Of a stretch of DNA of 64,000 nucleotides, positions 1-64,000 are shown in pieces. Source of the DNA: Amphirosellinia nigrospora (taxonomy: Eukaryota; Ascomycota; Sordariomycetes; Xylariales; Xylariaceae); NCBI GenBank assembly GCA_004123355.1, contig SCHM01000003.1, positions 3,367,058 to 3,431,057 of the forward strand, in the 5' to 3' direction. The position numbers and the translations under genes are program-made. The notes under the pieces are model-generated. The model made no database searches, had not been told where the DNA came from, and saw nothing but the letters and a program-made list of their open reading frames with translations. Position 1 is the first letter of the stretch. Every line of letters starts with the position of its first letter.

Positions 1-219
1 AACCTAAGACCTTCGCCGCCAACTCATCGGGGACTGCCAGTAGGAAGAGTAACAAATAAAGGTCTCCTCCTCCTCCTCTCCTCTTCTTGTGGGGATCGTC
101 TGTTCACATCTTACACTTCCTTTCGGCCCCAACAAGCAGCATTATACACATTAGAGTTGCTTCGCATTTCTACCAGCCTTACCTATAACCAAACACGGCC
201 AAGGTACAACGCCAACATC

Positions 220-510
220 ATGTGTATGAAAGCTAACTGCAGTCAATGTGGTATGTTTTATCTCACCTTCCTTTCCCGTGACAGATGCATGTTGGTCTGG
301 CCCAGGTTACACCAGGGTTTTGTTTTACTGGGGCTTATACTCTAGCGATGCCGGCGTTACTTACTGACCCGCGAAACAGGAAAGACGTCGTGGCAGGGCT
401 GCGGTGCCCACGTCGCCGCGGTGTTAGATTTGGTCCCGGCAGACCAGCTGTGCACCTGTCAGCCCAAGTTCGAGTCGAACGGCAAGGAGTATCCGCCCAA
501 GGCCAAATGA
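220..510 (+). CDS. Small cysteine-rich CxxC protein (about 53 aa), two exons
   Basis: I reconstruct two exons, 220-250 and 380-510, with a 129-nt intron (251-379, donor GTATGT, acceptor ACAG). The joined frame is open from ATG to TGA with no error. The product starts MCMKANCSQCGKTSWQGCG, continues with a short helix-like stretch, then a second cysteine pair (LCTC) and a C-terminus ending YPPKAK. Three cysteine groups (CxxC, a single C after SWQG, and CxC) suggest a small metal-binding or disulfide module. It resembles, from memory, a widespread family of tiny uncharacterised fungal proteins of the W-x-GCG-x-H type; I cannot name a function. No signal peptide is visible, so it is probably intracellular. 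Its lack of a frameshift contrasts with the larger neighbours. Confidence 0.68.
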
Positions 511-954
511 CGGTTCCCTTGGTCTTTCTGGTAGCCTCACCAACTGCCCGGGGAAAAAGAAGGCCAGATTGTCCGTCAATCGCCTAATGATTTGGGCTCG
601 ACCGCTTCTGGCGGCAATCAATATGATGGGCACGTATTTCGTGGTTAGGCATGTTATAAGACTATCTACGGAGAACTGTCAAATGGACTATGTGGGCGTG
701 GGAGGCGGATGGTGTACAAATGATCGGGCGGTACCAATGGCATTGATTTCAATTGAGATGCTAATTTTCTATGTCTATAAAGCAACGGACCCCACCCCTT
801 CGTCTCTTGAATGTAAAAGTTCATGATCTCACTCCGATAGCATGATCCGTAGCTTTAACTCCTTTTCGCCCTCCAAATGCTCCCCGCTCGGCGCCACGCA
901 TAGCCTCTATAGCCTTGCAGTAAGAATTGTAATATGGTCTATACCGCCTCATTT
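511..954. other. Intergenic, no supported gene
   Basis: Convergent gap between the small Cys-rich gene and the old yellow enzyme gene. Short open frames occur here but none has recognisable domains or splice structure; I read it as two 3' untranslated regions. Confidence 0.5.
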
Positions 955-2307
<1,353 letters not shown>

Positions 2308-3841
2308 GTTATTGGATATCAATCCCACCGAATGGATATTTTAGAAAAGACAATATTTAGCCAAGGGCCTCGAAGAAGAAAGCTATCTGCGTGTTACGAA
2401 CTAGGACGTCGAGTACGATGCTGTGCCGAGAGAGAAAATCAAACCCGGATGTCGACGTCCATTTTATTTATATGAATCCATTCACACAGGGCTCCTGCTT
2501 AACAACCCGCTCAGAAACGATGTCGAAAAAAGATACCCGAATAGTCATGAGCATCTAAGGGATGAATAAGCGTTTGCATCGTATATCTCATCAGCGATTG
2601 GAGGCAAATGGCCGCAATAGTCATGATTGGATCGTGCGTCATGGGCTGCATCAACTTATGGGCCTCGGTTGGGCGTAGAAATGTAACCCCGACCCTGGTA
2701 CCCCCCCATTATGTGATCCGATAATGCGCAAATGTAAGAATTGGTGGTTACATTATTATCGCTGACTAAGGGTAAAGTTCGGGATCTCGTCTCGTTCGTT
2801 GCTCACGAAGTAGGCGAATGGCGAGGGCATCCTAAAGGGATTTATTGAGAGACCTTTTTAATAATATTCACGTAGTACAAACTCGTGTCTAAGTTGCACC
2901 AGTACCTACTTCAAGGTTGGCATGGGGGCCTGAGCCAACCTATCCGGCTAAAGCTGGGTTTTTGCATGTTTCAACAGTTTCCTGCCCGCTCGGGCTCTGC
3001 TCGTCTTACCCAAGTTCCTACATACTCAGTACTTAGGTAGGTATCGTAACACAAGGGAACAACCTTAGCGAGGTCCTCTGCCAGGTTGCATTTACAATTC
3101 CAATTACACTAAGACTACCTACCTACCTGGTAGTTGTATAGGTTTACTGAGTGACTAAAGCAGGACCCGCTTAAGAGAGGAAGACGGGCAGTCGAGAGTT
3201 ATCAACAAGACACTATGGCGGAGTGGTTTACACATAATTAGAAATGCGACATTTAGACCAGTACAATTCCTTAAGCTCAATACTGAGTAGATGACGGTAT
3301 GGCGGCGAGATTACCTGGAGTTATATAAGCACTACCCCTACTGTGACGATCGGGCCAAAAGCGGCATGTGCCTGCGAGGTAGGATTCTGATTTTGATTCC
3401 AATACAGGTTAGTAAAATCTGCCTGGGATCTACACTATGGTGATTCAGGTACGCCACCTCAAACCTCAAACACCAGGTCCTGACCAGGACCCTGTCACAG
3501 CTTTTGTGTGCTGGCACTACCGTGCCCGGCCTGCGCCTTCGTGTTTCGTCTCATATGTCGGCGGATCACAGGGATTCCTGCAGGGGAAGCTCCAAGAGTT
3601 GTTGAGCTTCACGATTACCGAAGTAGAGCTGCAAATGGTCTTCTCTTATCATTTGCCAGGTATCAGGTCGTCCTGGGATGACACCCAAAAAGGATAGCAT
3701 CCCCTGAATGGGGGATGTGATTGAAGCTCTCTCGAACTGCCATGTGAAGCTAAAACCAACTTGCCCTTTTCTTCTTCTATCTCTATTTACTGTGTTAGTA
3801 GAAACCCCATCCGGTCGAGTGTATTACCATCTCCTGTTCCG
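2308..3841. other. Intergenic, about 1.5 kb
   Basis: Divergent gap between the OYE and BTB genes. It contains short CCTA/TAGG palindromic tracts (3040-3060 and 3116-3140) and, at 3321-3350, a TATATAAG...CCCCTACTGTGACGA segment also found near 43216. An 86-codon open frame at 3437-3697 has no recognisable features. Confidence 0.5.
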
Positions 3842-4782
3842 ATGCCAGCTTTCATTGAACAACCAAGTGACAAAATTGGAAAGATGACAAACATGTCGGT
3901 TGGAAAGGGAGGTCCCATCACTTTAAGCTCGTGAGTACTTGCGCATCGGCGTTGTTAACCATCTATCTAATAAGTGGACAGAGATATGGTGGACAGCTCG
4001 GATATCGTCAAAGTCATGGTTGGTCCTAAACGCGACGAGTTCTTCATCCAAGGCGGCTCTTAACTTCATGCGAATACTTCCGTGCACGGCTCGACCTTGC
4101 CCAAAATCAAACCTCGCTTGTCATTCGGTTGGATGGCCAATGCTCCGATATGTTCTCGCTCTTCGAATATTGGCTCTCTGAGAGAAAGGGCCTGAGCAAA
4201 TTTATCGACGATGCCGAGTTCGACCAGTCGTGCGAAGAATTACACTGGGACCTTGTTAACCTGCAGATATTCGCCGCGAATATCGGCGAGGCTGCATTGC
4301 AAGACGTAGCGATGGATGCTTTGCAAGACCTTTATCTACGATGCAACTGGGAGATCGATCCCGAACTCGTCAAGTTCGTGTATACCGAATGTGACGCCGA
4401 GGCGAGCTATTGCCTTCGCAACCTTCGCAGGTGGATTGTGGCCATGATAGCCTGGGGGATGGGCGACGTAGAAGAAAGGGGTGGGCTGGAGACGATGTTT
4501 GGCGAGTGTGCTGGCTTGCGAGAAGAGTACGACAGCCACCTGAAGAAGGTTTCCGCTAGCAAACTAGACGTCGACTTTAAGAACCCCCAACTCCGGCTAC
4601 CCTCGAACAACTTAAGGAGCGAGGAGCGCCATTTCGGATATCGTCAATGCTCATTCCATACCCATCGGTCAACCGTCGGCCAAAGACGTTGCCCGCATGC
4701 ACATTCGCTTTCCCCGTTGGCGTACTCTCCCCTAACAGACGGATATGTTGGGTCCGACTCGGAACGAAGCGAGGTTATTTAA
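3842..4782 (+). CDS. BTB/POZ domain protein, one frameshift
   Basis: Exon 1 is 3842-3930, intron 3931-3981 (51 nt, GTGAGT...ACAG), exon 2 3982-4782. The ATG at 3842 is the first in frame; 3884 and 3893 are alternatives. The product begins with a short leader, then the typical fungal BTB start SSDIVKVMVGPKRDEFFI, in which the protein protects or interprets a 'standards of gene product X' style ligand-free fold: SDxVxV, FxxHK-like strand, then a C-terminal helical part (AANIGEAALQDVAMDALQDLY and following). This family is very numerous in Pezizomycotina; members are thought to act as cullin-3 adaptors or dimerisation modules, but the job of this one is unknown. The frame breaks at about 4058 (GGCTCTTAAC), where one extra C restores CEYFRARLDLAQNQTS and continuity into the rest. 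Confidence 0.72.
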
Positions 4783-5667
4783 GCCCACTTATCAAGCAGG
4801 TTTTACTGTCGGAATATTTTCTACTGTCTTGGCAAACGGCCATATGAACTCTCGCGAGTCACACTGTTTTAAGGGAATGCGAAACAAAACCACGCGTCTT
4901 CTCTCGTCAAAATAATCAAAACTTGTACAACACTATAAGGGACTGGGAACTATGGAGGTGGGTGTTAGATCTACGGTTAGTTATCTCTTTCGCTCTAGGT
5001 AAGGCTCCCTGACATTATAGAAAGTTACATATAACTAATACGATCATTTAGAGCACTTTAATTAGTAGACGGTACATTGGGTGTAACTTGGAAAGTTATA
5101 TATTTAATGTCAAATCCATAGTGCCTTGCTAAACGCGCAGTGGATAAAATTAGATAAATAATAATGTCTTATATATTTGGGGAGAGGGAAACGAAGCCTC
5201 TTCGTTCAAAACCAACTGTCATGCGCTCGGTGCTGAGTAGAATACACCTAGTGAGTTTAGACTGCCTAATTAGTAGGCTATCTAGAATAAACAGTTACTT
5301 AAGCTATGATTAGAAAACCCCTATCGAATAATATTTTGTTATTATTGTTACCTTAGGTAGTTTGTTTCGAAATTTTGGTGTCAATTTAGGTTATCGGCCG
5401 GGAAAGACCGGTACCTATGTTCAGGCGAGCGACGGTAATGCTAGCTTGCTGAGCTGGCCCGTGTCACGTGAAACAGTGCTTGCCCCATAGCTGCTAGTGA
5501 GCTGTCCAATAGCAAGCAGGCATTTCCAATTGCTTCAAGTGCTGAGCACTTTTTCAGACCATCACTCCATCACTGGGTCCAGCTCTCACCACTCAACCTC
5601 CGACTTCTCCCCTCCACCAAACCACCAATTGACTTGTCAACCGGCTGGTCCACGACCCTTGCCCGAC
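4783..5667. other. Intergenic, AT-rich; promoter of cytochrome c1
   Basis: Positions 4900-5400 are AT-rich and without gene signals. The last 200 bases are the cytochrome c1 promoter, with a CACGTG palindrome and a CCAAT box. Confidence 0.5.
5465..5510 (+). promoter_or_regulatory. CACGTG E-box and CCAAT box upstream of cytochrome c1
   Basis: CACGTG lies at 5465-5470 inside the longer palindrome TCACGTGA, and CCAAT at 5506-5510, about 160-200 bases before the cytochrome c1 ATG. CCAAT boxes are bound by the Hap/AnCF complex, which controls respiratory genes in fungi; use of these particular sites is inference. Confidence 0.4.
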
Positions 5668-6882
5668 ATGTTGGCAAGATCGACCCTGCGCTCGATGCGC
5701 ATCCTCAATGGCGCCCGGAATGGAACCACCGGCGTGGCCAAGGTACGACAGAACCCGTCCCGAGCCCGAGCCCGACCTGCTCACCCCTAGTCGTGGTCGA
5801 GGTCGAGGTCGACATTCGAGACTAATCGCTTATCGTGTGTAGAGGTTCATGTCCAGCTCCGGCGCCTCTACCGAATCCCCCATGAAGCTCAACATGGCCG
5901 CCGCCGCTTCCACCGCTCTCGCTATTGGATCCGTCGCCTGGTACTACCATCTCTACGGGCCGACTGCGTATGCCATGACGCCTGCCGAGGAAGGGTGAGT
6001 TGTTGGATGCTCTACTCGACGCTATAAATCTACGATCCTGTAAATGCCGTCGTGGCAGGTGCCTAGTTAACCAGCAACCGTCAGTCTCCATCCTACAAAA
6101 TACCCTTGGGTCCACGAGCAGTGGCTTAAGACCTTCGACCACCAAGCGTAAGCCATCGCATTCGCTCCTTGTCTGGCTATGCTATTCCTTTCTCACCCGC
6201 TTCAACAGTCTTCGCCGAGGTTTCCAGGTCTACCAGGAAGTCTGCATGGCTTGCCACTCTCTGAGTCGTATTCCTTACCGATCTCTCGTCGGCACTATCC
6301 TTACTGTGGACGAGGCCAAGGCCTTGGCCGAGGAGAACGAATACGACAGTGAGCCCAACGACGAGGGTGAAATCGAGAAGCGTCCTGGAAAGCTGTCCGA
6401 CTATATCCCAGCCCCTTACAAGAACGATGAGGCTGCCCGAGCTGCCAACAACGGTGCTCTACCCCCGATCTAAGCTTGATAATCAAGGGCCGTCACGGCG
6501 GTTGCGACTACGTCTTCAGCTTATTAACCGGTTACCCTGATGAGCCCCCTGCTGGTGCTCAAGTCGGTGCCGGCCTCAACTTCAACCCTATTTCCCCGGT
6601 ACGGGCATTGCCATGGCTCGTGTTCTCTACGACGGTCTGGTTGAGTACGAAGACGAAACACCTGCGACAACATCTCAGATGGCCAAGGATGTCGTAGAAT
6701 TTCTCAACTGGGCTGCGGAACCTGAGATGGATGACCGGAAGCGCATGGGTCTGAAGGTTATAGCTGTCACCAGCGTCTTGTTTGCCCTCAGCGTATGGGT
6801 GAAGAGATATAAGTGGGCGTCACTTAAGTCAAGGAAGATAGTCTATGACCCTCCAAAGGTGTCAAACAAGGTCCGTAACTAA
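5668..6882 (+). CDS. CYT1: Cytochrome c1, heme subunit of mitochondrial complex III, two frameshifts
   Basis: Catalytic c-type cytochrome of the bc1 complex; passes electrons from the Rieske protein to cytochrome c. Exons: 5668-5742, 5843-5994, 6085-6147, 6209-6882 with introns of 100, 90 and 61 nt, all GT-AG. The N-terminus ([13 protein letters not shown]) is a mitochondrial presequence, followed by a hydrophobic sorting segment ([16 protein letters not shown]). The heme site CMACH follows VYQEV at about 6241-6258. The C-terminal membrane anchor is [22 protein letters not shown] and the tail ends [12 protein letters not shown]. Two breaks, about 6469 (C5, expected C6, before [12 protein letters not shown]) and about 6590 (one T missing before [15 protein letters not shown]), each need one base in a homopolymer. 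Corrected length about 321 aa, normal for the family. Confidence 0.95.
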
Positions 6883-7577
6883 AAGCCGATGCCTGTATGT
6901 ACTACTAGACTCCCAACAATTCCTTTGTATGTGGAAAAGGGATGAGGACTTTGATGTTGCCAGGGGGGTGAAGCAGCCCCAGACCTCGGTTCTAGAGTGT
7001 AAATCAAATTTCTCTGTTTTAGACGTTCACAGAGTATTGCTTGCTTGGTTACTTGAGAATTTAGCGAGTGGTATGCACGCACATAGAGTCAAAATGGCAT
7101 GTATGCATTATAATCCTTTACGGCAGTCATCTTGCCTAGATCCTCTGCAATGGTGCAATTTTCAAGATAGATACCAATAGCATTAATACTCAGCCAACGG
7201 CCATTGTTTTATAATAATTCTGGTCTCGCAGCGAATTGACTCATATGGTTAGCCCCACATGCCTCCACCTGCCTCTATCTAGTCTCAGTCTTTATTTACT
7301 GTCGATCCTTTATGGTATCTAGATTCACCAAGACTCCTTTACATATATGTCATTCACGCAGCATACTAGATACATATAACATCAGTTATTTTAATTGTCC
7401 ACCAACCCCAAGATTATAGACAGGTCGTTACCATGACTGCAGTTCACCCACACCGAAATAGACATCTTCCCCCAGCTCACCGCATACCCAACCCGCCTAC
7501 CTTCCGTGGCTTACTCCATAACTTGATATCCAATCTATCTTCGTTAGGAAAGGTTCATTGCGAGTCACTACTCCGAA
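6883..7577. other. Intergenic between cytochrome c1 and the DNA glycosylase
   Basis: 3' flank of cytochrome c1 and 5' flank of the glycosylase gene. An ATG at 7434 begins a short frame that might be an extra upstream exon of the glycosylase, but I see no convincing splice junction. Confidence 0.4.
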
Positions 7578-9380
7578 TTGGAAGAGGATTACGATGCCAT
7601 GGATTTCACCCAGCGCACAGACCAATCGGCGGCCGCCAATCACCAGGCAACCACTCTATCCGATGATTTTATGTTTGGCTTCAACATTGTGGATGACGAT
7701 GAGAGAGAATACTTGGCTGAGGTAGCTAAACATGGAATGGGGAATGAGGACGATATTCAAGGTTTTATTCGCCTCGGTCTCCTCCGCGGAATGGAAGAAT
7801 GGGAACAGGCAATTTGTTGCGCCTCTGCGATGAGAGATCGAGCATCTTTCAACGATCCCTTGGATGGGCAAGACATTCTCACCTTCTTGGCAAAGATTTA
7901 TCGTGTTGATGGGCCATGCCATGCCACAACTCCCAGTCTCCTCTCCACGAACTTAGACCCTCCGACCAGGGTGGAGGAATACCACTGGAAAGACCGGCTG
8001 GCAAGAAGAGACGGGCCAAAGTTACAGACTCTCCTTATTGGGCAACAACGTCGATACCAGTACGCAAAGAAGGTAACCAGTCAACAAACCACCAAGAGGC
8101 CAAAGTAGCGGCGGAGGTGAAGGAGGCTTCGACGAAATGCAGATTCAATGGCGCAATATCTCCAAAGCCTATGGTTCCTGCAGAAGAGTCCGAAGATGAT
8201 ACAGCAAGGCTTGGATGTGAAGACCCCGAGTTTTTAAGGATACCGTCATGTTTGGACACTCAAGGAGACACTCAAGGAGACACTCAAGGAATTGTATGCC
8301 AACATAAAGACAACATTACGGGAGAAATGCGAGAAGATCTCGGTTCAAACTTACCCGAGCCCAGGCCTAACACCCCTACGATTGAAGATATGGACTCGGT
8401 GCAGTTGAACACTGCATCCGAGAGAACAAGCGAACAGGAGGGCATCGGAATAACCCAAGCCCCGTCGGACGAGGAACATAAGCAATCGCCAACACAAAAA
8501 GCGACACCGAAGCGCAAAACAGAATCTCCCTACTTCGAGACCAAGAAAACAGAAGTGCCCAGCCCAGCAAAGTCGGTATCAAAAAGCCCCAACAAGAGGC
8601 CGCCGCGCGGTACCGTCTCAGCGCTGCCCTTCCCGCGTCTCGACAGCCCGCGGTTCGGGCTGATCCAAGAGGAGCTGGCCGCCGACCCGTTCCGCCTGCT
8701 CATCGCCGTGACGTTCCTCGTCCGCACGTCGGGGAAGGCCGCGATCCCCGTGTTCCGGGCCCTCATGGAGCGCTATCCGACACCGAGTCGCCTCGCCGAG
8801 GCTGACACGGCCGACATCGTGGCCATGATTAAGCATCTGGGCCTCGGCGCCGTGCGCGCCGCGACCATCCAGCGATACGCGCGCGCCTGGCTGGAAACCC
8901 CGCCTCGGAACGGCGTCCGGTACCCCGTTAAGGGGTATCATCCCAACTCTACTGAAGGGGACATCTTGATGCACAGTAACGATTTTTCTTCTTTCCCTAC
9001 CGAGACAACGGCTTCCTCGACAGGGTGGGAAATCGGCCACCTGACGCAGGGACCGTACGCGCTGGACAGCTGGCGCATCTTCTGCCGCGACGTGCTGCGG
9101 GGCGTGGCGAAGGACTGGAAGGGCGGAGGGCGCGAGGGCGAGTTCCAGCCCGAGTGGATGCGCGTGCTGCCCGCGGATAAGGAGCTGCGGGCGTGTCTGC
9201 GTTGGATGTGGATGCGGGAAGGCTGGGCTTTGGGACCCGGCCACGGGCGAGAAGACCATTCTCCCGGATGAGTTGCGCCGCGCTGTTCAGGATCGGAGGG
9301 TTGGCTGGGATGAGACTGGAAACTTGAGGATCTTGGATTGCGTGATTGAGCCTGCAGGCTACGCTAGACTTGTCCCATGA
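7578..9380 (+). CDS. HhH-GPD DNA glycosylase, MBD4-like (thymine/uracil mismatch type), frameshifted
   Basis: Base-excision repair glycosylase. The C-terminal catalytic domain (about 8640-9380) has the order FGLIQEELAADPFRLLIAVTFLVRTSG, a helix-hairpin-helix region (IKHLGLGAVRAATIQRYA), and the MBD4-type active-site segment LTQGPYALDSWRIFCRD with the catalytic aspartate. The N-terminal 350 residues are low-complexity with two SPYW/SPYF motifs (TDSPYW, TESPYF) and three exact 12-bp repeats. No methyl-CpG-binding domain is visible, as is usual in fungi. Frame changes occur around 7915-7990 and at about 9225 (GCTTTGGGACCC), after which DELRRAVQDRRVGWDETG continues to TGA at 9378-9380. The start at 7578 is the first good ATG; 7593 is an alternative. 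It is convergent with DAHP synthase. Confidence 0.8.
8255..8290 (+). repeat. Three exact tandem copies of a 12-bp unit in coding sequence
   Basis: The unit GACACTCAAGGA occurs at 8255-8266, 8267-8278 and 8279-8290 and encodes DTQG three times in the disordered N-terminal part of the glycosylase. The unit keeps frame, so copy-number changes would be tolerated. Confidence 0.95.
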
Positions 9381-9782
9381 GATTATCCGTGTGAGATGTC
9401 AAGAGAGCTCTTCCTGTTTGAGACTGCTAGTTGTATATGGACAATTACTGGGAACATCAAAAGACACCATGGCAGTTTGATATTTGTACATGTGCCTCGA
9501 GCAGCACTATTTTCTACATATGGGGTCGATCCCGTACACCGTAACTAGCAACATCAAATACGGGAGTATAGTTGAAACACCCGTGAATATTACTCTCCAT
9601 GTTGAAGCCTCTTGCGCAGCCGGTAATCGCATTCAAGCAGAGGTAAACCCAATTAACTTCTATACGCTGACTTTTTTTTTGGCCCCATTATCCCCTTTTA
9701 GAAAGCGCCTTTTTCGGTCTACTTCTTTAGATTAAATCAAAAAGAGAGACTGTTCAAAAATATGACTGGCGCAACCTCAAAA
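9381..9782. other. Intergenic, convergent 3' flanks
   Basis: 3' ends of the glycosylase (+) and DAHP synthase (-). Contains a T9-10 run near 9670. No gene recognised. Confidence 0.5.
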
Positions 9783-11077
<1,295 letters not shown>

Positions 11078-11648
11078 GATTAGATAGGACTGGGTGCCGT
11101 CGAATGTCGGCAAAGGCTGAATACGGATTGGAGCAAGTATGTAGTTAATTCAGGCCAAGATATTTTGGGATCTGGGTATTCTCGGTGCTAGGTAGGTAAT
11201 TGATTAGCTAGACGAGAGAAGTTGGTATGCGAAATGATGGTTTAGTGGGGTGTTGATGCTAGTAGTCATATAGTGGGGGAAGGGATGAATACAACCACTT
11301 GGGAGCGACAGCGGCCTGAATTTTTCTATTCTGATGATGACTCTAGGAGGGGTCCGATGGCGGGGTTATTCGCTGCATAATATAAGCTCTGATAACCTCT
11401 TAGACACGACCTTAGTAGATACCTGAATAATAAAGGCAGACGAACTACAAATGCCGACTGGACACCTCAAATGCACTTTTAATATGTTATTCGAGCTATT
11501 ATAGTGTTGGATAGCTTTTAATTTGACTTATTTACTTTTGTGTTGTGTTGTGGTGGTACTTGTATACAGGCCTGTAATACCTCGCGTCCTGTAGCTTACC
11601 TGGTGTTGCAGAACTTTGAAGCACCATCATATCTAAACCATCATCTAT
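11078..11648. other. Intergenic: DAHP synthase promoter and AIG1-like 3' flank
   Basis: Upstream region of the DAHP synthase gene on the minus strand. A short CTAGGTAGGTAA tract lies near 11190. I see no gene and no clear general-control (TGACTCA) site. Confidence 0.45.
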
Positions 11649-12397
11649 TCATTCACCTTTTGTCCGAATCCCTACATGAACCCCATTAACCTTCCCATAC
11701 AGCCACTTCAGTAATATAGTGCTGCCAGTCATTAGGAAAGCCGAAAATGTAAACAGCATTGCACGCTGCCATGTGCTGAGTATGTCGAAAATTGGGTAAG
11801 GGTACCTAGAACATATCCCTGATGAGCAACACTGGAAGTAACCAACGAAAACATGCATTGACGCTTACCATCCATTTCGTGTATAGCAGTATTCAACCCA
11901 GAACCAATACAGCATCGCTAAAGTCTGACTCAAGGCCACTGTAGCGAGATGATCTATTGTCCACGGTGGACTCAACAAAAGGAGGTCTACAGTAAGAAAC
12001 AGGCCGGGGGCTGCGTGAAACCCGAAATTAGGTATGAAATCGAGTGCAGATTCCGGCGGGAAAACGAGGTTCTTATCAATTGCGCAGAGTCCCAAAAGAG
12101 GATGGTGATGAGCACCTCTAACGGGGTTGAGCACACGGCGAGGGCATTCTTAACTTGGAAGAGGCCGGGCGATAGCGTCAGATCAGCAAGGAGGCCTACG
12201 ACAAAGGTGCAGAGAGCCAGGGCAAGGCCGATAATAGTCAGAAATTGGTAGTGCCCTCCAAACCCAGCAGGCATTGGCGTCTCCCAGTGAGCGAGGAATC
12301 GAAATGATGCTAGGAACGAGGCGATACCGGCGGTGTGCAGCAGCATCGAGAACTGCCTCGATGGCGAAGAAAGTCGTTGAAGAGGATGCCGGGCCAT
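11649..12397 (-). CDS. FAR-17a/AIG1-like integral membrane protein, one frameshift
   Basis: Multi-pass membrane protein of the androgen-induced-gene family; animal members are threonine hydrolases of branched fatty-acid esters of hydroxy fatty acids, the fungal role is unproven. Exon 1 is 12397-11869, intron 11868-11806 (63 nt, GTAAGC...CTAG), exon 2 11805-11649. Membrane segments are visible: MLLHTAGIASFLASF, FLTIIGLALALCTFVVGLLA, a segment with FHAAPGLFLTVDLLLLSPPW, ALSQTLAMLYWFW, and MLFTFSAFLMTGSTILLKW. The family-typical DKNLVFPPE and the following histidine are in the second frame; the shift is at about 12071. It shares a 480-bp divergent promoter with the cyclophilin gene. Confidence 0.82.
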
Positions 12398-12876
12398 TTG
12401 GTGCTACTTTTGCAAGAGGATATGAAATGAGTTTCTGTAGTTCTAGTGATCATATATACAACACAGGCGTATAAATCATGTCCTTTAATGCGAGACGTAA
12501 AAAGAGGGTGCTGGCTTTAATTCAACGTTTGGTAATTTTAGCTAAAGTTGAGGAAGGGTGATATCCGTCGCAGTAAGTACTTCAGTCTGTGAATACCTTG
12601 ATGACGCCATTCATGGCACTTATGCCAGGGCAAGTTCCAGCGGTCTGGGATCGCAGTGGGGCCATCGGCCTCTTCAAGTTCCGTGATTCCACTAACCTGG
12701 GAGCTTGGCCTGTGATTCCGTAGCTACCCCAAATTTCAGCAATCGTAAGATAGTGAGACGATATCACTAACTACGAAGCGTGCTGGATTCACAATAGGAG
12801 TATTGTAAGAAAATCATTCGATTGTTTTCTTCTTTTCAACTAAATATTTAGAAGATTCAGGTTTTATCACAAAACA
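12398..12876. promoter_or_regulatory. Divergent promoter region between AIG1-like and cyclophilin genes
   Basis: The two genes are transcribed away from each other with 479 bases between start codons, so both promoters lie here. No specific operator recognised. The short open frame at 12582-12767 (-) has no recognisable features. Confidence 0.5.
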
Positions 12877-14788
12877 ATGGCCGAGACAAGCAGCAAGCGT
12901 AGCCACGACGAGTTCGACGAAAACAATGGCGGCGACGGTACGTAAGTCGCTTGTTTATTTCGATCAACAGACCTAACTACGATACAGATGATAGCTCCTC
13001 AGACGATGATATGGGCCCCCAGCTGCCCTCGGCCAGCGCCCCCAAGAAGAAACGACGTGTACTGCCTCACGAGAAGCTCTACGTCGATGCCATACCCAAG
13101 TCTTCGCGATACTCTAAATCTCTTATGCACAAGGAGCAGCTCTCCTTCGTCACAGTGACACGCACTGACTTCCTCGTTACGAGTTCTGTCGACGGTGTCG
13201 TCAAGTTCTGGAAGAAGGTCGCCCAAGGCATTGAGTTTGTCAAGGAGTTCAAAGCGCACCAAGGCGAGATACGCTCTGTGTCTGTGAGCGAGGATGGGAG
13301 AAGTTACGCCACCGCCGGCAGCGATAACACTGTCAAGATCTTTGACGTGATTACCTTCGATCTCCTTGCCATGTTGTCGTTGGACTTTTCGCCGAAATGC
13401 ATATGCTGGGTTCACAGGCGTGGTGCATCTCTACCGCTGCTGGCCATCTCGGACGATTCTAAGCCCCTGATTCATATTTACGACGGCAGGGGGGAAAATC
13501 AAATGCCGCTCCATACCATCAAAGGCCTTCATCGAAGTCCTGTCTCTCTCATGGCATTTAATAATGCCTATGACTGCGTAGTGTCAGCGGACGAAAATGG
13601 GATGCTCGAGTATTGGTCGCCAAGCTCAAACTATGAAAAACCTGATAATGTCTTCCAGTATAAAAGCGCAACCAACCTATTCGATTTCAAAAAGGCCAAG
13701 TCTGTACCGGTATCATTGACTGTCTCGCCGTCGGGCCATCAATTTGTATCATTTTCACTCCCCGACCGCAAAATTCGCATTTTCGAATTTGCTGCAGCCA
13801 AGCTATACCGTACCTATGACGAGTCTCTACAGGCGGTGGAGGAGATGCAACAGGGTGGGACCGCCGCACAGAAGTTAGACGATGTCGACTTTGGCCGAAG
13901 ACTTGCTGCCGAACGAGAGATGGAATCGAGCTCTCTTCGAAATAAAACAAACGTCATCTTCGACGAGTCAGGCCATTTCATATTGTATGGCTCCATCGTT
14001 GGAATTAAAGTATTGAATACCTTCACGAACCAGGTGGTCAAGGTGTACGGCAAGGATGAACACCTTCGGCCCATTAATTTGGCTATGTATCAGGGCCAAC
14101 CCCAGAAGAAAGGCGTGACGACTGTGGCCATGGCGGCCTCGAACAATCCACTTCTGCAGGAGTCCGAAGCAAGGGACCCCATTCTTTTTGCAACATCTGT
14201 GGGCAAGGTTCGGTTCTACATGTTCACAAATGATGAAGAGATTTCTCGCTCGGAAAGAGATGTGCAGAATGAGAAACCAACACTTCTGAACCCTAAGAAG
14301 GCGGCACAAGCGAAAAAAGCAGAGACGGGCACATCAGCCATCATTCACACGAGCTATGGGGACATCCATATTCGGCTCTTCCCAGATGCCGCACCCAAAG
14401 CTGTGGAAAATTTCGTGACACACTCAAAACGTGGGTACTACAACGGCACTATTTTTCACAGGGTAATTCGAAAATTCATGATACAAGGTGGCGATCCTCT
14501 TGGCGATGGAACTGGAGGTGAGAGTATTTGGGGTAGGGAGTTTGAGGACGAGTTTAGCACACTCAACACGACAAGCCATACACGGTCAGCATGGCCAACG
14601 CTGGACCTAATACGAATGGTAGTCAATTTTTCATCACGACAGAGAAGACGCCCTGGCTAGATAATAAGCATACCATCTTCGGTCGGGCTGTCCAGGGGCT
14701 GGATGTCATCCATAAGATCGAGAACGCGCGGACCTACAAGGAAAAGCCGGAAGAGGACATCAAAATGCTCAACATTGATATTTCTTAG
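12877..14788 (+). CDS. WD40-repeat peptidyl-prolyl cis-trans isomerase (PPWD1 / Cyp15 type), one frameshift
   Basis: Nuclear cyclophilin associated with spliceosomes in animals. Exon 1 is 12877-12937, intron 12938-12987 (50 nt), exon 2 12988-14788. The N-terminus is acidic and low complexity, followed by [18 protein letters not shown] and a WD40 propeller (for example [38 protein letters not shown]). The cyclophilin domain starts around 14335 ([16 protein letters not shown]) with [15 protein letters not shown] and, after the shift, [17 protein letters not shown], which carry the catalytic Arg and substrate-groove residues. One break at about 14565 (AACACG, expected AAACACG) separates the last 75 residues. 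Corrected length about 620 aa, as expected for the family. No other intron is needed. Confidence 0.93.
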
Positions 14789-15800
14789 ATAGAGTAGCGC
14801 GGGAATAACGACAACAAGATGGTCGTATATCCACCTAATAGTGACGTTATATGAAAATAACGGTGGCAGTCTAGACGCATCCCCTCGTAATAGTGCGGCG
14901 TTAAGGCGTCCCCTAAAGAGACCCTAGAGATCTGGGAGGCGTCGTAGTGCCATCAAGCTGGTGCATGTTGGCGAATAGACCGCACCCCTTATTTTCTTTT
15001 TAAAGTGGGAATTGGAGGCGACTAGAGCTCATCGCAAATCACGGGCGCCAGCTCCACGTGGGGGCTGCCCAGTTTCTGGGGCTTGGCGCGATTTGATCCG
15101 AATCTTATCTTCGATCCTAACGATCTGCCTCTCAGCCGAAGTACTTGTTCCTTCTACATAAATGTCATGTCATGAATAAAGTACGGGAGGGACAACGACA
15201 TCGTGACATGTATTGTCCTCGGAACCAAGGCCGATTCTATACCTAACCCATCCAGCCATCTTTGCAGAGTTCAGTCGGCCGCCTGTGCGGGCGTTGTAGG
15301 GATTTGTAGACCAGCTCAACCACGACTCCTCATTTCATGCAGCGCATTCGCACCAATCCACGTTGCCCTTCAACACGCCCGCGCCCACGCCCACCTGCCG
15401 GTACCACCCACAGCTTGGTACATGAAACAGAGCCGTTCTTGGTTGTTGAGTCCAGCTCACAGTTGTCGTTCTTATCGCTGCTACTGCCTCTTCTGCCTCC
15501 CTATCTTCCCCTTCACCCGTTCACCTCATCCATGCTCCGGCACCTCGGGCAGTACTTAAACAAGAGTACCCGCCTCGACAGCGTCAAGACCACAAACACA
15601 AAGCCAAGTTCATTGTCTGTGGCAGGCCAGAGCCACCTATATCTAAGCGCATGAGGAACCGAGCTTTCCTTGGCTTGTTGATCATGCTAGACCCTCGACT
15701 ATTTGGGGAGGAATTTTGCGCTCACCAAGCAATATTCTATCCTTAGTTGACTCGTGGCCTTGAGAAAAGACGAAGAACAAGACCTTCAGAGTAGCGTATA
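14789..15800. other. Intergenic, about 1 kb; 5' region of the Zn2Cys6 gene
   Basis: Contains pyrimidine-rich stretches typical of fungal promoters and 5' leaders (15330-15540). Two overlapping open frames at 15203-15559 and 15337-15654 are Pro/Ser/Arg-rich and look like chance frames in that biased sequence. Confidence 0.45.
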
Positions 15801-18516
15801 ATGCCACGGCCAAAAAAACCTGGTGCACCAGAACCCAAACGACGGAGTCGAAATGGATGTTGGTGAGTCAACAGCCTTTGTCGTGGCACACGATCCCCTC
15901 AATGAGTGCTTGAGTAACTGACTCGGAGAAGGCCATGTAAAAACCGCAAAATCAAGTGTGGCGAGGAACACCAGTTTGCCTGAAGTAAATACCCCCACGC
16001 TTCACATGAGCTAGCTCCTCAAGAGGAAGCGCTCCTCACTCCTCACTCCCGATGGGTGCCTAGGAGATGCGGGAATATGTTTGCACTATTCCAGAGCTAA
16101 TTCGTTTCCCGCAGCTGCCAACGAACAGGGGAAAAGTGCGATTACAGCATACGGTTGAACTGGGAGGGACGAAGGGTAAACACACTGATTCCGGTCTTCT
16201 CGGCTCCGGTCACGATGCTCTCTCTCCTTCAATCCCAGCAAAAGGGTTCAAGCTCGTCCACCAATACCCCTCGGCGGAAACGCCGGTGCTCGTAGACTTG
16301 AGCCTCTGGTTGGCGCTTACGACCCACAAAAAATTGACCATCCCCATCCCCGTTCCCGTTCCCAGACCGGTGTCAGCTTCATCGATACTACGCCGTCCTC
16401 TCTACGCGAATTGGAGCATCCGAGTAAGCGGATAAGGCTCAGCGATGCGCAACCGGTTGAGTATTTCGACAGGCGCCCATTTTCTTCTCACAGCTCAACC
16501 CTAGAATCTAACTCGGCGACGCTAAGGTTGTCGGGGAGTTCGGGTGCCTCACCACTGACTCCTGCCACGTCATCAACTTATAGTGACGATGGCCAACCAC
16601 AAGCCAGCCGCGCTGAGCACCAAGAGGTTGCACCAGTTTCTAGAAAACGGCTGTCGGTAAATTCTTTGTTAGCTGGACCTGCTAATCTTCGGGCGCTCTA
16701 CAATGATAGCGCCGGTCACGCCAAAGGCATGCTTCCGCCTCTGGACACACGGCCGACTTCTAATGAGCCTACGTTCTATGGAATTGATCGGGGATATCAA
16801 GATTATGATTTGGGGAAGAACGATGACATGAACGCAATTGGTGGCACTTCGCCCTTACTTCAGAGGGAGTCCCTTGATACTCCCCTCGAAGAACCTGCAG
16901 ACTACTCTTGGACTGAATTTGGATTTGGTTTCGACACTAGCGACGCACAAGAAGCTGACGGCGGGTACTACTCGAAGCCAGTGTCAATCCTCATTCCCCA
17001 GAGCCTGGAGCCTCTTCCTGATAGGCTCTTGGAAAATCCAATGAATCTTCTTGTAGGTAAAATTAACCCTTTAGGCACTCCAATTTGCTAACCTCACCGC
17101 GCAGTACTTTGTGAGCTTAATCAATTGTTTTTGAATGAGCGCAAATTCTAATGTATCTAGCACCACTTCATACACAATACAGCTCGAGGTAATAATGCCC
17201 TAATTTTAGAAGTTTTCGTTTTTGTTTTCGTTGCTGAACATCAATAGCTCTTGTGCCATATGATGACCCTCATGCCAACCCGTTCCGTACAATCTTACCC
17301 CAAATGGCTGTAAAGAATGATAGCCTGCTAGCGTTGTTGCTTGCTTATTCTGGTGAGTTATTGTACGAATTTCTAGGTTTTCTTGTCCTGCTTACAAAGT
17401 ACCGGTAGCTTCCCACCGGGCGCGCTTTTTGAACCACCCTGAACCAACTTTGAGAATTGCATTCTGGGTTGATGACATATTCCCGGCTCTTCGCGAGGCC
17501 CTCGACGACCCGGCACATAATTTCTCAAACGCTAATCTTGCCACGGCTATAATGCTCACATCACTCGAGATCGTCTCCCCCAAGATTTTTGGTTTCGATA
17601 TTCCGTGGCAGAGGCACCTAGGGCTCGCGCGGGAAGTCATCATGGTCCGACCCGGCGGACTTCGCGGGTTCCAAACTAATTTCCGCCAGGATCCGGTAAA
17701 CTCGTTTCTGTTCAGCTGGGCCGCATATCTGGATGTGATTGGGGGTCTCACTGGTGGACCCAAAGACGCCTCATCGTCTTGGATATTTGATTATGAGTTA
17801 GACGACATTGATGACGGATATGACGAGATCGATTGCATCATGGGCTTCACCACACGATGCTGCTACCTGCTTGCTAAGATTGCGGATCTTGCGCGAAAAT
17901 GCGACGCCGAGCGTATCGGTGAGGATTTGAATGTGCGTGAGAACTGGATGCCGAGCCAACAGGTAGCCAAGCGGGGGCTGTACTAAAGAAGGCAGTCGAG
18001 GATAGCATGAAACAAGACCCGGTGCCCTGCAAGCACATTCACACGACAGGCGACGTTGAAAAGTGGGACAAGAAGGAGATGGAGGCTACGAACGCGGCAT
18101 ATCACTGGGCTGCACTGGTCCACCTTTATCGGCGAATTCTGGGGAGACGATCGGAAGACAAAGACATTCAAACGGCCGTGGAAAATATTGTCATGAATCT
18201 CCTTCGTATCCGCCCTGGCGGCACGGCTGAATCCTGCCTGCTCTTCCCATGTTCACGGCTGGCTGCGATACGCAAAGCGAGGGCCACAGGGTGTTGATTT
18301 TGAGTCGTTTGACGTCGGCGGAAAAGCACGGGATGACGCAGGTAAGTCTTCCCCATATAAATTTTATTCACCTGCAAGGGTCGCACTCGTCTCGCATTAC
18401 TTTTCTGGTTTCTAAGGGTAGACTTACAGGTACATAATGCTCGTCGGTTGATGCAGCGGGCCTGGGAAACTAAACGGCCATGGGAAACGCTGGTGAGCAC
18501 GGAGTTTATTGGGTGA
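15801..18516 (+). CDS. Zn(II)2Cys6 transcription factor with fungal-specific regulatory domain, frameshifted, eight exons
   Basis: Nuclear regulator. The zinc cluster is split over three exons: NGCW / PCKNRKIKCGEEHPVCL / NCQRTGEKCDYS, giving CX2CX6C...CX2CX6C once one C is restored at about 15972. Introns: 15863-15931, 15985-16114, 17053-17104, 17111-17160, 17189-17247, 17354-17408, 18342-18429. Between 17104 and 17111 lies a 6-nt microexon (codons Tyr-Phe) that completes the conserved NLLYFHHFIHNTAR string. The middle is a Ser/Pro-rich linker (16430-16900); the C-terminal half is a Fungal_trans_2-type helical domain (FRTILPQMAVKNDSLLALLL, HRARFLNHPEPTLRIAFW, RPGGLRGFQ). Further breaks lie between 16200 and 16410, at about 17972 (G5, expected G6) and 18248 (CCC, expected CCCC). 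Target genes are unknown; the convergent FMN oxidase is a candidate. Confidence 0.85.
17105..17110 (+). other. Six-nucleotide microexon (TACTTT) of the Zn2Cys6 gene
   Basis: CAG precedes and GTGAGC follows. Using this two-codon exon joins CTT at 17052 to CAC at 17161 in frame and gives LLYFHHF, the string conserved in this regulator family. Without it the joined frame lacks Tyr-Phe. Confidence 0.7.
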
Positions 18517-18829
18517 TATGACTATATATAAATGGATCATGAATTCTATGGTATTTGTCTGGCAGCGTGTTGTTGGAAGCATACGTAACCACGAGTCTTT
18601 TAGTTATAAAATTTAGTCCACATCAAGGATATCTCTTAAAACACCTCCTATGTTCCTTGGAAGCTAAAAGCATCCTTTATATATTAGGAATATGGGAACA
18701 ATTGGATTCATTCAGTTAATTTTGGGTACATACACGCGCACCTTGACCGCCCTGATACCTCCATAATGATATACTACAATTATGCATTTAAATGCTTAAT
18801 GTTCTTTGTATAAAACGCAGCATCAGCTA
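18517..18829. other. Convergent 3' flanks, AT-rich
   Basis: 313 bases between the stop codons of the Zn2Cys6 gene and the FMN oxidase. Nothing recognised. Confidence 0.5.
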
Positions 18830-20376
18830 TCAGATGTTCGATTTCAAATCTCCACCATATGACACCCTCCTTAAGGTTGCTTGGCTAAGATCTGTGATGC
18901 TCTTAATCCCAGCCAAGCCCATGGTACCGTCCAAATCAGCGAGTAGCGATGAAATAACGTGTTTCGCGCCCGCCTGCCCAGCAATACCAAGCCCGTACAT
19001 CACCGGCCGGCCAACCAGTACGGCCTTGGCCCCAAGAGCTAGAGCTTTGATTATATCGGCCCCGGTTCGAATGCCGGAATCGAAGAGGACAGTCATCTTG
19101 TCGCCTACCGCTTCGACGATCTCCGGAAGCATATCTAGAGACCCGACGGCACCGTCGACTTGCCTGCCGCCGTGGTTGCTGACGATGATTCCGGAGACGC
19201 CGTGATGTAGGGCTAGAACGGCGTCGTCTGGATGCTGGATCCCTTTAAGCACGATCGGCCCGTCCCAGTGCTTCTTGATCACCTCTAGGTGTTCCCAGGG
19301 GTGGCTGTCGCCGGAGAACGCCTCGCCCAGCCAGTATCCGGCGGCGAGGACGGGGCTGTCTTCGGGCGTGGCGCCGTCGCTTCTCTCATCGAATTTGCGC
19401 CGGAAAACCGGGTCGTTGAAGCCCACGGTATTGCCTTGGCCCATCATGAAGGGTATGTCTGCAACACCCGGAGTTAGTTATCGCAGTTTGGCGCGTGAGG
19501 TAAAGGGGAAAAGAGAGATCTCCCCGCTGTAAAAAGGTCACGAAAATTACTCACATGCAGTATCCAGATCGGCCGGCCTCCAGGACATAGTCGCAGTGTC
19601 TAAAGTCACGACCAAGACCTTGAAGCCATTTGCTTTCGCCGTGCTTAGTATAGAGGCGGTGATCTCGTCGTCCATGGGCCAGTATAGTTGGAACCACCGT
19701 GGATTATCGCCGCTGGCTGCCGCCACTTCCTGTATGGTACTCGAGGCTGCCGTGCTCATGATGAAGGGAACATTGACCTCGGCGCACGCTGCGGCGGTGC
19801 CAACCTCCTTGTCCCTGTGATACACTTCCTGCACTCCTACTGGTGCTATTAACACGGGGGAGTCTGTGTTTGCGTTAGCCCTATTATTATCTATCCTTGG
19901 TTTCCCTCTGTATTCCAGGGTCGATGTCACGTACCGTACACCTCCCCAAATAGGGTGACTTTGAGGTCTCTAGGTGCGCTCGGTCGCATCACTATAACAC
20001 TCGAAATTAGTTATCGTTATTTAGAGTGTGATTTTTGAGAATTTCAGAAGCTTCTGGATGCTATCTAGCCCGAAAAAGGGGATCATATGCTCTAAAATTG
20101 CCAAAAACGAAGAAGGTGGTCCCGAGATTTACGCACTCCGGGTACTATTTTCCACTGCCGGAAAGCGAGGCGGTTGGCGTCCATCGTGGCGCCCTCGCCC
20201 GCACCGCCTGCGATGTAGTTATAGGCATCTTCGCGCATGGCTTCCTTTGCTTGGAGCCTTAGTTTATTAGGGTCTGTAGTAACCGTGGGGCGGATCCCCT
20301 GTAAAACACCTTGTGTGTAGATTTCGGTCTGATAGTTGCCGAAAGGCGGCTTGATATTTTCTCCGTTGTCCCCCAT
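18830..20376 (-). CDS. FMN-dependent alpha-hydroxy-acid dehydrogenase/oxidase (lactate 2-monooxygenase-like)
   Basis: Flavoenzyme oxidising a 2-hydroxy acid, most like lactate 2-monooxygenase-type proteins; the exact substrate is not readable. Exons: 20376-20137, 19991-19935, 19863-19555, 19458-18830; introns 145, 71 and 96 nt, all GT-AG. Motifs: AYNYIAGGAGEG at the N-terminus, DLKVTLFGEVYDSPVLIAPVG, PRWFQLYWP, VLVVTLDTATMSWRP, VLKGIQHPDDA (FMN Lys), the catalytic IIVSNHGGRQVDGA with His and Arg, and VLFDSGIRTGADIIKALALGAKAVLVGRP (phosphate binding). The end of exon 1 (KIVP then RMM) needs one extra C at about 20139 to keep frame across intron 1. Corrected length about 412 aa. Convergent with the Zn2Cys6 regulator. 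Confidence 0.88.
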
Positions 20377-21157
20377 TTTCGCCGAGAGAGAAAAGATGAC
20401 TGTTAATAGCTTGACTTGTATCTTCTATCTGAGCGAGCTGCGGGATGGTCTGCGATTTGAAGATCTGGATTCGGATATGAGATTAAATATACGTATTAAA
20501 AATAATAGATGATCCAGCGGTGTGTAGTCCGTGTCTTCTACACAGCCGCGTCGCTATATATATACTTATATATGAGGACTGGACCGCGGCAAGAGGCTAA
20601 GTCTAGTAGAGTGTCATGTGTGAGCATTAGTGGAGGACCGTGGGGCGAGCTATATACTATAGCCTCGAACGTTTAGTTCACAAAAGATCGCGGTGTACGA
20701 GATGTTTGTAATTCTTCATGGGGGAGATACCCAAGTAAATTAATCATGTAGTAGCAGCAGCAGCAGCAGTAGTAGTCTAGATAATCGTCCGCATTAGTCT
20801 GTGCATATATACTACCTTCGGTCAAGGATGTTAACGTGATATCACCAATGACATGTCTCGAAATAGAAGCGAACCCCGAGACTGTCGGATCGTATCCAGT
20901 ATTTTGGTTGAAAACCAGAATGATCTCCCAGGGCACCCGGACACCAACATGAAGATGCGGAATTTGTGACCAGCACCGGAGATGGAAAGTTCGGTAGACT
21001 ACAGTAATGTCGCCAACTAGGTCAAAAAGTTTAAGTGTTGGTGCTGGACTTATGAGAGCGGCTGAAGCTCCACTGTCGGCCCCTTAACTTACTTGGTAGT
21101 TTTAAAGGGTTGAATGGTCCCCGATGGATGATTACCAAATACGACAAGAGCGCACCA
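20377..21157. other. Intergenic; oxidase promoter and microsatellite
   Basis: Upstream region of the FMN oxidase. Contains a TATA-rich stretch (20555-20575) and the CAG/TAG tract at 20749-20776. No gene recognised. Confidence 0.5.
20749..20776 (+). repeat. Imperfect (TAG/CAG)n trinucleotide microsatellite
   Basis: Nine to ten consecutive TAG, CAG and AGT-phase triplets (five CAG in a row in the centre). Outside coding sequence. Confidence 0.85.
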
Positions 21158-21166
21158 GGTGACAAA

Positions 21167-21217
21167 CAGGTCAGTTATTCGCACATCAACTTTCAGTAAT
21201 CGAACATCAAACTAGCC
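21167..21217 (+). repeat. Left terminal inverted repeat of the MITE
   Basis: 51 bp, starts CAGGTCAGTTATTCG and ends ACTAGCC; exact inverted match to the right end. Confidence 0.95.
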
Positions 21218-21648
21218 GCTTCTAGTCAAACCTCTTGAATGCTCCGCTTTATACCCAATTTGTATAGAAGCCCCAGCAGCCAAGAAGCAGGAATTAAAAA
21301 AACAGTTAATTATATTTCAAGCAGTCATAAAGTGCTTAATCGGCTAATGCTATATATTAGGTCTTTAAACGACGTATTACCGCTAAATTTATTTACAAAA
21401 GCGTCTGGGTTAAAAACTATCAATTTAATTACAGTGCAGGTAGGTAGCAATAGTAGCTAAAGCGCTATAAATGCTATATTTCGATACGTTAAATAGGTAG
21501 GCAGGTAGCAAAGATCTAACACCTCAACCGTGTTTTTAATTATTTCTCTTTTGAAGAGGTAGATTCTACTGGGTTATGCCGAATCACCTATACAAATTGG
21601 GCTAGAAACGGGGCGGTGGAGTATATGGCGAGCCTCTTGACTAGAAAT

Positions 21649-21699
21649 GGCTAGTTTGATGTTCGATTACTGAAAGTTGATGTGCGAATAACTGACCTG
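21649..21699 (-). repeat. Right terminal inverted repeat of the MITE
   Basis: 51 bp, ends AATAACTGACCTG; exact inverted match to the left end, followed directly by the second GGTGACAAA. Confidence 0.95.
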
Positions 21700-21708
21700 G
21701 GTGACAAA

Positions 21709-22036
21709 ATGTGATTATTTCGAGTCAGCACGATGGTTTGATACTATGGACACAATCTTATCCTGGTAAGCAAGTGGCGGAAGTATTCCGTACTGCCAGC
21801 TAATTTCCACACTTGGCATGGCTCGGCAAGATTAACCCAGCTCAATTCGGTGGCGTACCTAGGTACCTAGGAACCGGGTACCTCAGGTAGGTAGCACAAA
21901 GCTGGAACCCCACCACACTGCTACCCCTCTATCGAAGTGGGATATCCAGACCAAGGCGCATTCTCCCAGTACGTACTTCAAACCACGGGCTTTGGGGCAA
22001 AAATAGTTCAGGTCCCAACCTCAATGAAGCTTCGCC
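21709..22036. promoter_or_regulatory. Sld5 upstream region with CCTA/TAGG palindromes
   Basis: 328 bases between the MITE and the Sld5 start. 21855-21893 is an alternating GTACCTAGGTACCTAGG tract followed by CAGGTAGGTAG, able to fold on itself. No other gene signal. Confidence 0.5.
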
Positions 22037-22857
22037 ATGGACATTGACGATATCTTGCGGGAGGTCGATCCCGCCTCGCAATCCATCCCAGAGGAAACGC
22101 GCGATCTCCAGGCCCTGACGCGCGCTTGGGTCGCCGAACGCTCATCCCCCGAGCTACTGAGGTATGTTCGCGTATTCTATGCCTTCCTTCAGAGCCAGCT
22201 TCGCCGAGACGAGACGAGACGAGACTGATGTGGTTGTTTCTCTCCGCTTGTAGCTGGCCCACCGATGGCCTCTTCGAGCGCGTCAACGATCGCATCAAGC
22301 AGCAGATTGAGAGGGTCGAGGAGATGACGGGCGACATGGACCCAAAGACGAATTTCGCCCTCATCGTCATACAGACCGAGCTCGAACGATTCAAATATCT
22401 CGTGCGAAGCTACCTCCGCGCGAGAATCGCCAAGGTATTCGAGATGGTCTACCACCAATCCCCCGCGACCGTCAAATAGCTGACCCTTCCGACGTTAGAT
22501 TGACAAACATACGTTGCATTACTTGTCCAATCCAGATGTGAGAGCGCGACTCTCCGAGACGGAGCAAGCTTACGCCACGCGCCATCAGGCTCTATTGCAC
22601 AACCACTATTTGTCCTCCTTTCTGTCTGCCTTTCCGCCCACGCTACAAAACCTCAATGACACCGCCGGAAACATCAGCATGATCGACACCCCCGACATGG
22701 AGACCGCTGTCTTCATCCGCCTCCTCAAAGACACTCTCGTCGAAGGCCACGGACCGACAGGGACGGTGTCATGAATGGCAAAAATGGCGACATTATTATT
22801 TTGAGGTGGTCCGACGCAAAAGCACTTGTAGATTCTGGTCGTGCTGAAGTCATATGA
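22037..22857 (+). CDS. SLD5: GINS complex subunit Sld5
   Basis: Part of the GINS tetramer of the CMG replicative helicase. Exons: 22037-22161, 22254-22434, 22499-22857; introns 92 and 64 nt, GT-AG. The N-terminus [12 protein letters not shown], the central [25 protein letters not shown] and the C-terminal B-domain ([22 protein letters not shown]) are characteristic of Sld5. One base is missing at about 22752 (GGACC, expected GGGACC); restoring it gives [15 protein letters not shown] and a 221-residue protein, the normal length. Without correction the frame would end at a TGA 90 bases early and lose the strand that contacts its partners. An essential gene, so a genuine frameshift is improbable. 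Confidence 0.94.
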
Positions 22858-24324
22858 ACTCACCTCTCGAGATCATGGTTCAGGTACCCATGTCCATTGG
22901 GTTGCACCCACCTTTACCAGATGCAAATGGTCTCTCACCTGCAGACTATAAGATCGGGTTGCTCTCCTGATTTATTCCACCATGGCACCTCGATACATCT
23001 TAGACATGACGAGCGTTGAGTGTCAACCGGCCTACTTACTGCTACAGTAGATGGCTGCTTTTAATAATATTGATACCGATTCGCTTGCCGAAGGTAGGTT
23101 TTTGCGACTTGGCCTACTTTGGTGCCAAGGCTTTTGAACAAGAAGACTAAAGTCTACTTGCATAGCCTATCTACTCAACTAACAACACCATTAGTAGGAC
23201 CACGTCTCTACTTTCTTAGCGCTTCTCATGCGCACATCCTGCATTACCATCAGTATACCCATTATATTCGGAGACTGTTGTATATGTTGATACCCTGCCC
23301 TTCACAAAGGCTGCACATACTGCAACGTGTGTGAGACGAGTAGCGCGCATCACAGATTGGCTAACAAGACTCTAATCTATCCTGCGGTTTTACCATGTAG
23401 CTCTACTACTTACTACTGTATTATCTGAGCCTTGAGTCTTTGATTGTACGCGAATTGAGGGGATAAAAGCAACTCCCAGGCTACTTTTTAATCTGGAGAA
23501 AAGCCCGTTAAACGCCAGATAAATCTATTTGTAGATACACTTGGAATAGATACAGAAGTGCCTCCTGCCATTCTAATGACAGTAGAATAGTTACGCACCT
23601 ATATAGCTTGTGTGTTGCTCCGCGTCGAAGAATGTGGAGAGTCTAGCATGGTTACATTAGATAAACCTCGCAAGTCATTTGCAATTTGCTGCTATGAATA
23701 GTCAATGACCTCTGATTTGGCGATAATATTGAGCTGCTAGTTGTATTTTCATCATTGCTCCTATTTGCTTCGCTATTGCTCCCAAAAAATACCAACCCAA
23801 AAGTTGCTCTTGGCGGGCGGAAAGCCATCTGATCCTTCCTCAACTTCGAGGGCTTAATGTTTATTTATTCCACACACCTGGCTTTCGCCTCCAGGAATTC
23901 AAGGTTACGCTGGACTTACCCGGAAGTGGTGGTGGTGCGCCAGGGTCCCGGTTGAACATTCCTTATCGGTTTCAGTGATGTCAAAGTCGATAAATAAAGC
24001 CCCACCACAGACGGGACCTCAAACTTGATCATGGTCTGGGGTGCAGCCCAAGATCCCTAGACCTACACTTATCATCCCAACCCGGCAATGAACGATATCT
24101 CCAGTACCACCCAGTTAAATGTACGAGGTGGGTAGTAGGACCGTCTTGCATATGAGAGTTGGCATCCCAACTCACATGTAAGCAGTCAGACCAAGTCATA
24201 TCATTTTCTAGCTAAGGGATGGATAGCAGCTGGAGACGCTACTGTTTGCCTGGACATCACTATAACATATGAGACGTTATACTGTCATGGTAGTGATCAG
24301 GGCTCGTTTGCTCCTCGACTGGTC
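22858..24324. other. Intergenic, about 1.5 kb
   Basis: No recognisable gene on either strand. Contains a small hairpin (AGTTGG CATC CCAACT near 24160-24175) and AT-rich stretches. Short open frames at 23119 and 23652 have no features. Confidence 0.5.
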
Positions 24325-25695
24325 ATGAGTGACCTCCAAAAGGCCTGGGCGAAGAACCGCCTTGGCGCGCCTGCCGAGACATTTGATGAGCGAGAAGAAG
24401 AGGAGATCGACACCGTCCCCGATATGCCGGAGCACTTTGACGACGATTCTTCTTCCGCTTCATCGGCCTCGTCGGCCTCCTCTACCGGAACCGTCATTCC
24501 CTCGCCTAGCCAGAATCTCTTTGCCAGATCTCAGGGGTAAGTAAATATGGTGTCGCTATTACGATTTACCTATGACTTACCTAATTGTTTATTTATTTAG
24601 TGTTCCACGGGGGCGAACGCTTCAACCCATACCATGGACTACATATTTCGAGAGGGAGTTATTCCTATGTGACGAGACCTCACCTCAAAGTCCAAGAATT
24701 CACGCATATCTCACCTCTCCCGTCGGCCAGGGGCCCCTCTTCGTCATGCATCACGGCGGTGGATCATCGGGTCTCTCATTCGCCGTCGTGGCGACCAGAT
24801 CCGCAAACGTCTGCCGTCCGCGGGCGTCTTCTCCCTCGACGCCAGGGGCCATGGCTCGACGACGATCCCCGAGGGACAGGGGTCGACCTGAGTCTCGGGA
24901 CGCTCGCCGACGATCTGTTCTCGGCCATCCAGCTCACGCGGCGGGAGATGAAGTGGGCCGAGCTCCCGCCCGTCATCCTCGTCGGGCACTCCATGGGGGC
25001 GCCGTGGTGACCGAGCTCGCGCGCGGGGGAGGCTCGGGAACGCGGTCCTCGGCTACGCCGTGCTCGACGTCGTCGAGGGCTCCGCCATCGACGCCCTGCA
25101 GCATATGCACACGTACCTCTCGACGCGGCCCACGGGCTTCCAGACCCTCGAGACGGGCATCGAGTGGCACACGCGGTCGCGGACCATCCGCAACTCCATC
25201 TCGGCGCGCACTAGCGTTCCCTCGCTGCTGAGTTTGCGCGAGGACGAGCCTGGCGACACACGCCCCTGGAAGTGGAGGACCGACCTCGCTGCTACGAAGC
25301 CCTATTGGGAGAACTGGTTCGCTGGTCTGAGTGGCAAGTTCCTGGCTGCCAGAGGTGGGAAACTCCTACTCCTTGCCGGCACTGATAGGTTGGACACGGA
25401 ATTGACCATTGGTCAGATGCAAGGTATGCATCTATCTATCTCTTTTTGCTCCTCTTCTCGGATTACTTTATGATAGGGCGAATACCTCCTTGTTGTGTGC
25501 ACGATGGCTGATTTTACTTATCGCATCTAGGCAAATACAATCTACAGGTCTTCCCCGAGGCAGGTCATTTTACACGAGGATTTGCCAGAAAAGACAGCCA
25601 TTTCACTGGTAGATTTCTACCGACGAAACGATAGGAGTGCGATGGTACTTCCACCCAAAGTGTCCGAGCTTCTCAAGCGAGGCGAGAAAGTCTAA
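24325..25695 (+). CDS. PPE1: Protein phosphatase methylesterase 1 (PME-1), multiple frameshifts
   Basis: Serine hydrolase that removes the carboxy-terminal methyl ester from the PP2A catalytic subunit. Exons: 24325-24536, 24601-25423, 25531-25695; introns 64 and 107 nt. Motifs: acidic/serine-rich N-terminus, oxyanion strand PLFVMHHGGGSSGLSF, SLDARGHGST, nucleophile elbow LVGHSMGG, RKYNLQ-like final strand (GKYNLQVFPEAGHF, with the catalytic His) and the C-terminus PPKVSELLKRGEKV. Frame breaks at about 24793 (CC, expected CCC), 24885, 24998, 25032 and 25568; each is repaired by one base. Corrected length about 400 aa. The 24750-25100 stretch is GC-rich and has the densest breaks. It is convergent with DUS2 (265 bases between stops). 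Confidence 0.9.
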
Positions 25696-25960
25696 AGAGG
25701 CATCATGAATTTGCAGAACATGGCAAATATTAATGTAGCCAACAGAGTGAATTTTGTTGGCGCGTGTGAGTACAACATGTATAAGCGGCCGTTCGGATAG
25801 ATGGCCTTTCCGACATTGATAAGCTAGTGTGTCTATAATGCATTCGAGTCCGTGTATATGCATCCCCAAATGTCGCCCTTTTCTGAGCCCCAAAACCGAC
25901 CATGCGGATTTTTCCATCGCTGAACGCCTTTAAATGTCATGATATCATGTGAGCGTAGCC

Positions 25961-27263
<1,303 letters not shown>

Positions 27264-28823
27264 GATGGCTTTTATTGCTCTAGCAAATGAAAACATCGCC
27301 CCAGTACGGAGAGAGTTATGTCTGATCATAGTGAAACCCAAAAACAAAAACAAAAACGCTGTCTTTGGTTAGGTTAGATGTCGAATCACCTGTGAACTTA
27401 GAACTAGGTTACTGTGTATGCCACTATCTGGAGGGCGAAAGTTCTTATCTTATCGTAGGGGACTGTCAGTTCCTCCTACAGTATGCGATGGGGTTTGCAC
27501 CGTCCGAATTTTGAAAGCAGGTACCTACCTAAAATCTTAAATCTAAAATTGAGGACCAGGCATGCATGTGTCACGGATTTAAGGTGCGCCAGGTACAGAA
27601 GCTTATTTCATGTTCTATTATACTACTACTAGGCAGGCAATGATGTTCGTGTTTTCTTTTCCATTGTTCATGTAGAACTATTCTACATACAATTGATATA
27701 AGGAGCACATTTTATCAGGCAAAGATCATCACTACAACCTTACCTACAGGACCTATTAATCAGTAACCTGTACCTGTTAATGGAGATTACCCTGAGCCTT
27801 TATTCCGGAGAGCACGGCAAGGGGATTGGCTAAGAATTAACATACGGTCTAGGTAGCCATAAAAATAGGTAGCAAGGGGCTGAAGAAGCACCCGGCGTTC
27901 TTGGCGCGGCAGTAGGGTACACGTAGATTGGTAAGGTAGCATAATATTGCGGGTAAGCAGAAATCCCGTAAGGCCTGTGGCCGACGTCACCTGCCATTCC
28001 GCCTTACCTACTTACATACACGACGGTTGAGCTGTGCTGATTCGTCCGTTTTTCTCGAATCCTTGGCATGCACAGCACACAGCAGCAGCAGTGCTAGGTA
28101 TACTAGTGCAAGATATACCGTATGACTTATAGTATACCTCCTCCTCCTCCTCCCACCTACCTAGGACCTACCTAAGGATCTATGTATAGAAGAGCCCTGA
28201 GAATCCTTGATAGGCTCCCGGTCCTTTTCTTTTGACTGCCACCGTACTGATTATTTATTATACATACCAATGGCGGCTCTCTCGCTACCCGCCTGTGCCA
28301 CATTTCAATCTCTATTGTCGCTCACTCGCCCTCTCCGAGATTCTTCATCTACACGTACATAATAGCACCTTTCGTATTGAAATACTGTACTACCCTTACA
28401 TTGAAGGGTGTTCTTGGCCCCATCAGGCACCACACCACGTATTCTGCTATTCACGGGGTTGATACGGGGGGCGAATACTCGCACGGAGCGAACTCGGTCT
28501 CGTACCCACCAAGCGTTGGCGTCGTCCACCAGGTTTACTCCCTACTTGCACTTGCACTGCCCATCTTATATGTACAATATCTTACCGCAAAACCCGAGAC
28601 CGCGCGGCCAGGGACTACGGCCGAGATTACTAAGGTAAGGACTGTCAAGGGAGACTTTGAGACCTAAGCGTCGGTGAACCAACAGCAGGCCTCAGCTTTA
28701 GACGGGGATCCCTAGGCTACCGGGTCGTCCATTCTGACAATTCTGTGTGTCTCAGAAAACGAGGGACTGTCTCACACGGTTTAGCTGTCTCGCCGGGCAA
28801 CTAAAAGCACCTTTCACGCCAAC
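27264..28823. other. Intergenic, about 1.6 kb, with CCT and CCTA tracts
   Basis: Divergent gap between DUS2 and the DUF8004-like gene. Contains a (CAG)4 near 28081, (CCT)n at 28139-28153, and CCTACCTAGGACCTACCTAAGG at 28155-28176. No gene recognised; short open frames at 28232-28667 show no domain. Confidence 0.5.
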
Positions 28824-31800
28824 ATGCCAGCCTCCCGTAAGTTTCAGATTCCTAGCGATCACCTCGTCCCTCCTTCATTAGTGCTGGCTTCAACACCTGT
28901 CTGTTCCCTCCCGCCTGATGCATACGAGCAACTCATGACATGGGGATTTGGACGGGCCTACACACGTCTCAGAACAGCCTGTCGATACCGGCCTCAACGG
29001 AGCCAGAACGGCCGAGAGGCACACGACTACAGAAGACCCCCATGCCGAGCATCAAGGACAGCCGGGACAATCTAGACTAAACCGCCTGTCGTCTATCCTA
29101 CGCCCGTCACTAATACATTTCGTTTTCAGACCAGTATGTACCTCATCGAAAACGCTTCCCGACGAGCCCACGGGCCCAAACCGCGTCAACAGCCTGCCAC
29201 TCCCACCATCGTCTGAGCTCGGCTTCTCCTTGGACGGCATAGTAGATGTGTCGCAGGACAGTAGCGCCCAGTCGACTGATCATAATGCTGCCCCTGGGGG
29301 TCGAAGTTCCACGCGGTTGCAGAAGCCCGCGCCCCCGCAATATGCTCCGCCGCCTCCTCCCCGTCAGGTTGTGACGCCGCCGCCGGGGTCAACCTCTGGC
29401 TTCACCTTCACCGAGACCAGACCATCACCACGGTTGCAGAAAGAGCGGAAGCAAAGAAGCAGCTCCGTCAATGCCAGCCCCAAATCTCATGGGCGATCAC
29501 CATCGGGTCTGATGCCCCAGCAGAGCTCGTCACCTCCTAACGGTAGGGCCAGGAGCTCATCTGTCCAACCCCCGGCCGCTCGGCCCCTGACGGATTCTGA
29601 AAATCATGGAGCGTCAACGACCGGCACTGTGGATGCGGTAGCACGCCCGGCTTCAAGTCACGGTAGCCAAAGTCCCACTCGTGACTCTAGTGAGCAACGT
29701 GGGAGGATGAGGAAGAGTTGGCTTCCGGGTAGAAGGTCGAGGTCCCAATCAATAGATACCCGACGGCAGGATACGGCAGCTGCTTGGATTCTCGGCCAAA
29801 AATCCGACTACAACACAGCTTTCCTCGCAAATAGTGAAAAAGTCCCCGAACTCTGGAATGAGCATGGCGATGTGCTTGTGTACCTAGATCCTAAGGGAAG
29901 CAACGGTTCGCCTTCCTTTAAGGTTCCATCATTCGTTACTGATCACTCTCTTGTGTTTGCCGACCTGATTGAAGCCGAAGGAGCCTCGAGCCCGGAGGAT
30001 CGAGCCCGTAGTTTTAGTGGTCGAGATAGTCTCTCCGTATCGGATGCAACGCGAGGGGTATACTCACCTCCACTCTCACCCCCTATTCCCGATTATGAGG
30101 CCGATGAACTGCGACTCTATCTCCCTGTTTCCATGTCGACGCCAGGCATAGGTCCGAAGCTGATATGGAACGGTTGGTGTCAATTCGAAACATGTTTGCC
30201 CTCTTAACAGGTCAGCCATTGGTCGCTACAAAGTCCCAGCCCACCATCTTTGCCGTGGTTCTCAATATCTCTAGCCTGCTTAAGGAATTTCAGTTCACAA
30301 ATGCAGACGGCTCTACTTTTGGGACGCTGCGGAAATGAGCTTTGGTTTCTTCACAGAACAGATGGGGCTGGCCGACGTGAGGCAGAGCAGGGAAAAGACT
30401 CTTGAATCCCTCATTTTAGGCGAACGGATGCGCTTCATGGATCTTTACAATGAGGCTTTTGCTCATGCTGTAGGCAAGTACTCGGCCATGCGTGATCTTC
30501 GCTCTCCCTTGTGGGACCAGGTATCTCCGACCACTCGTCAACGACTGGAACGCGCCCATTTTGACCTCGTAGGACGCCAGCATGGCGTCAACAATCGGCT
30601 CGAATCCTTTGACTTCCCCGCATTATTCTCTGGCACAGCAAATTCTACATCGTCAGTTGAATACAGGGACATCAAGTTTAATGCCTGGCGAAAATCGTTT
30701 CTCCGTATGAGGCAGTTCGTCCTAAATTATTACAAGTCAAGCTTCGGAAGCTGGCCGCCTAAGGCCCGCAGCAAGAAAAACCCATTTACAGAGAGTGGTC
30801 TCAACCGTCAGGTGCTCAAAATTCTATATTCGGACTTCTGCGCGCTCTATGACCTACTTGCCGATCGAGAGTCTCTGACTACGCGAATGATCGACCAGAG
30901 CGCGGACGACATCAGTAAGGACAACCAGAATCCGCGAGGTTCAGCCATGCGAAAGATTTTGGGCGAATTTGATCAATCCTCACCACCCGTACTTCCACCG
31001 ATTCCTTTCGATCTCCCCAAGCTACCCGATATGGCGACCGTACAAGAGAATTTCCATGATCTATCTCAGAAAGAACAAGCTAAATTAGTGAAAGGCTTAC
31101 AAGAGTATCAGATCATCCTTATTCTAAATAAGGCCTATGATTTCGACACAACCAGACTGGGCATTCCCTTTTTAGAACAGTTTAAAGAGTTTGAGCTTAA
31201 AGAAGCGAAAGGGAAAACGGTTGACGACATGGCTAATCACCGCCTCGGCTACTGGCTATTTCTTTACGTAGTCACCCAATCTCTGCCCATGCTTGTGGTC
31301 GATGCGCCTGGATTGAAATTCACTGACGGCGTTGAATATTTCCTCTGCCAGCCACCAAAAGGGACATCGCCGTGGATGGAAGATGCGCCAGCGGTGCGTA
31401 AAAGGTGGTACGAGGTAGCAGGCGGCGGTGGTCTAGTGGAACTGTCGGAGGATGCAGTTGAATTCGGAATTGAAGGCATCTACCATCGGAGTCATTGCTG
31501 GTTGGCAGCGAAACGATGGGAGGTTGGGGACTACACAGGTCCCCCCTTCCTGCCAATGACACCCTCGCACCTCTGGAAGCACCACAGTCTGTGTTTGAAG
31601 ACATGGACCCCGGAATCACGGCCAGCCCATCGCTCGTGCCACGGACAGAGTCGCCACTGGGTGGCCCGCCCGGGCTCGCCCTTCGTAGTAGGGGAAGCTC
31701 ACCTGCGGGAAGATACTCGTCGCACCGCAGTAGCATCGCTATAGGGTTAGAGCCAGTTTCCTTACCCCCAGCGGGCCATCGCTTGCAGGCTCCCGTATAT

Positions 31801-32018
31801 CTAGTGCTTGGGGTTCGCCAGGTGGTCCACGACCCACAAGTGCCGCGATGGATCGTAGTAGGTCCTCGGGCAACTTATATGGTCTTGCAGGATCTCAAGC
31901 TCGTGGAACGGACTCAAGAAGTAGCTCGCGGCAGGATTCTGCAGGGGGGAGCACATTTGATGATATCTTGAAAGACATGGGAGAGGTAAAACCAAAGAAA
32001 AAGAAAGGTTTATTTTAA
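28824..32018 (+). CDS. Large fungal-specific protein (DUF8004-like), frameshifted
   Basis: Uncharacterised protein of about 1,000 aa found, as far as I recall, only in filamentous ascomycetes; I attach the DUF8004 name from memory with moderate confidence. Start at 28824 (MPAS) followed by a probable first intron (GTAAGT at 28835); the N-terminal exon joins are uncertain. 29000-29760 is Ser/Pro-rich and disordered (PPQYAPPPPP, RSSSV repeats). The conserved part begins WILGQKSDYNTAFLANSEKVPELW, continues DMERLVSIRNMFALLTGQP, EMSFGFFTEQMGL, and LGYWLFLYVVTQSLPMLVVDAPGL, and ends near YHRSHCWLAAKRWE. The last 130 residues are Ser-rich and end DDILKDMGEVKPKKKKGLF. Frame changes occur at about 30160, 30327 and between 31500 and 31950. 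No catalytic motif, signal peptide or membrane segment is evident. Confidence 0.7.
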
Positions 32019-33693
32019 CCAGTAATCATAGCATACATATTTTGGATCAGGAAGCAACGGCGCATTTGGTTGTGAAATTCTCTTAACATCGGTATAAACT
32101 GGATGGGTAAAGACGAAAAAGAGGGCAAGAGTGGATATCGCTCACAAGCATATATATATACATATGGTGGGCTTCTGGCGTCTTTCAAGCAGTGTAACTG
32201 CTGCGACAGCAATCTCTCAAACTCAGAGCATCTACATCAAATAATTTCCGCGGCGCTGGGTATTCGAACTACAGCAAGATCTAGGAGCATCGATAATGGC
32301 GAATACAAGGCACAATAGAGAGCTACATATGATATAGATTTAATGAGGGTAGATTCTAGTCATTGATGCTGCACCGCTTATTTTATATTTAAAAGTGCTT
32401 CATGAATCTCCCAAAGTCATAGTTTATTTGTTTAAGTATGTATACTTTGAATTATAGCTACGCGATTTGGGTACATGCCTTATTCACTTGATAGCCCCAC
32501 AGATTTCTTAGTATAAAGGTAATACCTTGGTAGGGTATCAAACCTCGAAGAGGTGTTGTGTCAATAACATCATCATGATCATACCATGTAGGCTTGTGCG
32601 CCGTTGTGACTATAGGTACTTACTGTTACACTAGGGAGGTACTCTGTTGTTGTTATTTATGCGACTTCTGCCTTGCTTCATTAGGATGACAACTGGCTGG
32701 GCGTATGTGGTGTACTTAAGGTTGTTTAGGTTAATGTACTTAGCCAACCTCCACTACAAAAAAATTCCGAGCCAACGCTTGCTGCATGTGTATCCATGAC
32801 GTTTATGCAATGCAACCATAATAAACAGTTTTATTGTAACAAGGTTTCCTTCCACGGCGTCTTTTCAGTGATTATAACTCGCAAGCTAAACACACAGGAC
32901 ACCTAAAGTCAAAAAGTGAACGCCAAGCTAGCTACATACATGACTAACTATACCTGTATGTCTGATATTGTGGTACCTGAGGTATCCTTTGAATGGCGCT
33001 TCGGCCTAGGTACATCGAATCACCCAATAAAGATAAAATACACAATGTCTTATGGATGGTTGCCAATCACGTGGAAGCCCACCCTGATGTACCTGCCGAA
33101 GCGTGGTTCGAACAGGTATACCGGAGGTAGTGTAGGTAGTGTGCAGGGTTTACGGGTACTACTGTGATTCAGTTGCTGGGGCGGACCACTTTTTCAGGGC
33201 GAGTCTCTTGCTGGAGGTTGGAGGGGGATGGATGCCCATTTTCTCGGGTGCCAACATGTGGCTCCGTCACAGCTTCAATTGATATCAACCACAGCTCACC
33301 TGACTTTACTCTTCTGATCTGCCACTGCCACAACCACAACCCTGCCGCGGCTCTCTTAGACCTCGCCACTATATAATTTCTCGTGAACAGCTCCCGCAAC
33401 CTCTGTTTTGCTCATCGCCTCAATAAAACTACAGTCAAATAGCCTCCTTCTCCAGATCCATATCTTCAACCGCGCAGTCACCGCAGCAACGAGCTTCACC
33501 TACTACTTGACTCGTCTCTATAGAATAATTAATCTTCGCATCTGAATGTTCATCTCTATCTTGCTCCTGCGCATGAGGGGAGTTTGGAGCTATTAAACTT
33601 CTTAGGCTAGGTCTGCCGACTGACTGACTGCCTGCCTGCCTGGATGTATGTCTCTAGCAGTTGGTAACGCCAGCCTCGAGGCGCTTTTCACCA
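32019..33693. other. Intergenic, about 1.7 kb
   Basis: No gene recognised. Short open frames at 32916 and 33164 lack features. The last 350 bases are pyrimidine-rich and probably form the kinase promoter and leader; 33612-33650 has a CTGACTGACTGCCTGCCTGCCTG-like tetranucleotide tract. Confidence 0.5.
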
Positions 33694-36600
33694 ATGGACA
33701 CCCCTCAAGACACGCAGGCCACACAGCAAGGTAGACTTCCTTCCACCTTCGTCATCCCGTCGGGATCTGAACCGACTACTCAAGCAAACGTGATGTGCAT
33801 GCAACTGACTGCTTTCCTTCCTCTCTAGCCACCAGAATGTACTCGATCCTCGAAGAATCGGCCAGCAGAATTCAGGCTTTTCGGACCAAGATGTTTCCGA
33901 CATAATCTGCCTACTCTATCCAATGTCCGAAGCCGCCAGCCGGGAGGTCCAGAGAATCGCTTCTTCGCCTGAGTACTCCCGCCACACAGCTGGAAGATAT
34001 ACCGCCGATGCTATCGACTCGGATTTGTCCAACGAAGACGATGCCCGCGAGTTCGGCCGCACCAGCCGCATAGGAGACCATGCCCTTGTGTTGCGGCTGT
34101 CTTCTGCTCTGAAGGACCCCAGCCTAGGTTTCACTTTCGGCCGCAACCGCGCCCGCTGCGACTTGTATTTTGCGGGCGACACTGGCAGGAGACTGAGTAA
34201 TATACATTTTCGCATATTTGTGAACAGCTACGGGAGTGTGTTGCTCGAAGACCAGTCCACGAATGGGACTGTTGTTGATGGCAAACTACTCCGAATGCGG
34301 CCCGATCCAAATACACACACAGGCGATCTACTTCCCACAAAGCGCACGCTCGAAAGCGGTTCAACCATAAAGATCGTTATGTCGGAAAATAAATATGATC
34401 TTGGATTTCTAGCGCGGATACCTCGTCGCGAAGGAGAATACGAAGATGCGTACATGCGAAATGTAGCGTCGTATCTAGTCAGGCTCAACGGTACCGATGA
34501 CGTAGATAAAACCATTGGCCCCGGACCGGGCGGTCATGTAAGACACTCCAGGCTATATTTGTGAAGTACAGTGGCACTAAACTTCTCAAGGTGCAGCTGC
34601 TCGCTCCCACGAGGGGAGTCGGAAGGCACAATCAAGATGGGAAGCCCCTCCTTCACAGGCCCTCGGACCGTCCTCGTGAGTGGCGTGGTGGCGAGAAGTA
34701 TGCGCGAGTTCGTGTTATCGGCCAAGGCGCATTTGCAACTGTTTACCAAGTTACCTCAAAATTCGATGGTTCTCCCTACGCAGCAAAGGAGCTCGACAAG
34801 CGGAAGTTCATGAAGAATGGCGTTCTGGACCAGAAAGTGGAAAATGAGATGAAAATTATGCAACGGGTCAAACACGTAAGTAACTTCCTCCATATTCTCT
34901 GTTTTTATTCTAACTCCTTCAGCCCAATATCGTTCAGTATATTGAGCATTTTGATTTGAACTCGCAACAATTTATAATTATCATGGAATATGTCCCCGGT
35001 GGAGACTTGGGTAAATTCATTCACGATCACGGTGCCATTGCTGAACCGCATGTTAAGACCATCGCCAGCCAACTGGTCGATGCTCTCGGATATCTCCATG
35101 AGAATAAGATAACCCACCGTGATGTCAAGCCAGACAATATCCTTATTCATTCAACAAATCCTCTTGTCGTCAAGCTTACCGACTTTGGACTATCCAAAAT
35201 GATAGATACTGAGCAGACGTTTCTTAAAACCTTCTGTGGGACGCTGCTGTATTGCGCTCCAGAGGTATACACTGAATACTCATCATATGACGACAATGGT
35301 AGGCGGACTAATAGGAAGAACTACCGGCTTGTCGACAGAGAAAGATATGATCATGCGGTAGACATATGGTCTCTTGGCGGCGTATTATTCTACACCCTTA
35401 CCGGCAGGCCACCCTTCCCCGTTGAGAATGGGACCACATACACCGAATTATTAGACCATATCATCAAGACACCTCTGAACACCTCGCCCTTAACTAAATA
35501 TAATATCTCGGATTATGGTATCCATTTCCTTTCTCGTATGATTCATGTCCGGCCAGAGACTCGGGCCACCGTTCGAGAGCTCGAGTATCATCCTTGGCTA
35601 GACGAGACTCGTACTCTTTCTGAGCAAGACTTTGATGCAGATTTAGGCCAATCGGCTTCACAACTCAGTCTTACTGACCAAAAGCAAACCCAGATTATGG
35701 ACATGGGCGCGAGTTCTCTTCGCGAGCCCGAACCTGACCTTTCTATGGATTCCGAAACGGAAATAGAAAATTACATGCTCGAGCAGCCTAATATCCCAAG
35801 GTTATTTGGGGAAGTTTCAGCGGTTGGCAGTTCTGGTGTGATCCCTGAAGACCGTTTGAATCTCCCCGTGTCTGACTCGAGTTTTGGCGAGACGGAACGG
35901 TATGGATCCGAAGTCCGCGACAGTTTTGAAGAGTCCGACGACTTTTCGACCCCACGGGAGGCTGTCCGTCCCTCGCAACCAGACAATTCCCGCAGCGCCT
36001 TTCTCGGAATAGGCTCACAAAGCTTAGGCGGCGCTTCTTCGATCCTCGAAATCTCAATATGAAGTCCGTCATCAATGTTGATCTAGAATTGACGTCATCA
36101 CGCATTAGCAATATAGCCACGAGCAAGAGGAAACCAAGTAACGACACGAGTGACGAACACGATATGTTAAACACAAACTTCAAACCTTCATTCAAAAGAC
36201 TGAAAATCTGAGGGAAATATTGAGGCCTTAGAAGATGAGGATGTGTTGCTTGCCAGCATGCCTCAGATGGTTAAAAATGACACAGGCCGACAGATTGATT
36301 ATCCCCAACACAAAATGATGTATTGGGACGGCCAGGACGAACAAACTTGGCATCTAAATTATCCGGAAATGACTCTTCTCCAATATAACGCATTCGAACT
36401 CGCCGCTAGGAAAAGAAATGACGAGTTCGGACCAGACAAGTCACCCCTCTGGGACCTTGCAATGAAATATTTTCCTCCGACTCATGTCGCAAGAAAACGA
36501 CTGGCGGCACACATACGTGCAACCAAGAGAGCTTACTCATAAAGGTTTGGTGGAAAATCAGACAATTCAGACTTGCCACAAACCGCTCCATTAGATAATG

Positions 36601-37497
36601 TTGACAATCGGGTTTGATTTGAAGCTTTGTCTTTCAGCATCGAGGAACATCTCTTATTGAGCATGCCGTCAACATCAACAACGATTCATCAGCCTAGAGC
36701 AGATGTCGTGTGTTCAAGTCTATGTCGGATTCCTTAGTGTTGGATATCTCGATCCCTCTTCAAGACCCAATCTTGTCATGGGGCCGGAGGGAGTAACACA
36801 GTCATTTATCAACAAATTCAAGAACTCAGAGTACCAAAGAACGCTTTCAGGATTTTGTTATGGAGGGAGGGCTACACAGCTTCCGCCGATGAATTCAGGC
36901 CATGGGATCCGGCACGGTCGGTCACAAGCCGTTTGATGCAAGCTTCCCCAGAGCCAGACTCATACGCATTCTACATTGCGACTAAAGCAAGCAGTGGGAT
37001 CCACATTAACGGCAACCTGCTACCATCCCGAGCCAAAGAATACTACGGCCGTTTGCAAGTATTGGATGAAGCTGTACCACGGTGACCGTGTCGTGTTCTG
37101 GGGAGACGAGGGCCGAAGTCAGAGGGCCGGGCTCAGATTTGAATGCTCGTGGGGCGGATCATCGATAACGAGGCCGATCGACGAACCGCCAACCTGCGTG
37201 CCAGCACCTATAGCTCATAAACTCGATCGTCTCTGGCCCAAGGCTGATAAATTATTTCGGCATTCTCGAATCAAGGAGAATGCGCAGATGGACCACGAGA
37301 CGAGAATGCACAACATGCTTAGAGAGCGAGACCGTTGTCGAGCGTTTGAACAACGACGTTTGGAGGCGATTCAAGGATTGTCCCAGCAAGAAGCTCCTCA
37401 TGAAGCGTTGCCTACCAGAACCACACTTGAACGCGCTCGAACCGGACCTCCAGTCCATCGATTTGCACCGCCAGGCCGTGTTCAAAGTAATCGATGA
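33694..37497 (+). CDS. Checkpoint kinase of the Chk2/Rad53/PRD-4 family, FHA-kinase-FHA, frameshifted
   Basis: DNA-damage checkpoint Ser/Thr kinase. Start ATG 33694 (MDTPQDTQATQQ), intron 33731-33828, then the N-terminal FHA domain (about 34080-34420: FTFGRNRARCDLYF, LSNIHFRIF, LEDQSTNGTVVDG). The kinase domain (34700-35600) has IGQGAFATVY, YAAKEL, intron 34876-34922, THRDVKPDN, LTDFGLSK and CAPEVY, so all catalytic residues are present. A long acidic Ser-rich linker follows. From about 36740 a second FHA-like domain appears across frames: LSWGR, NTVIYQ, ELRVPKNAFRILLW, SSGIHINGNLL, LYHGDRVVFWG. Frame breaks: near 33835, 34560, 36055, 36211, 36543, 36640, 36730-36800 and 37040. The end (37497 or, in another frame, 37564) is uncertain. 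A basic nuclear-localisation-like KRKPS/FKRLK lies near 36130-36200. Confidence 0.87.
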
Positions 37498-38761
37498 GAG
37501 CCAACTATGTCGTCCTTTAAATGGATCTAATTTCGTCCGCCACACATATCTTCCTTCAGATTGAAGCGATAGCGCAGCGCTAACTAGTGGGTATGTATAA
37601 AGGGATTTCAACATAGACCAACATACAGTTCCAACTGCATGCCGCTCACATGCAGTGAGCTAAACCGGTCGACTTGACATATTATGTTTCATTATATTCT
37701 CCATGTACCAAAACGCAGCCGTTATATACATTTAGGAGGAGAAACGAATCTTGTCAAGAAGCTGTTAGATGTTGCAAAGCGAGTTCACTATGTACCATCA
37801 TTTACCCTAATAGCGACAGGAGCGCATATCAAGTTAATCTAGGTAGTAAAGACATTGTCAAGTGGAATCCATATCCGTGCCACAGCCCCGTGATTATTCG
37901 AAGCCTATGGTACCATTTTGAGTAATTATCAACTTCGAAGGCGATTTCCCCCCCCTCTTTAGAGATATTGCTACGTCCTTGTATGGCTTGGCTTTAGATA
38001 CACTCTTTCTCTTTGTGTTGACTTTGTTTCGTAGTTTGCACGGCAACCATAAGACGAAGCAATAGGGCAGATGGCATTAACTACTTAACCGTATAAGCAA
38101 TCTGGAATAAACAAACACATCTATAATCAGGTGACTACTAAGTACCTATGTTGGGCACCTACCTACCTTAAGGTAGCTAAAGGTAATAGCAGGGAGTAGG
38201 TACATACCCAGTACTGGCATTTGCTTTAAAGGTAGCTACCTCGTTCGAATTCCTACATGGCTTGCCATTCTACACGTGCACTTCCTGTCGATAACTTCGT
38301 TGAGAAGCACTTGCTCTCGGTGACTCAACGATATACGAGTCTACACTCAAATTTTACCTTGACTTTCTAATCTGTTGCAGGTCAACACCCACTTGACCAA
38401 CAAACTTTTCAGCCCGCAACACCACCTTTCCGGTCTCTCTCTCCTACTCTTTCCCCGTCCTTCACTCGCTTCAAATCTTCGATCCCTTCTCTGCCTCCTT
38501 TACGTTGCGTGCCGCATGTTATTTTCTTCGTGCCACCTCCGAACCCAACTTCTGCGCCGAATGATTTCCGTCGAACGGGATTTTTTCACGTCACACCTTC
38601 TTCACCTAGTCACACAATACTCCCTCGCCCGTGCTTCCAGCCTTCAACTAAGCATCAGCAAGCACACCGTGCGCTACCCCGATCTGTTCCTGCTTTCAAT
38701 GTCTTCATCGGCTGGAGGACTTGCTTGAGCTTCGTCCTATTAGTGCCCATACTGCCACACA
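37498..38761. other. Intergenic, about 1.3 kb
   Basis: 3' flank of the kinase and promoter/leader of the next gene. 38150-38240 carries several CCTACC...GGTAG tracts; 38395-38740 is pyrimidine-rich leader-like sequence with chance open frames. Confidence 0.5.
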
Positions 38762-41700
38762 ATGGGTCTATTCAGGAAAGGACGCAATCGCTCGCAGTAA
38801 GTGTTTTCCTAGTTTCTGCTCGCCGTCCTCCCTACCATCGTCCCAATGGCTTGACGTTGCGCTTACCGCAATACGCTATGGAACTCTTTCCTCAGAACTC
38901 CTCGTCGTACCACACACCCTACTCTCTATCGGTCATGTCACCTATTAACTAGTGAACTAATATCTGGTCTAGGAGCACCCGCTCTGTTACTCCACAACCA
39001 CTCCTACAAGATACAGACAGCGATGCTTTCTTCCTGCCTGGGAACGACAATGTCTACCTCACGCATAACAAGAATGGGAAGCCGGCTCTCGGCCGCAAGA
39101 AGCCTAACAACATCCTACAAGACTTGGGCTTTGATATCCTGAGCCAGAGCTTCGGTATTCCATCTCGCAAATACTACGAACGACGGGCTCGATCGTTAAG
39201 TTCTGCATCCCAAAGCTCTGGCTTGATTATTGCCCCAGCCACACCTCAATCAAGTCGAGGAACACAGACCCCCAACGCTAGTTGCCGGATATATTCGTAC
39301 GAAGACACCGAATCACCCAAGATCTGTCGTAAGACGAGTAGCATACGCTCCTCTTCGACCCTTACCCCTGCCACGATGGTTCGAAATGGCCATCAACACA
39401 TCCCAAACTCACAGCAGCACAACCCGCACATGCCAAATTCTTCATTTATGGGGCCTCAGGCTTCGAACCACCATCGCATCCCGCCACCACCGCCACCACC
39501 ACCATCTGCCCCAAGTTGGCACAGATACCCAACAACAAATACCGGCATAGCTCCCGTCCCAATGAGTTACTATGGCGCAGCTCCTCTCCCTACTCATACA
39601 CCTGGCTATTCCTACAGTGGTGCCCCGATGCCCCAGGGTGGCCAAAACTGGGCAAATCCGCAACACTACATAGTAGCTCAATACCCGAATGCTTTAGGAA
39701 CTACTGTGCCTCAAACCTCAGCAATGCCTATGATGCCACATCATCAGCATTTCAGCCAATATCACCCCGCTCAGGCTCCTTATATGCAAGTGACACCAGC
39801 CACTTGCCCACCCAACATACCTCCGCCCCCACCACCACCACAGCAGAACTGGCATCAGCCCCATGCTGTGACGACTAGGCAAGGGGAAATGCCCCGAAAG
39901 GGTACAAATCATGCCAGCAGCGCCAAAAAGATTGCCAAGCAAAGCAGTCAAGTAGGCAATGCGTCAAGAGACGCCATACGAGCGCATGAGAAACTTAGAC
40001 GTAGCGATGATACGAAAGAATATCTCAGCAAACGCATTCGCCATGTTCATGTTTGTGCTGGGTGCGGCAAGAAGCGGTCTACACGATACCAGAAGGCACA
40101 TCCTCTAAAGAGAGGCGAAATACCAGCGCTAAACTATTGCTATAGCTGCCTAAAAGATGCGGCAGATACGGATTGTGATAGTTCTGATGGGAATATGGTA
40201 AACGACCCTCCCTTCAAAAAGGTTTGTTTCTACCAGATAAATATCACCTCTCGTCCATATAAACTGACAATAAGTGACAGGATTGCAGAAAACCAACAGT
40301 GCCTTGGCCGAGTTCCGATGAGGGCTATACTACTGTAGACGCCGTGCGCACTTACAAGCAATCCCGACGGGCTAAGAAATCCGACCGCTTTGGGCCGCTT
40401 TCACGGCTCTTCTCGCGTCGAGCCCCCTCTGACTCGTTTCCACCGCCAAGTTCGTTCTCTTCCGCTGAAGAGTCGCGCTCAAGAGCGTCGTCACTTGTAT
40501 CGGACGTGTCTACAGATAATTCTGTTCACACGGCCTCCGTCTCTCGACGTCGTCCTGATTTCAATAACAATAGTAACGGGCTTATTCAAGAGAGAGCTAA
40601 GACGCCAGCTTTGCCTCAACAAAGGCATTCTGATGTGGATTTACGGAACAGAAAGCAAAAGCCGCCAGTTGTGCCTGCCGCAAAAGAGCCTCATCAAGCT
40701 GGCCACGAGGATAATGTATACACTACAAATAACAAAAAGTCAGCCCTCCCTCGCACTCGCACTCGCATCCCACGGCCGCAACCACAGTCCCCAATAGTTG
40801 ACATTGATGATCCATTCTCGGCGGCTGCCGATGAATTGATATCTGACGAAGAGCGCAGCTCACCTTTTGCGGATACCAATGCCACAGGATTGCCCCCAGT
40901 GTCATATCTTGCCGGTATGGGAACACCTTCGGAACCTTCGAGCCAGACGATTCCCAATGAGACACGCCAGACTACAAGACGAATCAATACGCAGGGCGAT
41001 ATCAACAAGAGTGTAAAGAAGAGCGTTATCTCTTCCCCAAATACCGCTAATCGTACAAGTTCACCCAATGCTGCTCGAAGTTCATATATAAAAGCTTCTG
41101 TAAACGATTATTTAAAAACGCCGCTAGCTGAAGCCGCGAAAACCGGATCGAAAGGGAATGCCAATCAGTACACCGACCACGATGTTCAAGGATTCTATCG
41201 TACTGAGTCACAATTTCCTTTGGATTGCAGCCCCGATATCAATCCAGAGCAAGTAACGGATCTTCACCCACCTCCTGCTTCCGAGCACAGCACGCGACAG
41301 CCAGTAAGGATTACGCACCTGTTGTAACTGATGAACCTGAACCCTTCTTTAACTATGCCGAACCAGTGACGCCCACGGATGTACCCTACGCTGACAACAT
41401 CCATCCTCCTTACGTTGTGAGCGACTCGTGGTCAGACTATCAAACCGATGCGGAGCGGGCGGCGGAGGAGATGGCTGAGCGAGACCTGGCATTTGCGAGT
41501 AAGCTCTTTGACAGCCTATCAGGCTCTTTAGGTGGCTCGGCAACTTCCACCTTTCCAACAACGAGCTTTGCCACGGGGAGTAACATCTCAATAGTGAGTT
41601 ATTATTCCGATTCGGACCAGAGTGACCACAACTACCACCACCCCTATCATTGAAGAAGCCGATGCCGAGGACGTTGTCGAGGGTACAGGGGCTAACAAGC

Positions 41701-42104
41701 CTATTGAGCGGATTGGTACGTTCTAAACGACGTCCTCTAGTTATATCCCATTAAATACGACTCTTGCTAAAATTATATTTATAGAATTCTCCAGTGAGGA
41801 GGAACGACAAAACTCTGTGAGATCGAAAGCTCTTGCCAAGCCTGCTATCGCTTATCTCGAGCATCAAGGTGGACGCATGGCTGAGCTTTCGCCCTCTCGG
41901 AAGAAGAATATGTACAAACTACAAGATGACGGACAAGATGACGATGCTGTTGATTTAATCCCTTCGCCGATTGGTTCTTCACTTATTGGCCACACCGGAC
42001 ATTCGGTCGACGAGCTTGGTGGTTATGCTCTGGTCCAGGAAGAACCAGCAAGCGCAACCAAGAGTTGTCGCTTGCGCCGCTTTCTACAACTTCCCTCAGC
42101 TTGA
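38762..42104 (+). CDS. Proline-rich fungal hypothetical protein with a C4 zinc-binding motif, frameshifted
   Basis: I do not recognise a named family. Exon 1 38762-38796 (MGLFRKGRNRSQ), intron 38797-38972 (176 nt), then exons 38973-40221, 40281-41715 and 41785-about 42104; introns 40222-40280 and 41716-41784. The N-terminal part has TRSVTP and GFDILSQSFGIPSRKYYERRARS; 39360-39860 is rich in Pro, His, Gln and Tyr with two poly-proline runs; then a conserved block VHVCAGCGKKRSTRYQKAHP and NYCYSCLKD, giving CxxC-x(about 25)-CxxC, probably one zinc ion. After that come a basic/Ser-rich region and an acidic tail with DAERAAEEMAERDLAFASKLF. No membrane segment. Frame changes at about 41300, 41635 and 42050. 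The true C-terminus may be 42104 or 42201. A nuclear or RNA-related role is only a guess. Confidence 0.68.
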
Positions 42105-44467
42105 CCGACCGGCTCTTTTTTTAACTCCAAAAAACACCACCAATGGCAGCAATTTTGTTGACGGCCTATTAGACATTGCCTTGAAAGGAGCTGTTTATTA
42201 GGCTACCCGGTGGCAAGTACATTGTCTGTGGAAATGACGAGACTACGCTGTTTGATTACGTTGGCAGTTGGATTCTGCTACGATAACTTTGTTGCGATAT
42301 TGAAGATTCGCCTCTGTGAACTTGTTGTGTGGCAGTCCTGCTGGTTCTGCTTTTTCTAATCGCCCCTTTGATGTAACTATCGACGATGCTATTAGCGCGT
42401 AGATTTCACTCGAGCACTGCATAGGAAAATAAAAACAAGTCAGCTAAAAACAATAATAACCCCCCCAAAAATCTCGGTTCGCTTCGTGTTAAAAGCTTTT
42501 TTTAAAGGGTTTATCGTCTCAGCGACAGATTCGAGAGTACTGGTCACCTGGTGTGATCGTACCGTTTATAGTTGATCAGTGTTGACGATAACTCTGTAGG
42601 TGGCACAGGTAGGTCATCAATGTGATCGTCAGGGCGCTCAGCCAGCACACTGTATCCCCTAACTTTTAAGATATGTTCGTCAGGTTTTTCGTAGTACGCC
42701 GTGATTATCTAGTAGGTACTATATCCGTTATTTTATCTACGACGTATCTTGTGATGCTTGGCATTGTATGTTCATATAAGTAGTTTACTCCAAGAGAGAG
42801 GCGAGTTCGAGTTGATTTGGGAAGCATTCGTAATGTATGCTACCTGGCATTACTGCCAACCTCATGTCGAGAGCAGGCCGCGAATATACTTTATTTAGAG
42901 GAGTTAACACATATACTAGTAGACATATTAGCAAGAGCTTCGGGCCGTGTTAAAACTAAGGCTGATGCCTGGCAAATCAGAAAACCTAGTTTCTATATTC
43001 TCACCAAGGGTTTAAGATATAGGCAACGAGATTCGAACAGACTATGAATCACATGGTCTGGTCCCCTACCTATACTCCAAGTTCGGCACTAGATGCGAGA
43101 GCTGCCGCCTCAAAAGATATAGGCTACCTGTCACTGAACAGAACTGCGGCACTGTACTACACCAACTTCAAAAGATAGAACAGAGTCAATCTGGGCACCT
43201 GGCCGCCTGCGGCTCTTATATAAGTACGTACCGTAACACCCCTACTGTGACGAGGGCTTGGGTTTGTTTCAAGTGCTTGGAATTGGACTTTGATTCAGCT
43301 AATAATGTCTTTGGGGCCTCTAAGAGCTCTGGGCTCTGGTTTCCTAATTCTGACATGAATGTAACCTCGCCCATGCCCTCAATTTATAGACAAATCCTAG
43401 GACCTTTTCCTCCTCGCAGGCCTCCGAGGGTATGACGCCTCGAGAGGGATCGAGGCTATTCTAGCCAATGCTATTCTGCTAACATGCCTATGTCTCAGCT
43501 TACGAGAATGATCGGAGCGAAATCGGCCTCTAGGACGTCTTAAATCAGGGCTTGTCTCAGCTTTAGTTTGTGTCTTTGGACTTTCGTTAACTAGAGGTCG
43601 TGACTAGGTCATCGAGCATATGCAGGTTTCCGTTTGAATTGCTTTTTCTTGCCCCCCTAATATTTGTTAGGGTCGCTACTTATGGGTATAGGGCACATAT
43701 ATATGCTCTCCTCAAAGGTATTTATTTTAAACCCGAGTGTATAATGAAGTATGACGAACCTTTGACCAGATGATATACCTTGAGATGTCTCTATGAGTAA
43801 CTCCGTGCCCCACGCGGGCATAAACAACATTGTCAATACTGCTACTCGGTATCATAACAATGTAAGTTTCCCCCTTTTATTACGTAACCTGGCTCAACCA
43901 GTTCTGCTCCGAACTATATGATATGTTTAGGTTGTTACAAACGTGTGGCAAATGGGTGGAAATACTGTAATCGCGCAACCATGCATGGGGATTCCTTCGC
44001 AGCGCCACCAACCTGACTGGTGGCGTCCAGTAATACCACAGACGGCTTTACGTACGATTGGATCACTCTAGATTGCTCAGCCATTAGTAAAGTTAGTTGC
44101 TCTCTATCTTAGACACTCGTTACTTGAAAATGGCACATTGCGGGCTATAAGGGCTTGGTAAGGTATACCATCTTCTATCTTTAGATTGTGTTCCGTAGAC
44201 GTTGGTAGCACAACATTTGAGACTGTATGACGGAGGGCTTTCTGCAAATTGTCTAATTGGCCTAGGAGATCTTCGCGCGGCAATATTGCGTTCGAGACCT
44301 ATCTATGGCTGCTGACAATAATTACTATGAGGGACTGGGGATAAAGACGCCTGAATTCCATCCGGGAAAATTATATGTCAAGTTCTTAACCGTCTCGCCT
44401 AGTTCTCTCTTCTTTCTTGGAGTTTTCTTCCTTGGAGTTGAATGCTTATTCAGTTAGAGAACTTCCA
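42105..44467. other. Gene-poor stretch, about 2.4 kb, possible degraded retroelement
   Basis: No intact gene. 43020-43435 is open in one frame and includes a CESCRLKR string but no further zinc-cluster residues. On the minus strand 43238-43231 reads TGTTACGG followed by TATATAAG, resembling an LTR start with a TATA box, and 43216-43252 resembles 3321-3350. These hints suggest an old LTR fragment; I see no reverse transcriptase or integrase. Confidence 0.35.
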
Positions 44468-44785
44468 ATGCCGGACCTCACACCTCCAGAACTTGACCCT
44501 ATTCTCAACTCACCTGCATTCGCCCCCCCTCTCGGCGTCACTCCCAACTATAATGATCCTCCCAACCAGAATGCTCTTGCCATTTTCGTCGTCGCCCTTT
44601 GCACATCCGTAGCTACAATTCTATTTCTGATTCGAGTGTATTCTCGGCTATTTTGCTCTCTTAGGCCCAAGCTCGAAGACTGTGAGCTCTTGCCATTTTT
44701 CCCGGTCCAATCCATAACCTTTCTATATCTAACCTGGTTGAAGACCTATGCCTCGCCTCATTTGTATGTGATCTGTTCTACTTTG

Positions 44786-44816
<31 letters not shown>

Positions 44817-45816
44817 AAGACAACCGATTGATTCCGGTTCAGCTGGCTTACATAGCTTGCGTCTACGCAATTTGCTCGATGATCCGCGATGTTGGTTTCT
44901 TCGTTCATCAATGGGATCTTCACATCAGAGATGTGGTGGTGTTCGTCTACGTTCGTCTTGTTTCAGCAGCCCCTTTGGTCCCCCTTTGGTTCCACACTGC
45001 TTACCATGATTAGAATGTCTACACTTACCTCACGGCATACGCAATCATGATGTTTTTCGCCAAAACGCCATCTTGCTCGAATGGATACGCATCTTCGTGG
45101 CGGACCGGCAACGCAACGCTTTCTTCTATGCTGCCTTGTGTCTTGATCGGACTGAACCTGGGAGTGTACGGTGCAGGATCCATCGCGACAGGCCTGGCTT
45201 GCATTCCACAAGAAAAGCTATGGCACCCGTGGGTGGCGGGAAAGTGCATCGATAGACACACCTTGGACAGTTTTACGGCATTCGTCAACCTAGCCATAGA
45301 TCTTGGGATACTTCTGCTGCCGCAGAACGTCATCTGGAGACTCCAGATGTCCAGACAACGCAAGATAGGCCTATCTATTCTTTTCTCTATCGGTATCATG
45401 TCAGTAGAAATCAAGATGTGTCGTCATTATTATACTATCATGTTCTGATACTGATGCCTCCTCGACCACAGAGCTTGCGCTTCTGCCGCCGGCCGAGCCT
45501 ACTACACGGTCACCTTGGACTTCGGCGGGACATCACCTACGGAGCATCGCCGGCATTTCTCTTCGGGCACGCCGAGATGACGACCGTGCTGATGGTGTTC
45601 TGCATCCCTTCGGTCCCAAAGGCATTCGAGGGCAGCAGCCTCATCACCAATCTCATCATCGCATCGCTCCGGTCGTGGACGAGGCTGTCTTCGCCCACCA
45701 AGACAGACCCAGACCTACCAACCAGCGCTCCAGGGTCCTCCGAATCGTGGCGTCCGTCGATGCAGCAAAAGGCTCACGCTCAGACGTACCCCGAAATCGA
45801 CGAGGAAGAGAGATGA
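44468..45816 (+). CDS. Rhodopsin-domain integral membrane protein (PTH11-like receptor family), frameshifted
   Basis: Seven-helix fungal membrane protein of the 'rhodopsin domain, fungal' family, probably a plasma-membrane sensor; ligand unknown. Start ATG 44468 (an upstream TTG at 44417 is not a likely start). Exons: 44468-44681, 44744-44763 (20 nt), 44843-44950, 45014-45399, 45472-45816; introns 62, 79, 63 and 72 nt. Family strings: KLEDYL, DVGFFVHQWDLHIRD, AKTAILLEWIRIFV, DSFTAFVNLAIDLGILLLPQNVIW, RQRKIGLSILFSIGI, GHAEMTTVLMVFCIPSVPKAF. Helices are seen at AIFVVALCTSVATILFLI, YIACVYAICSMI, MMFFAKT, VLIGLNLGVYGAGSIA and the last two. Frame breaks at about 45067 (one G), 45130 and 45525. The short cytoplasmic tail is Ser/Thr-rich. 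The last exon lacks the long tail of true PTH11 receptors, and no CFEM domain is present. Confidence 0.83.
44786..44812 (+). repeat. (TA)n dinucleotide microsatellite inside an intron
   Basis: 27 bases of uninterrupted alternating T and A, within intron 2 (44764-44842) of the rhodopsin-domain gene. Confidence 0.95.
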
Positions 45817-46839
45817 GATCTCTCGGTGCCGAACTGATGGATTTCAACCGCCTTTGGTGCTAATGGGGAGCTGGGCGAACAATTTCAACGACAGCACGTG
45901 TAGGGGTCTTCGTATTATGGAGTAATTTGCGTAGCAACTGAAACCTGATGGACTGGGTCATGTGCGTATACAGCGCCGGCATTCCTGAATGGATATAGTT
46001 GAGTCGATGGACTGCCCTTGTCCCCGCCTTAGCCTCATGTCAGGGTCTAAGAATCACCAAGACTAGGCCTTGCATGTTATGAATATAATCATACCAGCGC
46101 AAGACGCTGTACGAGGCTTCAGCTTTAAGCTCAGCCATGCTTGCCTGATATCGTATGGAACACGGTTGTACCAGACATTCCCAAGTATTCAATAGCCCGT
46201 ATAGCACCGAATTTCCCCCCAGCGAGATGGAAGAACGATGAAAACTGCCGACAAACACAAAAAAGCTGGCTATAATAGATATATGATATAAAAAACGAAC
46301 AAGCTGTCTGTAGCAAATGCCACAAAAGTTACAAAGCCCCCATAGCCAAATGTTTGGAAGTGGACTAGTGCAAGTGTTATTTGCTGGGTTTATCTACCAT
46401 TGTTTATTCAAAGCCCGCTTGGCTCCCTGGTAGTTGCTTGAAATAGTTTCTAACATTACCCCGACCCTCTTCTTCGTTTTTTGTTCTCTTTCTAGTCTGC
46501 CTTGACTTATGTCGGGCAAAGCAAATCTCTCAACTAGGGAGCGGGATGTGCGCATCTGGTGCTCAGGGTTTCGTCTATTGTACAATGAGCTCGCAATATA
46601 TACCTTCGTTATAATGCCACTCTCTTAAACGAAACGGGAATTATGAGGCCTTTCCAAGCACAGAAAACTTATTCATTGATTTGCCAGATTTTTTTACACT
46701 GTGCGCCCCTCTTATGAGGGCTGCTTTTATCTTCCAGTAGACCGCCCGAAATACACTGCTAAGTGAGTCTTCACTCGCAAATGGTCCACCTAACTCCCTT
46801 ATTGGGACGGCAAAGATCCTGTGTAGAAAACTCTCCCTT
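45817..46839. other. Convergent intergenic gap, about 1 kb
   Basis: 3' flanks of the rhodopsin-domain gene and STT3. Short open frames at 46040-46585 on the minus strand show no domain. Confidence 0.5.
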
Positions 46840-49353
46840 CTACTCTACTCTGAGCACCCTCGGCCCACGCTTTTTGATAGCCTTCTTCTTCTTGTGGCCC
46901 TTTCAAATGAAGCTGCGGCGGTGTGGTCTCGTCCAATGTTGTCCAGGTCTTTGACCTTATAGATTCGGATGATCCAATTCTCTGATGTGTAAGCTTCCTC
47001 CAAACTATTAAGAATAGGGCTCTGGTCAGGCAATCGTGCACCACGCACACGGTCCTGGGCTTGTCCCGGAGGGAATAGCGAGGCGTAGTTATGATACGAC
47101 ATCTTGTACCTATTGAGGGCATTAGCTCAGGCCACGCGCTTCCTTGTCTAATCGACTTACATCAAGCTGTTTTCATAGTCTCCGAGGCCTCGGCGTCAAC
47201 CTTGTACTCGCCCCGGGGGGTGAAGAAGTCACGCTCTTTGACCTCATCCGGCCAGATACCCTCTGCAATTCTTACCATCCAAAGGAACTTATTAATATCA
47301 TCACCGGAGTACCCGAGAAAGACAACCAAGACATAGTCCACTTCGTGCTGGCGCATGATGGGATAAGCAACTTCTTCACGAGAACTCATCGCCTTGCCCA
47401 CTGTGGCAATGTGCGTATTGTTCCAGGTATTATTGTCAACCAAAGTAGGCCGGTCAGCCATTCCACCAATTTGGTACCCGTAGTCCCACCACGACATAAT
47501 CTTGGCATCTTCCTTAGTATTTTGTCGAAGCCATTGGTAGGCCTCACGATAGTCATCAATGATTGCTGACTACCATCCGCATCCGACTCGCCACACGATG
47601 ATGGGGAAGAATAGGCATTGGAAGTGACCAGGTACAGTGTTGAACGAAAATAAGGAGGAAGAGCGTCATGGCGCCGGCAATAAAAGCCTTCGACAAGAGG
47701 TTGTAAATGCCAACCACAGGTTGAGAGGTTGATCGCAATGTGCCTTGCTTAGATGGCTTCTTGACAACTCCGTCCGACGATTCTTCTTCCTTGTTGTCGG
47801 GAACCTCGGGAGAATTGTACTGTAGGTAAGTATCAAGCAGTTGGGAACCAGCGATTGCAGCAGCCACATACAACGGGCGTTAGAGTGAGCATCAAGCGCA
47901 CCATGACGCCTGCAAAGTAACTGCCGAAGAGAGCGTAGACGATGATAAAACATGCTCATCTTCGAGTTTCTGGAAGCACATGTACACACCGGCTGGGAAG
48001 AGCCAGATCAGCATGTTAAGGTCGAAAAGAAGGCAGGCCATGCAGTTGGCTGATGTTCTGAGACAGATGCAATGATCGGAATATGGATCTTAGCATATGC
48101 TGTGTCCCACAAGGAGTAGAAACGGCCAGACCAGGGTGCAATATATCCGCCTGCTGTGAGGCCAACAAGACCTAGAACACCAATGCTGAAGACACTACCC
48201 AAGCCTACGTAGAGGAGGTCCGGAACTGGCGGCCTGGAACAGCGGATCGGACGTATTCGAGGAAGGCAACAGCTGAAGGAAACCAAAAATGCCTGATCCG
48301 GAATTAGTAAGGCAGCACACGGGGAGTTAGTGCGCAGCAAAATACTCACCTAGAGAGGGCATATGTTCGCTGGTGCGAACGGGCAGGAAGCCAACAAAAG
48401 GAATCTGCATGCTTGCCAGCGTTCCCAGAGCATACCACGTGGTATACGCGACATAGAGGCGCATGCTGAACCTTCCCATTAAGACGAGAACGAAAGCATG
48501 GAGTGGAAGCAGGTTAGTGATGAAGGCATATCCACCCCAAGAGGCAACCATGTAACCGTAGGAAAGGGCACATAGGGCGCCCCAGAGCATAGAACCCAGC
48601 TTCAGGGCCTTGACCCAGAGGAAGAAGGTGAAGACAAGAGGAAAATAGCGATTGCTTCGTTATCATAAGATCCGCGACGGAGCGCGAGATGTAGCCGGGG
48701 TGATACCCATGAAGACGGCGGCCAGAAGACCGGCGGATGAGGAGTTGGTCATCTCATTGGTGAGGAGGTAGGCGGCATAGGCGGTCAGGCCAGAGAAGCC
48801 CGGGCCAGCAGCACGCAGATATTGCGAATATCGACGGAATGTGAGGAATCGGAGCAGGTGGTAGATGCACCGCTGGTGACCATCAGCCGGGTATAGAGTG
48901 CCGCCGGTGACGCGTCCAGCGGGTGCCATGTCCGGTCGTCGAACCAGTCCCAGAACTGGTAGAAGCCGTTGGCGACGAGGTATTTGGTGGCGCAGTTGAA
49001 CCATGGATCGACTGCAACGGCGTTGGTGTTATGTTAGTTGCGTCAGTGGAACGAGGAGCATGGAGGGCATAGAGCACGAGGTGGAGAGTTGTTGCAACCT
49101 ACATTCGCGTGATGATGCTCTCGAAGCCTGCGGGAGCAACAACAGTTAGCTATGGCCTAAAAACACAGGACGTCTCTGTGGGGCTATACGGCTATACATA
49201 CGTATGACGGAGAACAGACGGCTCGCGACGCAGCGGCGGCGATGGTGCCAGGATAATGACCTTCAGCAATGTCTTGGTGTTTCTGGTTCCGGCCCAGCGA
49301 GACCAGGAGCTCCATCGGCATCGAGCCGGGGCGGCGCCTTGACCGACAGCCAT
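46840..49353 (-). CDS. STT3: Oligosaccharyltransferase catalytic subunit STT3, frameshifted
   Basis: Polytopic ER enzyme that transfers the lipid-linked glycan to Asn-X-Ser/Thr. Start ATG 49353 (MAVGQGAAP), N-terminal [11 protein letters not shown] helix, FESII, then [46 protein letters not shown]-like region, [50 protein letters not shown] and [16 protein letters not shown]. The catalytic WWDYG motif is in [28 protein letters not shown] near 47495-47415. The C-terminus [20 protein letters not shown] is in another frame and ends at TAG 46842-46840. At least eight frame changes (about 49245, 49110, 48885, 48670, 48250, 48035, 47940, 47640, 47345, 46905) plus small introns near 49215-49140, 49090-49012, 48348-48290 and 47160-47103 make exact exons uncertain. 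The identity is not in doubt. Confidence 0.92.
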
Positions 49354-50637
49354 TGTAACAAGAGGATCGGCTATGCGGCGAGATGGTGTTGACGCCCTCA
49401 CATCTATGTTGGCATGAGAAAACGAATTGGGATTGGGAAGTAGAATTACAGGTGTCTGTCCGGAAGCTCAAAGAGACTTTCTTTGGTTCGGCCTGTTTGC
49501 TCTTGATACCTGCATCACTGCGAAAGCCAAGAAGCGACTTGTACGCTAAGGTACTGCTACATAGTAGGGAGGACAGCTGTAGCTTTCACTGGCCCCATTT
49601 ATCTGGTACCTGGTACACTTTTATCAGTGCTTATCGATCAATTGAGTCTTATCGCAGTATCGCACATTTATCAATGTCGTGTATAATCTCGATAAGGCCC
49701 CGCCTAGACACTTACGTAATACCCTCTAATTGTAAATACAAGCTGCATATCTACTTCTGAAGACGAGTTCCAATTCACCTGGCGCCGGGGACGTAAGATT
49801 TCATAAGCAGGACTCCGACATAATGGAATCACAAGGGAAATATTGCGGCTACATGCCGGATTGGTCCTGCCAGGAGACTGACCCTACTTTTGTGATTTTG
49901 GCAACATAAGCTCACGCGCCGAGTAAAAGCTAAGTCAAAGAGGGTTGGAGGTCGATATCGCAAGTACGAAAGAGATGTGAATGAAATGAGATAGTAGCAT
50001 CATGTGTTGTAATTGAATCGACAGACACAAGAATGCTGAACACTAGGTATCTGGTGCTGTTGCTTGCATCTTATATGAAGCAGCGCGCTCTATCAATATG
50101 GATAGGTTCACATTTATCTTCTGATATTTTGGATAGGTAGGTAGTATAAAATGCCTATTGCTATGTCCATAATCAGTGTTGAACGGATAACCTTGAGATT
50201 ATTCACATTCTGTAATAAGATATGCATGTTGAACATGATATCCTAACAGCTATCATTTATTAAGTCGCCTGAGCTCGCAAACCAAAGACGAATTCTAGAA
50301 TATTTTCATCGCAAGTCTTGCATCGATGGTTATTGGGGATGTCCCATATGGGACGTCTAGAAAGTCTGAATTGGTATAAGCATAGTTGTACATAGAAAAC
50401 ACAAGGAAATCTATCGGGTAGCTTCTCTGGAAGCGATACAATCATACAATCATGGGATTCGAGGCGAGGGAGGCTGTTTCGTAGCAGCGCAGGAAGATAC
50501 GTAGTATAGGTAGAGCATTATTTTACCATCCATCTTACTGAAACGCTCAGCCTTATCCTCGGCCCTGAGTGCCCTTTTGTTGTCCCCAGTCTATCCCATG
50601 TCCAATTCGCCTCTAATGTTTATACCAAGGGGGCATA
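49354..50637. other. Intergenic, about 1.3 kb
   Basis: STT3 promoter and 3' flank of the ATP synthase subunit e gene. No gene recognised; a GATAGGTAGGTAG tract lies near 50135. Confidence 0.5.
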
Positions 50638-51057
50638 TTAGGACTTCTGCGTCATCAAAGCGTTCAAATAGGCTTCTAGGTCGAAATTCGAGGCCATCGG
50701 ATCTTGGTTCACTGGAAAGGGTGAGTGTTTGGGGCGCATCTGAGGGTGGTAAGGGCAAGTATAAAAAGACGTACGACCACTCTTCTCCGAGGTTGATGCG
50801 GCAGCAGGGTTCTTGGACTTGGTGTACTCGGATTTAGCCTGCTCTATTAAATGTTGCTTGTGCTGATATTCCTTCTGGGCAGCAGAGGCGCGTTGCGAGG
50901 CAGTGATAGATCGCTGGTGGGTGAAGCCGTAAAAGACACCAAAAGCAAGGGCTGAGTACCGAAGTACCTGTGGAACCAAGAAATATTAGAAATCGTTGTT
51001 CGTCGTGTATACGGGCTCCGAGTTGCTACATACGTTGACTCCCGAGCTAGCAGACAT
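50638..51057 (-). CDS. Mitochondrial F1Fo-ATP synthase subunit e
   Basis: Small inner-membrane subunit needed for ATP synthase dimers and cristae shape (Tim11/Atp21 in yeast). Exons: 51057-51034 (MSASSGVN), 50967-50775, 50711-50638; introns 66 and 63 nt, GT-AG. The N-terminal helix VLRYSALAFGVFYGFTHQ includes the GxxxG-like glycine face used for dimerisation (FGVFYG), followed by a charged helix (QRASAAQKEYQHKQHLIEQAKSEYTKSK) that is coiled-coil-like. The C-terminus ends DLEAYLNALMTQKS. The spliced frame is fully open (96 aa), matching the family, with no frameshift. Without splicing the second intron also reads through, so a naive call would insert 21 residues. Confidence 0.92.
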
Positions 51058-51462
51058 TGTGGTGATAGGTAGATTTTCGCGCAACGGGCCCCGGCCAAAA
51101 TTAAAGGGTAATTGGAGCACGATGGGCTGTTCGTGTGGGAGACCGAGTGACGCCCTTGCTGGTGGCTCACGTCCGGACTGGGCCGATGAAGGGAGGCAGC
51201 GTTAAGAAGTCGTCAAAAGCCTTGACGGGGAGATGGGTGCGTGATGTGTTGAGAGAACGGGCGGGCGGGACGGCCAAAGTCGGGATCCTGAAAATTATTC
51301 GACTCGCAGCATCAGTCCGCTACAGCGAACAGCTTTACCACCAGACCAGACACCAAACACCCGCCCTGTAGCTTAAGGTTAAGTGGGGGACCTCACATTG
51401 ATAAATACTTATATGCAAGCTTATCCATATAGCGAGGCCTTAATTACAGGGGGTAGATTAGA

Positions 51463-51515
51463 TACCTACCTAGGTACCTAACCTACCTACCTAGATAGGT
51501 AGCTACCTAGGTAGC
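51463..51515. repeat. CCTA/TAGG palindromic cluster
   Basis: Alternating TACCTACC, TAGGTACC and TAGGTAGC units that can pair with each other. The same motif family recurs in several other intergenic regions of the window. Confidence 0.85.
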
Positions 51516-51887
51516 GCCTCGGCCGACAGGGGTTAGATTGGCTTGCGCTGGAACCCGCAACGACTCAGACGTGTGCTTGATACAATCGTCAAAGAAAGCA
51601 GAAACGCGTTCATATGAGCAGCTGCTCGATAACACATAACCCGTCACCTTGGACATGTCGTAGGGCAAACCCACACTGCTATTAGTAGTTGTTGCCGTTT
51701 ACAAACTCGTTCCCGACTTGCCCGGCCGCTGTCGCACCCGACGCTTTATCGAATACGAATACACCACCCGCCGTCGATTTCCAGAGCCCAAGCTGGCTAC
51801 TGGTCTTTGTATCTTTCCCTGTTTCGCCTCCTCTGGAGGACTCCCGCTCGGCCGTAGACCCGGCGATGGGTCTGTGTCGACCACATC

Positions 51888-51912
51888 TTCATCATCTTCA
51901 TCATCATCACCA
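51888..51912 (+). repeat. TCATC-rich microsatellite upstream of dynein intermediate chain
   Basis: Runs of TCA/TCT triplets directly before the ATG at 51915. Confidence 0.8.
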
Positions 51913-51914
51913 TC

Positions 51915-54065
51915 ATGCAACAACGACGAGATGAGATCCTGGCCAAGAAGGCAAAGCTGGCCGAGCTCAAGCGCCAGAGAGAGCTGCGGGCGAACCAGGC
52001 CAATGCAGGGCGGGTAGGCATAGGCGGTCCCATCGATGTATACCTGACTCCCTGCCTCTGCTAGAAATAAGCTGACTTGCTTCTGTTGTTCCCGCAGCTG
52101 GCGGCCCCCATCCCCGGCCAGAAGAATGACCGCAAACGAGAGATCGAGGACATGATTGAGAGGCTGGTGGGCGACAGCCGCCCTAGCTCTATCGCCGGTG
52201 CTGCCTCCCCCGGGCGTCGCGGTAGTCGTCCGAATAGCGTCTTGAGCGCCGGCGAACTCAGCGCTGCCGAAATATCGGAATACACCTCCCCAACCAACGC
52301 TCAGCCTGGTTCGGCCCCCCTTCACAACCCCAAGTCTTGACCACCGTAGCGCTGCAGACTATTTACGAGTGCCCCCCATCGCCCGTCAAGGAGACTTTCT
52401 CGTATAGCAAAGGTGTGCAGACGGCCGACGACTGGACACCTCCAGCATCGCGTGCCCGCGCCATCTCTGAACTGGACGATGACGATCTAAATGCTGTTCC
52501 GTCTACGCCAAGCAAGCGAATGAGCCGTTTGGGTCGTGTTAGAGAAGAAGAACTGCGCCAGAATATAAGAAACGAGATTGAGGAGGAGCTGAGGGCTGCT
52601 CGTGAGCTCGTGGCTGATGGGATTCTACAGCCTAGCTCCGTGGCCACCTCCAACTTCCCCGCGAGAGCCTTGACTGCCGAAGAACTTGCTGCCGTGACTG
52701 CTTCTGACGAGTTCGTAGACTTTGTAGAGAGGTCAACCAAAGTGATTGAACGTGCGCTGGATATGGGCAATGAGTATGATATTTTGACAGATTACTCTCT
52801 GCAGGCCCATGACATCGAAGATGAGGACGAGCAAGCAGGGAACACAGGCGGCAAAGGGCGGAGGCGTGTTAAAGAACTTGTGCAATTTTACGATGATCGA
52901 TGGTCCAAGAAGCGCATGATCAGTAGCATCGACTTTTCCCAAATATCCAGAGCTTGTGCTTGCTTCGTACACCAAGAACCCATCAGCGCCTCACGACCCG
53001 GATGGCATCGTTCAAGTCTGGAACCAGCATCTCCATGAGCGCGCCGAGTTCCTGTTTCACGCACAATCTGATATTTTGACTGCCAAGTTCTCCCCATTTC
53101 ATCCTAACCTCATAATTGGTGGCACATATTCTGGGCAAGTGCTTCTATGGGATACGCGCGCAAAGACGGCGCCTGTTCAAAAGACGCCACTCACAGGCTC
53201 GGGTCACTCGCACCCGGTGTATTCAGTGGACATCGTTGGCACGCAAAATGCAAACAACATCATATCCGTCTCAACAGACGGCGCTCTCTGTGTATGGAGT
53301 GTTGATATGCTCTCTCAACCGCAGGAGTCCCTGACCCTTACGACTCCACCTCCAAATAAATTTGAGGATTTAGCCCCCACGACGATGGCGTTCCCTCAAG
53401 CAGACCCTACCTACTTTCTGGTCGGCTCAGAAGAAGGCCCTATATACCCGTGTCACCGTTACGATCGCGCTGGAGCTAAGGCTGGTGTAGACTCTCGAGT
53501 CTCCTACAAAGGGCACGCCGCACCCGTCATGAGCGTTGGCTTCCACCCTGCGCGTGGGCCAGTTGATCTCGGTGATCTTGTCCTCTCATCCTCACTTGAT
53601 TGGTCAGTCAAGCTTTGGAAAGTGCGTGCCCCAGCTGCCACTAGCACCATTGTTGAGAGCGCCGGCACCGCAATACCACCGCTCTTGGATTTCGTACGTG
53701 AAGATGTCGTTTATGACGCCGCATGGTCTCCAGTACGACCTGGCGTTTTTGCCCTCGTCGACGGCGCTGGCTCCCTTGAACTCTGGGATATCACTGTCGA
53801 GACGGAAATCCCTGTGGCTAAGATCAGTCCTTCGCCCCGCAAGGACGGTCGCCAGCTCTTAAGCAAGAGCTTGAACAAGGTCGCCTGGGAGGCCACGGAC
53901 GGAAGACGTCTGGCTACTGGCGGTATTGACGCCGTCGTTAGTCTCTTTGAAGTTGGTCCGGACCTAGGCGGCAAGGAGTCCGTCCGGAGCGACGAGTGGA
54001 CGAGCGTCAAGAAGCTCATCGCTCGTCTCGAGGCCGCCGGTGCCGGTGTGATAGGTGTGGCATAA
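51915..54065 (+). CDS. Cytoplasmic dynein intermediate chain, two frameshifts
   Basis: Dynein motor subunit that links heavy chains to dynactin and light chains. Exon 1 51915-52013, intron 52014-52097 (84 nt, GTAGGC...GCAG), exon 2 52098-54065. The N-terminal coiled coil RRDEILAKKAKLAELKRQRELR is the dynactin p150-binding helix. The light-chain-binding segment ETFSYSKGVQTADDW lies near 52395-52440. A C-terminal WD40 propeller follows (FHPNLIIGGTYSGQVLLWD, SHPVYSVDIVG, VSTDGALCVWSVD, GHAAPVMSVGFHP, SSSLDWSVKLWK). Breaks at about 52333 (CCCC, expected CCCCC before QVLTTVALQTIYE) and about 52940 (two A's missing before KYPELVLASYTKNP). Corrected length about 690 aa. Convergent with the nucleoporin gene. 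Confidence 0.94.
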
Positions 54066-54601
54066 ATCTTCATTCAACCAACCGTAATTACCTACCTTGG
54101 GACTTGTTCTGCCTCCGGTGCTGGTACTGGTTTGGATGAGATAATGTTTTAAAATGCAAGAGTGGAGTACGGAGTTGTTCAAGCTATCTACCATACATTC
54201 TAAGAACTGCCTTCATTTTGTATTATACCCCTGCTGTAACTTCCACTAGAAAGCATGGACATCTGTTCCATCGGCAATGTACAATTCTGACGGCCATTTA
54301 TTCATTCTTGAACCGTAGATACTTTAAACGAATTGGCCTGCTTGCTCGGCCCGACCCCTTTCTACTCATAAAATAGCACAAGAGAAAGCCACGAAGTTAT
54401 TAATGATGGTTAACATGCCCGCAATTGATGATCTTTATAGTTTGTCATGACACTACCGTTCTCTTATCAACCGTGCGGATATATATTACTACATGTTTTG
54501 TTGCCGAAACCAGCTACCCTGCCATATCTCATCTGTTTAGCGAGTGTAAGCCTTCGCGAAGAAAAAAAACTTCGGTTCCGTCCTTTGTACAAATCCTAGC
54601 A
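54066..54601. other. Convergent intergenic gap
   Basis: 3' flanks of the dynein intermediate chain and the nucleoporin. No gene recognised. Confidence 0.5.
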
Positions 54602-57600
54602 TTACACGACATCGTCGAGCGCGATAACCGTCGGACCCTTGGCTTGGATACTATTCCTCAGCTTCCCGAGGACCGCGGCTCGCCTTTCTCGTTTCTCCTT
54701 CACAGCCTTCTTCTCGGCGTCCACAAACCCACTCAGCTTTTTACGGCGGCGTGCGGAGGAAATCTCCTCCAATGGAGCCGGACAGCGAATGTCGCAAGAT
54801 GCTACCACGCATGGGCGTGGCCTCCCGGGTCGATCGATCGGGCGAAAATATGGATGAGCCCAGCGTTCTCTTTGGTGTGGGCGTGGCGAATGGGGAGCCT
54901 TCGCGGCTCCCCGAAGGTCCCGCAGATCCTAGGCGTAATTTTCGCATCTGATTCTCGAGAACGTCGATGTCGCCGCTCCGCTTTTCTACCATTGTGGTCA
55001 TCTTGGTAATTGTGCGGACAATGGCCTCGATCGTAGGCATGGGCCCTCCTCTGCCAGTAACACTGTTTATGGAGACAATTTTGGCTTTGAGCAGGGTTAA
55101 GCTCTCTTCTGCTTGTGCCAAAATAGTTTGGAAGTGGCTCAATTGTCGCCGTAGGTCACTTTGCTGGGCGGCTTGCTCGGCACTCAGCGGGAGGGCCTGA
55201 TAAGCGGCCGTTTGTTCTGGGTCTATTCGAGAAGCGATGATTTTGCGAATATCGGCCTGTTTATTACAGTCGCGTGCAAGGTCCCGCTGTAGGTCCTGTA
55301 ATTGTCCTACCTTTTCCTCCACATCTGTGACCCTCGCTTCATCCAAGGCGTCCCCTAGAACCTGTCGATTATATGTGTCAGTTGCTCAACATTCCGAGGG
55401 TCCATTCATCGGACGATGCAAGATCGTGTCTGGAATGATCATCCGACGAAAACTCTTTATGACCACTAGTCCATGCTTTTAGTGAACGAGCATTAAGGCC
55501 TAGAGTGTCGATCATTGAGTTTATATCGCGATATACAGCCTCTACTTGGGCAGGTACGCTATCTCCTGCGGGTGGCACAACACCAGAATGTGCAATGAAC
55601 TCATCTAGATCCAGCGTTGGTTCGACCTCCATCCTCAGAATCCGTTGCACAGCATCATCCTCCTCATCCACAAGCAGCTGTGCTTCCTCTGCTTCCTTTT
55701 TGGCCTTGGCTTTTCGTTGTTGCTCCATAACAGCGTTCTCAAGAGCCGCCTCTCGCCCTGCGCTCGAGCCATTCAAACGCGACTGTGGCTGTTTCCTGGA
55801 AGCTCCAAGTATCTGTGAGGCCATCCCTGGGGCACTGAATGATCGAGTGTGTTCGTTGCCTATCATTCTTGGCGGGATTGCACCACGTACCGGACTAGGT
55901 GAACGAGGACTGATGGGATTGGGCAGGGGAAATACAGGATTCTGACTTGAAAAGAGGCTTCGCCTTTCGGGCTCAGGGCGGGAGATGGTGGAAAAACTTC
56001 CCCCTAATCCTTCATCAAATGAGCCCTGGGGTGTGTAGCCGGGCGTTCGATTTGCTCCAGCCGACGATGGGCTGAGCTCTTTAGTCACATCAACACCACT
56101 GCCTTCGCTGGCAGCTTCAGTGGCCTCGTCGTCCAGGTCATCATCGTCACTATCAGAAACGGGCGGGAGATCAGTCGGAAACTTGAAACCAGGCCCAGCA
56201 ATAGCAGAAGACTGTTTAACTATGGGCAATGCTGACAGCTTATTTTCATAAGCATTAGGTTCTCTAATAGGGTCCGGGGGAAGAGGTGCATCACCCGCAG
56301 CCTTGGTCTCTGTAACCGTTCCTGGCAAAGGCGGAAGTTTGTTAGCATATGCCTTTTTGTTCTTTATCGGATCCGGTGGTAAGGGCGCTTCGGATGTGGC
56401 CTTCGGTTTTGCGCTTTCACCAGGGAGAGGCGGTAAAGGAGAGCTGTAAGCAGCCTTATTTTTCACAGGATCGGGCGGTAACGGTGCGGCGCTGGATTGT
56501 CTTGTCTTCGTCGCAGCGGTGGTCCCCTTCGACTCTGTAGTTAATATCGGAGAGTCCGGTGGTAACGGTAAGTCCTCAAGATTGGACTGGGTTGTCTTCC
56601 TGTCGACATTGTCTGTAGTAGAAATAGATGAGGATGATGAATTTCCTAACGGATAAGTGACCTTACTGGTAGATTCTGGAGGCAAAGGAGCTTCTGCTGG
56701 CACGGGTTTTTGCAACTGAGGAGGCTCGACGGCAGATGCCTTTGTGGTTGGTTTTCCGAAAATACTGTCGGAAGAGGCAGACGGGAAACTAAATGGCCCA
56801 CTGCTTTCTGGCACTGATGATGCCTGCGAGAAGAACTTATTCGCCGACGGTGTCGCAGTAGGTGTTGTGGATTCTACATTTCTGTTCGGTGCTGACTTTC
56901 CAAACAAAGTTTGACCAAAAATATTGTTTGAGGATTTGGCCGCTTCATTTATCGAAGTAGTAAAGCCAGAACCAAATAATGACTTCTCCTCTCCAGTTGA
57001 AGTTTTCGCATCACCGTCTCCTACATTAGTGTCAGGTTTGAAGCTAGATGTCAACTTGAAAGATTGTGACCCAAAGGGGTTCCCAGCGCCACTATCTGGT
57101 TTGGAGCCTGGAGGGGGAAACGAGGTATTCGTGTCAGTATCCATTGCAGCACTAGTCATACCCGGTTTTGTTGAGCCAAATATGCTGGGTTTATCTGCAC
57201 TTGCATTCGACCCCAAAGCTGCAAATCCCCCCTGACTGGCAAAACTGGAGAAAGGTTGACCGCCCGCTGTGCTGCTTGTAGTTGCACTTCCAAATGGTCC
57301 AGGTGTTCCACCTGAAGCATTGGCAAACCCAGATTGGCCAAAGGCTGGTGCGCTTGTTGAGGTGCCTTTGGATCCCCAAGGCGACGCCGCGGCACTTGGG
57401 CCTGTCGATTGTCCAAATGACGGTCCCGCCGATGCTGCGTTGTTCATACCAAAGCTCGGTGTACCAAAAACTGGTTTCGAGGCCCCAGCCGCACCGTTGT
57501 TCCCGAAAGTGCTAGAGCCAAATGTGGTCCCTCCTGTACCTTGAGCAGTTGTTGGAGTACTACCCCATGGTGAGTTCCTGGCCCCGAGGCCGAAGGACCA

Positions 57601-59061
57601 CCAAACGCAGGTGCTGTTGACGCAGGTGCACTCCCGAAGGGTGAGGAAGTTGACGCGCCAAAAGGCGTAGACTGAGTGGTTTGAGGCGCTGTCGTCAACG
57701 CAGACATAGTGTTACCAGTCTCAATAGCAGCAAGACCAGGATATGTAGTCCCCTCCCGGATCGACTCTGAATACACAACCCACCAGATAGAGAGTACACC
57801 CTGTTCATTCAGGACCCAATACCCTGGTAGTGGACCAGGTGACTCGTCCCGTTCATCCGTAGGAATGGGCTTATATACTTTGTTCTTACTAGATAAGTCT
57901 AAGGAGGCGCCGATAGCAACAGGGGTTTCAAGACTCTCCATGTCCTCGCCCATAGGCAACGTAGCACGTTTGGAATCATCGGCTAATTCGATATTTGTAA
58001 ACACACCGACCGCTCCATTAGGGGCAAGAGGTGATTTTGAGCGCGCTAGGAGTCCAATATCGGGTACCGCACTTGAAGAGAAGATGAGGAGATCCTGAAG
58101 GTTTGGAGGGAAATCCTTCAGTCGAAGAGCAGTGTGGTGGGGGACCTTTTCCGCCGTATATGGGTCGACTGGGTCGTTCAGTGCCTGAAATTGAACCGCT
58201 TCTCCTTGCCTCGTAATCATGTGACACTTAGTTTGGGGTCCGTTCGAAGTAGAGACATGGAAAACTAGGAACAGATTATTCTCAAGCCAAACGACCGTGG
58301 ATACTATATGGCATTAGTACAGGTTGCTACGAAGTCTAGATATGAGATTTACCGTAGTAGTGAGGTTCCAGCTCAGGTGGTCTAGGAATCTCAGCTTTGA
58401 CATCGCCCTCGGGCGTCAACTGACACAGAGTGCCGTCGCCGAGACCAGCTACCAACTGTTTCCCCTTGGTGCTCCAGCATACACAGCTGACCTGCTCCTT
58501 CAGGATCTGGCTGTTGCCTTTGGACACGAAATTGCGCTCCTTGAGGTTGGCCATCAAAAGCTTGCCTCCGTTTGTAACGACGGCACACAGCTCCGCCCTT
58601 TCTGGGTTGGGAACCAGGGCCCGGAGAGACTCGCCGTTGGTGGGAATCTCGAATGCGGATTGGGTCGTGCCTTGCTGGAGAGCATTGACATCGTAGATAG
58701 CCAGGCCACCACCTTGTTCCGCCGATAGGATCAGGTACGCCTCGTCAGTGGAAAAGGCGAGTTGGCTGATGCGTATGGGCAGAGGAAGCTTTAGTTGGGG
58801 TGTGAATGAGCGGAGTTCACTTTCGCCGTTTTTGGGAGCTTCGAAGGCCTTTCGAACGACGTCTGTGGATGCCACGACGACCGCATCGGGGCCGGCAGCT
58901 GCAACAAGGCCCCGGCGTGAGGCAATACTCAGGAGCGAGGCATTCGGGGCGGGAGGTGGCGACCATGGCGTCGACAAGCGCAGCTTAGCATCGCCGGCTA
59001 AAGACAGGAAGCCTAAGCCTTCAGTCTGCACTTCAGACAAAGGTGCAGCTTGGACGGCCAT
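54602..59061 (-). CDS. Nucleoporin of the Nup159/Nup214 type, three to four frameshifts
   Basis: Cytoplasmic-face nuclear pore protein acting in mRNA export. Exon 1 59061-58353, intron 58352-58304 (49 nt), then the long exon to 54602. The N-terminal beta-propeller has SLLSIASRRGLVAAAGPDAVVVA, ISQLAFSTDEAYLILSA, VSCVCWSTKGKQLVAGLGDG. The FG region (57700-56900) carries many GFG/FGxxx, PFGS and FGQS repeats. 56710-56180 has a PLPPDP repeat array. The C-terminal part is an alpha-helical coiled coil (EKVGQLQDLQRDLARD, LSAEQAAQQSDLRRQLSHFQ) that would anchor to Nup82/Nup62 partners, and ends AVLGKLRNSIQAKGPTVIALDDVV. Breaks: about 57585, 55388-55350 and 54770. Roughly 1,450 aa corrected. Divergent from the proteasome beta2 gene. 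Confidence 0.9.
56180..56560 (-). repeat. About 31-residue repeats PLPPDP...LPPLPG in the nucleoporin
   Basis: Successive units APLPPDPVKNKAAYSSPL, APLPPDPIKNKKAYANKL and APLPPDPIREPNAYENKL, each followed by a short LPPLPG or LSALPI, with further diverged PLPPDSP and PLPPEST copies upstream. Amino-acid identity between units exceeds chance, so they arose by duplication. Confidence 0.85.
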
Positions 59062-59723
59062 AGCGTCGGCTAGGAGAAGGCCTCCGGCAGCGCAGTCTAA
59101 GCAAGCATAAACGGGTGAAGGTGGACGAGGATGCGAAGGTTAGGTAGGTAAGTTGTCGACCCGAACTTTGGCGGCGACCGGAACCGTCGTGAGCGTCGCG
59201 TTGTTACTGCACAGCTGAGCAACGTTTATTGGATTGGCGCGACAGGTTAGAACTATGCAGTGGTGCCTGGGAAAGACAGGTTCCTTGGCTAAAAGCTGGT
59301 CATGGTTATACTAAGACTAAGTTGCTGTGTACATTCGTTCACTTTTTCTTTATTTTCGATACACGCCGACGCGATCGATTGAGCAGTACCCATGTACCTG
59401 CAGTAAAATGTAGGTACCTAGCCTTTGTACTGTCATTTAATATGGGGCCGAGATCAAGCTATGGTACGGCCCAATGGGAGGGAGGCAGAACACCGGGCAG
59501 GCACAAGGCAGCTAGCTCTTGGTCGTAAGCTCTTGCAACAAGCATCAAACAACATATACTGCTAGGTACATCTACGTACATACCTATAAGTCCACCTCCT
59601 CACCACCTCATCACCAATCACCACCCCAACGAGTTCTGTCACAACTAGCACAACCCGCCCAGTATAGATACTCGGTCATTACCACTCGTCTGCCGACTTT
59701 CACCGTAGCCGGACTACACCAGT
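59062..59723. promoter_or_regulatory. Divergent promoter region between the nucleoporin and proteasome beta2
   Basis: 662 bases between start codons. Contains a GGTTAGGTAGGTAAG tract (59139-59153). No proteasome-associated control element recognised. Confidence 0.45.
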
Positions 59724-60591
59724 ATGCCTGGCTTCGATTTCTCAAACTACAACCGCAATGCGGCTCTGCACGCACAAGGTGTACCTTTGCCCAAAGCTAC
59801 CAGTACAGGAACAACCATCGTCGGGTGCATATATGATGGCGGCGTTGTGGTAAGTTAACGTCCTCCCTACCTTCGACTACCTCCGACTACCTCCCCTCCG
59901 CCGCTCCCACCCTGACGTCGTTGCCCAGATCGCTGCCGATACCCGAGCGACGAGCGGCCCATCGTCGCCGACAAGAACTGCGAGAAGCTTCATTATATCT
60001 CCCCGCAGATCTGGTGTGCTGGCGCCGGCACCGCCGCCGATACTGAGTTACCACAGCCCTCATCTCTTCCAGCTTGAGCTACACACTGGGCGCAAACCCC
60101 GCGTCGGACATGCATGACCCTTCTCAAACACACCTCTTCCGCTATCAGGGCCACATTGGAGCTTATCTAGTCGTTGCTGGCGTCGACCCTACCGGACCAC
60201 GTGCTCATGCCAGTACTGACACAACTTCCTTATGTCACCATGGGTTCTGGTTCATTAGCGGCCATGTCGGTATTCGAGTCCCAGTGGCAGCCTAATTGCA
60301 CCAAGGAGGATGCCATGAACCTCTGCTCGCAAGCTATCCAGGCCGGTATCTTCAACGACCTGGGTTCAGGTTCCAATGTGATCTGGCCGTCATCACAGCT
60401 GACAAGACCACACTACATCGCGGATTCGTGAAACCAAATGAGCGCAGCCAGAAGTTGAAGAACTACAAATTTAGGCGCGGCACCACGGCAGTGCTGAACG
60501 AGAAAAATAATCACCAAGGATGACATTTGGCAAATATGTGAGTGTCCATGAGCTAGAACAACAGGCGAGGAACGTGGACATCGACCCTTGA
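59724..60591 (+). CDS. PUP1: 20S proteasome subunit beta2 (Pup1 type), heavily frameshifted
   Basis: Trypsin-like catalytic subunit of the 20S core. Exon 1 59724-59849, intron 59850-59928 (79 nt), exon 2 59929-60591. The propeptide [19 protein letters not shown] leads to [13 protein letters not shown] with the catalytic N-terminal Thr; [83 protein letters not shown] and [17 protein letters not shown] follow. Frame changes at about 59963, 60048, 60068, 60104, 60118, 60203, 60230, 60384, 60507 and 60533; the region after GVDPTGP also appears about five codons shorter than the family norm. A block of LTGRKPRVxTCMTLLKQ is recoverable only across three frames. C-terminus [17 protein letters not shown]. 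Identity is firm, integrity is doubtful. Confidence 0.9.
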
Positions 60592-62502
60592 GAGGAACAA
60601 ATAGAAAAAACCTGATACGGCGGCTGTATCATTAACTTTTGTGCTATAATACAAAGACTTGATGGTTAATCTGCGTACGCCATTATATACCCTCCAAGCC
60701 TTATTTAGGCGCAAGCTTTGCTATGAGTGTTTGGCATAATGCGAAGTGTTGGCGACATTACAAACACGAGTGGTTTTCCCAGTATGCCCTTCCATAAGTC
60801 CTCCTTTTAAGGTCAACAAATTCAGTGTCATACTTGTTCCTCTACTTTCCGAGGACATTAGCTGTTCGCATGACACATGTCAACCTCAAAACTAAAGTTA
60901 AGCCGGCATTTAGTTAGCCATGATCTGTTTTTGATGACTATTGTCAGTCCGCGGCGAAACCTGAGGTCATGGATATGAACTTGCGCATCACGACCGTCAA
61001 CTTTGAGATCAGTGTAAAGGAAAACTCATGTGTAGTCGTCTATCCTGATTCTTTTAGAGCCATGCATCACACATTACTGTGTGAGCGATTGGATCAGGAT
61101 CGCGACGGTCTTGTCGAAGGGGTATAGACGTAGGAGGTTAAATTAGAATTTCGCGCAGGAAGCACGGCTGGTTTATTTTCCCCTTAAGTTAGGTGGGCTA
61201 TAGGTCAATTACATCGATCAGTCCTTTTAAGGGCCACCCTTGGCGATACCGATCTATACGTGGTGGTACGATTTTAATATTGTTGTGCAGGCATGTAGTG
61301 TACACATGTGGTAAGTATTCGGACCGAATGCAATGTGAGGCTATAACAGTACGAATAAAATCCCGAATTACAATAGTCGGTAAGCACACTACAAACAAAC
61401 AACCTTTTTGATGCAGTATGGGATATGTAGTGTTCGCTTGGCTCTTCTGCACTGCTCAGCATAATGTCGATCTACGATTTGTCAGGGTCAGACCAGTTTA
61501 TTAGCGTCAACCCTACCAGCTAGATGCAGTACCCCAAGTCCTGCCTAAGGGAAGAACAGACCAGAACAGACCCTTTTTCCCAAACGTGCGGAACTGAATG
61601 ATGACCTAGCCGGGTCTGGCCGGGGATAAGATGATGATGGAAGTTAAAGGATCACAATGCTAGCACGTCACGTCACGACTAAAATACAAGCCGAAAACCT
61701 GCCCATCTTCAGCCGCATTTCCCCAGCTTCCCCCACATTATTTGGTTCGGCAACCCTGGGCATATTTGCCTTCCCCGCCTCTTTGTTTACTTGCGTAATT
61801 TGGGTCTAGGGCGCTGCTGCTGATTTGTTTTTTGTTATTCGTGTCCCCGCTGCTGACCGCAGTGTAGACTACACCCATCCTGCCTGGTTGTCAAATTGCA
61901 GACTGATATCAATACTATGTATGTACTGTGCTATGAAGTACAACTTTATCGGTCGGTTTTCAGTCTGCAGCTCTACGCATTATTTCCTACATTTTGACAT
62001 CTTCACTATGCTTACTTAGTATCCATAGTGCCTGCCCATGTGCCTGTGCAGAGAGAGCTAGGTTAGGACATCACGTTATGGTAGCCTCGAGGTACCGTCA
62101 TAAGGGGAAAGTGACTAATTCCGCCATGTTCCCACAAGCCACGAGGAACCAGGGGCAATCTGCATCTGACCATTGACGTAGTTGGTAGGTAAGATATACC
62201 ACACTGGCTCAAAAGGCTAAGACCCAGGGATTTGGGAAGTCAGATTTGTACCTAGATGAGAGCAGCCAGCTCATAACACAACTTATACTGTGATGTATAA
62301 TAGTAATTGCATGGACGGTTTCGTAGTCCAATGTCTCCCCCTTGTTATCTGTTAGCCTATTTAATACCTTTTGTTCGTCTCCCTCGGTATCTTACTCTAC
62401 ATGTGCACTCAGTCACCTAACATAGTTTCTCACACTATCTAGGTAGCTGTCACTAGCTGTTTGGCGACAAATATACTCTCGTCAATCGTTGGACGCTCCA
62501 TC
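60592..62502. other. Intergenic, about 1.9 kb
   Basis: 3' flank of proteasome beta2 and promoter of trehalase. Contains a short direct repeat (CCAGAACAGACC, 61558-61582) and ACGTCACGTCACGAC near 61668. No gene recognised; a T-rich and pyrimidine-rich leader precedes the trehalase ATG. Confidence 0.5.
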
Positions 62503-64000
62503 ATGGCACCCATACAGCGTCTGGCCAACACCGCCGTCGTGCTTCTTGCCAGCGTCTCACCAGCGCGAGCACTCTTCCAGAACGGCTCTACCTTCACACC
62601 GTGCGATTCACCTGTGTATTGTAATGGCGAACTCCTCAAACAAGTCGAGTTGGCCAGGCCATTTTCCGACTCCAAGACATTTGTGGACCTGTAAGGATGA
62701 CCTCAACCAAATGCGTAGCGAGTGCGGACACAAATGCACAGGCCAACAAACGACCTCTAGATGAAGTTCTGGCAGCTTTCGAAAAGTTGGCCAAGCCTCT
62801 CACCCAACAATACGGAGTTGAATGATTTTCTAACCACGTACTTTGGAGAGGCCGGCTCTGAGCTTGAAGCCGTGCCAGCTGATCAATTGAAGACTGACCC
62901 TGTTTTCCTCGACAAGATCAGCGATTCTGTCATCAAGCAGTTCACTGAAAAAGTGATTGACATTTGGCCTGACTTGACAAGAAAATATGTCGGCGCTGAC
63001 ATGTGTAATGGCTGTGTGAATAGCTACATTCCTGTAAATCGCACCTGTAAGTACAATCAGATGTCATATTCATACTTTGTTCCTGGACAGCTTGTGACCC
63101 TCCGTCGCTATAAGACTTTACTGAGGACAGCATTGCTAATTATTGATTCTGAAGTTGTCGTTGCCGGAGGTCGCTTTCGAGAGCCTTACTATTGGGATTC
63201 TTTCTGGATTGTGGAGGGCTTGCTACGAACAAGGGGTAGCTTTACTGAAATCTCACGGTACGTCGGTCTCGCCGGCCTTTGATCGTGAGACTACCACAAG
63301 AAATGCTGACCAAAGAATAGAAACATAATTGAGAACTTCCTTGATTTCGTTGAGCAATTCGGCTTTGTTCCGAACGGCGCTCGGATTTACTACCTCAACC
63401 GTTCTCAGCCCCCACTCTTAACACAGAGTAAGTGAAACTCAGACTCATTTGCTTTCTATTTAGCCCACTTTGGAGGGCACAGATGCCTCTTTTCTAGTTA
63501 GAATTGGACCTTATAAGCTTACTACGTGTTTACAACACTTCCTGGTTGTGCGCACGCTGACAATGGCTAACCACAAGTGTTGCAGTGGTCAAGACATATG
63601 TTGACTATACAAATGACACGAGCATCTTGGACCGCGCCTTGCCACTCCTAATCAAGGAACATAGCTTCTGGATCAGCAATCGGACTGTTGAAGTGACAGC
63701 AAAAAATGGCTGCACCTATTCTTTGGCCCAGTAAGTCCTAGTCTGAATCTGCGATAATCATTCTGCTTTGGTTGCTAATCTCCCGATTATTACAGCTATG
63801 CAGTGCTAAACACTGAGCCCCGACCCGAATCGTACCGTGAAGATTGGGTGACTGCAAACAATCATTCATACTACTCAACGTCGGGGATCATCTATCCCGA
63901 AACGCATCCTCTCAACGATTCTGAAAGGGCCACGCTATATGCAAACCTCGCCTCAGGAGCCGAAACAGGCTGGGATTATGGCAGCCGCTTAATTGCAAAC
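62503..64000 (+). CDS. Secreted trehalase, glycoside hydrolase family 37 (5' part, cut by window end)
   Basis: Hydrolyses trehalose to two glucoses. Start ATG 62503 with a signal peptide (MAPIQRLANTAVVLLASVSPARA). Exons: 62503-62690, 62742-63046, 63155-63257, 63321-63427, 63586-63730, 63796 onward; introns 51, 108, 63, 158 and 65 nt. Family strings: CDSPVYCNGELLKQV, SKTFVDL, DEVLAAFEKL, and the trehalase signature VVAGGRFREPYYWDSFWIVEGLL, in which the second residue pair differs from the usual PGGRF (AGGRF here). FVPNGARIYYLNRSQPPLL and NDTSILDRALPLLIKEHSFW follow, with several N-glycosylation sequons. Breaks near 62748 and 62820. The second catalytic region lies beyond the window. Secretion points to extracellular acid-type trehalase rather than the regulated neutral enzyme, which has no signal peptide. 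Confidence 0.9.

Follow-up and report, generated by a model that had tools for sequence, protein, structure and literature searches.

A short non-coding element upstream of SLD5 in Amphirosellinia nigrospora, a copy of a MITE family that was probably moved by a Mutator-like transposase

The 64-kb stretch of Amphirosellinia nigrospora DNA analyzed here (the window; C5:3367058-3431057) carries a short element, A1, which is very likely a copy of a small MITE family that was probably driven by a MULE in the past, and the source of which is apparently lost or dead in the assembly that we searched (48,114,038 bases in 11 contigs). As to the mode of movement and the identity of the transposase, we infer that a transposase acting in trans on inverted ends of about 50-60 bp would have moved A1 by cut-and-paste, with a 9-bp staggered cut giving rise to the target duplication, and that the most likely mover would be a transposase of the Mutator superfamily (MULE). 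The source of this transposase would have disappeared or died, as is apparently the case in the assembly, and the short non-coding copies would have kept their intact ends.

Architecture and neighborhood of A1

A1 occupies positions 21167-21699 of the window on the + strand, and its GC content is 38%, compared with 50% in the window. The original prediction of a 533-bp element with perfect 51-bp inverted ends was right to the base: the left terminal inverted repeat (21167-21217, + strand) matches the right one (21649-21699, - strand) at 51 of 51 positions, and upon extension inward to 21229 and 21637, respectively, the predicted 61 of 63 matches were reproduced, followed by 63 of 70. In a repeat search, the arms came out as 70 nt with 93% identity, starting at 21160 and thus including seven bases of the duplication. 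The inner inverted pair that had been described is present as well, with exact 14-bp arms at 21254-21267 (+ strand) and 21588-21601 (- strand) that lie within a longer inverted pair of 27 nt and 78% identity. By comparison of the flanks, the element is bordered on both sides by the 9-mer GGTGACAAA (21158-21166 and 21700-21708, without strand assignment), as claimed, and the + strand of the window has no further occurrence of this 9-mer besides those at 21158 and 21700. The longest stop-to-stop frame in A1 is 73 aa, and a Pfam search with four A1 frames, which constitute the whole coding check within family A (see below), gave no matches. A1 is complete and non-autonomous and is bordered by a target duplication; most likely it has no function of its own now.

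A1 lies between two divergent genes. The start codon of SLD5, which encodes a GINS subunit, is at position 22037, i.e. 329 bp past the right 9-mer, in agreement with the approximately 330 bases that had been stated. The SLD5 model (22037-22774, + strand) has three exons (22037-22161, 22254-22434, 22499-22774) and short introns; its splice sites were set by eye, and an additional 3' exon may be absent from it. The gene was identified by its match to Pfam Sld5 (E = 6.5e-14) and by solved SLD5 chains (E = 1.2e-20 for the best). The opposite flank of A1 contains an FMN-dependent dehydrogenase-like gene at 18833-20376 on the - strand, the approximate bounds of which were drawn manually from the reading frames; the distance between A1 and its likely start codon is about 790 bp. 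A fungal-specific transcription factor domain is also encoded within the window.

Related copies and their target sites

The original prediction had proposed a genome search for further copies, and when the assembly was searched with the element as query, at least eight full-length copies including A1 were found that measure 483-662 bp from tip to tip (family A). When the copies were aligned with MAFFT, identity to A1 was 97-100% in the ends and 83-89% in the interiors. Two related families exist in addition. Family B, which surfaced among the weaker matches, comprises six copies of 519-589 bp with the tips CAGGTCGGCTACTCGCACATC, and family C, with CGAGTCA tips, comprises three intact copies and two interrupted ones, one of which is split by the family A copy A5 and the other by an AT-rich block. 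The tips thus are of two types, CAGGTC in families A and B and CGAGTC in family C. These counts leave out extra partial or degraded pieces that were also seen. As an architecture like that of A1 recurs at 13 further sites in families A and B, and as all these elements are short, multi-copy and equipped with terminal inverted repeats, the A, B and C copies are a real MITE group. MITEs of this kind are already known; four end strings of the three families had no match in the literature searched, and exact matches of the tips were absent from prokaryote genomes and viral contigs, which has little bearing on fungi.

Target duplications were examined at 17 intact copies (8 of family A, 6 of B, 3 of C). 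The flanks match exactly at a length of 9 in 14 of the 17 copies and at a length of 8 in one (A4), and in none at 6, 7, 10, 11 or 12. The three flank pairs that are inexact at 9 bp are those of A4, A8, which are alike at 8 of 9 positions, and B2, which differ by one G within a run of G. As a control, the left 9-mer of one copy was compared with the right 9-mer of another, and there was not a single match in 272 such comparisons. By eye, no common motif was seen among the duplicated 9-mers.

Two copies permit a look at uninterrupted versions of their target sites. The 9-mer that is duplicated at A5 is part of the left tip (bases 4-12) of the C element into which A5 is inserted, and the duplication of this host element itself, CAAATCGGG, is intact on both outer sides. 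Seven sister C ends cross the insertion point of A5 without interruption, with GTCAGATTT being exact in three of them and differing by one base in four; since only 12 C bases are left of the junction, this case depends on the C tip. For B5, a paralog without insertion is located at C5:4014570-4014705 (136 bp, 80% identity), and it carries TTCAATCTA once where B5 has CTCAATCTA (8 of 9 positions alike). Together, the uninterrupted paralogous sites of A5 and B5 show that these elements inserted with a 9-bp duplication. This conclusion comes from the copies and from the A5 and B5 sites, not from the site of A1 itself, the flanks of which matched only themselves when the assembly was searched for an uninterrupted paralog.

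The GC content in the flanks of the 13 other A and B copies is 43-51%, unlike that of the AT-rich blocks. Ten longer flanking frames from nine of these 13 copies were compared with Pfam, and seven of them matched, one being an integrase. At locus L003, 17 bases past the insertion point on the right of A3, there is a 58-bp stretch that recurs in many places, with several pairs about 5.57 kb apart; together with the integrase frame (L003:2332-3510), it looks like the end of an LTR retrotransposon.

The search for a transposase

Which transposase moved these elements? The 9-bp duplication and the long ends are the reason for considering a MULE: an excerpt of PMC6446971 gives 8-11 bp as target duplications of MULEs, and A1 has 9 bp, with inverted ends of 51 exact positions and 61 of 63 upon extension; long terminal inverted repeats are a trait of many, though not all, MULEs. 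These features of the predicted Mutator-like element stood, and they make the assignment plausible on sequence grounds. The tips, which are CAGGTC (A, B) and CGAGTC (C) and not the GGNAA of Hop-type MULEs, speak against it. As this one assembly yielded no transposase-encoding element that bears such ends, a MULE can be named only as the probable mover.

A profile search of the assembly with the MULE domain PF10551 gave seven matching stretches in five places. Six of them contain stops, and the place of the seventh has a stop in an adjoining stretch; three of the five places contain three or more stops, and a lax search added one weak stretch at one of the same five places. Since the search takes no account of introns, one stop alone is no proof of a dead gene, and since only the best candidates are scored as well, a gene may have been missed. 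No A, B or C ends were found to frame the domain when the surroundings of the five places were inspected to about 5 kb in both directions: at up to 7 mismatches in 24, the A/B tips gave a single match, which has 7 mismatches, lies at L060 4 kb from the domain and is taken as chance, and at up to 8 mismatches in 28, the C tips gave none. At L057, a degraded piece of family A sits at a distance of 3.5 kb from the MULE domain; its 16 outermost bases are lost, and the body is directed away from the domain.

The MULE places have further features of their own. On contig C9, two MULE remnants (L058 5048-6591 and L060 4981-6528) share 92% identity across 1.5 kb, while other pieces have been rearranged from one to the other; their tips are unlike A, B and C. 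At L057, an inverted pair of about 55 bp (2959-3009 and 8063-8117, 87%) spans a MULE-domain remnant over about 5.2 kb end to end and differs in type from A, B and C. Several loci (L057 4761-5102, L072 2137-2478, L034 546-914, L074 1579-1717) have a repeat in common that reaches about 340 bp, and two of them also contain a family B tip.

When the whole assembly was scanned for tips, the A/B pattern gave 38 matches at up to three mismatches and the C pattern gave 16, with none in the control in either case. Read by eye, these matches are short, nested or interrupted copies or single tips, and no opposed tip pair within 20 kb was seen to frame a long coding element. One candidate with opposed tips 7.8 kb apart, C4:7487114-7494944, was rejected as a long element with family C ends, as the tips belong to one C-type MITE, the two parts of which are separated by a block of mostly 3-20% GC; its left 9-mer is not repeated, and the sole frame of at least 80 aa is found at the left margin of L079 (positions 1-243). 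Several-kb blocks of this type, mostly 3-20% GC, occur at L079 (C4:7487000-7495100) and at L061, one of them interrupting a family C MITE, and they look like heavily RIP-mutated repeats. For six partnerless tips (L072, L074, L075, L033, L042 and the outer one of L034), a matching end with duplication was found downstream in none of the six cases, within a reach of about 1.5 kb for most loci. The tip at L075 (1501-1538; C1:13771369) is a lone 38-bp family B tip located some 40 kb before the contig ends, and a few hundred bases away there is a frame that, by impression, looks like part of a polyketide synthase. In summary of these scans, no coding element bearing A, B or C ends was found in the assembly, and neither was the longer element with the same ends and a MULE transposase that the original prediction had suggested to look for. 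The idea of an active transposase elsewhere in this genome is not supported by these results, as each of the five MULE places has at least one stop and no long coding element lies between tips.

Could the same MITE family have been moved by a transposase from outside the Mutator superfamily (hAT, Merlin or one not yet described), the target duplications of which are by coincidence 9 bp long? The ends of hAT elements may begin with CAG, as the A and B tips do, hAT dimerization domains without stops exist at four places in the assembly, and none of the MULE remnants is associated with A, B or C ends. However, the target duplication of hAT elements is 8 bp, and only one of the 17 copies is exact at 8, in contrast to the 14 that are exact at 9. 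Merlin makes duplications of 8-9 bp, but PF12762, the IS1595-type transposase domain of Merlin, had no match in the assembly. Moreover, ends of 50 bp or more fit MULEs, as far as the excerpt of PMC6446971 describes them. We therefore consider a mover from another superfamily unlikely, and a MULE remains the preferred candidate.

Among known elements, the Hop-group MULEs of ascomycetes, i.e. Hop1 of Fusarium oxysporum and VdMULE1-3 of Verticillium dahliae, share long inverted ends with families A, B and C; in the part of PMC3441728 concerned, the ends of VdMULE1-3 are given as 86, 82 and 53 bp, an 8-bp duplication is reported for one VdMULE, and GGNAA is the terminal consensus of Hop1 and the VdMULEs. 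In contrast, our families have a 9-bp duplication and CAGGTC or CGAGTC tips, and no coding capacity was found in them. In a table of PMC6446971, two entries from Ascomycota come close in one respect each, and by table description alone the MULE-Cglob sub-group (51-bp ends) matches A1 in end length and Phantom-Ca (9-bp duplication, 34-bp ends) in duplication length. With the mimp MITEs of F. oxysporum, as described in an extract of PMC3599309, our families have in common that short non-coding copies lie near genes, that there are several subfamilies, and that an intact transposase source is absent from the reference genome; mimps differ in being driven by impala (Tc1/mariner) and thus belonging to another superfamily, and in their shorter ends (about 27 bp) and lengths (200-220 bp).

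Divergence of the copies and the time of movement

Pairwise identities within family A range from 0.867 to 0.969, and the interior differences are mostly transitions (974 vs 244, pairwise). Transitions from the consensus at C were found at 36 of 378 CpA, 3 of 263 CpC, 7 of 254 CpG and 19 of 497 CpT positions, and those at T at 39 of 652 TpA, 10 of 353 TpC, 4 of 393 TpG and 13 of 757 TpT positions; this excess at CpA and TpA is as expected of RIP. Eight of the 23 shared RIP-type columns fit the groups A5, A7 and A8 or A7 and A8 in our own reading, and as other shared columns conflict with these groups, recurrent mutation is possible. In family B, RIP is not clear, since interior changes are about equally common elsewhere (CpT 18/255, TpG 11/159, CpG 6/92).

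The ends, i.e. the outer 51 columns on each side in family A, changed far less than the interiors, in counts from copies that were picked for good ends. CpA/TpA changes in family A amount to 2 of 216 at the ends vs 73 of 814 in the interior, and in family B to 4 of 177 vs 39 of 655 (p = 0.055, such p-values being merely indicative, because the copies share ancestry). The other classes behave in the same way, with transversions at 0/799 vs 28/2953 and other transitions at 3/583 vs 59/2139 in family A, and at 0/597 vs 36/2283 and 1/442 vs 82/1606, respectively, in family B. As the ends are conserved in these classes too, it is not merely that RIP spares the edges. Such a conservation across copies is as expected of sites that a transposase must recognize, and the likeliest reading is that the copies diverged before their last move, and that only those with good ends moved. 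Against this reading stand the choice of copies by their ends, their common ancestry and the lack of a clear CpA bias in family B.

The identical ends of A1 had been taken to suggest recent movement. This is weakly based, because perfect ends and a perfect 9-mer allow a divergence of several percent and there is no near-identical sister, the copy closest to A1 being 91.5% identical. With two differences in 63 + 9 paired positions (about 3%, with a wide error), the ends date the insertion poorly. A further reading would be that the family is active now, with A1 being very young and with an intact transposase that was missed due to introns or is located outside the assembly. The 51-bp perfect ends and the perfect duplication of A1 would agree with this, as would the family A ends that are 97-100% alike among copies, but the stops at each of the five MULE places, the best sister of A1 at 0.915 and the closest family pair at 0.969, and the failure to find a long element with such ends argue against it, and we regard present activity as even slightly less probable than a mover from another superfamily. 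A chance inverted repeat or an assembly artefact, finally, is refuted by the sister copies and has practically no probability left, as the element recurs on several contigs with different flanks and as 14 of the 17 copies have their own exact duplication.

With A1 being preferably regarded as a copy of a once MULE-driven family, it is conceivable, if only tentatively, that the A, B and C superfamily of MITEs outlived its driver, and that diverged copies kept moving through their intact ends. In that case, the interiors of family A would have diverged partly by RIP-type mutation before later moves, the ends would be a record of selection for mobility, and, in a genome in which all MULE places found have stops, a foreign, transient or lost transposase with the uncommon CAGGTC/CGAGTC end type would have been needed. 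The group documents fungal MITEs with 9-bp duplications and uninterrupted sites in one genome, and it may serve as a small natural test of non-coding elements under RIP, in which interiors change and ends stay. In Mycosphaerella graminicola, as far as an extract of PMC4522978 covers it, there is a MITE family with 8-9 bp duplications, and RIP was examined in MITEs, with ten families of an average match length below 200 bp being free of dinucleotide bias. Compared with these unbiased MITEs, family A (483-662 bp) has a CpA/TpA bias, and family B has no clear one.
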